Source: Ruegeria profundi
GTDB lineage: Bacteria > Pseudomonadota > Alphaproteobacteria > Rhodobacterales > Rhodobacteraceae
DNA length: 64,000 nt
Assembly (NCBI RefSeq): GCF_001507545.1
Contig: NZ_LQBP01000003.1
Span: 434,001-498,000, forward strand
Direction of reading: 5' to 3'
The position numbers and the translations under genes are program-made. The notes below the pieces were generated by a model. It ran no database searches. It was given only the letters and a program-made list of their open reading frames with translations, and was not told the DNA's origin. Below, piece by piece: positions 1 through 64,000 of this stretch (position 1 is its first letter; each line of letters starts with the position of its first letter).

Positions 1-1229
1 ACACAGCCGTCAGTAATAAATCCAGTCAGACACAGGGGAAGCCAAGGATCGCCGCGGCTTTGATCTTTGATGACCATTGACACCCGATGGCGCGTTGATC
101 TGTTTGCATGTAATGTGGTCCGCAGCGGACAATTGCAATCCCGTCGCTGCTCAGGTGCTATCGGGGGCGTCGATTCTGGGACAGGGAGCGTTCTGTAATA
201 CATCGAAAACCAAACCGCCGATCCCACCGACGCCAGCCAGTAGTTGTTCAGACTTCCGGGTCGGCACTTTTACAGAAACAGACGGCGGCCGCTTGTGCGA
301 CCCTAGCGGATAACCAGCCCCTGTGTCGGTCTTTACCATCGGCTTGCTTGGTTAGCCTTCCGAGCTTTTGGGCAACTGATTGGAATGGATTGTGGGCCGA
401 CGGGTCGTTTCAACTAAGTGTGCCCACTTAGGACTACGCTGCCTCTTTCGGCTCTGGTTCCTGTGGTTTCCGGACAAATTTTTAGCCGTTGGTACAAAAC
501 ACCATGGAGGCGTATTCCTCTTGGATTTTGCGATCTTTTGTAGAGCGTCAGCAATGTGCTTCTGCTCAGCAGCCTTCAGTTTGCTTTCTCTGACAAGTTT
601 AGTGTTTGAAAACATTGGTTGAGAGACGACCAATGACATAAGTCGAAAACCTAATTTCCTAATGTTGTTTTCCATTTTTAGAACCTGAAATCTGAGTGCG
701 AAAAAATATCGAAAAAACTGAAGCTATATTAACCGATGGAGGCAGAACATATTGCGAACACCCCAGTGAGTCCCGGTTATTGGCGTCATATTGATGCTGT
801 AACGCAATCAAAGAAGACTGTTAGCGCCTGTTTGTTTCCATATCCTAAACAAAAAATGTTCGAGCGGTTCTACAGCTCTTGTCAGAAGAAATCAGACTGG
901 GGCGGGCAGATGGCTTTCGTAGCCTCAGTCAACGACTGAACGATCGCCCTTCGCCCACTTTTCCCTTCTTAAATATACTTCTGAGTCTGCGCCCGAAGCG
1001 CTGATGGCAAAGGTGCTGACATGATACAACCTGCCAATCAGGATGAAACACATCCAGGCTGCATTCGGAATGCTCTGCATTTCAGGTTTTGGCCGAAATA
1101 AAGCAGAAGAACAGTTCAAACAATTTGGGCAAGCAGAGATTTTGCGCCATAGTTTGACTCAATGAGGCATGTCGGCCGTCAATCGTGGGCGTGGGCGTTA
1201 TAGTGATCCAAGCTTTTTGGACTGATTGA
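1..1229. other. Gene-poor region
   Basis: No convincing gene was found in this stretch of over 1.2 kb. The open frames are short (60-107 codons), overlap on opposite strands, lack good ribosome-binding sites and match no family I recognise. Base composition is more AT-rich between about 600 and 900 than in the flanking genes. No tRNA-like or rRNA-like sequence was seen. It could be a decayed gene region or a long regulatory stretch before the Na/Pi symporter-like gene. Confidence 0.5.
352..675 (-). CDS. Doubtful small basic protein
   Basis: This is the least unlikely open frame in the first 1.2 kb, up to 107 codons. Its middle part, from the Met at residue 21, reads as a charged helix rich in Lys, Glu and Ala. 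Its C-terminal half is rich in Arg, Asn, Pro and Ser. No clear Shine-Dalgarno precedes either possible start, no family is recognised, and an 80-codon frame lies antisense to it. It may be a remnant or simply chance. Function unknown. Confidence 0.2.
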   Translation of the reverse strand: MENNIRKLGFRLMSLVVSQPMFSNTKLVRESKLKAAEQKHIADALQKIAKSKRNTPPWCFVPTAKNLSGNHRNQSRKRQRSPKWAHLVETTRRPTIHSNQLPKSSEG

Positions 1230-3089
1230 ATGATCAAGTACTATCTTCCGGTCGCAATTGGCGCGATACTAATTGCCTTTTGGGCCAGTCCTGACGTGCA
1301 GGTAATTGCAGCCGGCATTGCCATTTTTCTGTTCGGCATGCTGATGCTGGAAGACGGGTTCAAGCTGCTTGGCGGCGGCACACTGGAACGGATGCTTCAG
1401 CGTGCGACAAAATCCGTTTCGCGATCTCTTTTGTTTGGCTTCGTCTCTACTTCGCTGCTGCAATCCAGCTCATTGGTTTCAGTCATCACGATTTCATTTT
1501 TGAGTGCTGGCCTCATTTCTCTGATCGGTGGAGTAGGGATCATATTCGGGGCCAATATCGGGACGACAACGGGTGCGTGGTTGGTCGCTGGTCTGGGCTT
1601 GAAGGTGAATATCGCCAGCTATGCGATGCCGATTATCGGTCTTAGCATCATCCTTGTCTTCCAGAAGTCGAAGGTCCTGCGCGGGATTGGCTACGTTTGT
1701 GGTGGTCTGGGCTTTTTGTTCCTGGGTATTCACTACATGAAAGAGGGTTTCGACGCGTTCAAGGACCAAGTGGACCTTATCCGATTTGCCTTGCCGGGAT
1801 TTTGGGGGCTTCTGGTCTATTGTCTGTTGGGTACTGTCGCGACAGTGATCATGCAGTCGAGCCACGCGACGATGGTGCTAACGCTCACTGCGCTCGCCGC
1901 CTCGCAAATAAGCTATGACAATGCACTGGCCCTGGCGATCGGGGCAAACATCGGCACCACGATTACGGCGATCATAGGCTCGATCAGTGCCAATTTTCAG
2001 GGCAAGCGCCTCGCATTGGCGCACTTGATCTTTAATACAGCCACGGCGTTGGTTGCTTTGGTTTGCATTGTTCCGCTGCGTGAGTTGGTTGACCTGATAA
2101 GTGGTGCCGTCGGCATCGGTGCCGAGGACTACACTCTGAAGTTGGCGGTGTTCCATACGATATTCAACGTACTCGGTGTCTTGCTTATGCTGCCTTTGAT
2201 GCAAAGGCTCATCACCTTTCTTGAGAGAAGTATTGTCGAGCCAACCCCAGACGTCAGTCAACCGCGTTACCTGAACGATGCAGTCGACGATTTCCCGCAG
2301 ACTCTTGAAATTGCGCTTCGAAAAGAAGTTTTGCACCTCTACGACAACGCAATGACGGTAATCCTCCATGGCCTGAACCTTCATCGGCAGGATGTTCTTG
2401 GCGCGAAAAGCGTTGCAGAGGTGGTTCGAAACAGCCGAACCCCGACTGACATGGATATTGAGGAAAGTTACCAGCGCAAGATCAAGACCCTCTATTCCGC
2501 AATTGTAGAGTTCTCGACGCGGGTCGGTGAAAAACGTGTCGAACCAGATGTAGCGGAACGGGTCTATGCACTGCGGGATGTTTCCGGCGAAATCGTGCAA
2601 GCCGTCAAGTCCGTCAAACACCTGCGAAAGAACGTTTTACGGTATTCGGTAAGGCCCACCGGCAGCGCGACTGACTTGTATGATGGTCTTCGCACCGAAA
2701 TAGCGAGGATACTGGTCGAAATTCAGAAGCTGGAAGAGACGGACCCCGAGGAACGAAGCACTCTGTGGCTTGATCAGGAACGTGCACAAATCGAAGAAGA
2801 CGCCCAGACTGCTGCGCGCCGTGTCGAAGAGTTTATTCGGAAAGGCCAGCTTACGCCTGCTGCGGCAACTTCATTCCTCAACGACTCGGACTATGCCTAT
2901 AGCGCGATGCGAAAGCTGATCGAAGCTGCAAGAACCTTCTATATCGAACGAGACAACGCAATGGCCGAGGTCGAACGGCTACTGGCCTTGGAAGAAGAAG
3001 AACTTGGTGAGAGTAGATCGGAGAATGACAAGCCATCAAATGAGGCCAGTTCCGAAAAGCGTCACAGGGAAGTCGTAGAAAGCAAGTAG
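1230..3089 (+). CDS. Na/Pi cotransporter family protein with C-terminal PhoU-like domain
   Basis: Predicted inner-membrane sodium-dependent phosphate symporter of the NptA/YjbB type, 619 residues. The N-terminal half (about 1-310) carries two related hydrophobic repeats, each with the family's glutamine-serine signature: QSSSL with GANIGTTTG near residues 90-115, and QSSHA with GANIGTTIT near 210-240. The C-terminal half (about 345-600) is hydrophilic, helical and PhoU-like, ending in a Glu/Lys-rich tail. The two-repeat core plus PhoU-like tail is typical of bacterial members of this family. Direction of phosphate movement cannot be read from sequence. The start is ATG with only a weak ribosome-binding site. 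A small coiled-coil gene follows 38 bases later and may be co-transcribed. Confidence 0.9.
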   Translation: MIKYYLPVAIGAILIAFWASPDVQVIAAGIAIFLFGMLMLEDGFKLLGGGTLERMLQRATKSVSRSLLFGFVSTSLLQSSSLVSVITISFLSAGLISLIGGVGIIFGANIGTTTGAWLVAGLGLKVNIASYAMPIIGLSIILVFQKSKVLRGIGYVCGGLGFLFLGIHYMKEGFDAFKDQVDLIRFALPGFWGLLVYCLLGTVATVIMQSSHATMVLTLTALAASQISYDNALALAIGANIGTTITAIIGSISANFQGKRLALAHLIFNTATALVALVCIVPLRELVDLISGAVGIGAEDYTLKLAVFHTIFNVLGVLLMLPLMQRLITFLERSIVEPTPDVSQPRYLNDAVDDFPQTLEIALRKEVLHLYDNAMTVILHGLNLHRQDVLGAKSVAEVVRNSRTPTDMDIEESYQRKIKTLYSAIVEFSTRVGEKRVEPDVAERVYALRDVSGEIVQAVKSVKHLRKNVLRYSVRPTGSATDLYDGLRTEIARILVEIQKLEETDPEERSTLWLDQERAQIEEDAQTAARRVEEFIRKGQLTPAAATSFLNDSDYAYSAMRKLIEAARTFYIERDNAMAEVERLLALEEEELGESRSENDKPSNEASSEKRHREVVESK

Positions 3090-3127
3090 CATTCTGCAGG
3101 CGTGAGCGATCTGCGAGGAGTATTCAG

Positions 3128-3376
3128 ATGGCATTAAAAAAACTTGCCGAAAAGCTGGCGGAGTACAACTCGCGCCTTGAGGCTGGCAAAGCAGAGAAAA
3201 TTAAATCCAGTCATGTTCAAAAAGTGCTTAAGAAGTTGCGCAAAAAGGCAGCGGATCTTGAGGCTGAAATTGATGCAGAAAAAAACAGTGATAGAAAATC
3301 TCGGTTGGTTCGAAAACTCGGAACGGCGCAAGAGAGCGTAAAGCGGGCAGAATGGTTGTTGAGGGAGATCGATTAA
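3128..3376 (+). CDS. Small Lys/Glu-rich coiled-coil protein
   Basis: An 82-residue charged helical protein of unknown function. About 40% of residues are Lys, Arg or Glu, with heptad-like spacing of Leu and Ala throughout, suggesting a single long coiled coil. It has no signal peptide or membrane segment. The start is supported by GGAG seven bases before the ATG. It lies 38 bases after the phosphate symporter-like gene on the same strand, so it is probably the second gene of that transcript. No domain family is recognised. Confidence 0.6.
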   Translation: MALKKLAEKLAEYNSRLEAGKAEKIKSSHVQKVLKKLRKKAADLEAEIDAEKNSDRKSRLVRKLGTAQESVKRAEWLLREID

Positions 3377-3387
3377 CAAAAGGGTCG

Positions 3388-3472
3388 CCGATTTAAAAAT
3401 CGGTTGGACACCGGCAAAGAGCCCTCGCTCGCAGGGCGGACTATGCAAAAAACCATATACCGGTGCCCGGTG
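3388..3472. other. Paired hairpins in a convergent intergenic region
   Basis: Between the small coiled-coil gene and the 3' end of oxyR lies a perfect 7-bp hairpin (3388-3394 with 3397-3403). A longer-range pairing of ACACCGG near 3409 with CCGGTGT near 3466 follows. Neither is followed by a clear T-run on either strand, so a role as a bidirectional terminator is only an inference from position. Confidence 0.35.
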
Positions 3473-3498
3473 TCGCCAGACTCCATCTGCCGAGCGCT

Positions 3499-4395
3499 TC
3501 AGACTTCACCATCCCTTGACGCGCGTATCACAGCACCAACTTGCATGAGTTGATCAGACAGAGGGTTTGTCCGCCTCCAAACCAAGCCGATTTTTCGAGA
3601 CGGCCGCGCGCGCGGGAACCGAGCAACCGACACGTCGGCAGATCGCGTCTCTAACTCAACGGCCATTTCCGGGATCAGAGTAACTCCCATGCCAGCGCCG
3701 ACCATCTGAACCAGCGTTGACAGGGAACTTCCCTCCATCAATTCACTGGGTTTGTTTTCACCAAATTGGCAGAACGAGAGCGCTTGATCGCGAAAGCAGT
3801 GGCCTTCCCCCAATAATAGCAGGCGCATCGTTCGCAGTGTCTCTGGGCTTGGAACGGGCTTATCTGCATCCATCGGCATGCGGACAAGCACGAATTCCTC
3901 TTCGAAAAGGGCAAACTCTGTAAGTGCTGGTTCCGAGATCGGCAGGGCCACAACCGCAAGATCAATGCCGCCCTCTTGGATTTCCTCAATCAGGGTTGCC
4001 GTCATCGCTTCGCGAAGACGAAGGTCAAGCTTTGGAAACTTGCTTTTCAACGCGGCGATTATGGTCGGCAGAAAGTAGGGGGCGACCGTAGGTATGATTC
4101 CAAGTCGCAGGCGTCCTGCCAACGGGTCCTTCGATGCGCGGACAAGGTCTTCCAACTCGTCCACCGAAAACAGAATTTGCCGCGCCTTTTCGAGCAAATC
4201 TTCACCCAGTGGAGTGAGGCGGATGTCGCGGGGCAGTCGCTCGACCAGCGGCGCGCCGAACAGGGCTTCCAACTCCTTGATCTGAAGGGACAACGCAGGT
4301 TGCGATATAGAACAGGCTTTCGCAGCCCGACCGAAGTTTCGTTGCTTGGCCAAAGCGTCGAAGTACCAAAGCTGTTTTAAGGTCACCGCTATCAT
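3499..4395 (-). CDS. OxyR-type LysR transcriptional regulator
   Basis: LysR-family regulator of 298 residues, assigned as hydrogen peroxide sensor and activator OxyR. The N-terminal winged helix-turn-helix is at residues 1-60 (LWYFDALAKQRNFGRAAKAC...SQPALS), followed by the LysR substrate domain from about 90. The two cysteines expected for OxyR redox chemistry appear in the region around residues 195-205 (LLLGEGHCFRDQALSFC), the usual GHCF...C arrangement. The gene is divergent from katG with 122 bases between the two starts, the classic arrangement for control of catalase-peroxidase. The call rests on the GHCF motif plus the katG neighbour. Confidence 0.93.
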   Translation of the reverse strand: MIAVTLKQLWYFDALAKQRNFGRAAKACSISQPALSLQIKELEALFGAPLVERLPRDIRLTPLGEDLLEKARQILFSVDELEDLVRASKDPLAGRLRLGIIPTVAPYFLPTIIAALKSKFPKLDLRLREAMTATLIEEIQEGGIDLAVVALPISEPALTEFALFEEEFVLVRMPMDADKPVPSPETLRTMRLLLLGEGHCFRDQALSFCQFGENKPSELMEGSSLSTLVQMVGAGMGVTLIPEMAVELETRSADVSVARFPRARPSRKIGLVWRRTNPLSDQLMQVGAVIRASRDGEV

Positions 4396-4421
4396 GAGCT
4401 CAGCTTATCAGAACCTTTTGA

Positions 4422-6695
<2,274 letters not shown>

Positions 6696-6707
6696 GCCAG
6701 CGAAACG

Positions 6708-6730
6708 TTCGGGCAGCGTTGCTGCCCGAA
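6708..6730 (+). terminator. Hairpin after katG
   Basis: A perfect 10-bp stem (6708-6717 with 6721-6730) with a GTT loop begins 13 bases after the katG stop. No T-run follows, so it may be a weak terminator or an mRNA-stabilising structure. Confidence 0.5.
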
Positions 6731-7040
6731 TGACTTGGTAGACTAAGAAGAAAGCTACGTAGCTTGCGGAAATAAAGCTCATTTTTGCAAGGCTGAGGTT
6801 CAATTTCATTGAGATTTATGACCGGGCCAAGCATGTGAGAGGTGGTCCTGCAATTTGGGCCAGATTTTTGTCCGATTAAGCTATAGCGTGGGTTTCATGT
6901 CAGGCGGCGGCTTTCCAGGGTCTGGTTTGCCCTACTGGAAATGTTATTTGTAACAAAAACAAGAACGATCTAAGAAACATCTGATTTCAGCATCTGGCAC
7001 GCCGACGGGCGCAGCTTTGTGAGAATGGAACTTGACCGAC
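6731..7040. other. Intergenic stretch before the YrbL-like gene
   Basis: Between the katG hairpin and the next start I see no gene and no recognisable RNA. It must hold the promoter of the downstream YrbL-like gene, but no box stands out. Confidence 0.4.
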
Positions 7041-7643
7041 ATGATTGACCTGAGTGGCCTGACGCCCCTGCGCGAAAGCCGCAATTACAAGATTTTTCAA
7101 CACCCTGAGATCGAAGGGGCGTTGCTGAAGGTCCGGGTGGACGAGTCTATTCGCAAACACGCGGTGCCCCGTTATGCAGAGTGGCGCTATGGCAATCTGC
7201 GGCAGTGGAACCGTGAGGCGAACGAGTATCTAGCCGCGTTACACCGCGGGTGCCCTGAAATCGAGCGGTTGGCGCGGTTTATGGGATATGCGCCAACCTC
7301 ATCTGGTCCGGCCCTTGTAGTAGAAAAGCTGACTGGCCCGGATGGAAAGCTTGCCACGACGTTGCATGCTGAAAAACTCGCTGTTCGGAAAGATAAGGCG
7401 GCGACTCAACGCCTGCGTGACGAGTTTTTGGAACTGATGGATGACCTCGAACGGGGCCAGATTGTCGTTGGTGACATGGGTTTTGAAAATATCGTGCGCG
7501 CGCAGGAGCGGGGCGGAAAGCTGGTCGTGATCGACGGGCTTGGGGAACGTGTGATGTTCCCACTTGCATTGTTCAGCAAGTGGGCTTTTCACAAGTCAAT
7601 CGCGCGTCGCAGGGCGCGCATGTCCAGAGCGTTCCAGCTTTAG
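7041..7643 (+). CDS. YrbL family protein
   Basis: A protein of 200 residues resembling the YrbL family, named for a PhoP-regulated E. coli protein with a kinase-like fold. Recognisable parts are the N-terminal segment with a conserved Lys (GALLKVRVD), the REANEYLAALHRG region, and the C-terminal kinase-like loop VGDMGFENIV followed by VVIDGLGER. These resemble the catalytic and metal-binding loops of small-molecule and protein kinases, but the activity of YrbL is not established. A TTG start nine bases upstream is possible. It stands alone, with about 250 bases to the convergent soxG end. Confidence 0.75.
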   Translation: MIDLSGLTPLRESRNYKIFQHPEIEGALLKVRVDESIRKHAVPRYAEWRYGNLRQWNREANEYLAALHRGCPEIERLARFMGYAPTSSGPALVVEKLTGPDGKLATTLHAEKLAVRKDKAATQRLRDEFLELMDDLERGQIVVGDMGFENIVRAQERGGKLVVIDGLGERVMFPLALFSKWAFHKSIARRRARMSRAFQL

Positions 7644-7892
7644 GCTAATTTGCAAAAGCCTAACGAAAGCAAGCCGATTGTGAATTTTTTTCCGGTCTGC
7701 TCAGCCCGTATCATTGCAAACTTGCGTTGGTTCGCAAGCTTTCAGTGACCTTAATCGTCAGTGGCCACACTGTTGCCGACTTGGTAGTCTTGACCGTGAG
7801 AAATTTGTTCTAGTGACCAGTAAAAACTGTTGTGGAAACAGTAATTTGAGAGTTGGTGTTGATGCGCCTTTGCTGTCAGCCATATCTGCGGC

Positions 7893-8453
7893 TCACAAAG
7901 CTGAGCGCATCGCTGTCATGACGGCATGATGCAGCGACCCGGCCGAGGATCGCGGGCCGTAGATGCTGTAGCTCTCGGATGTCCGACACAGGACAAAACA
8001 GCCGATATGGTGGATTGCGCACCGCGCTGCGCTGTCGTCGGTGATTTTACGCAGGTCGAGCTGGCAAAGAAGCTCCAGAACCGATGGGATACCGGTGCCG
8101 GTCAGATCAAACCGAGTCCAGCCGTCTGTCTGCTCGGTGACTGAGGCGGCATCACCCAAGGCTTTCTTGGCTTGATCAGCAAGGTCTTCGTGCGTGTCAA
8201 ACGAAGCCTCAAGCATCCACTGATCGACCCCGGCCCAGAACGCACAAATCGACGCCCCGGCCCAACGGCCAACCTCTGGCGCTGGCGCATCAATTAACTT
8301 TGCCAAGGCTTTGGCAGACTTGCCTTCTTTTCCCATTCGTGACGCGACCGAGGCAAGGGCCACGCCCGGTACCTCGGTGCATGTGACACTGCCGATGGTG
8401 TCGACGCGCGGCTCGGTTCCGCCAAGGGCGGTTATCGCAACAAGATCATGCAC
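7893..8453 (-). CDS. Sarcosine oxidase gamma subunit
   Basis: Gamma subunit of heterotetrameric sarcosine oxidase, last gene of the soxB-D-A-G operon, 186 residues. It shows the usual start region (LVAITALGG), a central WMLEA segment and the C-terminal R-C-x2-H-x2-C-x-V region. The start is GTG at 8453, supported by AAGGAG upstream and an 8-base overlap with the soxA stop. A longer reading from 8507 exists but only adds soxA-overlapping sequence. In known enzymes the gamma subunit helps hold the complex and shape the folate-binding side. It has no independent catalytic motif. Confidence 0.88.
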   Translation of the reverse strand: MHDLVAITALGGTEPRVDTIGSVTCTEVPGVALASVASRMGKEGKSAKALAKLIDAPAPEVGRWAGASICAFWAGVDQWMLEASFDTHEDLADQAKKALGDAASVTEQTDGWTRFDLTGTGIPSVLELLCQLDLRKITDDSAARCAIHHIGCFVLCRTSESYSIYGPRSSAGSLHHAVMTAMRSAL

Positions 8454-11391
8454 GCAGACGCTCTCCTTCAGGATCGACGAAATGGGCCGAGACGAGTTCC
8501 ACCTCAACCGTCAGATCAGTTAGCGGCGAGACGAGGCGCATCTTTTCGCCCAGCCGCTCGGCTCCGTTCTTCACAAGGCCCAAACCGATATTGCTGTTGA
8601 GGATTGGCGAATAGACTGCCGAGGTGACATAGCCCTGATCATTGGCCGCATCAACGGGGCCATCTGCATTCATCAGATGCCCGCCCGCAGTAATCTTGTC
8701 CTCGGGCTGCACAGGCTTGATCCCCACCAGCCTCAGCACATCCGGTTCGACCAGAGCCTCACGTTCGGACAAGACCGAGCCGATGCTGTCCTTTTTCTTT
8801 GAAACCATCTTGCCCAGCCCAAGGTTCAGCGCCGTGGTGGTGCCATTCAGCTCATTCCCGGCCGCATGCCCTTTTTCCACGCGCATTACGCCCAATGCCT
8901 CTGTGCCGTACGGCACGACGTTGAACTCTTCGCCTTCGGCCATCAGACGACGCATCAAGGCGTCTCCATAGCGCGACGGCACGGCGATCTCATAGGCCAA
9001 CTCACCCGAGAACGAGATACGGAACAGCCGCGCCCGTAGGCCACCGCAAACCGTAATGTTGCCGCAGGCCATAAACGGGAATGCCTCGTTTGAAAGATCA
9101 AACTCAGGGTCCACGATTTTTTGCAGCAGCTTGCGCGCGTTGGGTCCGGCGACGGCGAATTGCGCCCACGCTTCGGTGGTTGATATCAACTGCACATCCA
9201 TGTCCGGATACAGGCATTGGCGTACAAATTCCATGTGGCGATAAACGCTTACGGCGTTGGCCGTGGTTGTGGTGACGACGAAGTGATCCTCGGCCATGCG
9301 CGCGGCAGTGCCGTCATCCATCACCATGCCGTCCTCGCGCAGCATCAGGCCATAGCGGGTTTTGCCCACAGGCAGCTTGGCAAAGCCGTTGGCATAGATG
9401 CGGTTCAGGAACTCGGCCGCGTCGGTGCCCTGCACGTCGATCTTGCCCAGCGTCGTGCAATCGCAAACCCCAACCGAAGCCCGGGTTTCGCGCACCTCGC
9501 GATCGACCGACTGTCGCCAATGAGTTTCGCCGGGCAGGGGGAACCACTGCGCCCGCAGCCAATTGCCAGCCTCGACAAACACGGCACCGCGTTCCTTGGC
9601 CCAATAATGCGACGGCGTCAGGCGGGTGGGGTGGAACTCTTGCCCTTTCATCCGACCGGCAAATGTGGCAATCGGAATCGGAGTATAGGGCGGACGGAAA
9701 ATAGTAGTACCCACTTCGGGGATCGACTTTCCCGCGACCTCGGCCATGATTGCCAGACCAGTGATGTTCGATGTTTTGCCCTGATCCGTTGCCATGCCCA
9801 GCGTAGTATAGCGTTTCAGGTGCTCGACCGAGCGGAAACCCTCTTGGTAGCTCAGCTTCACATCCTTGACGGTCACGTCGTTCTGTTGATCTACCCAGGC
9901 GCGTTTGCACCCTTCAACGTACCAGAAAGGTTTTTGTTTGACAGGAGCATCCTCGGCCTCTGGCAGATCGGGCAGGGCACCTTTGCGTTCCAGTGCCTCG
10001 GCTGCACCTTCGGCGCCGGATTTCAGCGCGCCATATGTTGTCATTACCCCGTTTGCCGCGCCAGCGACCGAAAGGCCGACTGGAAGGTCGGCGCCGGGTA
10101 CAAAAGCTGCGAGGTCGTCGTTCCAGACCGGGCGTCCGCGTTGGTGGCAGGTCAGGTGGACGTTTGGGTTCCATCCTCCGGACACGCCCAGCGCGCCGCA
10201 ATCCAGTGTGCGGGACGAGCCGTCGGACAAGGTCACCTCAACAAAGGTCAGCCCCAAGCGCCCCTTGGTATCAGTAACCTGCGCGCCTTTGAGAACCTCG
10301 TAGTCATAGCTGCCGGGCGCGTCTTCACGCACATCCACAACAGCGGCGATCTTAACGCCCTTGGTGTGCAAGTCAGCAGCAGTGCGGTGCCCGTCGTCAT
10401 TGTTGGTGAATATTGCCACACGCTGCGATGGCGTGGCTGCAAACCGATTGGCATAGGTCCGCATCGCGCTTGCCATCATGATGCCGGGCCGGTCGTTATT
10501 CTCAAATGCAATCGGGCGTTCCGTTGCCCCCGCACAGAGCAAAGCTTTTTGGGTGTAGATGCGCCACAGGATTTGCCGCGGTTTACCATCGGGCAGGGTG
10601 GGCAGATGATCCCCGGTTCGCTCAACCGCGCCATAGATCCCGTGATCAAACGCGCCAATCACCGTGGTGCGCGGCATCAGCCGGACGTTTGGCATGGAAG
10701 ACAGCTCGGCCACGACCTGTGCGGCCCAGTCTGGGGCGCTGTGATCACCAACCGCGAAGCTTTCGCTGTTCAGACGCCCACCAAGGGCAAAGTCCTCATC
10801 CGCCAGAATGACATCTGCCCCAGCGCGCCCGGCGGTCAGAGCCGCCATAAGACCGGCAGGTCCCGCACCAATGATCAGCAGATCGCAATGACGGAACCCT
10901 TTGTCGTACTCGTCTGGGTCATCCTCCATCGAAAGTGATCCAAGGCCAGCCGCGCGACGGATCATCGGCTCGTACAGTTTTTCCCAAAACGCAGCGGGCC
11001 ACATGAAGGTCTTGTAGTAGAAGCCCGCCGAAAGGAAGTTCGAAAACAGATCGTTCACCGCTAAGGCGTCGAACTTCAGGCTGGGCCAGCGGTTCTGTGA
11101 CCGCGCCTCTAGCCCGTCGAACATTTCGATCGTCGTGGCACGGGTATTCGGCTCCTTCCGGGCACCGGTGCGGAGTTCGACCATGCCATTGGGTTCTTCG
11201 GAGCCTGCGGTCAGCAAACCCCTTGGGCGGTGGTATTTGAAGGACCGCCCGATCAGCCTCACGTCGTTGGCCAGCAGGGCCGAGGCTAGCGTATCGCCGG
11301 GATGCGCGGTGTAGCTGCGATTGTCGAACCGAAAAGTCAGAGAGGTGTTGCGGTCGATCTGACCACCACCAAGCCTGTTGCTCTGCGTCAT
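8446..11391 (-). CDS. Sarcosine oxidase alpha subunit
   Basis: Large subunit of heterotetrameric sarcosine oxidase (sarcosine to glycine, with the methyl group passed to tetrahydrofolate or released as formaldehyde and production of hydrogen peroxide), 981 residues. Domains in order: an N-terminal ferredoxin-like fold (about 10-100), an NAD-binding Rossmann domain starting at LLIIGAGPAGLMAAL near 170, a middle domain, and a C-terminal GcvT-like folate-binding domain from about 600 to 970 with GELAYEIAVP and LGVMRVEKGHAAGNEL. Length matches the family. Start and stop overlap soxD (ATGA, 4 bases) and soxG, so translation is coupled. Confidence 0.95.
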   Translation of the reverse strand: MTQSNRLGGGQIDRNTSLTFRFDNRSYTAHPGDTLASALLANDVRLIGRSFKYHRPRGLLTAGSEEPNGMVELRTGARKEPNTRATTIEMFDGLEARSQNRWPSLKFDALAVNDLFSNFLSAGFYYKTFMWPAAFWEKLYEPMIRRAAGLGSLSMEDDPDEYDKGFRHCDLLIIGAGPAGLMAALTAGRAGADVILADEDFALGGRLNSESFAVGDHSAPDWAAQVVAELSSMPNVRLMPRTTVIGAFDHGIYGAVERTGDHLPTLPDGKPRQILWRIYTQKALLCAGATERPIAFENNDRPGIMMASAMRTYANRFAATPSQRVAIFTNNDDGHRTAADLHTKGVKIAAVVDVREDAPGSYDYEVLKGAQVTDTKGRLGLTFVEVTLSDGSSRTLDCGALGVSGGWNPNVHLTCHQRGRPVWNDDLAAFVPGADLPVGLSVAGAANGVMTTYGALKSGAEGAAEALERKGALPDLPEAEDAPVKQKPFWYVEGCKRAWVDQQNDVTVKDVKLSYQEGFRSVEHLKRYTTLGMATDQGKTSNITGLAIMAEVAGKSIPEVGTTIFRPPYTPIPIATFAGRMKGQEFHPTRLTPSHYWAKERGAVFVEAGNWLRAQWFPLPGETHWRQSVDREVRETRASVGVCDCTTLGKIDVQGTDAAEFLNRIYANGFAKLPVGKTRYGLMLREDGMVMDDGTAARMAEDHFVVTTTTANAVSVYRHMEFVRQCLYPDMDVQLISTTEAWAQFAVAGPNARKLLQKIVDPEFDLSNEAFPFMACGNITVCGGLRARLFRISFSGELAYEIAVPSRYGDALMRRLMAEGEEFNVVPYGTEALGVMRVEKGHAAGNELNGTTTALNLGLGKMVSKKKDSIGSVLSEREALVEPDVLRLVGIKPVQPEDKITAGGHLMNADGPVDAANDQGYVTSAVYSPILNSNIGLGLVKNGAERLGEKMRLVSPLTDLTVEVELVSAHFVDPEGERLRA

Positions 11392-11675
11392 TTGGATCGC
11401 CCCCGTGCGCGGGCCACATCGCGGGCCAGTTCCACCTTTGAAATCTCATGCGTCAGCGTGTTGCGCGTGACAACCAGCCAGGATCGATCACCGGCCTCAT
11501 GATACCAAAGCTCCTGATGCTCACCGGCAGGGTTGTCACGCAGATAGCCGTATTCATAGAACGCCTCAGACGCGTTTTCGGCCTGCCAATCGGGACGGTC
11601 AATCAGGGATGCGTCGCCCAGATAGGTAAACTCCGATGCGTCCCGCGGACCCAAAAGGGGATGGTTGATTATCAT
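11388..11675 (-). CDS. Sarcosine oxidase delta subunit lacking the zinc cysteines
   Basis: Small delta subunit, 95 residues, between soxB and soxA. ATG 11675 is preferred because GAGGGGA precedes it; the frame is open further upstream. The family's fold markers are present: GPRDASEF, ELWYHEAG and VTRNTLTHE. The usual zinc ligands are not. The CPxCGPR motif reads HPLLGPR, and the Cys after YHEAG is Asp. The protein contains no cysteine at all. By established knowledge SoxD binds a structural zinc, so this copy should be zinc-free or have another stabilising mode. Overlap with soxA is ATGA. Confidence 0.88.
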   Translation of the reverse strand: MIINHPLLGPRDASEFTYLGDASLIDRPDWQAENASEAFYEYGYLRDNPAGEHQELWYHEAGDRSWLVVTRNTLTHEISKVELARDVARARGRSK

Positions 11676-11688
11676 TATTCTGTTCCCC

Positions 11689-12939
11689 TCAGTGCAGGTT
11701 GGGCTGATTGCCCACACCTTTTTCGTCGATCGTCCTCCCGGTGCGAAAACGATCAAGGCGATAGGCCGTTGCAACCGGGTGCGGCTCATCCCGCGCCAGC
11801 AAGTGCGCGAAGCAATGGCCCGAAGCTGGGGTCGCCTTGAACCCGCCGTAACACCAGCCGCCGTTGAAGTAGAGCCCCTCGACCGGGGTGCGGTCGATTA
11901 TGGGCGAGCCATCCATCGACATGTCCATCACGCCGCCCCACATTCGTAGCAAGCGGGCGCGGCCGATCATAGGCATCAGCGCCATGCCGCCTTCGCAGAC
12001 ATCTTCGACCACCGGCAGGTTCCCACGCTGTGCATAGGTGTTATAGCCGTCAATATCGCCGCCAAAAACCAGCCCGCCCTTGTCGGACTGACTGACATAG
12101 AAATGGCCCGCGCCATAGGTGATGACACTGGGCAGAACCGGCTTTAGACCTTCGGAGACAAAGGCTTGAAGTACATGGCTTTCGATGGGCAATCGCATTC
12201 CGGCCATACTCATCACGCGCCCTGAGCTTCCAGCGACTGCGCAGCCGACCTTGTTGGCGCCGATAAAGCCTTTGGTGGTCTCAACGCCAAGGCATTTGCC
12301 GCTCTCGATCCGCAAACCCGTCACTTCACAGTTTTGGATGATGTCGACGCCGTACATATCCGCAGAACGCGCAAACCCCCAGGCCACCGCGTCATGTCGG
12401 GCAGTACCAGCGCGCCGCTGAACCAATCCGCCTTTGATCGGAAATCGAGCGTCGTCGAAATTCAGATAAGGGTGCTCGTTACGGACTTGGTCAGCATCCA
12501 AAAGCTCAGCATCGGCACCGTTCAGGATCATCGCATTGCCGCGACGGATATAGGCGTCGCGCTGACCGTCGGTGTGGAAAAGGTTGATGATCCCGCGCTG
12601 GCTCATCATCGCGTTGTAGTTCAGGTCCTGCTCAAGGCCTTCCCACAGTTTCATTGAGAACTCATAGAACGGTTCATTGCCGTCCAGCATGTAGTTTGAG
12701 CGGACAATCGTCGTGTTCCGCCCGACATTGCCGCCACCAATCCAGCCCTTTTCAACCACGGCCACATTTCGTTGACCGTACACCTTGGAAAGGTAGTGCG
12801 CCGTCGCCAAGCCGTGCCCGCCGCCGCCAATGACAACAATGTCGTAATGCGGTTTGGGTTCGGGCTCACGCCAGACCGGTTTCCAACCTTTGTGGCCGGT
12901 AAGCGCCTCTTTGATGACTCGGAAGCCGGAATATCGCAT
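11689..12939 (-). CDS. Sarcosine oxidase beta subunit
   Basis: Catalytic flavoprotein subunit, 416 residues, first gene of soxBDAG. The N-terminal FAD dinucleotide-binding motif is VVIGGGGHG near residue 35, followed by GGGNVGRNTTIVRSNY. The segment RHDAVAWGF near residue 165 matches the region where the beta subunit carries covalent FMN on a His. The amine-oxidase C-terminal end has NGGWCYGGFKATPASG. ATG 12939 is chosen over GTG 12960 because it has AAGG in place and matches usual N-termini. The promoter must lie in the 212 bases shared with the divergent DUF1989 gene. Confidence 0.95.
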   Translation of the reverse strand: MRYSGFRVIKEALTGHKGWKPVWREPEPKPHYDIVVIGGGGHGLATAHYLSKVYGQRNVAVVEKGWIGGGNVGRNTTIVRSNYMLDGNEPFYEFSMKLWEGLEQDLNYNAMMSQRGIINLFHTDGQRDAYIRRGNAMILNGADAELLDADQVRNEHPYLNFDDARFPIKGGLVQRRAGTARHDAVAWGFARSADMYGVDIIQNCEVTGLRIESGKCLGVETTKGFIGANKVGCAVAGSSGRVMSMAGMRLPIESHVLQAFVSEGLKPVLPSVITYGAGHFYVSQSDKGGLVFGGDIDGYNTYAQRGNLPVVEDVCEGGMALMPMIGRARLLRMWGGVMDMSMDGSPIIDRTPVEGLYFNGGWCYGGFKATPASGHCFAHLLARDEPHPVATAYRLDRFRTGRTIDEKGVGNQPNLH

Positions 12940-13151
12940 GAATCGGACCTTTTTCGACACAATCCAATAATTTGTAGCCTTTGGGTATGCTCGGATGCGA
13001 CATCGATTTGTCTGAATCAGACTTTAGTGGCGCCTCTTTTCTGGCAGAGCTTTGAGAACCCAAATCAGACGCCCCGTATCAACACCACGCGAGAGCCGAT
13101 AGCGAATCCGATTTCGATGCGCTAAGCCTTTGCAAAAACAAGGTTGCGCTG

Positions 13152-14018
13152 ATGAAACTAGAAAAACCGAATTTTGCGGCCCCTAAGGATGCCGATGCTC
13201 GAAAGGCGATCCCACCGGTTGTCTGCTACCCGCCCGAGACGTTGGAGAAACCGGATTTGAGTGCACTCTCCAACCTGCGGAAGGGTGCGCGAAAGACTGC
13301 TGAGGTCACAGTGGCCCCAAGGGACGCCGCGTGTATAGATGTGCCAGCGGGTGCATTCATCAGGGTTGTATCTGTGGATGGCCCGCAGGTCGGTGATCTG
13401 AACATGTGGCACACGCACGACCTGACCGAACGTTTCTATTCCGGTAAAACCCGCGCGCTTCACGGGACACATCTGTCGTCCGGAGATCGCATGTGGTCGA
13501 GTTTTCCAAACATGCGTCCAATGGCGACCGTTGTGGATGATACGCTGGACTGGTACGGGTTCGATGAATTCGGCGGCTCGGTCCATGATGTCATCGGCAC
13601 GCGATGTGATCCCTATACGGGGCGGCTGCTATCGGGCGATGATTACCACTATTGCTGCCACTCGAACCTGACGCGTGCGTTGTCAGGCCATTGCGATCTG
13701 CCGCTGCACGAAGCTGAGATGCTTGTACATGACGTTCTGAACGTATTCATGTGCACTGGCTTCACCCGCGACACCGGGCAGTATTTCATGAAGGCCAGCC
13801 CCGTTCGACCCGGTGACTATCTTGAGTTCTTTGCCGAGATTGACCTGATCGTAGGTTTGTCGGCCTGTCCCGGTGGCGATTGCTCGTCCGAACATTCGTC
13901 GGATGCGGCAGCCTGTTATCCGCTTGTGATGGAGGTCTATGACCCCGGAGAGGAAGCGCGCGCGGCGCATGTGCAACCGGCGCGCTCGGCTTACGATCGC
14001 TCGCACGGTACCCGTTAG
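13152..14018 (+). CDS. DUF1989 (urea carboxylase-associated) family protein
   Basis: Protein of 288 residues of the DUF1989 family, whose members often accompany urea carboxylase or guanidine and nitrogen-compound genes. No reaction is assigned here. Visible family features are the cupin-like stretch VPAGAFIRVVSVDGPQVGDLN, GTHLSSGDRMWSSF, and the Cys/His-rich segment YHYCCHSN, with a further C-terminal cluster PGGDCSSEHSSD that could bind metal. It is divergent from soxB (212 bases between starts) and close to genes for urea-releasing creatinase, so a link to urea or guanidino nitrogen is plausible but inferred. Its end overlaps the tail of a decayed gene on the other strand. Confidence 0.8.
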   Translation: MKLEKPNFAAPKDADARKAIPPVVCYPPETLEKPDLSALSNLRKGARKTAEVTVAPRDAACIDVPAGAFIRVVSVDGPQVGDLNMWHTHDLTERFYSGKTRALHGTHLSSGDRMWSSFPNMRPMATVVDDTLDWYGFDEFGGSVHDVIGTRCDPYTGRLLSGDDYHYCCHSNLTRALSGHCDLPLHEAEMLVHDVLNVFMCTGFTRDTGQYFMKASPVRPGDYLEFFAEIDLIVGLSACPGGDCSSEHSSDAAACYPLVMEVYDPGEEARAAHVQPARSAYDRSHGTR

Positions 14019-14235
14019 GCGATCAGACGACGACCAAGGCGGTTGAGCATTTGGCGACACAGGTCGAGCTGTTCGATCTCAATATACTCATCCGCCTTGT
14101 GGGCCTGCAGGATCGACCATGGCCGCGCGCGGCGTTTTTACAATCATCAGGGGTTGAGCTGTGCCGTTCCGGACCAATGAAACGGGTGGTGTACTCGAAA
14201 AAGCCCTTGTGCACTTCGAGAACCAACATCTAAAG
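14015..14235 (-). pseudogene. Remnant of an ArgE-like M20 deacetylase
   Basis: Two short pieces of an acetylornithine deacetylase-like (peptidase M20) protein can be read on the minus strand. One is VHKGFFEYTTRFIGPE, matching the internal lid region. The other is the C-terminal tail ILQAHKADEYIEIEQLDLC, ending at the TAA at 14015. They are in different frames and are separated by about 20 codons instead of the more than 150 expected, so most of the gene is deleted. No metal-binding His or Asp motif survives. Confidence 0.7.
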
Positions 14236-14820
14236 GCACGATGGCGGTGTAGTCCCCCCAATCGTCGCCCACGCCCGAGATTGCATCATGGTAAATCTGC
14301 GCGACCAACTCATTCTTTCGCAGCCCCGGTTCAATCCGCTCCAAATCCCCGTCGATCACATGTTCCGCGATACGAGCAGCTTTGCCATCAACGACAGATA
14401 CGCCTTGGCCGTGTAATAGTAGTTGTCCAGTTCAACACCGATACGGCCCGTTTCCAACCCGCAGACGCGGATCAAGGCTGCGAGATCCTGCATCGGGTGA
14501 CAAACGGTGGATTGCACGTAGTGATCGGCATAGCCGCGAATCCGTTCATCCGGCATCCACACTGTACGGCGGGCGCCGTTGGCGTCCTCGTTACGGCCCC
14601 ACCAGATTGGGTCATGGTCGTACAGCACCAGAACGCCTTGATGAACACAGAAAGACCAGCCGTCATACCCGCTCAGCCAAGTCATGTCTAACGGATCTCC
14701 GACAAACAGCACATCCAGCCCGGCGGCGGCCATGGCGCCCCGCGTCTTTGTCAATCTGCGGTCGTATTCTGATGCGTGAAGGCCGGGTTGGCGTGGACCG
14801 CAGGCTGCTCCGGTAGTTGA
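14236..14820 (-). pseudogene. Remnant of an ectoine hydrolase (DoeA/EutD-like, M24 family)
   Basis: The N-terminal half of a DoeA-type ectoine hydrolase is readable: LTKTRGAMAAAGLDVLFVG, WLSGYDGWSF, DANGARRT, DHYVQST and GVELDNYYYTAKAYLSL. Near 14388 the frame shifts and about 30 residues are missing before the text resumes as GKAARIAEHVIDGD, IEPGLRKNELVAQIY and DYTAIVPL. It then stops abruptly at the junction with the ArgE-like remnant. The whole C-terminal catalytic half with the M24 metal ligands is lost, so it cannot be functional. No ATG remains at the expected start. Confidence 0.8.
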
Positions 14821-14887
14821 ACGTGTTGTGTTGACAGAACTTGACGGATGCGGTCACGTCACTGGGCAACAGGGGAAAGACGTTCAC

Positions 14888-15931
14888 TTGAAAATCGTAT
14901 CCAATCCACACCGTGGCGGCCAGAAACTGATTGAGGCAGCACCTTACCCTTCGACTAACGCGGGACGTGTCGCTGATCTGCTCAAGAAATGCCCGGCAGC
15001 CGCCGAGACGCCCTTGCTTTCTATCGACGACCTGGCCGATGTGGGCGCGCTTTGGGTTAAAGATGAACGTGGTCGCATGAACTTGGGGTCGTTCAAGGCA
15101 CTTGGGGCGGCTTATGTCATTGCCCGCCATGCGGCTGACCGGAGTGAGAGCCCGAACGAAACCATTCTTACAGGGCGCACTTATGTCACGGCCAGTGCGG
15201 GCAATCACGGGATGAGCGTCGCTGCAGGTGCGCGAATTTTCGGGGCAAATGCCGTGGTGTACATCGCAGATACGGTACCCGAGAGCTTTGCTGATCGCTT
15301 GCGCGCCCAGAATGCGCAGGTGGCCCGACAGGGTGCAGACTACGCCGCCAGCATGAATGCCGCCAGCAACGCCGCAGAATTCAATGGCTGGACGTTGCTT
15401 TCGGATAGCTCGTGGGAGGGGTATTATGATCTGCCGCACACGCTGATGGAGGGCTATCTGCAAATGGCCGCCGAGGCGTGCAATCAATGTCCGCAGGTAC
15501 CCACCCATATCATGTTACAGGCCGGTGTCGGCGGTTTGGCCGGGGCAGTTGCGGCCTATGTGCGGACGGTCTGGGGCGATGCGCCACAGATCATAGTGGT
15601 CGAACCCGATGCGGCCCCCGCGCTGCAAGCGAGCATTGAGGCTGGGGCATGCGTTTTTGCCGACGGACCTGACAGCGTTATGGGGCGGCTTGATTGCAAA
15701 GAGCCGTCGCACATTGCGTTGAACGGTTTGGCGCGGGACGCCGATAGTTTCCTGACCCTGTCCGATGAGCAAGTGACCGAGCATCTGCCGGCCATGGCAT
15801 CCGCGGGTATCGCTACGACCGCGTCAGGTGGGGCAGGGGTCGCCGCTGTCATGAATCCCGACGTGCGTAAGTCATTGGGTATCGATCCCAACGCGCGTGT
15901 GCTGTGCTTTCTGTCGGAGACCGCGGAATGA
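14888..15931 (+). CDS. Diaminopropionate ammonia-lyase-like PLP enzyme
   Basis: PLP-dependent fold-type II enzyme, 347 residues. The PLP lysine lies in GSFKALGAAYV, the phosphate-binding loop is ASAGNHGMSVAAG, and SSWEGYYDLPHTLMEGY is characteristic of 2,3-diaminopropionate ammonia-lyases (DpaL/YgeX). LQAGVGGLAG and MGRLDCKEPS also fit that family. The true substrate is unknown. TTG 14888 preceded by AGGGGA gives a start like homologues; GTG 14828 would add 20 residues. It is the first gene of a three-gene block with ATGA overlaps (M24 hydrolase, EutA-like protein), lying beside remnants of ectoine-degradation genes, so it may act on a diamino acid from ectoine-like or related compounds. Confidence 0.8.
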   Translation: MKIVSNPHRGGQKLIEAAPYPSTNAGRVADLLKKCPAAAETPLLSIDDLADVGALWVKDERGRMNLGSFKALGAAYVIARHAADRSESPNETILTGRTYVTASAGNHGMSVAAGARIFGANAVVYIADTVPESFADRLRAQNAQVARQGADYAASMNAASNAAEFNGWTLLSDSSWEGYYDLPHTLMEGYLQMAAEACNQCPQVPTHIMLQAGVGGLAGAVAAYVRTVWGDAPQIIVVEPDAAPALQASIEAGACVFADGPDSVMGRLDCKEPSHIALNGLARDADSFLTLSDEQVTEHLPAMASAGIATTASGGAGVAAVMNPDVRKSLGIDPNARVLCFLSETAE

Positions 15932-17073
15932 GGGGGTTTGAAACGTCTGAATTTCAAGCAAGGGTCGAACGCGCGCAAAGCCGAATGGTTCAGGCTGAGC
16001 TTTCGGCGCTTTTGTTGACGACCGAGCCAGAGGTTCGTTACTTCTCCGGTTACCTGACCCGGTTCTGGGAAAGCCCGACGCGCCCTTGGTTTCTGATCGT
16101 GCCCGTAACGGGCAAACCCATTGCCGTCATTCCGTCCATCGGCGCTGCTTTAATGGCGCAAACCTGGGTTCAGGATATCCGCACCTGGAGCGCGCCTGAT
16201 CTAACGGACGACGGCGTCAGCCTTTTGGTCGACACCCTGACCGAGATTTGCCCGGCGGACGCTGTGATCGGTCTTCCGGACGGACATGAAACCCATGTTC
16301 GCATGCCGTTGGGTGATTTTCATCGGTTGCAGCGGGGGTTGGGCACTCGGCGTTTGGGAAGTGATCAAGGCATTGTTCGCGCCCTCAGAATGGTCAAATC
16401 CCCTGCGGAGATAACCAAAATCGAAACGGCATGTGCCATCGCGGGGCGGGCCTTTCAGCGCGTGCCAGAAATAGCTGGCGAGGGTGTAGCGCTGGATGAG
16501 GTGTTCCGCCGGTTCCAGATGCTGTGCCTTGACGAAGGTGCCGATTGGGTGCCGTATCTTGCAGGCGGGGCGGAGCAGGGTGGTTACACCGATGTGATCT
16601 CTCCGGCCCGAGCAACCGGTTTAAGGTTGGGGGATGTTCTGATGCTGGATACGGGCTTGGTTTGGGACGGCTATTTTTGCGATTTCGACCGCAACTGGTC
16701 CGTCGGTCAGGCGACAAGGCAGGTCCGGGACGCCTACGCAACGCTCATCGAAGCATCTGATGCGGCTTTTGAAGCGGCACGCCCGGGGGCAACGGCCGCC
16801 GATCTTTTCAATGTCATGAACGCGATCCTGTCCCGAAACAGCGGCGATACCGGCGCGGGGCGCTTGGGTCATGGGTTGGGAATGTCACTGACCGAATGGC
16901 CCTCTTTGATCCCCTCTGATCATACGGTTTTGGAACCTAGTATGGTCCTGACGTTAGAGCCCGGCATTGCAGTCGGCGACAAAATCCTGGTCCACGAAGA
17001 AAACATCGTCATCAGCGATGGGGCACCCCGTTATATCAGTCCCCGCGCAGGTTCGGAGCTGCCACAGATATGA
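15928..17073 (+). CDS. M24 family metallohydrolase (Xaa-Pro peptidase/ectoine hydrolase-like)
   Basis: Pita-bread fold metallohydrolase, 381 residues. The N-terminal creatinase-like domain (YFSGYLTRFWESPTRPW) is followed by the catalytic domain from about 160. All five metal ligands of the M24 fold are visible: Asp in MLDTG, Asp in CDFDRNW, His in LGHGLGM, Glu in TLEPGI and Glu in VHEENIVI. It could therefore be a true peptidase, or an amidohydrolase cleaving a small cyclic or guanidino compound. ATG 15928 overlaps the preceding stop (ATGA), and its own stop overlaps the next start the same way. Substrate is not assignable. Confidence 0.8.
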   Translation: MRGFETSEFQARVERAQSRMVQAELSALLLTTEPEVRYFSGYLTRFWESPTRPWFLIVPVTGKPIAVIPSIGAALMAQTWVQDIRTWSAPDLTDDGVSLLVDTLTEICPADAVIGLPDGHETHVRMPLGDFHRLQRGLGTRRLGSDQGIVRALRMVKSPAEITKIETACAIAGRAFQRVPEIAGEGVALDEVFRRFQMLCLDEGADWVPYLAGGAEQGGYTDVISPARATGLRLGDVLMLDTGLVWDGYFCDFDRNWSVGQATRQVRDAYATLIEASDAAFEAARPGATAADLFNVMNAILSRNSGDTGAGRLGHGLGMSLTEWPSLIPSDHTVLEPSMVLTLEPGIAVGDKILVHEENIVISDGAPRYISPRAGSELPQI

Positions 17074-17780
17074 GCTATTTGCCCTACATACTGGACGAGG
17101 ATGATCCAAACGCGACGCCAATGGGTTTGATCGTTTTGCAAACCGACGAAACAATCGAGCCTGAGTTCAGCGCCCATTTTTCGGATATAACCTGCCCAAT
17201 CTACGTCTCACGAATACCAAGCGGGGAAAGTGTTACTACGAATTCCCTGTCAGAAATGAAGATGGCTTTACCAGCGGCTGCAGACCTTTTGCCGAAGGCG
17301 CGCCCTTACAGAGTTATTGGCTATGGGTGCACCTCTGCCAGTTCGGTGATTGGGTCAGATCAGGTCGAACGCTTGGTTCAATCCACGTGCAACGTGGCTG
17401 TGGTTACCAATCCACTGCGGGCGGCATCTGCAAATGCAGCCCACTTGGGCGTTGCGCGATTTGCGTTGCTCTCGCCGTATATCGAAGAGGTGAACGAACC
17501 CCTTCGACGGGCTTTCGCGGAAAACGGCGTTTCGATGGATGTTTTTGGCTCATTCGGAGAGGCCGAGGAATCGAAGGTCGTGCGTATTTCACGGCAGTCC
17601 GTTGTAGACGCTGCGCTTAAACTTGGGGCGGATTCACAAGTTGAAGCTGTTTTTATAAGCTGTACGAATTTAAGAACTTTTGATGTCATTCCTGAGGTTC
17701 AGGAACGGCTTCGAAAGCCTGTTTTGTCCAGCAATCAAAGCCTTGCGTGGCATATGCGGCAACTGAACTCAGCAAAGTGA
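17070..17780 (+). CDS. EutA-like Asp/Glu racemase-fold protein
   Basis: Protein of 236 residues with the maleate isomerase/arylmalonate decarboxylase/EutA fold. The two catalytic-type cysteines are visible in IGYGCTSASSVIG (near residue 90) and VFISCTNLRTFDVIP (near residue 190), with the conserved VVTNPLRA stretch between. EutA is encoded in ectoine-utilisation operons, but its exact step is not settled. The gene is translationally coupled to the M24 gene, and a hairpin right after the stop probably ends the transcript. Confidence 0.75.
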   Translation: MSYLPYILDEDDPNATPMGLIVLQTDETIEPEFSAHFSDITCPIYVSRIPSGESVTTNSLSEMKMALPAAADLLPKARPYRVIGYGCTSASSVIGSDQVERLVQSTCNVAVVTNPLRAASANAAHLGVARFALLSPYIEEVNEPLRRAFAENGVSMDVFGSFGEAEESKVVRISRQSVVDAALKLGADSQVEAVFISCTNLRTFDVIPEVQERLRKPVLSSNQSLAWHMRQLNSAK

Positions 17781-17781
17781 A

Positions 17782-17798
17782 GAGGCGGTTACCGCCTC
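17782..17798 (+). terminator. Short hairpin after the EutA-like gene
   Basis: A perfect 7-bp stem GAGGCGG/CCGCCTC with a TTA loop begins one base after the stop codon. The downstream sequence is only mildly T-rich (GATTTGCATTTC), so termination strength is uncertain. Confidence 0.45.
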
Positions 17799-17946
17799 GA
17801 TTTGCATTTCGGCTGCCTAATCTGTAACCCTACTATCAAATATTGGTTGCAGGTCGCACCCTGCATGCCATTGAATAACGCCAATGGGTCTTGAGATTCG
17901 GGTACACCGGACACCAAAGAGACCGCACAGGGAGCCAAGTCGGTAT

Positions 17947-19038
17947 ATGACCAATGACGCAGCGTTCGTCGAGTTTCAGCGTGTCCAAAAATCCTATGAT
18001 GGTGAAGTCCTCGTTGTAAAAGACCTCAACCTTTCAATGCCGAAAGGTGAGTTTCTGACCATGCTTGGCCCGTCCGGGTCCGGTAAGACGACTTGCCTAA
18101 TGATGCTGGCGGGCTTCGAAACAGCCACGTACGGAGAGATCATGTTGGACGGGCGCCCGATCAACAACATTCCTCCGCACAAGCGCGGGATTGGGATGGT
18201 GTTCCAGAACTACGCCCTGTTTCCGCATATGACCGTGGCCGAGAACCTCTCGTTCCCGTTGGAAGTGCGGAAGATCGGCAAGGATCAGCGCGAAGAAAAG
18301 GTCAAACGCGCACTGGACATGGTGCAGATGGGTGCTTTTGGCAGCCGTCGCCCGGCGCAACTGTCCGGTGGCCAGCAGCAGCGGATTGCACTTGCCCGCG
18401 CACTGGTGTTTGAGCCCGAGCTGGTTTTGATGGACGAACCGCTTGGCGCGTTGGACAAGCAACTGCGTGAGCATATGCAGTTTGAAATTACCCGTCTGGC
18501 GCATGAGCTTGGGATCACTACCGTCTACGTGACGCATGACCAGACCGAAGCGCTGACCATGTCAGATCGTGTTGCCGTATTCGATGACGGCCGAATTCAA
18601 CAATTGGCACCGCCGGACCTTCTGTATGAAGAGCCAGAAAACAGCTTCGTGGCGCAGTTTATAGGCGAAAACAACACGTTGGATGGGGTTATTAAGTCGA
18701 TCGATGGCGATACCTGCGTTGTGAAGCTTGATGATGGCTCTGAGATTGATGCAAAGCCGGTGAACGTTCATACTGCGGGTGAGCGGACAAAGGTTTCCAT
18801 CCGGCCCGAACGTGTCGAATTCAACAAGGACCGTCTGCACGCCGATGCGCATACACTGAAAGCAATGGTGAAAGAGTTCATTTATATGGGCGATGTGTTC
18901 CGCTTTCGTCTTTCAGTTGCAGGGAATGATGATTTCATTATCAAAACCCGCAACGCTCCGGATGCGATCAAACTGAGCCCGGGTCAGGAGGTCGAGATCG
19001 GCTGGCTGGCCAAGGACTGCCGGGCGCTGGACGCCTGA
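17947..19038 (+). CDS. PotA-type ABC transporter ATP-binding protein
   Basis: ATPase of a spermidine/putrescine-type importer, 363 residues. Walker A GPSGSGKTT is near residue 45, the signature LSGGQQQRIALARAL near 145, and Walker B LVLMDEP follows directly. The D-loop and switch His (YVTHDQTEAL) are intact, and a TOBE domain follows from about 290. ATG 17947 with GGGAGCC upstream is chosen; the longer frame from 17884 adds an unrelated Arg/Pro-rich leader. It starts a transporter operon with the binding protein and two permeases, and the creatinase gene follows, which points to creatine or a related guanidino compound as substrate. Confidence 0.93.
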   Translation: MTNDAAFVEFQRVQKSYDGEVLVVKDLNLSMPKGEFLTMLGPSGSGKTTCLMMLAGFETATYGEIMLDGRPINNIPPHKRGIGMVFQNYALFPHMTVAENLSFPLEVRKIGKDQREEKVKRALDMVQMGAFGSRRPAQLSGGQQQRIALARALVFEPELVLMDEPLGALDKQLREHMQFEITRLAHELGITTVYVTHDQTEALTMSDRVAVFDDGRIQQLAPPDLLYEEPENSFVAQFIGENNTLDGVIKSIDGDTCVVKLDDGSEIDAKPVNVHTAGERTKVSIRPERVEFNKDRLHADAHTLKAMVKEFIYMGDVFRFRLSVAGNDDFIIKTRNAPDAIKLSPGQEVEIGWLAKDCRALDA

Positions 19039-19149
19039 GCCAAGACTCACCCGCACGCTCTGCCCGCACGTGTGGGATAATCTGATGATCGGGTTGCCTC
19101 GTGCTCCGGTCTTTTGGTTAAAATTAACGGGTGTAATAGGGAGTTTACT

Positions 19150-20250
19150 ATGAAAGTAACAAAATCCACTCTTCTAGCCAGTGCGGTTGCTGCGATTGCA
19201 GGCAGTGCAATGGCCGAGGAGATGACGCTAGTGTCCTGGGGCGGCGCATATCAAGCCTCGCAAACAAAGGCTTACGCTGAACCCTTCATGGAGATGAACC
19301 CGGGATTGACGATCGTTTGGGACGAAAGCTCGCCCGAAGCGGTCGCCAAGCTGCGCGCAATGAACGAAGCCGGTAACATCACCTGGGATCTGGTGGACGT
19401 TGTCGCTGCTGACGCAATCCGCCTGTGCGACGAAGGTCTGGCGATGGAATACGACCCGGACGAGCTGCTGGCGGCGGCACCGGATGGTACTCCGGCATCA
19501 GAAGACTTCGGCGATCTTCTGGTCAGCGACTGTTTCATTCCGCAGATCGTGTATTCGACAACGGCGGCCTATCGTCCCGACCTGCTGCCGGATGGGGCAC
19601 CAGCGCCTGACTCGATCTGCGCCATGTTCGACATGGAGACCTATCCAGGTAAGCGGACGTTGGAAAAGCGCCCAATTAACAACATGGAATGGGCGCTGAT
19701 CTGTGACGGTGTAGCAAAGGACGATGTCTATGACGTTCTGGCGACCGAAGAGGGCCAACAGCGCGCGCTGGACAAGCTGGGAACAATCAAGGATCAGGTT
19801 GTATGGTGGGGCGCTGCTGCTGAGCCGCCGCAGCTTCTGGCCGATGGCGAAGTTGTTATGGGCACGTCCTACAATGGCCGCTGGTTCTCGGCGATTGAAG
19901 AGCAAGATCAGCCCTTCGAAATGCTCTGGGATGCGCAGGTGTTCGATCTTGACGGTTGGATCATTCCGGCCGGTCTGAGCGAAGAGCGTTTGGCGCGTGT
20001 CAAAGAATTCGTAAAGTTCGCAACCGACACGCAGCGTCTGGCGGATCAGGCCAAGTTCATCTCGTATGGTCCGGCACGTGCGTCGTCGGCACCATTGGTA
20101 GGTCAGCACGCTGAGCTTGGTATCGACATGGCTCCGCATATGCCGACTGATCCTAACAACGCGAAGAACACGTTCCTCTATAACTACGAGTTCTGGGCAG
20201 ACTATCGCGACGATATCGACGCCAAATTCCAAGCGTGGCTGGCACAATAA
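19150..20250 (+). CDS. Periplasmic substrate-binding protein, spermidine/putrescine type
   Basis: Extracellular solute-binding protein (PotD-like), 366 residues. It has a clear signal peptide (MKVTKST..., cleavage likely after SAMA near residue 22). The mature start MTLVSWGGAYQASQ is typical of this family, followed by WDLVDVVAADAIRLCDEG and, late, WIIPAG. Start ATG 19150 has GGGAG upstream. It lies between the ATPase and permease genes, as expected for a Pot-type operon. The ligand is not readable from sequence; the co-located creatinase suggests creatine. Confidence 0.9.
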   Translation: MKVTKSTLLASAVAAIAGSAMAEEMTLVSWGGAYQASQTKAYAEPFMEMNPGLTIVWDESSPEAVAKLRAMNEAGNITWDLVDVVAADAIRLCDEGLAMEYDPDELLAAAPDGTPASEDFGDLLVSDCFIPQIVYSTTAAYRPDLLPDGAPAPDSICAMFDMETYPGKRTLEKRPINNMEWALICDGVAKDDVYDVLATEEGQQRALDKLGTIKDQVVWWGAAAEPPQLLADGEVVMGTSYNGRWFSAIEEQDQPFEMLWDAQVFDLDGWIIPAGLSEERLARVKEFVKFATDTQRLADQAKFISYGPARASSAPLVGQHAELGIDMAPHMPTDPNNAKNTFLYNYEFWADYRDDIDAKFQAWLAQ

Positions 20251-20316
20251 GCCGGTAATTAAATGCACGGTCGGGGCCTATCTTGGCCCCGACCCACCAA
20301 AAATCAAGGGACGCAG

Positions 20317-21588
20317 ATGACTGACGCTACTCAATCCGGCCCGATGTTGGCCGCGGATGGCACGCCTCTGAAAAAATCGCTGGCGCGTTCATTGCGACGT
20401 CGCAAAGTTCGGGCTCTGGCCCTGATTGCGCCCTTGTTGCTGTTTGTCTTGCTCTCGTTTGTGATCCCGATTGTTTCGATGCTGTTCCGATCAGTTGAGA
20501 ATGGTATTGTTTCGGAGACACTCCCACTGACAGTGGTCGAGCTTAGAAACTGGGATGCTGACAGCGGGGAACTGCCGGACGAAGCACTGTACGCCGCTTT
20601 CGTAAAAGACATGATTGCTGCTGTTGAGGCTAAAGAACATACACGGCTTGGTACGCGTTTGAACTACGAAGAAACGGGTATGTCTTCGATGTTCCGTAAA
20701 TCTGGCCGAAACATCAAACGTTTGGACCCCGAAGCTGATGCGCCGTTCAAAGAAAAGCTGATCGATATTCACGAAGGCTGGGGTGAAGTTGAGACTTGGC
20801 GTACGATCAAAACGCACGCGGTTCCAATCACCAATGGTTATTTCCTGAATGCCATCGACATGCGCCGCACGCCCGAGGGACCAAGGGCGCAGCCGGAAGA
20901 TAAGCAGATTCTGGTCAAACTATTTGGCCGTACACTGTTTATGTCTCTTATCATTACTGGTGCCTGTATTTTGCTGGCCTATCCGGTCTCGTATCTATTG
21001 GCGACGTTGCCGATGCGGGTTTCGAACCTGTTGATGATCCTGGTTCTGTTGCCCTTCTGGACCTCGCTTCTGGTGCGAACATCCGCGTGGAAAGTCATGC
21101 TGCAGCAACAAGGGGTGATCAACGAAACGCTGGTCTGGCTAGGGTTTGTCGCAGATGATGCGCGGCTTGTGATCATCAACAACCAGTTCGGCACGATTAT
21201 CGCGATGACGCATATCCTGCTGCCATTCATGATCCTTCCAATGTATTCTGTGATGCAGACGATCCCGCCGTCCTACACCCGCGCGGCCAAATCCATGGGC
21301 GCAACCAACTGGACGACGTTCTGGAGGATTTACTTCCCGCAATCCATACCAGGCATAGGGGCCGGATCGATCCTCGTGTTTATTCTGGCCATCGGCTACT
21401 ACATCACGCCTGAGATCGTGGGCGGCACCAAGGGTGTCTTTATCTCGAACCGGATCGCCTACCACATCTCATCTTCACTGAACTGGGGATTGGCGGCAGC
21501 TTTGGGGACAATCCTGCTGGCGGTCGTTCTCTTGCTCTACTGGTGTTACGACAAGATTGTCGGCATCGATAACGTGAAACTGGGGTAA
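20317..21588 (+). CDS. PotB-type permease with large periplasmic insert
   Basis: ABC permease, 423 residues, against about 275-310 for typical PotB. A first membrane segment at about 30-55 is followed by roughly 140 hydrophilic residues before the second segment near 205. The usual core of five segments follows, with the EAA-like loop YTRAAKSMGATNWTTFWRIYFPQSIPG near 325. Such an insert between the first and second segments would face the periplasm, where it could contact the binding protein. ATG 20317 has AAGGGA upstream. Gap to the next permease is 5 bases. Confidence 0.9.
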   Translation: MTDATQSGPMLAADGTPLKKSLARSLRRRKVRALALIAPLLLFVLLSFVIPIVSMLFRSVENGIVSETLPLTVVELRNWDADSGELPDEALYAAFVKDMIAAVEAKEHTRLGTRLNYEETGMSSMFRKSGRNIKRLDPEADAPFKEKLIDIHEGWGEVETWRTIKTHAVPITNGYFLNAIDMRRTPEGPRAQPEDKQILVKLFGRTLFMSLIITGACILLAYPVSYLLATLPMRVSNLLMILVLLPFWTSLLVRTSAWKVMLQQQGVINETLVWLGFVADDARLVIINNQFGTIIAMTHILLPFMILPMYSVMQTIPPSYTRAAKSMGATNWTTFWRIYFPQSIPGIGAGSILVFILAIGYYITPEIVGGTKGVFISNRIAYHISSSLNWGLAAALGTILLAVVLLLYWCYDKIVGIDNVKLG

Positions 21589-21593
21589 AGATC

Positions 21594-22805
21594 ATGGCTG
21601 CACTCACACCAATATCCCGCAAGCCGTTATCTATGGTCCTGCCTTCAGTTGCCATCGCCGGAGGGTTCGTGGGCATGTTCGTCGGTGCCGGGCAGGGCAA
21701 TGTCCTGCTGGGCATCCTCTTGGGTGCTGTACTGATGGCAGGCCTTGCTTGGGTCTATATCGCGGTGCTCGACAATGAACGCGTTGCACGCTGGATTACG
21801 ATCCTTGGACTGACGGCGGCTGGATATTTCTTTGCCGGATTCACTGGATTGGTCATCGGGCTGTTGGTCGGCTGGTTCTTTGCCTTCTTTATTTTCTGGT
21901 TGTACGAGGGACGCTATCGCCAGAAACTGCTTCCATATCTGACCGGTCGTCAGGTATTCGGACATTATTTGTTCCGCGTAGTCTGCGGGGCGATTTTTGT
22001 GTTCCTGATAACACCGATCCTTGTCGTTCTGCCGCTGTCTTTCAACGCACAGGACTTTTTTACCTTTACGCCCGAAATGCTGCGCCTGGACCCTGAAGGG
22101 TATTCGCTAAAGCATTACGAAGATTTCTTTACCAACAATGAATGGCAGCGCAGCTTCAAGAACTCGCTGATCATTGCGCCGATTGCGACAGTTATCTCTG
22201 TGTCTTTAGGAACACTTGCAGCGATTGGCCTAAGCCAATCGCACGTGCCGGGGCGTCGGGCAATCATGGGTATCCTTATCTCGCCCATGATCGTTCCCTT
22301 GATTATCTCGGCCACGGGTATGTTCTTTTTCTACAGTGACATAGGTCGTTTTCTTGAAGGAACGCTGGGGATGGACAAGAACTTTGTCGGATATGTCAAA
22401 GTTATTCTTGCTCACGCTGTTCTTGGTATTCCGTTTGTTATCATCACTGTAACGGCCACTCTTGTCGGATTTGATCAATCGCTTACACGGGCTGCTGCCA
22501 ATATGGGCGCGGGACCGGTCCGTACGTTCTTCAAAATCCAGATGCCTCTGATCTTGCCGGGTGTGATCTCGGGCGGCTTGTTTGCTTTTATCACCTCGTT
22601 TGATGAGGTTGTGGTGGTTCTGTTTGTAGGCTCTGCCAGCCAGAAAACACTGCCTTGGCAAATGTTTACCGGCCTTCGTGAACAGATCAGCCCGACCATT
22701 CTTGCTGTTGCAACTATCCTTGTGGTGATCTCGATCGCGCTGCTGACGACAGTTGAATTGTTGCGGCGTCGGTCAGAACGTCTGCGTGGTCTCAGCCCGG
22801 CTTGA
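21594..22805 (+). CDS. PotC-type permease with N-terminal membrane extension
   Basis: Second ABC permease, 403 residues versus about 260-280 for PotC. The extra first ~115 residues are strongly hydrophobic and Gly-rich, with about four membrane segments (VLPSVAIAGGFVGMFVGAG, ILLGAVLMAGLAWVYIAVL and two more). The usual PotC core then begins near residue 125. The EAA loop is at LTRAAANMGAGPVRTFFKI. It lies directly before the creatinase gene, 160 bases away. The extension has no function I can name; similar oversized permeases occur in Rhodobacteraceae. Confidence 0.9.
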   Translation: MAALTPISRKPLSMVLPSVAIAGGFVGMFVGAGQGNVLLGILLGAVLMAGLAWVYIAVLDNERVARWITILGLTAAGYFFAGFTGLVIGLLVGWFFAFFIFWLYEGRYRQKLLPYLTGRQVFGHYLFRVVCGAIFVFLITPILVVLPLSFNAQDFFTFTPEMLRLDPEGYSLKHYEDFFTNNEWQRSFKNSLIIAPIATVISVSLGTLAAIGLSQSHVPGRRAIMGILISPMIVPLIISATGMFFFYSDIGRFLEGTLGMDKNFVGYVKVILAHAVLGIPFVIITVTATLVGFDQSLTRAAANMGAGPVRTFFKIQMPLILPGVISGGLFAFITSFDEVVVVLFVGSASQKTLPWQMFTGLREQISPTILAVATILVVISIALLTTVELLRRRSERLRGLSPA

Positions 22806-22965
22806 CGCGACTCGCAAGGTGATCTAGCGATTTCTTCATGCATTCCGGCCACGATGGCGTCGTGGCGCAAGGCGGAGTGCATGGCTCTCGGTTCCCGAGG
22901 CCGCTTGTCCTGAACGCCGGGACTTGTGGCCGGGCGGTGCCTGTCCGGCATTGAGGAGAGACCAG

Positions 22966-24186
22966 ATGATCGACCTGAACAATCGCCCGGAATTTTTCAC
23001 GCGCCACAATGGCGACAAGGCGCCTTTGCCTTTCAGCAAAGCGGAATATGCACGGCGTCTCGCTAACCTGCGCGCTACGATGACGGCGCGCGATATCCCG
23101 GCGGTGTTGCTAACATCGATGCACAACATCGCTTACTACTCGGGCTTTTTGTATTGCGCGTTTGGCCGACCCTATGGATGTGTCGTGACGCAGGACAGCT
23201 GCACCACGGTGTCCGCGAATATCGACGCGGGCCAGCCGTGGCGGCGCTCGGTCGGGGAAAACGTGATTTATACCGACTGGCAGCGGAACAATTACTGGCG
23301 CGCTGTTGCGAGCCTATTGGGGTCGGCTCGACGCATCGGGATCGAGGCTGACCATATTTCATTGGCTATGCGCGACACCGCGCTGGACATGTTGGGCGGG
23401 CCGGAACTGCTAGATATCGCACCCGACACGATGGCCTCCCGCATGTTAAAATCAACGGAAGAGATTGATCTGATCAAGGGTGGTGCCAATACTGCGGATA
23501 TTGGCGGCGCAGCCATTCACGCGGCTATTCGCGAGGGCGCTACGGAAATTGAGGTCGCCATGGCCGGACGCGACGCGATGGAGTCGGAAATTGCGCGCGC
23601 CTATCCGAATGCTGAGTACCGGGACACCTGGGTGTGGTTCCAGTCCGGTCTGAATACTGACGGTGCGCATAACCCGGTTACGAAACGCGCGCTGCAAAAG
23701 GGCGATATCCTGTCGCTGAACACGTTTCCCATGATCTCGGGCTACTACACGGCTCTGGAACGGACTTTGTTCTTGGGCGAACCCGACGCGGAAAGCCTGC
23801 GCATTTGGCGGGCCAATATCGCTGCACATGAGCTGGGTCTGAGCCTGATTAAACCGGGTGCAACCTGTTCGGGTATCTGTGCCGAGATCAACCGATTTTT
23901 CGCGGAGGAGGGCCTTCTGCAATACCGTTCGTTCGGCTATGGTCACTCCTTCGGAATTCTTAGTCACTACTACGGTCGCGAGGCTGGGCTTGAACTGCGT
24001 GAGGATATCGACACGGTTCTTGAGCCCGGCATGGTCGTCTCAATCGAGCCGATGTTGTGGATCCCCGAGCGCGAACCCGGTGCCGGTGGCTATCGAGAGC
24101 ATGACATTCTTGTTGTGCACGAAAATGGCGCAGAGAATATCACCGGGTTCCCTTATGGACCCGAACATAACACGATCAGTGCCTGA
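22966..24186 (+). CDS. Creatinase (creatine amidinohydrolase)
   Basis: Hydrolyses creatine to sarcosine and urea; cytoplasmic homodimer in known cases. The 406 residues align along their whole length with Pseudomonas creatinase (about 403 residues). Shared blocks include HNIAYYSGFLYCAFGRPYG, NIDAGQPWRRSVG, VIYTDWQRNNYW, GLNTDGAHNPVTKRALQKGD, YYTALERTLFLGE, FGYGHSFGILSHYYGREAGL, EPGMVVSIEPM and GGYREHDIL. The catalytic His (GAHNPV) and the substrate-binding Glu residues are present, while the M24 metal ligands are substituted as in creatinases. ATG 22966 has GAGGAGAG upstream. Position next to a Pot-type transporter, with soxBDAG 10 kb away, supports creatine use. Confidence 0.95.
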   Translation: MIDLNNRPEFFTRHNGDKAPLPFSKAEYARRLANLRATMTARDIPAVLLTSMHNIAYYSGFLYCAFGRPYGCVVTQDSCTTVSANIDAGQPWRRSVGENVIYTDWQRNNYWRAVASLLGSARRIGIEADHISLAMRDTALDMLGGPELLDIAPDTMASRMLKSTEEIDLIKGGANTADIGGAAIHAAIREGATEIEVAMAGRDAMESEIARAYPNAEYRDTWVWFQSGLNTDGAHNPVTKRALQKGDILSLNTFPMISGYYTALERTLFLGEPDAESLRIWRANIAAHELGLSLIKPGATCSGICAEINRFFAEEGLLQYRSFGYGHSFGILSHYYGREAGLELREDIDTVLEPGMVVSIEPMLWIPEREPGAGGYREHDILVVHENGAENITGFPYGPEHNTISA

Positions 24187-24204
24187 TCTAACCGGTCGAT
24201 AATT

Positions 24205-24244
24205 AGTCAGCCTTGGTCCGTGATCTTATGAATCAGGGCTGACT
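24205..24244 (+). terminator. Loose inverted repeat after creatinase
   Basis: AGTCAGCC at 24205-24212 pairs perfectly with GGCTGACT at 24237-24244, leaving a 24-base loop. It lies 19 bases after the stop and could end the transporter-creatinase transcript, but it lacks a T-run. Confidence 0.3.
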
Positions 24245-24314
24245 TCGCCTTTGGTGGGGTTGATTGTCCGGTTTGGCGATGTGTATCTGACGACAGTGTT
24301 TGAAAGGACGTGCC

Positions 24315-25157
24315 GTGGGACAATACGATCTGCCATCGCAAACAGGTGTGTATTTTATCAACCTGGATCGGGTCCCTGCACGGGCCGCATTTATGCAAGA
24401 TCAGTTCACTCTGACCGGATTAGTCGGCGCGCAGCGTTTCAGCGCAGTCGACGGGCAGCAGACCGGCGCATTGGACGGCAACGGGTACGTTCCTGGAACC
24501 GGCACACGTTGGGGCCTGACGAAAAGCGAAGTCGCCTGTTTCGAAAGTCATCGTGCGCTTTGGCAAACTGTCGTTGATCAGGGGTTGAAAGCTGTCGCCA
24601 TTTTTGAAGATGACGTGGAAATGTCTGCTGAGTCTGGGGCGGTCATCGCTGCGCTGTTAAGCAATGGGGCGGATTTCGACCTTATCAAGCTCGATTACTC
24701 ACCACGCTCTATGCGGTTCGGGCCGTTACAGAGCATCGCGGATGTTCCGGTTCGGCCGATGCTTGAAATGGCACCCAGCTCGGCTGCTTACATTGTGACA
24801 CAAGCGGCGTGTCGCAAACTGTTGTCATGGTCAGAGAGATATTCGGACCACCTTGACGACTTTATTTCTCTGCCGCGCCCAAATTGGAAAATATATCAGT
24901 GTTTCCCGGCTATTGGGGTGCAGGTGATTTGGTCGAAGCAGCAGGACCAAACAGCAGAACCCGTCAAGATCAGCGAGAGGTCGCAAGACCAGAAAACCAA
25001 TAGTGGCTTGGACAAAGGACCCATGTGGTTCCGAATTCGGCGCGAGTTGCGAGCCGCCAAACGCAAGCTGTTCTGGCGCGCAGGTGGCGAGTCTCGCTTA
25101 AAAGCGCAGGGCGGTTTTATCGGGTTTATTCCCTGCGCCGATGATTTAGGCGTTTGA
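24315..25157 (+). CDS. Glycosyltransferase family 25 protein
   Basis: GT25 (LPS-type) glycosyltransferase of 280 residues. The N-terminal VYFINLDRVPARAAFM and the ACFESHRALWQ...AIFEDDVEM stretch (the EDD acidic motif near residue 100) are typical. Near 160, SSAAYIVTQAACRKLL completes the family pattern. Family members transfer sugars in lipooligosaccharide synthesis; the acceptor here is unknown. GTG 24315, preceded by AAAGGA, is preferred to TTG 24300. It stands alone between creatinase and the globin gene. Confidence 0.85.
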   Translation: MGQYDLPSQTGVYFINLDRVPARAAFMQDQFTLTGLVGAQRFSAVDGQQTGALDGNGYVPGTGTRWGLTKSEVACFESHRALWQTVVDQGLKAVAIFEDDVEMSAESGAVIAALLSNGADFDLIKLDYSPRSMRFGPLQSIADVPVRPMLEMAPSSAAYIVTQAACRKLLSWSERYSDHLDDFISLPRPNWKIYQCFPAIGVQVIWSKQQDQTAEPVKISERSQDQKTNSGLDKGPMWFRIRRELRAAKRKLFWRAGGESRLKAQGGFIGFIPCADDLGV

Positions 25158-25285
25158 ATTAGTCATCCCAACCGTTTTGCATGCAACTGGGCTTTCTTCA
25201 GCTAAACTGCGTGCAAGCGTTAACAAATTTGCGCTTTTGATATAAACTCATAGTGTTGTTTGTGATTAACGCATAGGTGTGCGGC

Positions 25286-25654
25286 GTGGGTCAGACAATT
25301 TACGAAAGATACGGCGGGTTCAAAACGATCAGCCGGATCGTGATGACATTCTATGAAATGGCCTTGGATTCTGACCAGATCGGCGGCCATTTTGAAGATA
25401 TAGACATTCCGCGCCTAATAGATCACCAGACCAAATTCGTCTCTTCTTTGGTTGGGGGGCCTGCGTCTTTCAGCGACGAAAGGATTGAGGCGGTCCATCG
25501 AAATCTGAACATTTCACACGCAGATTTTGACGAAATGGTCGAGCTTTTCACAGAAGCTTTATCCATTCACGGGATGGAGGACTCAGATATCAAGACCGCG
25601 CTGAACGCAATCGAGTCAAAACGCTCGATCATTGTCACCCGTGACACGGCATGA
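25286..25654 (+). CDS. Group 1-like truncated haemoglobin
   Basis: Small haem protein of about 122 residues, the right size for a truncated globin. It opens with YERYGGFKTISRIVMTFYEMAL, the TrHb helix A/B region with the Gly-Gly turn. HQTKFVSSLVGGP forms helix E, and EAVHRNLNI contains the expected proximal haem His. The start is GTG 25286 or GTG 25277; neither has a strong ribosome-binding site. The last bases overlap the adenylate cyclase start (ATGA), so the two are translated together. This suggests that the globin is a gas or redox sensor or partner for the cyclase; that link is inference. Confidence 0.85.
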   Translation: MGQTIYERYGGFKTISRIVMTFYEMALDSDQIGGHFEDIDIPRLIDHQTKFVSSLVGGPASFSDERIEAVHRNLNISHADFDEMVELFTEALSIHGMEDSDIKTALNAIESKRSIIVTRDTA

Positions 25655-26709
25655 GCATTCTCGCCATAAATGAACAATTACTTCGTGCGATAGGGGTCGG
25701 GGTTGCGGTTGTTCGGGCCTCGGATTTTAGCTTTGTTTTTCAAAATGGGCCTTTCAGTGATTGGTTCGGAACCCCGGAAAAGGGGCAAACGCTTTTGGAC
25801 CTGCTACCGTCTCTGGATTCGCGAGAGCTGGATGACGTGAAGCAATCCGGGCTTCGGTACTCGGTTGAATTGCAGATAAAACCAAAGCGGAGAACCCTTA
25901 TCCTGGCGACGACTGTCTCGCTGGCGAGCGGTTTGTCCGAGCAGGTACTGGTGATTGAATGCCAAAACATCACCCGCATCCGCGAGTTGGAAAGCATGAT
26001 CGACAGTTACTCGACCATGGTGGAACGCAACACGCGTGAGCTGGAGCGTGAGAAAGAGCGCGTCGAACGCCTGTTGTTGAACCTGATGCCGCGCGCCGTG
26101 TACGAAGAATTCAAAACCTTTGGCGTTGTCACTCCGCAGCTATATGATCAGGTCTCGGTCGTTATGCTGGATTTTGTCGGCTTTACCGATTTTGCAGCCA
26201 AAACTGATCCAACAGTCACGCTGAGTGAACTGAATGACATCTTTACTGCTTTCGACCGTATCGTTGAACAGTTCGGGTGCGAGCGGATCAAGACAATAGG
26301 TGACGCTTATCTGGCCGTCTCCGGCATGCCGGATGCAACACCGGACCATGCCACGGCGGTAGCGCATTGCGCCGTACGGTTCCTTCGGTACCTCGAGCGC
26401 AGGAATGAAAGTCACCCTCACAAGTGGCAAGCGCGGATCGGTTTGGGCATGGGTGCCGCCGTGGGATCAGTCGTAGGGATACAGAAATATGTCTATGACG
26501 TCTTCGGCCCCGCGGTGAACATTGCCGCGCGATTGCAAGTCTTTGCAAACCCAATGCATATTGTGGCCCCGGAAGAAATGAAATACGCGCTGATTGACGA
26601 GTTTCAGGTCTCGGATATCGGGCGTGTGGATATCAAGGGCATGGGTGAGATGAACCTGATTAATGTCTCTTCGGGTCTGAGTGTGCCGATGCGGAAAAGC
26701 AGGTTCTGA
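25651..26709 (+). CDS. Class III adenylate cyclase with PAS-like N-terminus
   Basis: Predicted to make cAMP from ATP; 352 residues. Residues 1-110 resemble a PAS or HNOB-associated sensor domain. About 110-150 is a charged coiled coil ending in LLLNLMPRAVYEEF, the helical linker typical of sensor cyclases. The catalytic domain is at about 160-340. Metal-binding Asp residues occur in VVMLDFVGFTDF and IKTIGDAYLAVSG. The adenine-selecting Lys (RIKTIG) and Asp (YDVFGPAVN), and the transition-state Asn and Arg (VNIAARL), are all present, so it should be active and ATP-specific. Coupled by ATGA overlap to the truncated globin gene. Confidence 0.93.
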   Translation: MSILAINEQLLRAIGVGVAVVRASDFSFVFQNGPFSDWFGTPEKGQTLLDLLPSLDSRELDDVKQSGLRYSVELQIKPKRRTLILATTVSLASGLSEQVLVIECQNITRIRELESMIDSYSTMVERNTRELEREKERVERLLLNLMPRAVYEEFKTFGVVTPQLYDQVSVVMLDFVGFTDFAAKTDPTVTLSELNDIFTAFDRIVEQFGCERIKTIGDAYLAVSGMPDATPDHATAVAHCAVRFLRYLERRNESHPHKWQARIGLGMGAAVGSVVGIQKYVYDVFGPAVNIAARLQVFANPMHIVAPEEMKYALIDEFQVSDIGRVDIKGMGEMNLINVSSGLSVPMRKSRF

Positions 26710-26712
26710 TCC

Positions 26713-27327
26713 TCAGTCGTCTTGCGGTACCAGCCCTAAACCACGCAAGTAAATACCAATGCCGGATTCCAACAAATCTTCGGGCGGAAAGGGAGAGCTG
26801 GCGCCGGTATTCCGGGCATACAATTCAACCACGCCGTGGCTCATGGCCCAGACATGAGCACTGAACATCGAAGCTGGCGGGCGCTTTTCAGGAGGGATGT
26901 GTTGCGACAGGTCAGCAGCGGCCTTCTCCAGAACGGATTTCGCCCGGTTTGCCGCAAGTGACAATTCGGGCGTACGGTTCACCGAAATACCACTTTCGAA
27001 CATGGCGATGTAATGGCCGGGGTGCTTTCGGGCAAATGCCAGATAGGCGCGGCCTGTCGCCTCGAACGCGGCCAGGGCCGAGGGCTGCCCTTTGTCGTAG
27101 GCGTATTGCATCAGGTCCGCAAACATCTCAAACCCTTGACGCGCAGCCTCGGCTATCAGGTCCTCGCGTCCGTGAAAATGACGATAGACTGCGGCAGGTG
27201 TTACACCAGCTGTTTTCGCCGCTTCCGACAAGGTAAAGCCGGTTGGGCCTTTTTCTTCGATCAGAGACAGGGCCGCCTCGATCAGGGCCTGTTTCAGGTT
27301 CCCGTGGTGATACCCGCGTTTTGTCAT
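26713..27327 (-). CDS. TetR family transcriptional regulator
   Basis: TetR-type repressor, 204 residues. The N-terminal helix-turn-helix is at 10-55 (GYHHGNLKQALIEAALSLI; TLSEAAKTAGVTPAAVYRHFHGREDL), with a ligand-binding C-terminal domain of the WHG type. It converges on the cyclase with 3 bases between stops. It is upstream of no obvious same-strand target; the nearest same-strand gene, ppk2, ends about 80 bases away, upstream of it. Ligand and target unknown. Confidence 0.9.
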   Translation of the reverse strand: MTKRGYHHGNLKQALIEAALSLIEEKGPTGFTLSEAAKTAGVTPAAVYRHFHGREDLIAEAARQGFEMFADLMQYAYDKGQPSALAAFEATGRAYLAFARKHPGHYIAMFESGISVNRTPELSLAANRAKSVLEKAAADLSQHIPPEKRPPASMFSAHVWAMSHGVVELYARNTGASSPFPPEDLLESGIGIYLRGLGLVPQDD

Positions 27328-27406
27328 TCCTGTTTCAGGTGCCCTTGTTGTTTAAGCCTTCGGGAGTCCGGACATAATTCGTGCAGAGCTGATCGTCCAC
27401 TCCCAG

Positions 27407-28276
27407 TCATGCATCCCAGATCTCTGGCCCGCCGCAGATTTTGGGGTCGACCGGGCCAATCGCGTGTTCGTCTTTTTCGTCATAATCCAAGGCATGCAAA
27501 ACTGTGCGAATAGCCGCTAACCGCGCGCGTTTCTTGTCGTCAGAGCGAACAATAGTCCATGGGCAAAATGCCGAGTGGGAACGGGTAAGAGTTTCCGAAA
27601 TCGACTGGCTGTACTCGTCCCATTTGTTCAATCCCTCAACATCAATTGGGCTTAGCTTCCATTGCTTCAGCGGGTCCGTTTCGCGTGCCAGAAAGCGGTT
27701 CAGCTGTTCCGCCCGACCAACATTCAGCCAGAATTTGAACAATTTTATCCCGTCATTGACGAAACCTGTTTCAAGCGGAAGGACCTGCCTGAAAAAACGC
27801 TCACGCTCTTTTTCAGTGCAAAAGCCGAATACGTTTTCAACAACACCTCGATTGTACCAACTGCGGTCGAAGAATACGATTTCGCCGGCAGCTGGCAGAT
27901 GTGGGATGTATCTTTGGAAATACCATTGGCTTCGCTCAGTATCCGACGGTTTGCTAAGCGCCACGTCCGGCGCGCCACGTGGGTTAAGATTTTCACGAAA
28001 GCGTTTGATTGTGCCGCCTTTTCCGGCAGCATCCCGACCTTCGAATATTATGGCAACGCGCTGATCGGTCTCTTTGACCCAGGATTGCATCTTGACCAGT
28101 TCGATCTGAAGACGCTCCATCTGTTTTTCGTAGTCCTTGCGCTTCATTCTCTCTTTGTAAGGATATGTAGGATTCAGAATGTCGTCTTTTGACGACTTCT
28201 CAATGGCCAGGCGCACCTCTTTTGGCGCGTGTTTTTTGTAATATTTTTCGATGGAACCTTTTTCGGAACGGGCCAT
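27407..28276 (-). CDS. Polyphosphate kinase 2
   Basis: PPK2-family kinase moving phosphate between polyphosphate and nucleoside diphosphates, 289 residues, single-domain class I size. Walker A is [14 protein letters not shown] near residue 80, with the lid Arg region [13 protein letters not shown] after it. Walker B is [15 protein letters not shown] near 135, and [10 protein letters not shown] and [14 protein letters not shown] are conserved downstream. Start ATG 28276. Whether it favours ATP or GTP synthesis cannot be read here. Confidence 0.93.
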
Positions 28277-28325
28277 GTGTCACCTCGCCATAAAATCCAA
28301 GTCCTACTATGGATTAGGGGCGGGG

Positions 28326-29276
28326 TTAACGCAAACCCGCCCGTTGCGCGGCGCGCTCGATCGCGGCGGCAACCTCAGGTGCTGCAACGACTTGGGGCAT
28401 GTGCCCGATACCTTGCAGCTCAATAAGCTCGGCGCCGGGTATCTCGTCAATCAGACGATGAGAGTGCCAGCCCAGCCCAACAGTGTCATCAGCTGTACCG
28501 TGGACGATCTCGGTCGGGACATCGATTTCTTTGTACCGAAGTTGCAAGGCGCGTACTTCTTCCAATAGATTGGCGCGCTGTTTGGCATTTGCATGCATCG
28601 AAGCGCGTCGTATGGATAGGCCCGGACCGAAATGGCTGGCATAGCCGTCAGGCGCGGTTTGTGGGGCAAATACCTGGTCCAAGGCTTTGGACACGTACCA
28701 ATCGGGTACAAACGCGGTGATCAGGGGCAGGGCGGCTATACGCCCGGCCGTCGTTGATGCCAACGCGTTGAACCGATCCAGCGGTGTTTCCCACGGGATT
28801 GCTGCGGGTGCGATCAGGACAAGTCCAGAGATATTGTCCGGCCGTGTCACAGCCCACGCAAGCGCAACAGATCCGCCGTAGCTTTGCCCGGCGACGATGG
28901 GTTTTTCCGCACCTAGAAGAGCGGCAGCTTTTCGAAGAATTTCAGCTTGTTGAACAATGGTTTCCCCATCGGGGTTGAAGCTGGAGCTATAGCCCAATCC
29001 GGGTCGGTCAAATACGATCACGCGGAAGTTCTTGGCCAGTATAGGGGCCAGCGCAAACGTCATGTCGCGTGTGTTGCCGCTGGACCCGTGGATCAGCACG
29101 ACATCCGGCCCTTTACCCATGACTACCGCGTGCACTGCGAGCCCGTCCACGTCAACGATCCGACCTTCGGGTGGAAAGGCCGACTCAGCGCGGGCTTCGT
29201 TCCGTGACGCGCGCCAGACTGCGACGACCCATAGCACCACTAAAAGCGTTAGTACTATGACGCCGGCGCGTATCAC
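28326..29276 (-). CDS. Membrane-anchored alpha/beta hydrolase
   Basis: Alpha/beta-hydrolase of 316 residues. An N-terminal membrane anchor spans about residues 4-22, then the hydrolase domain follows. The oxyanion loop is LIHGSSGNTRD, the nucleophile elbow GQSYGGSVAL (Ser), the catalytic Asp is likely in HGTADDTVG and the His in GIGHMPQ. Substrate unknown. It lies 4 bases after the metA stop on the same strand, so it is probably co-transcribed with metA. Confidence 0.85.
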   Translation of the reverse strand: MIRAGVIVLTLLVVLWVVAVWRASRNEARAESAFPPEGRIVDVDGLAVHAVVMGKGPDVVLIHGSSGNTRDMTFALAPILAKNFRVIVFDRPGLGYSSSFNPDGETIVQQAEILRKAAALLGAEKPIVAGQSYGGSVALAWAVTRPDNISGLVLIAPAAIPWETPLDRFNALASTTAGRIAALPLITAFVPDWYVSKALDQVFAPQTAPDGYASHFGPGLSIRRASMHANAKQRANLLEEVRALQLRYKEIDVPTEIVHGTADDTVGLGWHSHRLIDEIPGAELIELQGIGHMPQVVAAPEVAAAIERAAQRAGLR

Positions 29277-29280
29277 TGCG

Positions 29281-30219
29281 TCAGGCTCTCAGATCAGTTT
29301 TTTCGACGCCAATCCGGCTGATGTCATAAGGCGTGGTTTCGTAAATTTCACTGATCCAGTTACCATAGAGCAGATGGGCGTGGCTGCGCCACCGGTTCTG
29401 AGGTGTCTTGCTTGGATCATCGTCCGGGTAGTAGTTAATCGGCACGTTAATGGGCGTGCCATTTGCGATGTCGCGATCATACTCCTGTTTCAGCGTATCA
29501 CTGTCATACTCGAAGTGATTGAAGATATACAGCGCACGGTGCGCCGGGTCTTCGACGAGGCAGGGCCCGACATCGTCGCTGCCCAGCAGTGTTGCCAAAC
29601 CATCTGCGGCATCAATCTCGTCCTGTCGCATCTCGGTCCAGCGACTGACAGGGATTACGCAGTCATCCGAAAACCCACGCAGGAACGGTGAGGCTGGGTC
29701 CAGGTTCGCATGACGAAAGCATCCAAATGCCTTGGCATCCAGCTTGTGTTTCTTGACGCCGTGGAAGTGATTGATCATCGCCATGCCACCCCAACAGACG
29801 CCAAAGGTTGAATGGACATTGGTCTGCGTCCATTCGAACACTTCACGCATTTCGTCCCAATAGGTGACGTCGTTGAACTCCAAATGCTCAATCGGCGCGC
29901 CGGTTATAATCAGGCCGTCAAATTTCTCGGTCTTCACCTCCTGAAAGGGGCGATAGAATTCGGCCATATGCTCGGCCGCGGTGTTCTTGGTGCGGTGTTC
30001 GGTCATGCGGATCAGGGACAGATCGATCTGTAGCGGCGTCGCCCCAATCAGGCGCGCAAACTGGTTTTCAGTCTGAATTTTCTTGGGCATCAGATTCAGC
30101 AATCCGATCCGCAGCGGGCGAATATCCTGACGCATTGCCTGATCCTCAGCCATGACCATGACACCCTCTTTCGAGAGTACGTCAAATGCGGGTAGGTCGG
30201 ATGGGATCTTGATTGGCAT
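29281..30219 (-). CDS. Homoserine O-acyltransferase MetA (acetyl type predicted)
   Basis: First committed step of methionine synthesis, acylating homoserine; 312 residues. The nucleophile Cys is in [16 protein letters not shown]. The His and Glu of the active site are in IFNHFEYD. The acyl-specificity loop reads GAPIEHLEF, with Glu where E. coli MetA (succinyl type) has Gly in GAPLGLVEF. By published work on this residue, Glu favours acetyl-CoA, so the product is likely O-acetylhomoserine. Only 40 bases separate it from the upstream P-loop gene, leaving no room for a SAM riboswitch directly before it. Confidence 0.93.
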
Positions 30220-30259
30220 CAGGTAGCAAGCCTTTGATGTTACGATACAGAAGCGTTAG

Positions 30260-31132
30260 TTATGCGCGGTTATTCCGGGTCTCAAGGGTGCGTTCGATCA
30301 ACTCATCGAAATCAGCGGCATCACGAACTTTGTGCATGTCATCCGCAGAAACCGTCACACCCCAATTGTCCGCCATCGCCCGATAGCGCGGCTGACGATG
30401 CGCCAGTGCTTGCGCATAGGTCCAGCGGATAAAAGCGTCAGGGTCAACATCTTCGGCCCGGCAGGCATTCTGCGTCAGGTAATCGTTCCATGCCTTGGTC
30501 AGGAACTCGGGCTGATAGGACATCGGTTTAGGTGCCTTGTCAAAGCGGCGGATTAATTCAGCCGTGTGCGCGTCATCACCCTGGATCCAGATCATCAGCG
30601 TCCGGCTGGACAGTTCAGACAAGACATGATCCGAGGGGTTTGTCGGCTCAACCCATTCGCAGATCGACCCACCCGTATCGCAGATGAAGTGCGGATACTG
30701 GTAAAGGCGTTTCGCCCGGTCAATAAAGTACTCGGTATCCAACAGGGCGTGAATTTCTGCCTGCCGGAACTGTTCTTGCCTGCGGCGATATTCCGAGATT
30801 TCAAGCCCACCCAGCGCCGGGTTTCCGGGCTTGCCCAGATAGGCTGCTACCGGTGTCAGGTTCTCGAACGAGATGTTCGAGCCGATAAAGATCGAATCCG
30901 TCAGCAAGAGGTCGCGCAGAAAGGGGACTTTCATCGCTTCGGCTTTGGCATTGTCGGCGATGTATTCACCCATGTAACGGGTGCCGATACGGTAGTCGAT
31001 CGAGTAGTGAAACCAATCGCCCGAGTCGCGCAGCACGTTCGACACATAGGTTTTGCCCAGACCCGACATCCCAAAGAAAAGAACTTTCTTACGCGGCGCA
31101 TCGCGCCAGTCTTTTGCCGAACTGTAGATCAT
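30260..31132 (-). CDS. P-loop NTPase/kinase-like protein
   Basis: Cytoplasmic P-loop protein of 290 residues. The Walker A motif is GMSGLGKTYVSN near residue 22. HFICDTGGSICEW near 150 is in the place expected for Walker B. The rest (WFHYSIDYRIGTRYMGEY, SYQPEFLTKAW) is conserved-looking but I cannot name its function. It is found upstream of metA here, 40 bases before it, which may reflect only a shared promoter. No membrane segment or signal peptide. Confidence 0.7.
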   Translation of the reverse strand: MIYSSAKDWRDAPRKKVLFFGMSGLGKTYVSNVLRDSGDWFHYSIDYRIGTRYMGEYIADNAKAEAMKVPFLRDLLLTDSIFIGSNISFENLTPVAAYLGKPGNPALGGLEISEYRRRQEQFRQAEIHALLDTEYFIDRAKRLYQYPHFICDTGGSICEWVEPTNPSDHVLSELSSRTLMIWIQGDDAHTAELIRRFDKAPKPMSYQPEFLTKAWNDYLTQNACRAEDVDPDAFIRWTYAQALAHRQPRYRAMADNWGVTVSADDMHKVRDAADFDELIERTLETRNNRA

Positions 31133-31181
31133 CGTCCGCTATCCCTTTTTCCGACCTAGCTAAAACGGGCAGCGGGCGAGG

Positions 31182-32078
31182 TCAATCTCGGGCACCTGAA
31201 CGGTTTAGGATCAGCAGACCAATCGCGAGGATGGCAAAACCCAGATAGGCTTGCAGGGGAAGGGTCTCATCCCTCAGAACTGCGCCCAGAACGATGGAAA
31301 CGGGTGGAATAATCAGCGTGACGAGCAACAGATTGCCCGCTCCGGCCATTTTCAGAACGCGATAATACAACAGATATGCGCCAGCCGTTGCGATGAGGGC
31401 ATAGTAGCCAATCGCCGACCATGTGATCAGAGGCAGGTCCAGACTGGGCACTCCATCAACAATCAGGGTGAGCGGCAGGATTAAAACAGTTGAACCGGTC
31501 AGCATTCCGGCTGCGGCCACCACAGGGGGCAGATCAGACAGGGTTACCCGCGCCCACGCTCCGGCCAGCGCATAGGATATGGTGCCAATAATTATGGCAA
31601 GCTGAGCCATGCTTTGCAGGTCGAACGAGACGAAATTGCGCAGCCCAATCGCAATCACGACCCCGAGAAACCCAAGCGCGACACCTATCGCTCGTGATCG
31701 GGTCAGTCGTTCATCCTTGAAAAAAATCGCTGCGGTCACGACTCCAAAAATAGCAGTCATCGCGTTGAGGATCGAGGTCAGGCCAACTTCGATGTAAAGC
31801 TGCCCCCATGCCATCAGGGAAAACGGAATCGCGTTATTCAGAAGCCCCATAACCAAAAAAGCCGCCCAAACGCGTGGGCTGCGTGGAATGACCAACCTTC
31901 TGGCAAATACAATCAGCCAAAGCACAAGCATGGCCCAGAAGACGCGGTGTAACACCGACGTCATCACCGGAATCGTATCCAGCGCGATCCGGATCGACAC
32001 AAACGACGCGCCCCAGATCATACCCAGCAAAAGAAGTTCGACCCAAGCGTTTGGGGATAAGTGTTTTTGTGCAGCCAT
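31182..32078 (-). CDS. EamA/DMT family transporter
   Basis: Drug/metabolite transporter of 298 residues with about ten hydrophobic helices and two EamA repeats (about 12-140 and 155-290). Visible markers are LLLGMIWGASFVS at the start and the family-typical ILNAMTAIFGVVTAAIFFKDERLT near the end of the first repeat. These exporters move amino acids or metabolites; the substrate is not assignable. It lies between fadL and the P-loop gene on the same strand, but the terminator after fadL separates the transcripts. Confidence 0.88.
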   Translation of the reverse strand: MAAQKHLSPNAWVELLLLGMIWGASFVSIRIALDTIPVMTSVLHRVFWAMLVLWLIVFARRLVIPRSPRVWAAFLVMGLLNNAIPFSLMAWGQLYIEVGLTSILNAMTAIFGVVTAAIFFKDERLTRSRAIGVALGFLGVVIAIGLRNFVSFDLQSMAQLAIIIGTISYALAGAWARVTLSDLPPVVAAAGMLTGSTVLILPLTLIVDGVPSLDLPLITWSAIGYYALIATAGAYLLYYRVLKMAGAGNLLLVTLIIPPVSIVLGAVLRDETLPLQAYLGFAILAIGLLILNRSGARD

Positions 32079-32134
32079 GCCCCGTCTTTACATTGTTGGC
32101 ACAACTATTCGACCCGGAACTTGCTAAAAGAAAA

Positions 32135-32155
32135 ACCCCGCCGGTTGGGCGGGGT
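32135..32155 (-). terminator. Terminator of the FadL-like gene
   Basis: A GC-rich stem (ACCCCGCC with GGGCGGGGT) with a short loop is followed on the minus strand by a T-run. It lies 24 bases after the FadL-like stop codon and is a good intrinsic terminator. Confidence 0.85.
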
Positions 32156-32178
32156 CTGACGTTTATCTTGGGTTTGGT

Positions 32179-33306
32179 TCAGCCCAGAGAATAGGTGATC
32201 TGAAAACCAACGCTCCACGCGCTATTGCCGCTGAATTCGCCACCAGTAGTGGTGGTTGCGTCACCAACATCGGTGTAGCGTACACCGCCCGATATCTGGG
32301 CGTTTTCGATCGAGTATGTGCCGCCGACTCCAAGGCTCCAGAAACCATTGGTTGGGCCAAGGTTTGAAACAATCGAACCGGTATCTCTTTCATAGCCTAC
32401 TGATACCGCACCAGAGAATTCTTCCGAGAACTGGTAACCCAAGCCCAAAGTGTAGGTGAAGGTTTCGTCTTCGTAGTCGACTAGGTTGTCACCCACAATA
32501 CCCACGTAGGCATCCGGTGCCAGTACCGTTTGAGGCCAGTCCACCCAGCGGATTGAACCAAAAAGCAGTGTCTTTGGTGCGACTCCGGTTTGGAAATCAA
32601 GGTTAACTGACTGGGGTGTTTCGACCTCGGTTTCGTCATCTATTGTTACCAGGGCAGCCGGGACTGGAGGAGCCTGGTTGAAGGATTCCGTTGACGAAAA
32701 CTTGTGTGTGATCTTTGAGTTATATGTCAGCGACACGCGTGCGGCGATCTCGGGCCGTTCCCAAGCGACCCCTACGACATAACCGAAATCGGTCTCAGCG
32801 TCCGCGTCAAACTCGTACCCTGCCACAATAGGTACAGTAACGTTTGCGGATGCACGTTGAGCACGAATGCCGCCGATAGCACTGAAGCCACCGTCGAATT
32901 TGTACCGCAGAAGTGCGGTAATCGCATCGACGTCTGCTGTCGCGGCCAAGACACCGGTACGACCGCCGATGGCAGGCGGAACTGGGTTGATGGACAGAGG
33001 ATAGTCGGTAGGATACTCAATATCTGCGCCGAACGGTTGGTCGTAGATCAAAGCAAAGTCCACACGCTCACTGAACGAATGTTTATAAGCCAAGCCAGGT
33101 GTGAAAAAGTCGTTTGTCACATTCCCTGACGGTACGCCGTTTTGTTCACCGCTCACGTCGGGGTTTACGTAACCTAGACGCAATTGAACGACACTTCCCT
33201 CTTCAAACAGAATGTTGACGCCCTGACCACTGCGGTCCAGGCCGCCCGCATACGCTCCTGTTGCCCCAACGCTGAGCGCGCACGCCTGCAATAGCGCTTT
33301 TCTCAT
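32179..33306 (-). CDS. FadL/OmpP1 family outer-membrane transporter
   Basis: Outer-membrane beta-barrel for hydrophobic substrates such as long-chain fatty acids or aromatics, 375 residues. A signal peptide ends near residue 20 (ALSVGATGAYAGG), followed by LDRSGQGVNILFEEG, the FadL-type N-terminal hatch. Alternating beta strands with many Gly, Tyr and Phe run to the end, closing with VGFQITYSLG. ATG 33306 has AGGGAGGA upstream; the upstream extension to 33396 is not part of the protein. A strong terminator follows. Confidence 0.88.
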   Translation of the reverse strand: MRKALLQACALSVGATGAYAGGLDRSGQGVNILFEEGSVVQLRLGYVNPDVSGEQNGVPSGNVTNDFFTPGLAYKHSFSERVDFALIYDQPFGADIEYPTDYPLSINPVPPAIGGRTGVLAATADVDAITALLRYKFDGGFSAIGGIRAQRASANVTVPIVAGYEFDADAETDFGYVVGVAWERPEIAARVSLTYNSKITHKFSSTESFNQAPPVPAALVTIDDETEVETPQSVNLDFQTGVAPKTLLFGSIRWVDWPQTVLAPDAYVGIVGDNLVDYEDETFTYTLGLGYQFSEEFSGAVSVGYERDTGSIVSNLGPTNGFWSLGVGGTYSIENAQISGGVRYTDVGDATTTTGGEFSGNSAWSVGFQITYSLG

Positions 33307-33431
33307 TATGTCCTCCCTAAACTTGTCCTGTAAGTAAGGCCCGATAATCCGAGTGGTGATGATCGACCTTGTCTTTCGTGCTCGATACTTTCTCAAGCTT
33401 TACCTTACCGTCAACTAGTGACGGTGCGTTA

Positions 33432-34334
33432 TCAGCGGCGAGTGTGGCCCGAATCTGTTGCCAATCTGCTACGATTCTCGGCGTGGACGTTCAGAAAGAT
33501 ACCCGAAAAGATCACCGCGGCCCCCAAAAGCGTCCAGTGATCCAGCGGTTCTTGATACAGAATCATGCCGACAACCGCGATTGTGGGCAGGCGGGCAAAG
33601 TCGAAAGGGACAACCACGGTTGCCGGGGCGATGGCCAGAGCGTTCGCGATACAGTAATGCGCCAACAGGCCCGCGAGACCGACAAGTATAAGGAAGGGTG
33701 CTGTATTAAGTGTCGGCAGAGCAATCTGTCCGTCGATGCCCGAGGCGATCAGCCCAAGGACCGCTTGCATAACAGTTAACCAAAACATAATGCAGCCGAT
33801 ACTGGAAAATTGGGTCAATTTCTTCGTGGATATCGTTGTAAGGGCGAAGAAAACCGCCGAAAGTGCCGCAGCCAGAACGCCAGCATTCAAAGGAACAGCG
33901 CCGGGTCTTGCAACGATCAGAATACCGGCGAAACCGATCAGCGCGGACAGAGCCCGTACCGAGGTCAACCGTTCACCCAACAAAAGCGGCGACAGCAGAA
34001 TAACCCAAATCGGCTGGGTAAACTCCAGCGCAAAAACCTGTGCCAGTGGAATCACGGACACGGCATAGAACCAGAGGTTTTGACCCGTGAAGTGAATCAG
34101 GTTTCGAATTCCGTGAAGCCCCAGCCTGTGCGTCGAGACCTGGCTCCATTTCCGTGTCAGCGTCAGAAACAAGGCCACAACGCATATGCCCACCAAGCTG
34201 CGGTAGAACATGATTTCGAACGTATCATGCGTCACGCTAAGCTCGCGACCAGCAACGGCCATCGAGGAAAAGGAGGCAATCGCCCCGGTCATCCAAAGCG
34301 CGGCCTTGCCAATCTGCGGTTTGCTACTGTCCAT
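33432..34334 (-). CDS. EamA/DMT family transporter
   Basis: Ten-helix drug/metabolite exporter, 300 residues, with two EamA repeats (about 10-140, 155-285). Typical signatures are FYRSLVGICVVALFLTL and VFALEFTQPIWVILLSPLLLGERL in the first repeat. It is 95 bases downstream of guaA on the same strand and may share its transcript. Substrate unknown. Confidence 0.88.
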   Translation of the reverse strand: MDSSKPQIGKAALWMTGAIASFSSMAVAGRELSVTHDTFEIMFYRSLVGICVVALFLTLTRKWSQVSTHRLGLHGIRNLIHFTGQNLWFYAVSVIPLAQVFALEFTQPIWVILLSPLLLGERLTSVRALSALIGFAGILIVARPGAVPLNAGVLAAALSAVFFALTTISTKKLTQFSSIGCIMFWLTVMQAVLGLIASGIDGQIALPTLNTAPFLILVGLAGLLAHYCIANALAIAPATVVVPFDFARLPTIAVVGMILYQEPLDHWTLLGAAVIFSGIFLNVHAENRSRLATDSGHTRR

Positions 34335-34429
34335 CTTCCTGCCTTGGGGACACTCGGGAATCCGAAGTGCAATCTATGGGTTTCTGGCGGGACTTAAACA
34401 AACAATGTCGCGACGAAGCCGCGCTAGAG

Positions 34430-35989
34430 TTATTCCCATTCGATCGTGCCCGGAGGTTTCGATGTGATGTCATATGTGCATCGGTTGATGCCCTTGACCT
34501 CATTGATGATGCGTGTGGCTGTTTCGCCAAGGAATTCATGGCTGAACGGGTAGTAGTCGGCGGTCATGCCATCGACGGACGTGACGGCACGTAATGCGCA
34601 GGCATAGTCATAAGTCCGCCCATCGCCCATCACACCGACGGTTCTAACCGGAAGGATCGCCACGAAAGCCTGCCAAATCTCATCATAGAGACCGTGTTTG
34701 CGAATTTGGTCGGTATAGATCGCGTCCGCCTCGCGCAGAATGTCCAGCTTTTCACGCGTGATCTCGCCTGGGCAGCGAATGGCCAGCCCCGGTCCGGGGA
34801 AGGGGTGGCGGCCGATAAAGCTGTCGGGAAGGCCAAGCTCGCGTCCCAAGGCACGCACTTCGTCCTTGAAAAGCTCGCGTAGGGGTTCGACAAGTTTCAG
34901 CCCCATCTTCTCGGGCAAGCCACCAACATTGTGGTGTGACTTGATGGTGACCGAAGGACCACCTGAGAACGACACGGACTCGATCACGTCGGGGTAGAGC
35001 GTGCCTTGAGCCAGAAACTCGGCCCCCTCGATCGTATCGGCATGTTTCTGGAACACGTCGATGAACAGCTTGCCGATGATCTTGCGCTTGGTTTCAGGGT
35101 CGGATTGGCCGTCCAGTTCGCCCAGAAACAACTCGCTTTCATCCGCGTGAATGAGCTGAATGTTGTAGTTGTCGCGGAACATGCCGACGACTTCCTGTGC
35201 TTCGTTCTTACGAAGCAGGCCGTGATCCACGAATACGCAGGTAAGCTGATCCCCGATCGCCTCGTGAATAAGGATCGCCGCGACCGAACTGTCGACGCCG
35301 CCGGACAGGCCGCAAATGACCTTTTTGTCACCGACCTGCTCGCGGATCTTGCGGATCATTTCGTCGCGATAGGCACCCATGGTCCAGTCACCGCTGAAAC
35401 CGGCGAGTTTGACAAAGTTTTCGTACAGTTTTGCGCCTTTGGGTGTGTGATGCACCTCGGGGTGGAACTGGACAGCATAGAAATGGCGATCCGTATCGGC
35501 AGTGATTGCGAAGGGCGCATTTGGCGAGGTGCCGAACACCTCGAACCCCGGAGCGATTTGGCTGACATGATCACCGTGGCTCATCCAGACTTGTTCATTT
35601 CCGTCGGCGAACCAACCGTTCAGGATGTCCAGATCACCGGTGGGAGTGACAAATGCACGACCGAACTCAGCCGTGCCGTGGCCACTTACGACCTTGCCGC
35701 CCAATTGGTGCATCATCACCTGTTGGCCATAGCAGATACCAAGGATTGGCACGCCATATTCAAAAATCTCTTGCGGAGCACGCGGGGATCCTTCGCGCGT
35801 GACGCTGTCCGGTCCACCTGAGAAAATCACAGCCTTGGGCGCCATGTCGCGCACAAAGTCCATCGTGACATTCTGATAGGGATGGATTTCGCAATAGACG
35901 TTTAACTCGCGCAGGCGACGTGCAATCAACTGCGTCACCTGGCTGCCGAAGTCGATGATGAGAAGGCGGTCATGGGATGTCTGGCTCAT
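34430..35989 (-). CDS. GMP synthase (glutamine-hydrolysing)
   Basis: Converts XMP to GMP using ATP and glutamine; 519 residues, normal length. Class I glutamine amidotransferase domain (1-200) with nucleophile Cys in GICYGQQ and the catalytic [13 protein letters not shown] pyrophosphatase domain has the PP-loop [10 protein letters not shown] near residue 235. The C-terminal dimerisation domain ends with the conserved KPPGTIEWE. No feature is unusual. Confidence 0.98.
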
Positions 35990-36069
35990 GACTGGCTCTT
36001 AGGTCGCGTGGCGGGTATGTGCAAGCGTTATGAGGGCGTTTTCAGCGCAATGCTGAGGGAGAATGAAGA

Positions 36070-36507
36070 ATGTCGGCCATTCGTTTCTTGGATGCAACGC
36101 AGAACGACGTCGAGGCGATAGTTGACTGTATATCTGCAGCTTATGCCAAGGCGCGGGAAACTATAGATGATCTGCCCGATGTAACGGCAGGCATTGCGCA
36201 GGACATTGCGGATCACCACGTGCTTTTGGCCCGCATAGATGAGCGATTGGTAGGCGTGGTAATATTCGCCAAAAAAAACACGGTGATGAAAGTCACTAAT
36301 TTGGCCGTCTCGCCGAAGGCGCAGGGGCAGGGAATTGCCGCACAGCTTCTGGCGAAAGTTGAGGACATGGCAAAAGACTGTGATTGCAGCCACATGGAAC
36401 TGCGCACTCATCGCCTGATGCAGGACACGCGTGCGATCTATGCGCATCTTGGTTGGGTTGAGACGGAGGTCGACGCAAACTCGGTCGCGATGCAAAAAGA
36501 TCTTTGA
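36070..36507 (+). CDS. GNAT family N-acetyltransferase
   Basis: Small acetyltransferase of 145 residues. The acetyl-CoA-binding motif A is VTNLAVSPKAQGQGIAAQLL near residues 75-95, and the C-terminal MELRTHRLMQDTRAIYAHLGW is typical of GNAT. ATG 36070 has GAGGGAG about ten bases upstream. Acceptor unknown. It converges on the DUF2270 gene with a 6-base gap. Confidence 0.85.
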   Translation: MSAIRFLDATQNDVEAIVDCISAAYAKARETIDDLPDVTAGIAQDIADHHVLLARIDERLVGVVIFAKKNTVMKVTNLAVSPKAQGQGIAAQLLAKVEDMAKDCDCSHMELRTHRLMQDTRAIYAHLGWVETEVDANSVAMQKDL

Positions 36508-36513
36508 CCGGGT

Positions 36514-37215
36514 TCAACCCATAGAATCCGAGCTTGACGTTCCGCGCTCTGCGGCGCGGCGCAGGTCGACGCGATAGCTCCAGATGGCAAGGGCGCTCCA
36601 CGATCCGACGTAAAGTATACCGATGCCTATGATGGCTTCGCCCGGAATTGGCCCGATATCCGCGCGATCAATGAAGTTGCGGAAACTCCCTACCGGAGTT
36701 GGATGAACGACCAGTTTGCCAATGTGCGCCAATGCCTGAATAACGAGAATCCACAGGTAATTTCGGCGAATGCGCCGTCCGGCGGCGACCCAGAACCCGA
36801 CGTGATACTTTGGATGCAAATAGTCCTGGGCAAGCACCTTTTGCCAGTTTTCCTCCATGTGCAGATCGCCATCCATCAGCATGGGCGCATAGAAATGTGT
36901 CTCCATCCACCGGGTACGCGCACGCCAGACGTTGAAGTATCGATAGCGCCGCGCCTCAAGCATCAGAAACAGGATGATTAAAACGCCTACCAATACCAAC
37001 GGCAGCGGCGAAGCCTCAGGGGACGAAAACGAGATCGACAGCGCGACACCCAGCGTAACAACGGCCCAATTCGTCGTTGTGTCCAGTCGAGTGCGCCACA
37101 ATGTGCTTCGATACACCTCTCCGCGGTACAGATGGGCGACAGCTCCGATCTCGGCCGCGGTAAGGGTCGTGCGCACAGTTTCAGATGGCGGTGTGGCCTT
37201 ATCCTGGGTCTTCAT
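36514..37215 (-). CDS. DUF2270 family membrane protein
   Basis: Membrane protein of 233 residues of the DUF2270 family. The conserved core YRGEVYRSTLWRTRLDTTTNW is followed by two membrane segments (about 48-85), the family's RRYRYFNVWRAR motif, and RRNYLWILVIQ in a third hydrophobic part. A fourth segment lies near 190-215. Function is unknown for the family. It has its own start 155 bases from the divergent MttB-like gene. Confidence 0.82.
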   Translation of the reverse strand: MKTQDKATPPSETVRTTLTAAEIGAVAHLYRGEVYRSTLWRTRLDTTTNWAVVTLGVALSISFSSPEASPLPLVLVGVLIILFLMLEARRYRYFNVWRARTRWMETHFYAPMLMDGDLHMEENWQKVLAQDYLHPKYHVGFWVAAGRRIRRNYLWILVIQALAHIGKLVVHPTPVGSFRNFIDRADIGPIPGEAIIGIGILYVGSWSALAIWSYRVDLRRAAERGTSSSDSMG

Positions 37216-37370
37216 CGCGTTATCATGCCCGTAGTGGTCATGGCGGTCAAAGTTTTTGGAGATGCTGCGCCCATGTCGCTTTTCCCCCCAGAGCGCCGTA
37301 AATCATATGCTGGCGCGTGGCGCAGTCCTGTAACACAACCTCCAAACGAAGTATCAGATGGGATTTTCTC

Positions 37371-38915
37371 ATGGCAGAGGCTAACACCCGGCGCAGGGCC
37401 AGAGGCGGCGGTGGCGCCGCCCGCCGCGCCGAGCGCACCGCAGTTCGCATCGAAACGGCAAAGTACATCGAGCGGAACATTCCAAATTTCGAAGTTCTGA
37501 ACGAAGAAGCCTTGGAAATTATTGAAACCAACGCAGAGACCATTCTGGCCGAGGTGGGCGTTAACTTCGTCGACAATCCGGATGCCCTTAAGCGGTGGAA
37601 AGATGCCGGGGCCGATGTTGATGGTGAGCGTGTGCGTATTCCGCGCGGACTGGCGCGCGAGCTGATCAAAACCGCCCCCAGTCAGTTCACCCAGCACGCC
37701 CGCAACCCGGAGAAATCCGTTGTTATCGGTGGCCGAAACCTTGTTCTGGCACCGGTTTATGGTCCGCCCTTCGTGCGCGATATTCATGGCGGTCGTCGAT
37801 ATGCGACCATGGACGATTTCAACAAGTTCGTGAAACTGGCGTATATGTCCAAATGGCTGCACCATTCGGGCGGAACCGTTTGCGAGCCTACGGACATACC
37901 CGTGAACAAGCGTCACCTGGATATGCTGATGGCGCACATGACCTTGTCGGACAAGCCGTTCATGGGGTCGGTCACGGATCCCAGCCGGGCGCAGGACTCG
38001 GTTGAGATGTGTGAGATCCTGTTCGGCAAAGACTTCGTGCAGGAAAACACGGTGATGACCTCGCTGGTCAACATCAACTCACCGATGACCTTCGACGACG
38101 TGATGATGGGGGCGCTTGAGGTCTATGCGAAAAACAACCAGGCTTGCATCATTTCACCGTTTATTGTCGGTGGTGCAATGGCCCCGGTTTCGGTCGCTGG
38201 AACGCTGACGCAGGTTCTGGCCGAAGTGCTGGCGGGCATTTCCTATAGCCAGATCATCCGCCCGGGCGCGCCTGCGATCTTTGGTGCATTTGTGACCTCG
38301 ATCGATATGAACTCCGGCGCGCCGACTTTCGGCACACCTGAGGCATCGCACATCACCTATGGCGCGGGTCAACTGGCGCGCCGCCTGAACCTGCCATACC
38401 GTTCGGCGGGTTCGTTCTGCGGATCAAAGCTGCCCGATGCGCAGGCCGCCTATGAAACGGCGAACTCTCTGAACATGGGGCTGATGGCAGGTGTCAACTT
38501 TATGCTGCACTCTTGTGGGTGGCTCGAAGGCGGTCTGGTTGCCGATTTCGAGAAGTTTGTCATGGATGCCGACCAGTTGGGCGTCTTGCATGGACTGGCA
38601 AAGGGTGTGACCTATGACGAAAATGCACAGGCAATGGAGGCGATCCGCGAGGTTGGCCCGGGCGGTCACTATCTTGGTTGCGCCCACACTCAGGCGAACT
38701 TCAAGGAAGCCTTCTGGAAGACAGACTTGCTGGACTACAAGCCCTATGAAACCTGGGAAGACGAAGGCGCGCGCGACACGCGGCAACTGGCCGCCGCGCG
38801 GGTCGAGCGTCTGCTGGCCAATTATCAGCAGCCGCAAATCGACCCGGCCATCAATGCCGCATTGAACGAATACGTGGCGGAAAAGAAAGCATCCATGCCG
38901 GATGCCTTCACCTGA
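37371..38915 (+). CDS. Trimethylamine methyltransferase (MttB) family protein, non-pyrrolysine
   Basis: MttB superfamily methyltransferase of 514 residues. The region with FVDNPDAL, ARNPEKSVVIG and NTVMTSLVNINSP is typical. There is no in-frame amber codon, so it belongs to the pyrrolysine-free group (MtgB-like), where known members demethylate glycine betaine or related quaternary amines to a corrinoid protein. No corrinoid-binding partner gene is seen next to it. Start ATG 37371 is chosen; the Arg-rich N-terminus (residues 4-24) is likely disordered. Its stop abuts the convergent DUF6477 stop. Substrate unknown, but it fits the methylamine theme of the region. Confidence 0.85.
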   Translation: MAEANTRRRARGGGGAARRAERTAVRIETAKYIERNIPNFEVLNEEALEIIETNAETILAEVGVNFVDNPDALKRWKDAGADVDGERVRIPRGLARELIKTAPSQFTQHARNPEKSVVIGGRNLVLAPVYGPPFVRDIHGGRRYATMDDFNKFVKLAYMSKWLHHSGGTVCEPTDIPVNKRHLDMLMAHMTLSDKPFMGSVTDPSRAQDSVEMCEILFGKDFVQENTVMTSLVNINSPMTFDDVMMGALEVYAKNNQACIISPFIVGGAMAPVSVAGTLTQVLAEVLAGISYSQIIRPGAPAIFGAFVTSIDMNSGAPTFGTPEASHITYGAGQLARRLNLPYRSAGSFCGSKLPDAQAAYETANSLNMGLMAGVNFMLHSCGWLEGGLVADFEKFVMDADQLGVLHGLAKGVTYDENAQAMEAIREVGPGGHYLGCAHTQANFKEAFWKTDLLDYKPYETWEDEGARDTRQLAAARVERLLANYQQPQIDPAINAALNEYVAEKKASMPDAFT

Positions 38916-39215
38916 TCATTGATACTGCGCGGCGCGGCTGGCCTGAAACAGCTGCGCCTCGCCCAGCAACGCGATCAGCAGATCAAGATGACGGACCAGC
39001 GAATAGGCTGCATCCTCCTCAAGACGCTGTGCGTTGACCTCTCGTTCCATTTCCAACAGTCGTACCAGCGCCGCACCGGTAGAGGGCATGGACCCGTAGC
39101 CGAGAATGCGCTGTAGGTACCGATCCCGATCATAGTCCTGCGCCCCTATTTTTGCAGCCCGTGCCAACAGGCGGGGGCGGCGAAGGGTCGTAATCATTGT
39201 CATCAGGTCCTGCAT
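38916..39215 (-). CDS. DUF6477 family small protein
   Basis: Small protein of 99 residues resembling the Rhodobacteraceae DUF6477 family (start DLMTMITTLRRPRLLARAAKIGAQDY). Function unknown. It has no membrane segment and is mostly helical. It is divergent from the DUF6456 gene, a pairing I recall as common in this family of bacteria. The start has AAGGA upstream. Confidence 0.7.
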   Translation of the reverse strand: MQDLMTMITTLRRPRLLARAAKIGAQDYDRDRYLQRILGYGSMPSTGAALVRLLEMEREVNAQRLEEDAAYSLVRHLDLLIALLGEAQLFQASRAAQYQ

Positions 39216-39356
39216 TTCGGGGTTCCTTGGTCAGAGTGAATTTACCCCTATATGTTGCACAACCTAAGCGGGTGTTGCCTTGATCGGGATCGCGCCGCAC
39301 TCTGGCTTCATGAGTGTTTATGAATTTGAGACAAATCTGGCCCTTGTCTCCGCGGG

Positions 39357-39407
39357 TTAACGAACAAGTAACGAAAGCGACTCTAGTTAGAATTGGTTAA
39401 CAAATTT
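39357..39407. promoter_or_regulatory. Candidate CtrA-like site and repeated GTTAACAAATTT
   Basis: Upstream of the DUF6456 gene, TTAA-N7-GTAA at 39357-39371 is one base from the CtrA consensus TTAA-N7-TTAA. The 12-mer GTTAACAAATTT at 39396-39407 also occurs upstream of the globin-cyclase genes (25219-25230). Both suggest shared regulation in this group, but the evidence is only sequence similarity. Confidence 0.25.
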
Positions 39408-39456
39408 ACCGGGGGCGATTGAGAACAGATTGTTGGGTCGACAAGGGCAAGTAATC

Positions 39457-40566
39457 ATGCAAAACAACGAGGCTTTCACCATTCCGGCTTGGGTACCAGA
39501 GGGGGCGCAAAGATATCTTGCCCACACGGAAACCGGCCAATCGATCCGCGATATTGCGCGATCAGCAGGGTGCCATGCTTCGACCATACTCAGGCAGATC
39601 AGGCGCATAGAGACACGCCGTGACGATCCGTTGGTGGATGCCGCGCTGCAGTCCCTGGCCCAGGCACATTTTGCTGGAACCCCAGCCGCAGCAGACAGCA
39701 TCTTTCATGTGACACAGGAAGAAACCGCCGCTGCAAAGGACGAAGAATTCAACCGCGAGGCGCTGCGGATTCTGCGCCGTTTGTGCGAAACCGGCGCGGT
39801 CCTGGCGGTCGCCGAAGAAATGGACAAGGCTGTGGTCGTACGCGACTTGGGCGACGGGGGTACAGCCAGAACAGCGGTAGTAGATTGCAGGATCGCGCAG
39901 GCTTTGGCCCTGAAGGACTGGATTTCCTGTGACAATCCCGGTCGTATCTCAAGGTATCGGATTTCGTCATCGGGGCGTTCCGCGCTCAGCCAATTGATCG
40001 CGGATGACGAAAACAAAGCGCGTGCACGCAATGAGTTCGGCATGTCCGAGGCACAAACACCGTTTCAGTCGCAATTTGTGCAAGGCAACAGCGTGACAGC
40101 AAAGTCACAGCGGTCAAGACGCATTCGCTACTATGCAGCGGAAAGCCCGTTGATCGCATTGGCACGCAGGCGCGACCGCGATGGCAAACCCTTTCTGGAT
40201 GAAACTCTTGTTGCCGCAGGTGAACGGTTGCGCGAGGATTTTGAGCTGGCGCAGATCGGCCCTCAGGTCGCACAAAACTGGGATCACTTCCTGACAGCAG
40301 GTGGGCGCGGCAGTTTCGGGCCCGAGTCTCACGGCGGGCAAGGGGCCTCAGATGCACGTAAACGCGTTGAGCACGCTTTGTCGGATCTTGGTCCAGGGCT
40401 AAGCGACGTGGCGCTGCGGTGCTGTTGCTATCTTGAGGGGTTGGAGCTTGCTGAAAAGCGCATGGGCTGGTCAGCGCGTTCGGGCAAGATCGTGCTGCGG
40501 ATCGCACTACAAAGGCTCAAGCGGCACTACGAAAGCCAGTCGGAACGAAACAGAATGATCGGGTGA
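39457..40566 (+). CDS. DUF6456 domain protein with N-terminal helix-turn-helix
   Basis: Regulator-like protein of 369 residues. The N-terminal part has a helix-turn-helix (SIRDIARSAGCHASTILRQIRRIE, about residues 28-50). The C-terminal domain is DUF6456 (YYAAESPLIALARRRDRDGKPF to the end), with LVAAGERLREDFELAQI and MGWSARSGKIVLRIALQRL. This family is restricted to alphaproteobacteria in my recollection, and its role is not established. ATG 39457 is preferred to TTG 39430. Divergent from DUF6477. Confidence 0.75.
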   Translation: MQNNEAFTIPAWVPEGAQRYLAHTETGQSIRDIARSAGCHASTILRQIRRIETRRDDPLVDAALQSLAQAHFAGTPAAADSIFHVTQEETAAAKDEEFNREALRILRRLCETGAVLAVAEEMDKAVVVRDLGDGGTARTAVVDCRIAQALALKDWISCDNPGRISRYRISSSGRSALSQLIADDENKARARNEFGMSEAQTPFQSQFVQGNSVTAKSQRSRRIRYYAAESPLIALARRRDRDGKPFLDETLVAAGERLREDFELAQIGPQVAQNWDHFLTAGGRGSFGPESHGGQGASDARKRVEHALSDLGPGLSDVALRCCCYLEGLELAEKRMGWSARSGKIVLRIALQRLKRHYESQSERNRMIG

Positions 40567-40667
40567 TCTGCTTGATCGTGTTCAGGGGCTTTGATCTTTT
40601 TTGATACCTGAGGTTCTGCGACAAGTTAGTGAAGGTTTTTTTGCTGCCGCACAGGCCTTAAAACAAA

Positions 40668-40690
40668 AAGACCCGCCAGGAGCGGGTCTT
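40668..40690 (-). terminator. Terminator of the peroxiredoxin gene
   Basis: A perfect 9-bp stem (40668-40676 with 40682-40690) with loop CAGGA is followed on the minus strand by a T-rich run. It lies just after the peroxiredoxin stop and is a clear intrinsic terminator. Confidence 0.88.
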
Positions 40691-40712
40691 GAGCATCAGG
40701 TCGGCTACAAGC

Positions 40713-41261
40713 TTAGGCCAAAGCCGGCTCGTTGGCTTCGTCCAGGTGCTTTTTCAGATTGTCCGGTGAGGACACGCCATAGGGGTCCTCGGGGCAGTTG
40801 TCCATCAGACCCGGCTCTTCAAACCATGCTTCGACGACACCGTCATTCACAATGGCTGCATAGCGCCAAGAGCGCATGCCAAAACCCAGATTATCTTTGT
40901 CAACGAGCATGCCCATCTTGCGAGTGAATTCACCCGAACCGTCCGGGATGACCTTGACGTTTTCAAGGCCCTGATCCTTTGCCCATTTGTTCATGACGAA
41001 GCTGTCATTGACGGACATGCAGTAGATTTCGTCAATGCCTTTTTCCTTGAACTCGGCATAGCCGTTTTCAAACCCCGGAAGCTGATAGGTCGAGCATGTA
41101 GGAGTGAATGCGCCTGGCAGCGAAAACAGAATGACGCGTTTGCCGGCAAAGTAATCCGCGGTGGTCTTGTCTTCCCAACGGAACGGATTCGGGCCTTCGA
41201 TGGCCTCATCACGGACACGGGTGTGAAAGGTTACGTCGGGCAGTTTGGTACCGGATTTCAT
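40713..41261 (-). CDS. Peroxiredoxin (Prx5-like)
   Basis: Thiol peroxidase of 182 residues reducing hydrogen peroxide and organic peroxides. The peroxidatic Cys is in PGAFTPTCSTYQLPGF, and the Prx5 pattern continues with IYCMSVNDSFVMNKWAKDQG and MLVDKDNLGFGMRSWRYA. Starts: ATG 41261 has AGGA at a good distance, while ATGs at 41267 and 41282 are possible. No signal peptide, so cytoplasmic. A terminator follows. Confidence 0.93.
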   Translation of the reverse strand: MKSGTKLPDVTFHTRVRDEAIEGPNPFRWEDKTTADYFAGKRVILFSLPGAFTPTCSTYQLPGFENGYAEFKEKGIDEIYCMSVNDSFVMNKWAKDQGLENVKVIPDGSGEFTRKMGMLVDKDNLGFGMRSWRYAAIVNDGVVEAWFEEPGLMDNCPEDPYGVSSPDNLKKHLDEANEPALA

Positions 41262-41523
41262 ATTCATGTTCCTGTGATTCACTAGTCTTCGCCCCGCCGT
41301 TTAAAAGAGTTCTAAACTGGCTTCAACGCGAATAATGCTGCAAGTGCGAATGAAATTAAGTATATATAAATATGATTATCTGCAAATATTTATGACCATT
41401 TTGATAGAGATATGCCGCAACTGCGAACTGCGCTGTTATGGCAGGTATGCACGGGTGGTGTAGCTAATGGCTGCGGATTATACTATGTCAAAGCGAAACG
41501 ACCCTAAGTCAGGATAGCCAACC

Positions 41524-42474
41524 GTGCGTGATCTGAAGATCCCCGAACAACGTCATCCCGAAAAGGCGCATCGTCAGGACAATGCGCAGCCGAAAAAGCC
41601 GAAATGGATCCGTGTGAAGGCGCCCGGTGGGAAGGGTTATGCCGAAACGCACAAGATCATGCGGGAAAACAATTTGGTCACCGTCTGCGAAGAGGCCGGG
41701 TGCCCGAATGTAGGCGAATGTTGGAGTCAGGGTCACGCCACCATGATGATCATGGGCGAGATTTGTACTCGTGGCTGCACATTCTGCAATATCGCGACTG
41801 GCCGTCCGGATTCGTTGGATGTTTTTGAACCTGGCCGAGTTGCGCATGCTGTGCAAAAGCTTGGTCTAAATCATGTCGTCATTACGTCGGTTGACCGGGA
41901 CGATCTGGATGATGGCGGCGCCGACCATTTCGCTCAGACCATTCGCGCGGTGCGACACCGTTCGCCCAAGACGACGATCGAGATTCTGACTCCGGACTTC
42001 TTGAAATGCGATCCTGCGGTCTTGGAGGTCGTCGTCGAAGCCAAGCCAGACGTTTTTAACCACAACCTTGAAACAGTTCCCGGCCTGTACCCCGAGGTAC
42101 GCCCCGGCGCGCGCTATTTCCACTCGCTGCGGTTGCTACAACGGGTGAAAGAGTTGGACCCGTCAATATTCACCAAATCCGGCATCATGGTTGGCTTGGG
42201 TGAAGACGAACAACAGGTTCGGCAGGTAATGGATGATATGCGCGCAGCAGATATTGATTTTCTGACGATAGGTCAGTACTTGCAGCCAACCCCGAAGCAC
42301 CATGGAGTTGACCGTTTTGTGACGCCCGAAGAGTTTGCTTCTTACGAAAAAGCGGCTTACGGCAAGGGCTTCCTGATGGTGTCCGCAACGCCTCTGACCC
42401 GTTCGTCCTATCACGCCGGAGATGACTTCGCGCGTTTACGTGAAGCGCGTCAGAAGAAATTGGACCAAGGGTGA
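41524..42474 (+). CDS. Lipoyl synthase
   Basis: Radical SAM enzyme inserting sulfur into octanoylated carrier proteins to make lipoate, 316 residues. The radical SAM cluster motif CTRGCTFC is near residue 82. The auxiliary-cluster cysteines are in [12 protein letters not shown] upstream. The C-terminal part has [20 protein letters not shown] and the usual Ser in RSSYHAGD. Start GTG 41524. A GTGA overlap couples it to the M20 amidohydrolase gene. Confidence 0.97.
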
Positions 42475-43628
42475 ACTCGGAAACAGCGGAGCGGTTGATA
42501 CGACTGCGCCACGACATTCACCAATTTCCTGAGATTTCGGGACAAGAAAAAGAAACGGCCGCAAAGGTCGCGGCCGAACTGCGTGCGCGTCATGCCAATA
42601 AGGTGCTGACATCCATCGGCGGTCACGGTGTGGCAGGTGTTTATGACAGTGGGAAAGACGGACCAACCGTTGCCATCCGGTGCGAACTTGACGGCTTGCC
42701 GATTCAGGAACTGTCCAACTTGGCGTATCGCTCACGCGTTACGGGTAAGGGGCATTTGTGTGGGCACGACGGACATATGGCAATTGTTCTGGGCGTGGCC
42801 GAGCAGCTTGGTCGAAATCGCCCCACGAAAGGCCGAGTCGTTCTGATTTTTCAACCAGCCGAAGAAACCGGGCAGGGCGCTATTGCCTATCGCAAGGACC
42901 GGAAGTTCGCCCAGATCAAGCCGGACTATGTGTTTTCGCTCCATAACCTTCCGGGCTTGGCATTGGGCGAGGTCGAGCTGTGCGCGGGCCCGGCGAATTG
43001 CGCGTCGCGCGGGATGAAAGTGGTTCTGACTGGAAGAACGTCGCATGCCGCGGCACCGCAAGATGGTGTGTCTCCGGCAGCAGCCTTGGCGTTGTTGATG
43101 CCGAAATTGGCCGATTTGGGAAAAGGCGGGTCTTTGGACGCAGACTTTGCGCTTACCACCGTGACTCATGCGACCCTTGGTGAGCCAACTTTTGGCATAG
43201 CGCCGGGTCGGGCTGAACTATGGGTGACGCTTCGCACCGTTGCCGATGCGCGTATGCATAGCTTGATGGCAGAGGCCGAGGCGCTTGTTGCACATACCGC
43301 CTCGGATCAGGGTCTTGAGTATGAGATCACTTATGAAGACGTCTTTGAGGCTAGCGTAAACGCGCCCGAAGCTGGCGACATTCTACGACAGGCATGTACT
43401 GCAACGAACGTGCCATGTGTGCTTACGTCCAGCCCGCAAAAATTTTCCGAGGATTTCGCACAATTCGGGAAAGACGCAAAGGCAGCAATGTTCTGGTTGG
43501 GGGCAGGGGTGGACCACCCGCAACTGCACAACCCGGATTACGATTTTCCTGATACCCTGATCTCGATTGGAACCGGGATATTCCTTGCGGCCATTCAGCA
43601 GGTGCTGGGTCCGTTTAGTCCCCGGTAA
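42471..43628 (+). CDS. M20 family amidohydrolase
   Basis: Zinc-dependent amidohydrolase of the M20D type (aminoacylase or N-acyl amino acid hydrolase), 385 residues. Metal-binding motifs: LCGHDGHMA near residue 98, [11 protein letters not shown] near 135 and [10 protein letters not shown] near 155. A dimerisation domain lies between about 175 and 290. Start GTG 42471 overlaps the lipA stop. The 3' end overlaps the convergent hpt by 14 bases. Substrate not assignable. Confidence 0.88.
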
Positions 43629-44157
43629 AGCGCACCTTGCCGATAAACGGCAGATTGCGATTGCGCTGCGCGTAGTCGATGCCATAGCCCACAACGAACT
43701 CGTCCGGGATTTCGAACCCGATCCAGTCTGAGCGGAAATCAACCTCGCGCCGGCTGGGTTTGTCCAGCAGCGCGATGGATTTCAACCGAGCCGGTTTCCG
43801 GCTGCGCAGCAGCTTCGTCACGTGGGCCAGCGTGTGGCCGGTGTCGACAATATCTTCGACCACCAAAACGTCGCGCCCTTCAATTGCGCCACGTAAGTCC
43901 TTGAGTATACGAACCTCACGACTGCTTTCCATCGAATCGCCGTAGGAAGAGGCCTCAAGAAAATCGACCTCGATCGGCAGGTCCAGTTCGCGCACGAGGT
44001 CAGCAATGAAGACAAAGCTGCCACGAAGCAAACCAACCACGACCAGTTTATCCGTTTCGGCGAATTCGGCGCTGATCTCGCGGCAAAGCTCTTCTATCCG
44101 GGCGGCGATGGTCTTGGCCGAGATCATCTCATCTATCACATATGCGCGGTCCGTCAT
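43615..44157 (-). CDS. Hypoxanthine phosphoribosyltransferase
   Basis: Purine salvage enzyme converting hypoxanthine or guanine plus PRPP to IMP or GMP; 180 residues. The flexible-loop substrate region is [16 protein letters not shown], and the PRPP-binding loop is [17 protein letters not shown] near residue 100. [18 protein letters not shown] is typical of the C-terminus. Start ATG 44157 has AAGGGGG upstream; the frame continues to 44376 but that part is noncoding. Confidence 0.95.
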
Positions 44158-44229
44158 CGCAGCCCCCTTGATCTTTGGCGCGCAACATACGACATGACGC
44201 GCTATTGTCACCTGCAAATACCGGAAGCC

Positions 44230-44676
44230 ATGCCAACTCATTCGGAAACGCGCCACCTGCCTTACACAGCTCAGCAGATGTACGATTTGATTGCGGACGT
44301 GGCGAAGTATCCCGAGTTTTTGCCCTGGTGCGCCGCTGCGCGTATCCGCAGGACATATGCGGCGGGTGAGGCGCACGTCCTTGAGGCGGACCTGATCATC
44401 TCATTCAAGGTATTTCGCGAAAGATTTGGCAGCCGGGTAACGCTTTATCCCGATCAAATGAAGATCGACACCGAATATCTTGACGGTCCATTTAAATACA
44501 TGAAATCCGACTGGCAGTTCGAAGACGCGCCCGACGGTGGTTGCAACGTCTCATTCCATGTTGATTTCGAATTCAAGAACGCCATCCTTCAGGGAATTAT
44601 CGGCGTCGTGTTCAACGAAGCCATGCACCGGATCGTGCATGCATTCGAGACCCGTGCCGCGGATTTGTACCGCTAG
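44230..44676 (+). CDS. RatA/COQ10-like START domain protein
   Basis: START/polyketide-cyclase fold protein, 148 residues. Typical RatA/COQ10 stretches are [34 protein letters not shown] and [14 protein letters not shown]. Members bind ubiquinone or act on ribosomes in E. coli; in alphaproteobacteria they are usually annotated as ubiquinone-binding. Start ATG 44230 with GGAAG upstream. 37 bases before the MmgE/PrpD gene. Confidence 0.88.
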
Positions 44677-44713
44677 GGCTTTACCCGTGTTTGCCGGGCG
44701 CTAGACTGCGCTC

Positions 44714-46009
44714 ATGACCGATTTTTCCCTATCTCTTGCCACCTTTGCCGCTGGTGCTGTTGAGACAACGCTACAAACGCGGGTCGTTACCTCGTTATCC
44801 GTTCTGGACTGGATCGCAGTGGGTCGTGCCGGCGTTAATGAGCCGGTTTCGAAAGCTGTGCGAGATCTTGTGCTGGCTGAGGAAGGTGCCGCGCAGGCGC
44901 ATCTGTTCGGCGGTGGTGCGGCACCCCTTCGTGGGGCGGCTTTGGTCAACGGAACCGTGTCTCATGCGCTAGATTACGACGATACGCATTTTGCACATAT
45001 CGGGCATCCATCGGTGGCCATTCTGCCTGCCGCATTGGCTCTGAGCGAATCGGATGACCGCATCCTTGTTGATTTCCTTGAGGCCGCGCTGGTGGGGATG
45101 GAGGTCTCAATTCGTATGGGTCTTTGGCTTGGGCGCAACCACTATCAAGCTGGCTTTCATCAGACCGCAACGGCAGGTGCTTTCGGGGCTGCCGTTGCTG
45201 CCGGACGCATTCTGCAGTTCGACGTGGATCAGATGCAAAAGGTTCTGGGCCTGACCGCAACCCGCGCTTCCGGCCTAAAGGTGCAATTTGGGACGATGGG
45301 CAAACCTTTTAATGCGGGACTTGCAGCCTCGAACGGGGTCGAAGCTGCTTTGCTGGTTGCCGGGGGATTTGAACCCCAAAAGGAGTCGCTCGAAGGGCAA
45401 TACGGTTTCGGAGCGACGCATCAGGGTGAAGGTGACCCAAAATCGGCCCTGGATGGGTTGGGTGATGAATGGCTGTTCGAAAACGTCAGCCACAAATTCC
45501 ACGCGTGCTGTCACGGCTTGCACGCGGCGCTTGAGGCCGCTCGCGATCTGGACATTGCTGAACCGGAAGTGGCTGAAATCAAGATAAAGACCCACCCAAG
45601 GTGGATGAGCGTATGCAACCAAATGGCGCCGACCACAGGATTGGGTGCCAAGTTTTCCTACCGGACCGTCATCGCGATGCAAGCGCTTGGTTACGATACG
45701 GGGGTGCCTGCCAGTTACTCGGAAAAGGTCTGCGCCGATCCCCGCCTGACGTCGTTGCGCGACCGGGTTTCGGTTGAGGCTGACGATACCCTGTCGGAAA
45801 CACAGGCCCAAGTAACCCTGTTACGTCGCGATGGTGCCCGGCTTGAGGCGACGCATGATCTGCTGGCTCCGGTGGCGCTGTCAGATCGTGAGGATAGGGT
45901 TCGGTCAAAAGCGTCCAAATTGATCGGTGCTGAAGAGGCGGACGCGATCTGGTCGATGTTGCGCACCGGTGGCCGCGCCCGCGATCTGGCAAAAATGCTG
46001 GCGGATTAA
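44714..46009 (+). CDS. MmgE/PrpD family protein
   Basis: Protein of 431 residues with the two-domain 2-methylcitrate dehydratase-like fold. Characteristic are [20 protein letters not shown] near residue 80, [17 protein letters not shown] near 140 and FKVH-like [11 protein letters not shown] near 265. The family covers 2-methylcitrate dehydratase, cis-aconitate decarboxylase and uncharacterised members. No propionate genes (prpB/C) lie next to it, so the substrate is open. Its stop overlaps the convergent pyrC end by 4 bases. Confidence 0.88.
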
Positions 46010-47043
46010 ACGACGCGCCAATGCAAGGGGAAGCCGGGCTCGAACACCGTGACCGGACCGTCGCCTGTTTCGATCTTGGTGGGGTATTCCACCGGTTCGC
46101 CTTTGGTCAGCGTGATCGTTTCCTCGTTGACCGGCAGGCCATAAAACGAGGGGCCGTTCAACGAAACGAACCCTTCCAGCTTATCCATTGCGCTTTCACG
46201 GTCAAACATCTCGGCCACCAGTGACATGGTGTTGGTCGCGGTGAAACAACCTGCGCACCCACAAGCCATTTCTTTGTTATCGTCCGTATGCGGCGCGCTG
46301 TCGGTGCCCAGGAAGTACCGTTTGTCACCCGAGGTCGCGGCAGCCACCAGCGCCAGGCGGTGATCCTCTCGCTTCGCAACAGGCAGGCAGTAGTAATGCG
46401 GTTTGATGCCGCCCACCAGAATGTGGTTGCGGTTGATGATCAGGTGATGCGCGGTAATGGTTGCGCCAAGATCCGCTTCGTGGGCTTTGACGTATTCGAC
46501 GCCGTTGCTGGTTGTGATGTGCTCCATCACCACACGCAGACCCGGTGTGGCTTTGCGGATAGGGTCAAGCACGCGGTCGATGAACACAGCTTCACGGTCG
46601 AATATGTCGATTTCTGGGTCCGTGACTTCACCGTGGACGCACAGTGGCAGACCAATCTCCGCCATCTTGTCCAGCACCGAACGGACTTTGTCGAAATCAC
46701 GCACACCCGACTGTGAATTGGTCGTTGCGCCGGCCGGGTAGAGCTTGACCGCTTTGACCAAACCGCTCGCATGGGCGGCGGCCACGTCTGCGGCGTCCGT
46801 GTCTTCGGTCAGATAGAGTGTCATCAGCGGCTCGAACGTCATGTCGGCGGGCAGGGCCGCCATGATTCGATCCCGGTAGGCCGCGGCCTGATCGCCACGC
46901 ACAACGGGTGGCACGAGGTTCGGCATAATGATCGCGCGGGCAAAGTGGCGCGCGGTTTCGGGCAGAACGGCCTGCAACATCGCGCCATCGCGCAGGTGCA
47001 AGTGCCAGTCATCGGGGCGGCGGATCGTGATGCTATCGGTCAT
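46006..47043 (-). CDS. Dihydroorotase (class II)
   Basis: Pyrimidine biosynthesis: cyclises carbamoyl aspartate to dihydroorotate; 345 residues, normal for class II. Zinc ligands HLHLRDG near residue 15; the carboxylated Lys in [15 protein letters not shown]; further His in [16 protein letters not shown] and [10 protein letters not shown]; Asp in LGTDSAPHT. Start ATG 47043; the longer frame to 47187 crosses the divergent coxD promoter region. Confidence 0.96.
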
Positions 47044-47178
47044 GCCGCATCCGCTAGCACAGTGGCCGTGTCCCGAAAACCCCTTGTCGTCGGGCTGGAT
47101 CACCGTACGTCCCGAGAAGAGGGTGGTCTTGACGCACGCGTGCTGCCGTGACCTTTTGTGCCGAGGGAGAGACATGAC

Positions 47179-48087
47179 ATGACACATCCAGATTCTATTG
47201 ACGCAGTTCAGGAAATGCTTGGGTCGCAGGGGTACGTATGTGGTCGCGCCTTGGCGACTGTCGTGTTCCTCTCGCTGAAATTGGGGCGTCCGCTGTTTCT
47301 GGAGGGTGAGGCTGGTGTCGGCAAAACCGAGATCGCCAAGGCGCTGGCTGCGGGGTTAAACCGGCGCCTTATCCGATTGCAGTGCTACGAAGGGCTTGAT
47401 GCATCCTCGGCGGTGTACGAATGGAATTTTCCGGCGCAAATGGTGGCGATCCGAACGGCTGAGGCCGCAGGCGGGGCTGATCGCGGTGCGCTACAGTCCG
47501 AGCTGTTTTCCGACGAATACCTTGTCGAACGCCCGCTTTTGCAAGCCATGCGACCGGATGAAAATGGCGCACCTGTCCTCTTGATAGATGAGCTTGATCG
47601 AACCGATGAACCGTTCGAGGCTTTCCTGCTGGAAGCCCTCAGTGATTTTCAGGTCACCATTCCCGAACTGGGCACCGTCAAAGCGCCCGAACCGCCTATC
47701 GTGATCGTGACGTCGAACCGTACGCGTGAGGTGCACGATGCGCTGAAACGCCGTTGTCTTTATCATTGGGTCGACTACCCCGATTTTGACCGTGAGATCG
47801 AAATCCTCCACGCCCGCGCGCCGGAAGCTGCCGAGGCGCTTAGCCGAGAGGTGGTTGCATTTGTCCAACGCCTGCGGACTGAGGATCTGTTCAAAAAGCC
47901 CGGTGTCGCCGAAACGATCGACTGGGCGAAATGCCTGCTGGCGCTCGATGTGATCAACCTCAGCCCCGAAGTGATTGGCGATACGCTGGGTGCGATCCTG
48001 AAGTACCAGGATGATATTCAGAAACTGCAAGGGTCCGAGGCGAAACGGATTCTGGATCAGGCGAAAGCTGACTTGGAACCGGTTTGA
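47179..48087 (+). CDS. MoxR-type AAA+ ATPase (CoxD)
   Basis: AAA+ ATPase of 302 residues from the MoxR/CoxD group. Walker A is [14 protein letters not shown] near residue 45, Walker [22 protein letters not shown] near 140, and sensor 1 [13 protein letters not shown] follows. In cox clusters CoxD takes part in maturing the copper-sulfur-molybdenum site together with the VWA protein CoxE. The gene runs straight into coxE with a TGATG overlap. ATG 47179 with GGGAGA upstream is chosen. Confidence 0.88.
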
Positions 48088-49355
48088 TGGCTGAGCAGCT
48101 TACGCTGGATATCCCTGACAACCCAAAGCTGGCGCAGAACATTACCCATTTTGCGCGCGCCTTGCGGAAGGCTGGCTTACCCATTGGAACCGGGCGGGTT
48201 GTTGACGCGATCCGTGCGGTCCAGGCGGCAGGTTTCACCAAGAAGACAGATTTCTACTGGACCCTGCACGCCTGTTTCGTGAATCGTCCGGAGCATCGCA
48301 CTGTGTTTGCGCAGGTGTTCCGGCTTTATTGGCGCGACCCAAGGTATCTTGAGCATATGATGTCCATGATGCTTCCCGCCATCCGTGGTGTGCAGGAAGA
48401 CCGAAAGGCTGACGCCGCAGAAAAACGCGCGGCCGAGGCGCTGCTTGATGGTGTGGAACGCGACCTGCCAGAGGCGTCCGAGCAAGAAGAGGAAACGGAG
48501 TTAGAGATTGATGCCTCGCAGACCGCCTCGTCCGAAGAACGCCTGCGTAGTCTGGATTTCGAACAGATGAGCACGGCTGAGACCGCGCAGGCCAAGCGGA
48601 TGCTGGCGCGTCTTACGCTGCCGGTGAGTCCTATCGAGTCACGGCGCGGTCAGGCCAGCCATTTGGGTCATAGGATTGATCGTGCCCGAACCTTGCGCGC
48701 GGCGATGCGTCAGGGTGGTGAGCTTCGCGATATCGCGCGCCTCAAGCCGAAGCCGCGATGGCCAAACCTTGTGGTGCTCTGCGATATCTCTGGGTCGATG
48801 AGCCAATACAGTCGGATGATCCTGCATTTCCTTCATACCGTCTCAAACGCGAAAGGTGCAGGTTGGGCCAAGGTACATGCGTTCACCTTCGGCACCCGTC
48901 TGACTAATATCACCCGCCATTTGCAACAGCGCGACGTTGACGCAGCACTTGCCGCAGCCGGTGCCGAGGCGCAGGATTGGGAAGGGGGAACGCGGATCGG
49001 GGAGTGTCTGCACGCGTTCAACCGCGACTGGTCGCGCCGGGTCATGGGGCAAGGTGCAGTCGTGCTGCTGATCTCGGACGGTTTGGATCGGGGCGACCCC
49101 GATGCGCTTGGGAAAGAGATGGAGCGCTTGCACCTCTCCGCGCGGCGCCTGATCTGGCTTAACCCGCTCTTGCGTTGGGATGGGTTCGCGCCAAAGGCTC
49201 AGGGTGTTGCTGCGATGTTGCCGCATGTCGACAGTTTTCGCGCGGGGCACTCTATTGCTTCATTGGAAGGTCTGGCCGCCGTCATCTCAAAACCTGATGA
49301 CATGGGTGAGAAAGCGCGGCTTATGACCGCGCTTTCAGGGGGAAGATCAGCTTAG
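48087..49355 (+). CDS. VWA domain protein (CoxE)
   Basis: CoxE-type protein of 422 residues with a C-terminal von Willebrand A domain. The MIDAS motif DISGSMSQYSRM is near residue 233, with DGLDRGDPD as a later metal-site segment. The N-terminal half is helical with an acidic patch (EQEEETELEID). It partners the CoxD ATPase, as in other MoxR-VWA pairs. Overlap with coxD is one base (TGATG). Its stop overlaps the convergent exported-protein gene by 9 bases. Confidence 0.88.
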   Translation: MAEQLTLDIPDNPKLAQNITHFARALRKAGLPIGTGRVVDAIRAVQAAGFTKKTDFYWTLHACFVNRPEHRTVFAQVFRLYWRDPRYLEHMMSMMLPAIRGVQEDRKADAAEKRAAEALLDGVERDLPEASEQEEETELEIDASQTASSEERLRSLDFEQMSTAETAQAKRMLARLTLPVSPIESRRGQASHLGHRIDRARTLRAAMRQGGELRDIARLKPKPRWPNLVVLCDISGSMSQYSRMILHFLHTVSNAKGAGWAKVHAFTFGTRLTNITRHLQQRDVDAALAAAGAEAQDWEGGTRIGECLHAFNRDWSRRVMGQGAVVLLISDGLDRGDPDALGKEMERLHLSARRLIWLNPLLRWDGFAPKAQGVAAMLPHVDSFRAGHSIASLEGLAAVISKPDDMGEKARLMTALSGGRSA

Positions 49356-49847
49356 TTGTTCTTCGTTGCACTTACGCGCCATTTCCATGGCTTTGAACGT
49401 GCCAGTGAGATCGACGGTGAACGCGAATTCCTTCTCGGGGAACACGACCATGACCTTCTGCTTGGCGATATCATCCGCGAATTGAGGATCGTCAGACAGA
49501 ACATAACCGCCGGAGTATCCTTTGGTGATATTGCCCCTCATGCCGGTTGCTTCACCGACATAAACGTTATCACCTAAAAGAATCGCTACGGCCTCGGTCT
49601 CGCCACGTTTGATGTCGGTCTCGGCCTTGGTAAAGACGCCCACATATCCAACGCTTCGATCTTCGGTCAATCCCATCTGAACTACGTTTTCTGCGTCATC
49701 TACGGCCTCGATCAAGCAGGTTTTCTTGTCTTGGTCCACGAAGACCTTCCAGCCTTCGACTTCTCCGTAACGCAGGAACGTATCCGCGCTCGCCGCGCTT
49801 GAGGCCAGCAGGCCGATTGCCATTCCGAGAGTGAACACACGTTTCAA
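49347..49847 (-). CDS. Exported protein of unknown function
   Basis: Secreted protein of 166 residues. A signal peptide is clear (LGMAIGLLASSAASA, cleavage near residue 22), followed by a beta-rich domain containing GWKVFVDQDKKTC and TGTFKAMEMARKC; the two Cys could form a disulfide. It looks similar to roseobacter hypothetical exported proteins. It sits opposite to the cox genes and interrupts the coxE-xdhC pair. The start is most likely TTG 49847, with GGGAGA seven bases upstream; the frame's earlier ATG gives an unsupported 30-residue leader. Confidence 0.7.
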   Translation of the reverse strand: MKRVFTLGMAIGLLASSAASADTFLRYGEVEGWKVFVDQDKKTCLIEAVDDAENVVQMGLTEDRSVGYVGVFTKAETDIKRGETEAVAILLGDNVYVGEATGMRGNITKGYSGGYVLSDDPQFADDIAKQKVMVVFPEKEFAFTVDLTGTFKAMEMARKCNEEQLS

Positions 49848-50081
49848 GTCTCTGTCTCCCTGTTGTGAAATTAGTATCTGAATACGAGAATTACTGATGA
49901 TCGTATGAAGGCTAGAATCGCATGATCTGGCAATCAATACTTTGCGAGAACGAAGAAAATCTAAGCTGAAAAGCGCCTAGACTTTAGATTTTTTGAGCCC
50001 ATGCAAACAGTTGAAAGCCAGGGTTCCTTTTCATCCGGCCAAACCTGCTTATGTTGGACCTGAACGCTTCGGGAGGGTGCA

Positions 50082-51050
50082 ATGGACAGATTCGACAATG
50101 GCCCTGAAACCGCATTGAGTTGGCACCGCGACGGCAAGCCGGTTGCGCTGGCTACGGTTGTTGAGACCTGGGGCAGCGCGCCGCGCCGTGTTGGCGCACA
50201 GCTGGTGATCGGCGGGGATGGCCGTATGGAGGGCTCGGTCTCAGGGGGCTGCGTTGAAGGCGCTGTCGTGGTTGAAGCGCTTGAGGCGATCGATGAAGGC
50301 GAAGCACGTCTGCTGGAATTTGGTGTCAGCGATGAGGACGCCTTTGCCGTGGGGCTGGCCTGTGGGGGTACGATCCGTGTTCTGGTAGAACCGGTCGGCA
50401 AAGTACTGCCCGAGCCCATGCTGCGCGAATTGGTCGACGCCCGTGCCCGGCGTGAGCCTGTGGCTTATGAGGTGAACATCGAAACCGGCCACCGGGCTTT
50501 GCATCACAATGCCTATCCGGATCGCCTGCGCATGGATCGTTCGGGTTTCGAGGAAGATGGTCAAACTTTCGTTGCAATCCACAACCCTCCGCTCCGGTTA
50601 ATTGTCGTCGGTGCAGTGCACATTGCGCAGGCGTTGGTGCCGATGGCACGTATCGCGGGCTATGATCCGTTCATCGTTGACCCGCGCGAAGCTTTCGCAT
50701 CCAGCAGCCGTTTTCCCGGCGAGACGATTCTGACAGACTGGCCGGATGAAGCGGTCGCCAAACTTGGCATGGACGCGCGTACTGCCGTGGTGTTGTTGAC
50801 GCATGATCCGAAACTGGATGACCCGGCGTTGCAATCCGCACTTGGGGCGGGCGTGTTCTATATCGGTGCCTTGGGATCGACGCGAACGCACGCAAAACGG
50901 GTCGCGCGGATGAAAGAGGCCGGTTTCACCGACACCCAGATCGCGCGTATCCATGGCCCCATCGGATTGGATATCGGAGCTGCAGATCCATCGGAAATCG
51001 CTGTTGCCATTCTGGCGCAGATGACTGCCGTATTACGAGGTAAAGCGTGA
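50082..51050 (+). CDS. XdhC/CoxF family molybdenum cofactor maturation protein
   Basis: XdhC-like protein, 322 residues, which in xanthine dehydrogenase systems binds molybdenum cofactor and helps insert the sulfurated form. N-terminal XdhC_CoxI domain (ALATVVETWGSAPRRVG, VSGGCVEGAVV) with the conserved Cys in that GGC motif, then a C-terminal Rossmann domain (IVVGAVHIAQALVPMARIAG near residue 175). ATG with GGAGG upstream. Its stop overlaps the next gene's GTG. Confidence 0.9.
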   Translation: MDRFDNGPETALSWHRDGKPVALATVVETWGSAPRRVGAQLVIGGDGRMEGSVSGGCVEGAVVVEALEAIDEGEARLLEFGVSDEDAFAVGLACGGTIRVLVEPVGKVLPEPMLRELVDARARREPVAYEVNIETGHRALHHNAYPDRLRMDRSGFEEDGQTFVAIHNPPLRLIVVGAVHIAQALVPMARIAGYDPFIVDPREAFASSSRFPGETILTDWPDEAVAKLGMDARTAVVLLTHDPKLDDPALQSALGAGVFYIGALGSTRTHAKRVARMKEAGFTDTQIARIHGPIGLDIGAADPSEIAVAILAQMTAVLRGKA

Positions 51051-52045
51051 AGTTCGGCCCTGTTCCCATTGATCAGGCTGGCGGGGCCATTTTGGCCCAC
51101 TCCGTCAAAGCCGGGGACACGAAGCTGCGCAAAGGGATTGTTCTTACGCCTGAACATCAGGCGCGTCTGACTGCAGCTGGATATGAAACTGTAATAGTTG
51201 CACAGCTTGACCCAGGAGATTGTCACGAAGACAAGGCGGCCGGAATGCTGGCTGACGCGTTGGTGCCAGACCCAAAGGGTGCTGCTTTGAAGGTGACGAA
51301 GCCGTTCACGGGCCGTGTTAACCTGCTGGCAGAGGGGCCGGGCGTCGCGGTTCTGGACGTTTCCGCGCTTGAAGCCTTCAACCTGGTCAACCCAATGATC
51401 ACCGTTGCCACGGTGCCGCAGTACCAACAGATGACCACCGGCGGCATGGTCGCGACGATCAAGGTTATTTCTTACGCCGTCCCAGAAGGGGATGTGCTGA
51501 AAGCCGCTCGTCTCGCGCAGGACGCCATTCGCCTTGCTACGCCGGTCTACAAAAAGGCAGGGCTGATCGTAACCGATATTCCCGGCGGGCCGTCTAACGA
51601 AAAGGGCATCGCGGCGATCCGTGGCCGGGTCGAAGCCTTGGGAATGGAGATGAGCGATGTGCGCATCGTGCCCCATGTGACCGATGCACTTGCAAACGCG
51701 GTCACCGAAACTCAGGGCGACGTGGTGATGATCCTGACGGGCTCCGCAACCTCGGATGTATCGGATGTTGCGCCTCAGGCGGTGCGAGTCGCAGGTGGGC
51801 ATGTGGACCGTTTTGGCATGCCGGTCGATCCGGGCAATCTGCTTTTTCTTGGGTCGCTCGGGCAGCGACCGGTGATTGGGTTGCCGGGCTGCGCGCGGTC
51901 CCCGGCGTTGAACGGGGCTGATTGGGTGCTGTCCCGTGTCGCCTGTGGGATCGAGACAACTGGTGCAGACATCGCCGCGATGGGGGTAGGCGGCCTTCTG
52001 AAAGAGATTCCGACCAGGCCACAACCGCGCGCGTCACGGCGATAA
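51047..52045 (+). CDS. Molybdopterin-binding protein (MoeA/MoaB-like domain)
   Basis: Protein of 332 residues. The second half resembles the molybdopterin-binding (MoCF) fold, with LTGSATSDVSDVAPQAVRVAGG and PVDPGNLLFLGSLGQRPVIGLPGCARS. The first ~140 residues are of unknown type. It likely acts on molybdenum cofactor for the CoxL product encoded downstream. Start GTG 51047 overlaps the XdhC stop. Confidence 0.78.
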   Translation: MKFGPVPIDQAGGAILAHSVKAGDTKLRKGIVLTPEHQARLTAAGYETVIVAQLDPGDCHEDKAAGMLADALVPDPKGAALKVTKPFTGRVNLLAEGPGVAVLDVSALEAFNLVNPMITVATVPQYQQMTTGGMVATIKVISYAVPEGDVLKAARLAQDAIRLATPVYKKAGLIVTDIPGGPSNEKGIAAIRGRVEALGMEMSDVRIVPHVTDALANAVTETQGDVVMILTGSATSDVSDVAPQAVRVAGGHVDRFGMPVDPGNLLFLGSLGQRPVIGLPGCARSPALNGADWVLSRVACGIETTGADIAAMGVGGLLKEIPTRPQPRASRR

Positions 52046-52184
52046 TTTGCCTTTGTCTGCCTCCGCGTTACCTTTGAGTGTTAAGCACGCAAACAGTTAA
52101 ACCAATCCCTAAATATTTTTGTTCTCAAACGAAAATTCCCGTGTTTAACTCGGGCAAGGGAGAATTTCATTTTAGGAGGAACGA

Positions 52185-52670
52185 ATGACACAGGTCTCAA
52201 TGACCGTGAACGGAAAATCCGTGAGCGGTGACGTCGAAGGCCGGACACTGCTGTCCAGCTTTCTGCGGGATCACTTGTCGCTGACGGGCACGCATGTGGG
52301 ATGTGACACCGCGCAATGCGGCGCATGTGTGGTGCATGTGAATGGCGAGGCAGTAAAGTCATGCAATATGCTGGCGTTGGAGGCTGACGGGGCCGACGTG
52401 GGCACCATCGAAGGGCAGGCCAATCCAGACGGTTCGCTGAACGTCATACAACAGGCGTTTCAGGATCATCACGGTCTGCAATGCGGATTTTGCACACCGG
52501 GCATGGTGATGAGCGCCGCAGCCCTGCTGAAAGAAAATCCGCGCCCGACCGAAGCCGAAATTCGCAAGTACCTTGAAGGCAACCTGTGCCGCTGCACCGG
52601 GTATCACAATATCGTTAAGGCGATCATGGCCGCATCCGGTCAGGACGCAGGCAAAATCGCAGCCGAATGA
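52185..52670 (+). CDS. Form II CODH-like small (iron-sulfur) subunit CoxS
   Basis: Two-[2Fe-2S] subunit, 161 residues. The N-terminal cluster Cys lie in [16 protein letters not shown] (plant-type ferredoxin fold). The C-terminal cluster Cys are in [13 protein letters not shown] and [13 protein letters not shown]. It passes electrons from CoxL to the FAD subunit CoxM. AGGAGG is positioned before ATG 52185. Gene order S-L-M is that of form II clusters. Confidence 0.94.
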
Positions 52671-52750
52671 TGCCACTGCGGGCGTAGGAAAAAATGCCCG
52701 TGGAATGACTTAGGGTGCATGAGCATCCGTTTATCGGAGGAGAACAAGCA

Positions 52751-55111
52751 ATGCCCAAAGACAGTGGCATCGGAGCCAGTTCCAAGCGCCGCGAGGACGT
52801 GCGCTTTCTGACCGGAGCAGGCAACTACACCGACGACATCAACGTACATGGCCAAGCCTATGTGCATTTCCTGCGGTCTGACATCGCGCATGGCCGGATC
52901 AAGTCAATCGATACGTCAGCAGCCGAAACCATGCCCGGCGTGGTCAAGGTATTCACCGGCAAAGACTTCGAAGGCGTAGGTGGAATGCCCTGCGGCTGGG
53001 AAGTGACTGACAAACACGGCGCGCCGATGCAGGAACCGCCGCACCCCATACTGGCGCAAGGAAAAGTACGCCACGTGGGCGATCCTATCGCTGCCGTTGT
53101 GGCCGATAGTCTTGAACAGGCCCGCGACGCGGCCGAAGCCATCGAGCTGGATATCGAAGAACTGCCAGCCGTGCTGGACATGAAGGCCGCGGCGCAGGAA
53201 GGCGCGACGCTGGTTCATGACGATCTGAAGAACAATATCTGTTATGATTGGCAGTTGGGCGAGGCTGACGACGCGAAGGTCAATGAGGTCTTTGCCAATG
53301 CTGCGCATGTAACCACGTTGGATTTGGTTAATAACCGCCTGGTCGCCAACCCAATGGAGCCGCGTGTGGCGGTGGCCGAGTACAATCGGGGAACCGAAGA
53401 CTACACGCTTTACACGACATCCCAGAACCCGCACGTGATCCGGTTGTTGATGTGCGCATTTGTTCTGGGCCTACCTGAGCATAAGGTTCGTGTTGTCGCG
53501 CCTGATGTGGGCGGTGGTTTCGGTACGAAGATTTTCCACTACGCCGAAGAAGCGTTTTGCACTTTCGCGGCCAAAGCCTGTGGGCGTCCGGTGAAATGGA
53601 CCGCCAGCCGGTCCGAGGCGTTCATGTCGGACGCACAAGGTCGCGACCATGTCAGCACAATCGAACTGGCGCTGGATGCGGACAACAACTTCATCGGTCT
53701 GCGCACCAATACCTATGCCAACCTTGGCGCGTATCTGTCGACCTTTTCCAGCTCGGTTCCGACCTGGCTGCATGGTACGCTTATGGCGGGTAACTATAAA
53801 ACGCCGGTCATCCAGGTGAACGTAAAGGCGATGTTTACCAATACGGTCCCGGTTGATGCCTATCGCGGAGCCGGGCGGCCCGAGGCGACTTTCCAGCTTG
53901 AACGTGTGGTAGACAAAGCCGCGCGTGAGCTTGGGGTCGATCCGATTGCGCTGCGCCGTCAGAACTTCATAACTCAGTTCCCCTATGACACGCCGGTCGC
54001 GCTGACCTATGACACCGGGGACTATAATGGGACGATGGACAAGCTTGAAGTTGCCGCCGATCTGGCAGGCTTTGCTGCGCGTCGCACGGAAAGCGAGGCG
54101 AAGGGCAAGCTGCGTGGGCTTGGCATCAACTGCTATATTGAGGCTTGCGGTATCGCACCTTCGAACATTGTTGGAATGCTCGGTGCCCGTGCGGGTCTGT
54201 ATGATGCTGCGACAGTGCGGGTGAACGCCACCGGCTCGATCAGCGTCATGGTCGGCGCGCATAGCCACGGGCAAGGGCACGAGACCGCCTTTCCTCAAGT
54301 GGTGGCGGACATGATCGGTATCGACGAATCAATGGTCGAGATCGTGCACGGCGACACCTCGAAAATCCCGTTTGGTATGGGTACCTACGGGTCGCGTAGC
54401 CTCGCAGTTTGCGGCTCGGCCATGGTCAAGGCGACCGAGAAGGTGATCGAAAAGGCCAAGAAGATCGCGGCTCATTTGCTGGAGGCGTCTGAGGCGGATA
54501 TTGAGCTGAAGGATGGTCAGTTCAGCGTTGCGGGCACCGACAAATCGGTGGCTTGGGGTGACGTGACCCTTACCGCTTATGTCCCGCATAACTATCCTTT
54601 GGAAGTTGAACCGGGGCTTGAGGAAACCGCATTTTACGATCCGGCGAACTTTACCTTCCCTGCTGGTGCCTATGCCTGTGAGGTCGAGGTGGATCCGGAA
54701 ACAGGACAGGTCACCATCGAAAAGTTCACTGCGGCGGATGATTTCGGCAACATCATCAATCCGATGATCGTTGACGGTCAGGTGCATGGCGGTATCGGTC
54801 AGGGGATCGGCCAGGCGCTGTTGGAGAATTGCGCCTATGACGAGAACGGACAATTGCTGAGCGCGTCCTTCATGGATTACGCGATGCCGCGCGCCGATGA
54901 TGTTCCGTTCTACGAGGTCGACCATTCCAGCCAAACGCCGTGTACCCATAACCCGCTGGGCGTGAAAGGCTGTGGTGAGGCTGGCGCGATCGGCTCACCG
55001 CCTGCGGTGGTCAATGCGGTACTGGATGCGTTGAACTCGGGTGGCAAATCAGTGGATCACATTGATATGCCGGTTAGCCCGTCGCGCGTCTGGGCGGCAA
55101 TGAACAGCTGA
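52751..55111 (+). CDS. Form II CODH-like molybdenum large subunit (CoxL-type)
   Basis: Molybdenum hydroxylase subunit of 786 residues. The active-site loop reads AYRGAGR near residue 377, the form II signature; form I CO dehydrogenases carry AYxCSFR with the Cys that binds copper. The conserved active-site Glu is in [15 protein letters not shown] near the C-terminus, and the cofactor-binding Gly-rich GGGFGTK is near residue 254. The true substrate is therefore uncertain: an aldehyde, purine or related compound is possible. ATG 52751 follows GGAGGAG; the GTG start at 52715 is less likely. Confidence 0.93.
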
Positions 55112-55125
55112 GTGGAGAGAGAGGA

Positions 55126-55173
55126 CCGGGGGCCAGCCCCCCGGACCCCCGGGATATTTTTAGCCAGATGAAG
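55126..55173. repeat. Roseobacter-type intergenic palindromic repeat
   Basis: Between coxL and coxM lies a GC-rich hairpin element (CCGGGGG-CCAG-CCCCCCGG) followed by GACCCCCGGGATATTTTTAG and the tail CCAGATGAAGG. I recall closely similar elements many times in Rhodobacteraceae genomes between genes. Only this copy was noticed in the window. It interrupts an otherwise compact operon, 15 bases after the coxL stop. Confidence 0.6.
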
Positions 55174-55207
55174 GACGGACCCGCGTCTTTCGGGAAGGAA
55201 AAACGAA

Positions 55208-55999
55208 ATGTACAGTTTCGAGTTTGAAAAGCCCTCGACCATTGCTGATGCGGTTGCCGCATTGGGGGCCGAGGATGCGCAGGCGTTAGGGGGTGGGCAG
55301 ACCTTGATCCCGACGTTGAAACAAAGGTTGGCTGCACCCTCGGCCTTGATCTCGCTCAGCGGGATTGCAGAGATGAAGGGTGTTTGCGTGAATGACGATG
55401 GTTCGGTGTCAGTCGGCGGAGCGACGACCCATGCCACCGTCGCGTCAGAAGCAGCGGGCAGCTATCCGGCGCTTGCAGCCCTAGCAGGTCAGATCGGTGA
55501 TCCGGCGGTTCGGAACCGCGGCACGATTGGCGGCTCAATAGCCAACAATGATCCGGCGGCTTGCTATCCGGCGGGCGTGTTGGGATCGGGTGCAACGATC
55601 ATCACGAACACGCGCGAGATTGCGGCGGATGATTTCTTTGAGGGGATGTTTTCAACCGCGCTGGACGAGGGGGAGATCATTACGTCAGTAAGGTTCCCTG
55701 TTCCGCAAGCGGCAAGCTATCAGAAATTCCTGCAGCCCGCGTCACGGTTTGCGCTGGTCGGTGTGTACTTGGCACGGTTCGCGGACGGGGTTCGCGTTGC
55801 CGTGACAGGGGCGAGTGAAGATGGTGTTTTCCGTTGGACCGAGGCCGAGCAGGCACTGACGAAAGAATTCCGCCCGGATGCCTTGATGGACCTACGCATC
55901 AATCCGGCCAACATGATCGGTGATTTGCACGGCAGCAAAGACTATCGTGCGCATCTTGTTGGTGTGATGACAAAACGCGCGGTCCAAGCGTGCGTGTGA
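55208..55999 (+). CDS. Form II CODH-like medium (FAD) subunit CoxM
   Basis: FAD-binding subunit of 263 residues. FAD contacts lie in ALGGGQTLIPTLKQRL near residue 30 and in RNRGTIGGSIANNDPA near 102, the typical AGG and TIGG motifs of this family. A C-terminal domain follows from about 165. RBS GGAAGGAAAAACGA before ATG 55208. It ends the S-L-M set and is followed by a strong terminator. Confidence 0.92.
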   Translation: MYSFEFEKPSTIADAVAALGAEDAQALGGGQTLIPTLKQRLAAPSALISLSGIAEMKGVCVNDDGSVSVGGATTHATVASEAAGSYPALAALAGQIGDPAVRNRGTIGGSIANNDPAACYPAGVLGSGATIITNTREIAADDFFEGMFSTALDEGEIITSVRFPVPQAASYQKFLQPASRFALVGVYLARFADGVRVAVTGASEDGVFRWTEAEQALTKEFRPDALMDLRINPANMIGDLHGSKDYRAHLVGVMTKRAVQACV

Positions 56000-56015
56000 A
56001 CCACTAAATGGTTCT

Positions 56016-56045
56016 AAGCCCCGGTCATGAACCGGGGCTTTTTTT
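56016..56045 (+). terminator. Terminator of the cox cluster
   Basis: A perfect 10-bp stem AAGCCCCGGT/ACCGGGGCTT with a five-base loop is followed by a long T-run, 17 bases after the coxM stop. The rpiR coding sequence on the minus strand ends inside this structure. Confidence 0.92.
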
Positions 56046-56942
56046 TGTTTGGCGCAGCCTTGGGGGCTTGGAGGGTTGCCAATAAGCGCCGGTATCCTCT
56101 CGCGCTTTTTGATAGGCGTCGATCCGTTGTCGCGCCGCCTCGCCTCCGGCGTCGAAAAGATGCCCAAGCAAACACTCCAGAACGGCCATAGCGCCGGTAA
56201 AGCAAGAGAACGAATGCAGGGCGCGGGTGCTGACTGTAAAGGCAATGTCGGGCGCGACGCCGGGCGCGATAAGGTCGCTGTCTGAAATCAGAATCAGGTA
56301 CAGTCCCCGTTGTTTCGCGAAACGCATCGACTGAATTGTGTCCGCAGAATAGGGGTGTACGGTGATGGCAATCAGGCAGTCCTGCTGATCCGCATCCAAC
56401 AGATCGTCTGTTGCAGAGCCCATGTGACGCGGCACCAATTGGATACCAGGATGGGCCATGCGACCCGTGTAAGAAAAGTAATAGGCAAGCGCATAGCTGG
56501 CGCGCGTTGCCGTCACGAAACACCGTCTTGATGTCAGAATGTGCTCAATAGCCAATCGCACTTTTTCAGGCTTCATAAGGCGAAGGGATCGTGTGACCAC
56601 GTTTTGTTCGTTTTGTACCAATTTGGCTTGTGCAGTACCAAAGGTGTCTTCGGACTGAAGAACGTTCAGCCAATCCTGACCCAAGCTGTTTTCCCGATCC
56701 GTCACCAGCGCATTGCGAAAGGGCGAACGGAAGGCTTCGAACCCGTCAAACCCCATACGCTGCGCAAGTCGGACCAGAACGTTTGAGCTGACCCCGATCC
56801 GGGTCGCAGTCGTGCGGATCGGGTTCAGGCCGAAATCGCCGGGATGGTCGATAACGTATTTTGCAGCCGCCTGCAGGGCTGTGGGCATGTCTTCGATGTT
56901 GCGCCGCAGACGATCAGTTAATTCATTCGGGGTGATATCCAT
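56025..56942 (-). CDS. RpiR/MurR family transcriptional regulator
   Basis: Regulator of 305 residues with an N-terminal RpiR helix-turn-helix (about 1-75: LNPIRTTATRIGVSSNVLVR) and a C-terminal SIS sugar-phosphate-binding domain (about 125-260: LIAITVHPYSADTI, DLIAPG). Divergent from the BKACE-aminotransferase pair with 89 bases between, so it probably controls them. The last codons (about six) lie within the cox-cluster terminator. ATG 56942 is preferred. Confidence 0.88.
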   Translation of the reverse strand: MDITPNELTDRLRRNIEDMPTALQAAAKYVIDHPGDFGLNPIRTTATRIGVSSNVLVRLAQRMGFDGFEAFRSPFRNALVTDRENSLGQDWLNVLQSEDTFGTAQAKLVQNEQNVVTRSLRLMKPEKVRLAIEHILTSRRCFVTATRASYALAYYFSYTGRMAHPGIQLVPRHMGSATDDLLDADQQDCLIAITVHPYSADTIQSMRFAKQRGLYLILISDSDLIAPGVAPDIAFTVSTRALHSFSCFTGAMAVLECLLGHLFDAGGEAARQRIDAYQKAREDTGAYWQPSKPPRLRQTKKSPGS

Positions 56943-57031
56943 ACTCAAAGAAAAACATATGTTCTGTCATTGGCAAGTAAAAAACAACGTAAGGCGCGCT
57001 AGATGGGGCAAAGTTGACCAGAGGAATTTGA

Positions 57032-57811
57032 ATGTCGGACTCGCGATCAGAAAAACAATCCGCCAAGCGCCCATATGTTATGGTCGCTCCGACAGGTGCG
57101 CGGCGCGGGCGGTCTGATCACCCGGCGCTTCCTGTTTCCATTGATCAGATTGTCGAAACTGGGCGCGCGTGTTTTCAGGCGGGCGCAAACGGGCTGCACC
57201 TGCACATTCGCGATGCAGAGGGGCGTCATTCCCTGGATCCCGGTCGGTACGTTGAAACTGTGGCCGCGTTGCGGCGGGCCGTTCCCGAACTCGACCTGCA
57301 AATCACGACTGAGGCTGCCGGAGTATACGACGTACCCGCCCAAATCGACTGTCTTGAGAAAGTATGCGCTGATTGGGCCTCGGTTTCGGTAAGAGAGATT
57401 GCGCGGTCACCGGAACTCGCCGATCGAGTATATGGCCTGTGTGCTGCGCAAGGAACGCGGGTCCAGCATATCCTGTACGATGCGGAAGATGCGGCCTTGC
57501 TGGCGGAATGGACAAAGGCCGGGATTGTGCGCGAAGAACAGACGGAGTGCATCTTTGTCTTGGGGCGCTACGCGGCTGGTCAACAATCGTCCCCGCAAGA
57601 CCTGGATCAATTCCCCAAAGGTAAGTCGCCATGGATGGTGTGCGCTTTTGGCCCGCAAGAACATGCATGTTTGACATATGCTGCCAAGCAGGGCGGCGAC
57701 GTTCGCGTCGGGTTCGAAAACAGCCTGACTGATGAGAACGGAAATTATTGGAAAGACAATGCTGCGTCGGTGTCGGCGCTTGTTGCCAAGTTGGAAAGGG
57801 CAGTCAACTGA
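57032..57811 (+). CDS. BKACE (DUF849) beta-keto acid cleavage enzyme
   Basis: Family member of 259 residues (known ones are about 275-310). The zinc-binding HLHIRD motif is in NGLHLHIRDAEGRH near residue 50, the conserved APTGARRG near 18 and the TTEAAG region near 97. These enzymes condense a beta-keto acid with acetyl-CoA to give a CoA thioester and acetoacetate. The keto acid would come from the adjacent aminotransferase. Start ATG 57032. Its last bases overlap the next gene. Confidence 0.88.
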   Translation: MSDSRSEKQSAKRPYVMVAPTGARRGRSDHPALPVSIDQIVETGRACFQAGANGLHLHIRDAEGRHSLDPGRYVETVAALRRAVPELDLQITTEAAGVYDVPAQIDCLEKVCADWASVSVREIARSPELADRVYGLCAAQGTRVQHILYDAEDAALLAEWTKAGIVREEQTECIFVLGRYAAGQQSSPQDLDQFPKGKSPWMVCAFGPQEHACLTYAAKQGGDVRVGFENSLTDENGNYWKDNAASVSALVAKLERAVN

Positions 57812-59124
57812 GTCACGTATTTCCACGTCACACGAAATCAGAGCTACCGGTCGCAGCGGGCGGAGATGGGTGTTACCTGATCGATGCACAGGGTCGGCGT
57901 TATCTTGATTGCGGCGATGCAGCGGTTTCGTGTCTTGGTCACTCGAACCCATCGGTTATCCGCGCTGTGCAGGAGCAAGTCGAAAAGATCGCTTTTGCCC
58001 ATACCGGCTTTATGACGTCTGAACCGGCTGAGGCACTGGCTGACTTGCTGATTGAACACGCCCCTGGTGATCTGGACCGGGTGTATTTCGTCTCAGGCGG
58101 GTCTGAGGCGACCGAGGCGGCGATAAAGCTGGCGCGGCAGTACTTTCTTGAGATCGGTCAGCCCGAGCGGCGACATGTGATCGCGCGGCGGCAGAGTTAT
58201 CACGGCAACACTCTGGGCGCTTTGTCCGCCGGAGGCAACGCGTGGCGGCGGGCGCAATTCGCACCGATGTTGATAGAAATGACTCACATAGCGCCATGCT
58301 ATGAATACGCAGAGAAGCCGAACGGTGAAAGTAGCTTTGACTATGGTCAGCGCGTAGCCAATGAACTTGAAACCGAAATCCTGCGGCTGGGTCCTGACAC
58401 TGTGATGGCGTTTATGGCAGAACCCGTTGTTGGTGCGACTTTGGGCGCGGTCCCTGCGGTTGAAGGATACTATAAGCGAATTCGTGAAATCTGCGATCAA
58501 TACGGTGTTCTTTTGATTTTGGATGAGGTGATGTGCGGCATGGGCCGAACCGGGCACCTGTTTGCTTGCGATCACGATCAGGTGGCACCGGATATACTTT
58601 GCATCGCCAAAGGCTTGGGGGCCGGGTATCAGCCCATCGGTGCGATGATGTGTACAAACCGGATTTTTGATGCGATCCGCGACGGCTCAGGATTTTTTCA
58701 GCACGGCCACACCTATATCGGGCATCCGGTTGCAACGGCGGCGGCCTTGGCCGTGGTTCGTGAGCTGACCGTGCATGATCTGCCGGCGCGCGCAGGTGTT
58801 ATGGGTGAAAAGGTTCAATCTGCGTTAGAGGCGGCGTTGGGGCAGCATCCGAATGTCGGGGACATTCGGGGTCGGGGTTTGTTCCGCGGTATTGAACTGG
58901 TTGCGGATCGCGACACCAAACAACCGTTTGATCCTGCGCATGGTGTGGCGGGAAAGATCAAAAAGGCGGCATTGGCCGAAGGGCTGATTTGCTATCCGAT
59001 GTCAGGTACGCGCGATGGACGGTTGGGCGATCACATCCTGCTGGCGCCACCATTCATCATCGAAGACGCAGAGGTAGATGAGATGGTTGGGAAGCTGAAC
59101 AACGCAATAACAGCCGTTATCTAG
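57808..59124 (+). CDS. Class III aminotransferase with a probable CTG start
   Basis: PLP-dependent aminotransferase, about 438 residues. The PLP Lys is in LCIAKGLGAGYQPIGAM, the Asp in LILDEVMCGMGRTG, and the phosphate-binding VSGGSEATEAAIKLARQY is near residue 95. The homologue-like N-terminus SHVFPRHTKSELPVAAGG begins at CTG 57808, which overlaps the BKACE stop as CTGA where ATGA would be expected. GAAAGGG lies upstream. No ATG or GTG start lies near; a TTG at 57748 would add 20 Cys/Gly-rich residues. Probably makes the keto acid cleaved by BKACE. Confidence 0.88.
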   Translation: MSHVFPRHTKSELPVAAGGDGCYLIDAQGRRYLDCGDAAVSCLGHSNPSVIRAVQEQVEKIAFAHTGFMTSEPAEALADLLIEHAPGDLDRVYFVSGGSEATEAAIKLARQYFLEIGQPERRHVIARRQSYHGNTLGALSAGGNAWRRAQFAPMLIEMTHIAPCYEYAEKPNGESSFDYGQRVANELETEILRLGPDTVMAFMAEPVVGATLGAVPAVEGYYKRIREICDQYGVLLILDEVMCGMGRTGHLFACDHDQVAPDILCIAKGLGAGYQPIGAMMCTNRIFDAIRDGSGFFQHGHTYIGHPVATAAALAVVRELTVHDLPARAGVMGEKVQSALEAALGQHPNVGDIRGRGLFRGIELVADRDTKQPFDPAHGVAGKIKKAALAEGLICYPMSGTRDGRLGDHILLAPPFIIEDAEVDEMVGKLNNAITAVI

Positions 59125-59147
59125 TGGCCCCCGATACTGTCACGAAA

Positions 59148-59172
59148 AAAGCCCCCTCCAACAGGGGGCTTT
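59148..59172 (-). terminator. Terminator of infC
   Basis: AAAGCCCCCT at 59148-59157 pairs with AGGGGGCTTT at 59163-59172 around a CCAAC loop. On the minus strand a T-run follows. It lies 24 bases after infC and may serve both convergent genes. Confidence 0.88.
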
Positions 59173-59195
59173 GAACAAAACGGTCAGTCAGAACG

Positions 59196-59744
59196 TTACT
59201 TCTGAGGCAGCGGCCCAATCATCATGATCATCTGCCGGCCTTCCATCTTGGGCATGTTTTCAACCTTGCCCAGATCCTTGATGTCTTCGGCCACGCGTTC
59301 CAGCAGCTCACGACCCAGGTTCTGGTGCGCCATCTCACGGCCACGGAAACGCAAGGTGACTTTGACCTTGTCGCCCTTTTCCAGGAACTTGAAGACGTTC
59401 TTCATCTTGACGTCATAGTCATGCGTGTCGGTGTTGGGTCGAAATTTGACCTCTTTCACCTCGATGACTTTTTGCTTTTTGCGTGCTTCGCTTTCACGCT
59501 TTTGCTGTTCATACTTGAACTTGCCGAAATCCATGATCTTACAGACCGGAGGGTTCGCATTTGGCGAAATCTCAACCAGGTCAAGCCCCGCATCTGCGGC
59601 AAGTTGCATGGCTTTGGCGGGATGAACCACCCCGACATTTTCACCATCAGCGCCTATCAGGCGAATTTCGGGGGCACGGATTTTTTCATTGACGCGCGGT
59701 CCGGTTTCTCTCTGCGGCGGCGCGTTGTGGGGTCTGCGAGCTAT
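59196..59744 (-). CDS. Translation initiation factor IF-3
   Basis: IF-3 promotes start-codon selection on the 30S subunit; about 182 residues. N-terminal domain [21 protein letters not shown], linker region and C-terminal domain ([13 protein letters not shown]-like [33 protein letters not shown] end). No ATG is available near the expected start. The best start is ATA 59744, giving [13 protein letters not shown] with AAAGGA eight bases upstream. Rare starts (AUU in E. coli) let IF-3 control its own translation, so this reading is expected biology. A longer reading from ATG 59813 adds 23 residues that look unlike IF-3. Confidence 0.93.
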
Positions 59745-59903
59745 GGGTTCATTCCTTTGATGATTGCAGAATTTTCGAGCCCGAAATTTAGACCGCCCCG
59801 CGTCCCGATTCAAGCGCCATCCGCGTCTAAACAGGGGAAATCTGTTGTTTTGCAGCGGGTTTATGCGCGGGCTACGATCAATTTAATGGCCCGCGCGAAC
59901 GGA

Positions 59904-60737
59904 TCAGCCAACAAAGGCCTTTTCGATCACGAATTCCTTGGGCTCAGAGTTTGCACCCTCACGCAGGCCGAACTCTTCTAGGATTTCCTTGATGTCCAGA
60001 TTGAAGGCCAATGAACCACAGACCATTGCCCGGTCGGTTTCGGGCTTGATGCCGCCTTCGATACCCAGATCAGCGAACACTGTCCCGTCTTTCAACAGAT
60101 TGGTGATGCGACCCATCTTGGGGCTTTGTTCCCGCGTGGTCGTCGGGTAGTAGCGGATCTTGTCGGCAAAGCCTTCACCGATCAACTCGGTCAGCAACTC
60201 GTCCTGACGGATGTTTTCGATCAGTTGCTTGCCATATTCCAGCTCGGCCACTTCCCGGCAGGTATGGGTAATGATGACCTCGTCGTAATCCTCATAGGTT
60301 TGAGGTTCACGCAACAACGAAGCGAAAGGCGCGAAGCCGGTGCCGGTTGCAAAGAACCACAGCCGTTTGCCGGGCAGCAGGGCGTCATGTACCAATGTTC
60401 CCACGGGCTTGGGGCGCAGGATAATCTGGTCACCCGGTTTTATGTGTTGCAGTTTCGACGTCAACGGACCGTCCTGCACCTTGATCGAATAGAACTCCAA
60501 TTCTTCATCCCAGGACGGGGACGCGATCGAATAAGCGCGCAGCAGCGGTTTACCGTTGTCGCCAAGCAGACCGATCATAACGAACTCACCCGAGCGAAAC
60601 CGAAGGCTTGCTGGGCGCGTTACACGGAACGAGAACAGGCTTTCAGTCCAGTGTTTCACGTCGGTAACGGTCTGAGCGTCCGGCAGGACGGGGGCCTTTA
60701 CGGCGGTTGCTTCGGTCACGGGCTTCATCTCTGTCAT
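59904..60737 (-). CDS. Ferredoxin--NADP reductase
   Basis: FAD enzyme of 277 residues moving electrons between NADPH and ferredoxin. FAD-binding RAYSIASPSWDEELEFYSI near residue 75 and the NADP-binding LWFFATGTGFAPFAS near 120 are typical of the bacterial type, with the C-terminal CGSLAFNLDIKEILEEFG. Last gene of the sulfur operon, so it likely supplies reductant for the sulfite reductase. ATG 60737 is chosen. Confidence 0.93.
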   Translation of the reverse strand: MTEMKPVTEATAVKAPVLPDAQTVTDVKHWTESLFSFRVTRPASLRFRSGEFVMIGLLGDNGKPLLRAYSIASPSWDEELEFYSIKVQDGPLTSKLQHIKPGDQIILRPKPVGTLVHDALLPGKRLWFFATGTGFAPFASLLREPQTYEDYDEVIITHTCREVAELEYGKQLIENIRQDELLTELIGEGFADKIRYYPTTTREQSPKMGRITNLLKDGTVFADLGIEGGIKPETDRAMVCGSLAFNLDIKEILEEFGLREGANSEPKEFVIEKAFVG

Positions 60738-60845
60738 CGTTTCACTGCCAGTTGGGTAAACCGACATCTCCGTTTAAACTTTGATCCAAGTCAGGAAAAG
60801 GGGGCATATGCCCCCAAGTTGCCTTGTAAGCTGGCAGGCGCGGCC

Positions 60846-61253
60846 TTAGCCGCGCAGGCGAGCCTGGTAGCTGTGGTCTTTCCAATTGGCACGCGCCAGC
60901 CATTGTTCTTCTGGCTGACGTGTGGCCAGTTCACTGTCGATTTCAACCTCGTCGAAACCACTACGACGGGCCATTGCGTACTGATCGGCCAGAATGTGGC
61001 CTTTGGCGCGCAGGCGGCCAGTATAACCTTTAAGGCGCAGGATACGGGCGATGGTAAAACCGCGCCCATCTGCCGATGACGGAAAATCCACGCGGACCAT
61101 TTTCGCATTACCTAAACGATCAACCAGTTCATCTGGGTCGGTATCCGAGGTCACATCCAACGCCACTAGATCATTTGCGGCGTCATCCAGTGTTACAAAG
61201 CCATCGGTCCAGTCATCGGGTGCAAACCCGTCATCCGATACGATTACATTCAT
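60846..61253 (-). CDS. DUF934 family protein
   Basis: Protein of 135 residues of the DUF934 family, consistently encoded beside cysH and cysI in alphaproteobacteria. Conserved stretches are VRVDFPSSADGRGFTIARIL, RLKGYTGRLRAKGHILADQY and FDEVEID. Function is not established. Its ATG overlaps the cysH stop (ATGA), and GGAGAG is upstream. Confidence 0.88.
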   Translation of the reverse strand: MNVIVSDDGFAPDDWTDGFVTLDDAANDLVALDVTSDTDPDELVDRLGNAKMVRVDFPSSADGRGFTIARILRLKGYTGRLRAKGHILADQYAMARRSGFDEVEIDSELATRQPEEQWLARANWKDHSYQARLRG

Positions 61254-62011
61254 GTTCTCTCTCCGGCGCGCACCATCTTGCCATCGACAAAATGGATGCC
61301 GCACTCTTCCTTGTTCTGGTCGCGCCAGCGTCCGGCGCGGGGGTCTTCGCCTTCTTTGACCGGCGAGGTGCAGGGCGCACAGCCGATCGACGGGTATCCT
61401 TTGGCCACCAGCGGGTGCCTGGGCAGGTTGTTTTCATCCATATAGGCGCGCACGTCCTCGGGGGCCCAATGCGCCAGCGGATTAACCTTGATCCGGCCGG
61501 TGCCGTCCTCGACCTCAAAGAATTCCAGGGCGGCACGTGTGCCAGCCTGAAACCGTTTGCGACCGGTGATCCAGCCGTCGTATCCCGCCAATGCCCGCTG
61601 CAACGGGAACGTTTTACGCAGATTGCAGCACGCATCCGTGTCCCGAAGCCGCAAGGCACCATAAGGGTCATCGCGCTGAATGTCCTCATCCTCGGCACGG
61701 ATGATATGAACGTTTTTCAGACCCAGACGTTCGCTGACCTCTTGCTGATATTCGAGCGTTTCGGTGAACAGCATCTGGGTGTCCACGAACAAAACCGGCG
61801 TCATCTTGTCGACCACCGCAGCCATGTGCAGCAAAACGACCGACTCAGCGCCAAAGCTTGAGACCAGCGCCAATTGCTCGATCTCGTCCAAGGCACCATG
61901 CATCACGTCATGGGCGCTGTGGTGACGGAACTGAGCGTTCAGCGCCTCGACCTTTTCGGTCAGTTCGCTTCGGTCTTTGCCCAGTTCCGTTTGAATCAGG
62001 TCAAGCGGCAT
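61250..62011 (-). CDS. Assimilatory adenylylsulfate reductase (CysH, 4Fe-4S type)
   Basis: Reduces activated sulfate to sulfite, 253 residues. The cluster Cys motif CC is in DTDACCNLRK and the CxxC in GCAPCTSP, which marks the 4Fe-4S enzyme that acts on APS rather than the PAPS-only type. The catalytic Cys is in EECGIHF. SSFGAESVVLLHM near residue 52 is the nucleotide-binding PP-loop-like stretch. Overlaps cysI by 11 bases and DUF934 by 4. Confidence 0.94.
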   Translation of the reverse strand: MPLDLIQTELGKDRSELTEKVEALNAQFRHHSAHDVMHGALDEIEQLALVSSFGAESVVLLHMAAVVDKMTPVLFVDTQMLFTETLEYQQEVSERLGLKNVHIIRAEDEDIQRDDPYGALRLRDTDACCNLRKTFPLQRALAGYDGWITGRKRFQAGTRAALEFFEVEDGTGRIKVNPLAHWAPEDVRAYMDENNLPRHPLVAKGYPSIGCAPCTSPVKEGEDPRAGRWRDQNKEECGIHFVDGKMVRAGERT

Positions 62012-63665
62012 TGGCCTGCGCCTCGGGGTAGAGGGCCGCTTTGAACGGCGCCATTCCTACACGGCGATAGGTTTGCAGGAATGTCTCCTCACTGCTTTCG
62101 CGTTGTTCCAGATAGGCGTCGACAATGCGCTCAACAGCTGGGACGATTTCGTCGTACGCAAATCCGGGACCTGTGCGGTCGCCAATAGCAGCCGTCTCGG
62201 TGCCGTCACCGCCCAGCGTGATCTGATAGTTCTCGACTCCAGCGCGATCCAGACCAAGAATTCCGATATGACCCACGTGGTGGTGACCACATGCGTTAAT
62301 GCAGCCCGAGATCTTGATCTTCAGATGACCGATATCGTGTTCCAGCTTCAACTCGTCAAAACGGGTTGCGATCTGTTGTGCAACCGGAATTGAACGCGCC
62401 GTGGCCAGTGCGCAGTAATCCATGCCGGGGCAGGCGATGATGTCGCTGATCAGACCGATATTGGCGGTGGCCAACTCGTACTCTTTAAGCTTCGCGTGGA
62501 TCGCAGGCAGGTCCGATTTGTGGACATGCGGCAGGATCACGTTCTGCTCATGGCTGATGCGCAATTCGTCATAGGCGAATTCTTCGGCCAAGTCTGCCAT
62601 CACGCGCATCTGCTCAGCCGTCGCATCACCCGGCGTCGCGCCGTGCTTTTTGATTGAGATTGTGACGATCGCGTGGTCGGCATTTTTGTGCGGCGCGATA
62701 TTGGTGTCGATCCACGAGCGGAACACCGGATCGGTGGTGTAAGCGCTTTCGAACGACGCAACCGAACCTTCGCGGAAGACAGGCGGGGCGAAGTGGCTCT
62801 TGATCTCTTCCAGCAGGGCCATGTCGGCACCTTTGAACTGCGGACGCACCTGAAGGAAACGCTCATTCACCTTGGCGCGGATGGTGTCGATGCCATTTTC
62901 GTGGACGGTGATCTTGATCCGCGCCTTGTATTTGTTGTCACGGCGACCAATCTGGTTCCAAACAGAAACGGTGGCTTCCAGGTAGGCTAGCAGGTCGTCA
63001 AAGGCGACAAACTCGGACAGCTCTTTGCCGATCATGGGTGTACGACCCAGACCGCCACCGACGATAACGCGGGCACCCAGAACGCCGTCGCGTTCGATCA
63101 GTTGCAGACCGATGTCATGGGCCTTGATCACGGCGCGATCATTTTCCGAGCCGGTGATGGCGATCTTGAACTTACGCGGCATGAACTGGAATTCCGGGTG
63201 ATCGGTCGACCACTGACGCAGCAATTCGGCATAGGGGCGGGGGTCTGCGACTTCATCCGCAGCGGCACCGGCAAAGTGGTCCGCGGTCACGTTGCGGATC
63301 GTGTTGCCCGACGTCTGGATGGCGTGCATGCCAACCTCGGCCAGTGCGTCCAGCATATCCGGCACGTCTTTCAGCTTTGGCCAGTTGTACTGGATGTTCT
63401 GACGGGTGGTGAAATGGCCATAGCCCTTGTCCCACTTCTCGGCCAGCAGGGCCAGTTGACGCATCTGCGCGCTGGATAGCGTACCATAGGGGATTGCGAC
63501 CCGCAGCATGTAAGCGTGCAGTTGCAGATACAGGCCGTTCATCAGGCGCAGGGGCTTGAATTCATCTTCCGTGAGCGAGCCGTCAATGCGGCGCTCGACC
63601 TGTGCGCGGAACTGTTTGTTGCGCTCTTCCAGAAAGGCTGTGTCGAACTCGGAGTAGCGATACAT
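62001..63665 (-). CDS. Sulfite/nitrite reductase family protein (CysI)
   Basis: Sirohaem and 4Fe-4S reductase of 554 residues, the sulfite reductase of the assimilatory operon. Cluster Cys motifs are ACPGMDYCALATARS and SGCINACGHHHVGHIG near residues 415 and 460. The N-terminal GHFTTRQNIQYNWPKL is the substrate and sirohaem-binding region. Its product sulfide is used for Cys synthesis. It overlaps cysH. Confidence 0.92.
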   Translation of the reverse strand: MYRYSEFDTAFLEERNKQFRAQVERRIDGSLTEDEFKPLRLMNGLYLQLHAYMLRVAIPYGTLSSAQMRQLALLAEKWDKGYGHFTTRQNIQYNWPKLKDVPDMLDALAEVGMHAIQTSGNTIRNVTADHFAGAAADEVADPRPYAELLRQWSTDHPEFQFMPRKFKIAITGSENDRAVIKAHDIGLQLIERDGVLGARVIVGGGLGRTPMIGKELSEFVAFDDLLAYLEATVSVWNQIGRRDNKYKARIKITVHENGIDTIRAKVNERFLQVRPQFKGADMALLEEIKSHFAPPVFREGSVASFESAYTTDPVFRSWIDTNIAPHKNADHAIVTISIKKHGATPGDATAEQMRVMADLAEEFAYDELRISHEQNVILPHVHKSDLPAIHAKLKEYELATANIGLISDIIACPGMDYCALATARSIPVAQQIATRFDELKLEHDIGHLKIKISGCINACGHHHVGHIGILGLDRAGVENYQITLGGDGTETAAIGDRTGPGFAYDEIVPAVERIVDAYLEQRESSEETFLQTYRRVGMAPFKAALYPEAQANAA

Positions 63666-63730
63666 GTCTAGCTGTCCTTAGTTGCAGCCCCGTAACCTTG
63701 GGGCCTTGAAGAGGAGAATGGGGCCGTAGG

Positions 63731-64000
63731 TCAGGCCCGGGGCTGCGTTGCTTTTTCCTGCTTGCCGTGGGCATAGTTGGACGGGCCAGTGCGGCGGAAG
63801 TCCTCGCGGAAATGAGTGGGTTCGGGACCGTTTTCGCCGGCTACCGCGTCAGCGAGGTAGGCACCAACAATGATGTCGGTCTGGCGCTGCGCATCCAAAA
63901 GACGAACCTGCGCATGGGCCTCATCCGTGATCAGTTCGGCCTCAGAAAGGTCGCGTGTCCAGCGGTCTTCACTTGTCAGGTAAATTACGTCACCTTCCAT
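63731..64000 (-). CDS. DUF2849 family protein (truncated by the window edge)
   Basis: The last 89 residues or so of a DUF2849 protein; the N-terminus lies beyond the window. Characteristic parts are EGDVIYLTSEDRWTRD, VVGAYLADAVAGE-like VGAYLADAVAGENGPEPTHF and GPSNYAHGKQ. Members sit before cysI in Rhodobacteraceae sulfur operons; function unknown. The Met at 64000 is probably internal, so the listed start is not the true start. Confidence 0.85.
   Translation of the reverse strand: MEGDVIYLTSEDRWTRDLSEAELITDEAHAQVRLLDAQRQTDIIVGAYLADAVAGENGPEPTHFREDFRRTGPSNYAHGKQEKATQPRA

Follow-up and report, generated by a model that had tools for sequence, protein, structure and literature searches.

The window analysed here, i.e., 64,000 nucleotides of contig NZ_LQBP01000003.1 (positions 434,001 to 498,000) from the Ruegeria profundi assembly GCF_001507545.1, contains two overlapping genes on the forward strand: an open reading frame at 25277–25654 that encodes a truncated haemoglobin, and one at 25651–26709 that encodes a class III nucleotidyl cyclase. 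An earlier note on this DNA, made from the sequence alone, had described a globin gene and a cyclase gene with a 4-base overlap, and both the list of open reading frames and the sequence confirm it: the start codon of the cyclase and the stop codon of the globin share the tetranucleotide ATGA. Globin and cyclase are separate reading frames in the window as well as in the pairs examined from other genomes, with no fusion. The same start-stop spacing of −4 is found in 73 of the 97 loci L065–L161 (a set with repeats that includes the window’s own genome) and, within the family sample, in 9 of 16 pairs. Within its genome, the globin of the pair is the sole match to the Bac_globin family and the cyclase ranks best among 22 cyclase-domain matches. 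The features of the locus are collected in the table.

Table. Features of the globin-cyclase locus (window positions)
Feature	Position	Strand	Basis
Promoter-like element TTAACA-17-TAAACT	25220..25248	+	Promoter scan and alignment of 24 Ruegeria loci with the window
Group 1 truncated haemoglobin, probably 122 aa from GTG 25286 (listed ORF: GTG 25277)	25286..25654	+	Pfam, PDB relatives, alignment
Tyr B10 codon (residue 26 of the 125-aa ORF)	25352..25354	+	Tyr in 107/108 distinct paired globins, one gap
E-helix signature DHQTKF (D49-F54; H50 = E10, Q51 = E11)	25421..25438	+	Alignment
Proximal His F8 codon (H74)	25496..25498	+	His in 108/108 distinct paired globins
ATGA (cyclase start / globin stop)	25651..25654	+	Sequence
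Class III nucleotidyl cyclase, 352 aa, predicted adenylate cyclase	25651..26709	+	Pfam, PDB matches, residues, model
N-terminal helix and PAS-like domain (residues 3-106)	25657..25968	+	Predicted structure; PAS_8 in 28/50 relatives
Signalling helix (residues 108-145)	25972..26085	+	Predicted structure; HNOBA in 43/50 relatives; conservation
Catalytic domain (residues 163-341) with six catalytic residues	26137..26673	+	Pfam, PDB, predicted structure

The globin start at 25277 that the earlier note adopted is probably three codons early. When the upstream DNA of the window is aligned with that of 24 Ruegeria loci, selected by us from the best 80 named ones, the start codons share one column at GTG 25286, where six of the 24 loci have ATG, so the globin is probably 122 residues long. 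Upstream of the globin, a TTAACA element followed by a TATA-like stretch is conserved in most of the Ruegeria loci compared (the 24 and the window). The promoter scan reports three promoter-like sites in this region against a mean of 1.4 in shuffled sequences, a signal that is weak on its own, and inspection by eye of the window and of the aligned Ruegeria upstream DNA revealed no convincing FNR or CRP box upstream of the globin.

The globin matches Bac_globin with 53 bits (cut-off 21), and its best solved relatives in the PDB comparison bear the name group 1 truncated hemoglobin, with 3aq5 in first place; together with His F8, Phe CD1 and Tyr B10, these matches identify a group 1 (TrHbN) globin. 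Our census of the pair comprises 108 distinct pairs, derived from a set of 111 rows in which three loci are entered twice (L072/L011, L105/L013 and L113/L014). The tree comparison, the E-helix comparison and part of the conservation figures are based on 111 or 109 rows including duplicates; dropping the duplicates left the residue proportions unchanged. His F8, His E10 and Gln E11 are each present in all 108 distinct paired globins, Phe CD1 in 107 (with one gap) and the motif DHQ[TS]KF likewise in 107, while position E7 is mostly Leu (92 of the 108). In the alignment with cyanoglobin 1s69, the E10 His falls on a His that we take to be the distal haem ligand of that globin. The invariance of His F8, His E10 and Gln E11 makes a six-coordinate, switchable haem likely in the paired globins, although the E10 His by itself falls short of proof. 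In excerpts of PMC11904497, the residue at E10 is described as one that may coordinate the haem iron, with its departure from the haem coupled to conformational change, and Synechococcus GlbN as six-coordinate via its distal histidine; an excerpt of PMC7082302 similarly terms the Synechocystis globin hexacoordinate.

Comparison with 40 unpaired truncated globins or globin domains reveals differences on helix E at positions E9, E10, E12 and E13. Asp E9 (D49) occurs in 111 of 111 paired rows versus 2 of 40 unpaired sequences, and Lys E13 (K53) in 99% of the paired rows versus 3% of the unpaired (1 of 40). At E10 the unpaired sequences have Lys (20), His (9), Met (8) or another residue (3), and the combination of His E10 and Gln E11 is found in only three of them (L192–L194), all near relatives of the paired globins; the remaining six unpaired globins with E10 His lack Gln E11. 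The helix E signature may represent a surface for a partner, or it may only mark a clade.

The cyclase matches the Guanylate_cyc family with 138.9 bits (cut-off 21.9), and the PDB sequences that match it best belong to adenylate cyclases of mammals and of bacteria (5o5k, for example). The catalytic residues are complete, as the earlier note had read them: D174, K214, D218, D283, N290 and R294 are all found, which presumably serve metal (two Asp), ATP-selecting (Lys/Asp) and transition-state (Asn/Arg) roles. By the rule that we assume for the ATP-selecting positions, K214 and D283 predict ATP as the substrate. The AlphaFold model of the cyclase (50 sequences, mean pLDDT 84.7, pTM 0.54) consists of an N-terminal helix, a PAS-like domain (16–106), a long helix (108–145) and the catalytic domain (163–341), in this order. 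The earlier note had assigned the cyclase to a PAS/HNOB-associated type. Of 50 relatives, 43 match HNOBA and 28 match PAS_8 at E <= 0.01; in the window cyclase HNOBA reaches only 17.8 bits, under the cut-off of 23.4, and covers only the last strand and the signalling helix. Taken together, the model and the family matches of the relatives give the succession of PAS, signalling helix and cyclase core from the N-terminus to the catalytic end.

A Foldseek search with the cyclase model places the mycobacterial cyclase 5o5l at the top, with chains of soluble guanylate cyclase (sGC) among the next matches. The sGC alignments mostly span 339–395 columns (gaps included) with a TM-score by query of ~0.5 and an rmsd of mostly 10–22 Å, which suggests for the model a succession of domains like that of sGC in a different spatial arrangement. 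Among 52 non-redundant cyclases, mean conservation is highest in the signalling helix (107–145; 84%) and in the segment after it (88%) and lowest in the PAS part (50%) and the C-terminus (48%). Pfam detects no H-NOX domain in the cyclase protein, and no His is among the invariant or near-invariant residues of the PAS part.

The linkage of the two genes was assessed in samples of increasing taxonomic breadth. In the family sample (198 genomes), where close relatives were defined by E <= 1.9e-29 for the globin and E <= 6.2e-58 for the cyclase, both genes occur in the same 15 genomes and neither gene occurs alone at these thresholds. All 16 copies are adjacent and on the same strand, including L033, the second copy in G125, whose reading frame is interrupted near the cyclase start. 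The Fisher p value of 8e-23 for this co-occurrence is descriptive, being uncorrected for kinship among relatives that are not independent. Outside the pair type, the family sample contains nine weak globin places (E 3.9e-8 to 8.3e-4) and 18 cyclase places with E 9.3e-41 or weaker, where the match begins only at residue 104. In the genus sample (54 genomes, which contain the usual pair type, a more distant type, or both), the globin lies directly upstream at 61 of 61 cyclase places, in 53 genomes, and among the 254 relatives found in named genomes, the best 80 are preceded on their own strand by the globin in 80 of 80 cases. In the class sample, cyclases with E <= 1e-50 are found at 18 places in 17 of 385 genomes, two of which belong to the family sample as well, and the globin is adjacent in 17 of 17; at the eighteenth place (the second in G554) only the C-terminal part is matched and no globin lies beside it. 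Two pairs of the class sample are broken, L154 (G404) by a stop inside the cyclase and L160 (G224) by both genes being incomplete or stop-interrupted.

Five of 299 genomes in the phylum sample have a match. Two of them are G000 and G055 again, and in G811, a further genome of the class, a DHQTKF globin adjoins the cyclase; the two matches outside the class align only from residue 128 on. A Novosphingobium plasmid record provides an independently annotated case, in which the gene after a group 1 truncated hemoglobin is given as an adenylate/guanylate cyclase. Among the samples searched, the pair is found only in Alphaproteobacteria. The samples overlap in G000 and G055, and three named loci are identical to family loci. 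No close cyclase relative lacking the globin was found at the thresholds used in the family, genus, named and class samples, where the best 10 (family) or 5 (class) candidates per genome were scored, and 7 in the phylum sample, so that a remoter globin-less cyclase could escape. The earlier note had proposed conserved synteny as a check on the pair, and by the counts given for the four samples the synteny is conserved; judged from these genomes, the linkage is far beyond chance.

The globin, on the other hand, can be found without the cyclase. In the genus sample the cyclase is missing at 4 of 65 globin places (L238–L241), and three of these four genomes carry another pair. A tblastn search of 6–6.5 kb around each of the four detected cyclase remnants at two of them and none at the other two, and the cyclase seems to have been lost first. 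Globins without the cyclase also occur in G236, G506 and G290 (contig C41), and such globins may have another use. Loss therefore looks one-sided, in that the globin can persist without the cyclase while the reverse is not seen among close relatives.

The linkage is maintained down to 43% cyclase identity and amid differing flanking genes, and the conserved adjacency of a haem protein and a signalling enzyme is what would be looked for in a trans-acting haem sensor. Tree distances of globins and cyclases correlate with r 0.87 (109 rows), a value reached by 0 of 999 permutations and expected for any co-inherited neighbours. In Ruegeria meonggei (L144), both genes have their closest relatives among loci of Rhizobiaceae and Tepidamorphaceae, in contrast to the pair usual for the genus, which points to an apparent joint transfer of both. 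Clustering of the flanks of 34 loci, chosen from 81, shows PPK2 in 15 and TetR in 13; neither was retained as a general third gene, the recurrence being limited to Ruegeria, Leisingera and related genomes.

All six catalytic residues are canonical in 100 of the 107 distinct cyclases. Two others (L158 and L159) have Lys to Arg as the sole catalytic change, and five (L017, L019, L020, L022 and L033) have lost the transition-state pair; the Novosphingobium plasmid cyclase, which is outside the 107, has Ile and Gln at the transition-state positions. Because the transition-state residues are lost in the cyclases of these six related pairs, it is unlikely that every pair signals through cAMP. The globins beside the L017, L019, L020 and L022 cyclases retain their haem residues. 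When these four cyclases are compared with ten divergent canonical relatives of our choice, the N-terminal helix (0.91 vs 0.65) and the signalling helix (0.76 vs 0.73) are kept as well as in the relatives and the PAS domain nearly as well (0.39 vs 0.43), while the catalytic domain (0.58 vs 0.71) and the C-terminus (0.19 vs 0.38) have drifted more.

A histidine kinase of the type PAS-HisKA-HATPase(-REC), or its OmpR-type regulator, is present in the flanks of 16 of 101 loci (L137, L139, L140, L142–L144, L215, L217–L220, L222–L224, L233 and L235), which is not a random rate, as 20 of the 101 loci were chosen to include degenerate family pairs. Kinase or regulator is near five of six degenerate pairs, directly downstream in L215, L217, L218 and L219 and divergent in L220; the sixth, L221, which the genome of L218 carries as its second copy, has no such kinase or regulator nearby. 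Both kinases that were scanned contain HisKA and HATPase domains. The association of degenerate pairs with the kinase is suggestive, and the group may be partly one clade. The window pair itself has no such third gene: a histidine kinase was considered and rejected, since none is adjacent and the genome offers no more than a match of 34% across the kinase and receiver portion.

Truncated globins without the cyclase occur in several other settings among the loci inspected by eye. Eight unpaired globins with Lys or Met at E10 (L181, L187, L196, L200, L202, L203, L208 and L209) are followed by a reductase of the ferredoxin-FNR type, and these loci are probably NO dioxygenase operons. In six loci of Alphaproteobacteria (L182, L183, L184, L186, L189 and L191), the translations place a truncated globin domain within CheA-like kinases. 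In five of the loci it is preceded by an Hpt-like N-terminus, and L189, which is cut at the start, has two globin domains; for truncated hemoglobin within CheA, the open-access literature yielded nothing apparently related. The globin of L193 (G236), which has His E10 and is closely related to the paired ones, has a Rieske-type oxygenase gene downstream and no cyclase. An operon of a globin and a PAS protein without cyclase in G506 (L192) was considered as a bearer of the same PAS module and discarded, as its 146-aa open reading frame, which starts with MSI, obtained a probability of 2.4% in the profile comparison.

We consider it probable that the operon encodes a two-piece haem sensor, in which the truncated globin acts in trans on an sGC-like cyclase and changes its cAMP output. 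From the observed gene layout, linkage and residue conservation and from the predicted architecture, we infer the haem coordination, the binding, the ligand, the contact surface, the direction of control and the synthesis of cAMP as follows. The truncated globin would hold the haem through His F8, and in the resting state the sixth position would probably be taken by the invariant His E10. When O2, NO or CO binds, or the redox state changes, E10 would be displaced and helix E would move. Through the pair-specific face of helix E (D49, T52 and K53), our proposed contact surface, the globin would attach to the N-terminal helix/PAS part of a cyclase dimer, from which the signal would run along the signalling helix to the catalytic domain and alter the output of cAMP. 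An AlphaFold prediction of the L144 pair read through as a single chain, with a two-residue linker and few paired rows, gave a pTM of 0.50, an unordered linker and no confident docking, although such a set-up probes docking poorly. The earlier note’s suggestion of a gas or redox sensor that feeds cAMP gains from the synteny, the invariant haem pocket and the sGC-like architecture, while the transition-state residues lost in six related pairs count against cAMP as the output of every pair.

Other explanations have to be weighed against the two-piece sensor. The globin could be an enzyme, an NO dioxygenase or a peroxidase-like protein, that shields the cyclase or removes its ligand with no direct allosteric control, which we regard as quite unlikely. 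The paired globins do retain Tyr B10 and Gln E11, the Novosphingobium pair is preceded by two NAD(P)/FAD oxidoreductase genes, and several unpaired truncated globins of the class adjoin reductases of the ferredoxin-FNR type, as expected for NO dioxygenases; excerpts of PMC3820574 report that truncated globins can dioxygenate NO and describe an operon of a globin with a reductase. This explanation is weakened because eight reductase queries had no tblastn match at E <= 1e-10 in 101 pair loci (flanks of ~1–7 kb), and it sits poorly with the deviation of the paired globins from the unpaired ones along helix E. It is also unlikely, in our judgement, that the two genes are merely co-expressed, the cyclase sensing via its own PAS domain and the globin acting independently. 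PAS domains are capable of sensing alone, the PAS domain is, with the C-terminus, the most variable part of the cyclase, and certain globins persist on their own; however, mere co-expression would have to accommodate a linkage that holds across such divergence in cyclase sequence and flanking genes, the apparent joint transfer in Ruegeria meonggei, and the failure to find a close cyclase relative without the globin at the thresholds used. Delivery of haem to the cyclase, or signalling of haem status, without any gas sensing would fit a small gene for a haem protein beside a regulator gene and would require no gas, but the PAS part has no invariant or near-invariant His and the globin keeps a ligand pocket that contains Tyr B10 and Gln E11, and we hold this to be very improbable.

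Beyond the two-piece sensor of the window, one can speculate that the truncated globin replaced H-NOX as a separate subunit across Alphaproteobacteria, and that some of the cyclases became pseudo-enzymes which relay the state of the haem to the adjacent histidine kinase, such that a single unit of haem, PAS and signalling helix changed its output from cAMP to phosphotransfer. We view this scenario as doubtful; if true, it would provide a natural case of a cyclase becoming a pseudo-enzyme with the sensor retained.

We found no earlier description of a truncated globin-cyclase pair in the open-access literature, most subscription journals being outside the scope of the search. Known systems comprise cyclases fused to a globin, cyclases with H-NOX, and haem sensors that stand alone; new, to our knowledge and as far as the open-access literature goes, is an sGC-like cyclase linked to a free-standing truncated globin. 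For many truncated haemoglobins the role is unsettled, and NO removal is a frequent guess. If these globins are tied to the cyclase, the class of truncated globins would acquire a signalling role with a simple assay, namely cAMP measured against the state of the haem.

Among known systems, the cyanobacterial GlbN and other group 1 truncated haemoglobins share with the globin of the pair the fold, His F8 and, in 1s69, the His aligned with E10, but the globin of the pair differs in its DHQTKF signature with Asp E9 and Lys E13, and we know of no cyclase linkage for GlbN. Globin-coupled sensors are single fused chains with globins of another lineage, whereas the pair has a separate group 1 truncated globin. 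They would resemble the pair in having a globin sensor and, in some cases, a cyclase output, as in HemAC-Lm according to excerpts of PMC12755159. The earlier note had set the pair apart from the known fused globin-coupled and H-NOX-linked sensors, a distinction that stands given the separate reading frames and a cyclase in which Pfam detects no H-NOX.

The one HNOB match of the genome lies on another contig, beside a GGDEF gene; this stand-alone H-NOX (L216, contig C4) has a 4-base overlap with its neighbour, which was recognised as GGDEF by eye. Excerpts of PMC8846402 describe how H-NOX controls a diguanylate cyclase in trans in Dinoroseobacter shibae and others, and the pair resembles the systems treated there (Dinoroseobacter shibae H-NOX/Dgc1, Legionella Hnox1/Lpg1057 and NosP/NahK) in that a small haem protein would govern a separate signalling enzyme here too. 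The haem fold and the enzyme class of H-NOX/diguanylate cyclase and NosP/NahK differ from those of the pair. Soluble guanylate cyclase, with its order of H-NOX, PAS, coiled coil and cyclase, appears similar to the modelled cyclase in the PAS-like domain, the signalling helix and the class III catalytic domain, and in both systems a haem protein would provide the input. Unlike sGC, the cyclase of the pair has no H-NOX of its own, a truncated globin on another chain would serve as haem module, and the ATP-selecting residues of the window cyclase presumably specify a different substrate, ATP. If the two-piece sensor is real, the haem input of an sGC-like core can come from another globin family as a loose subunit.
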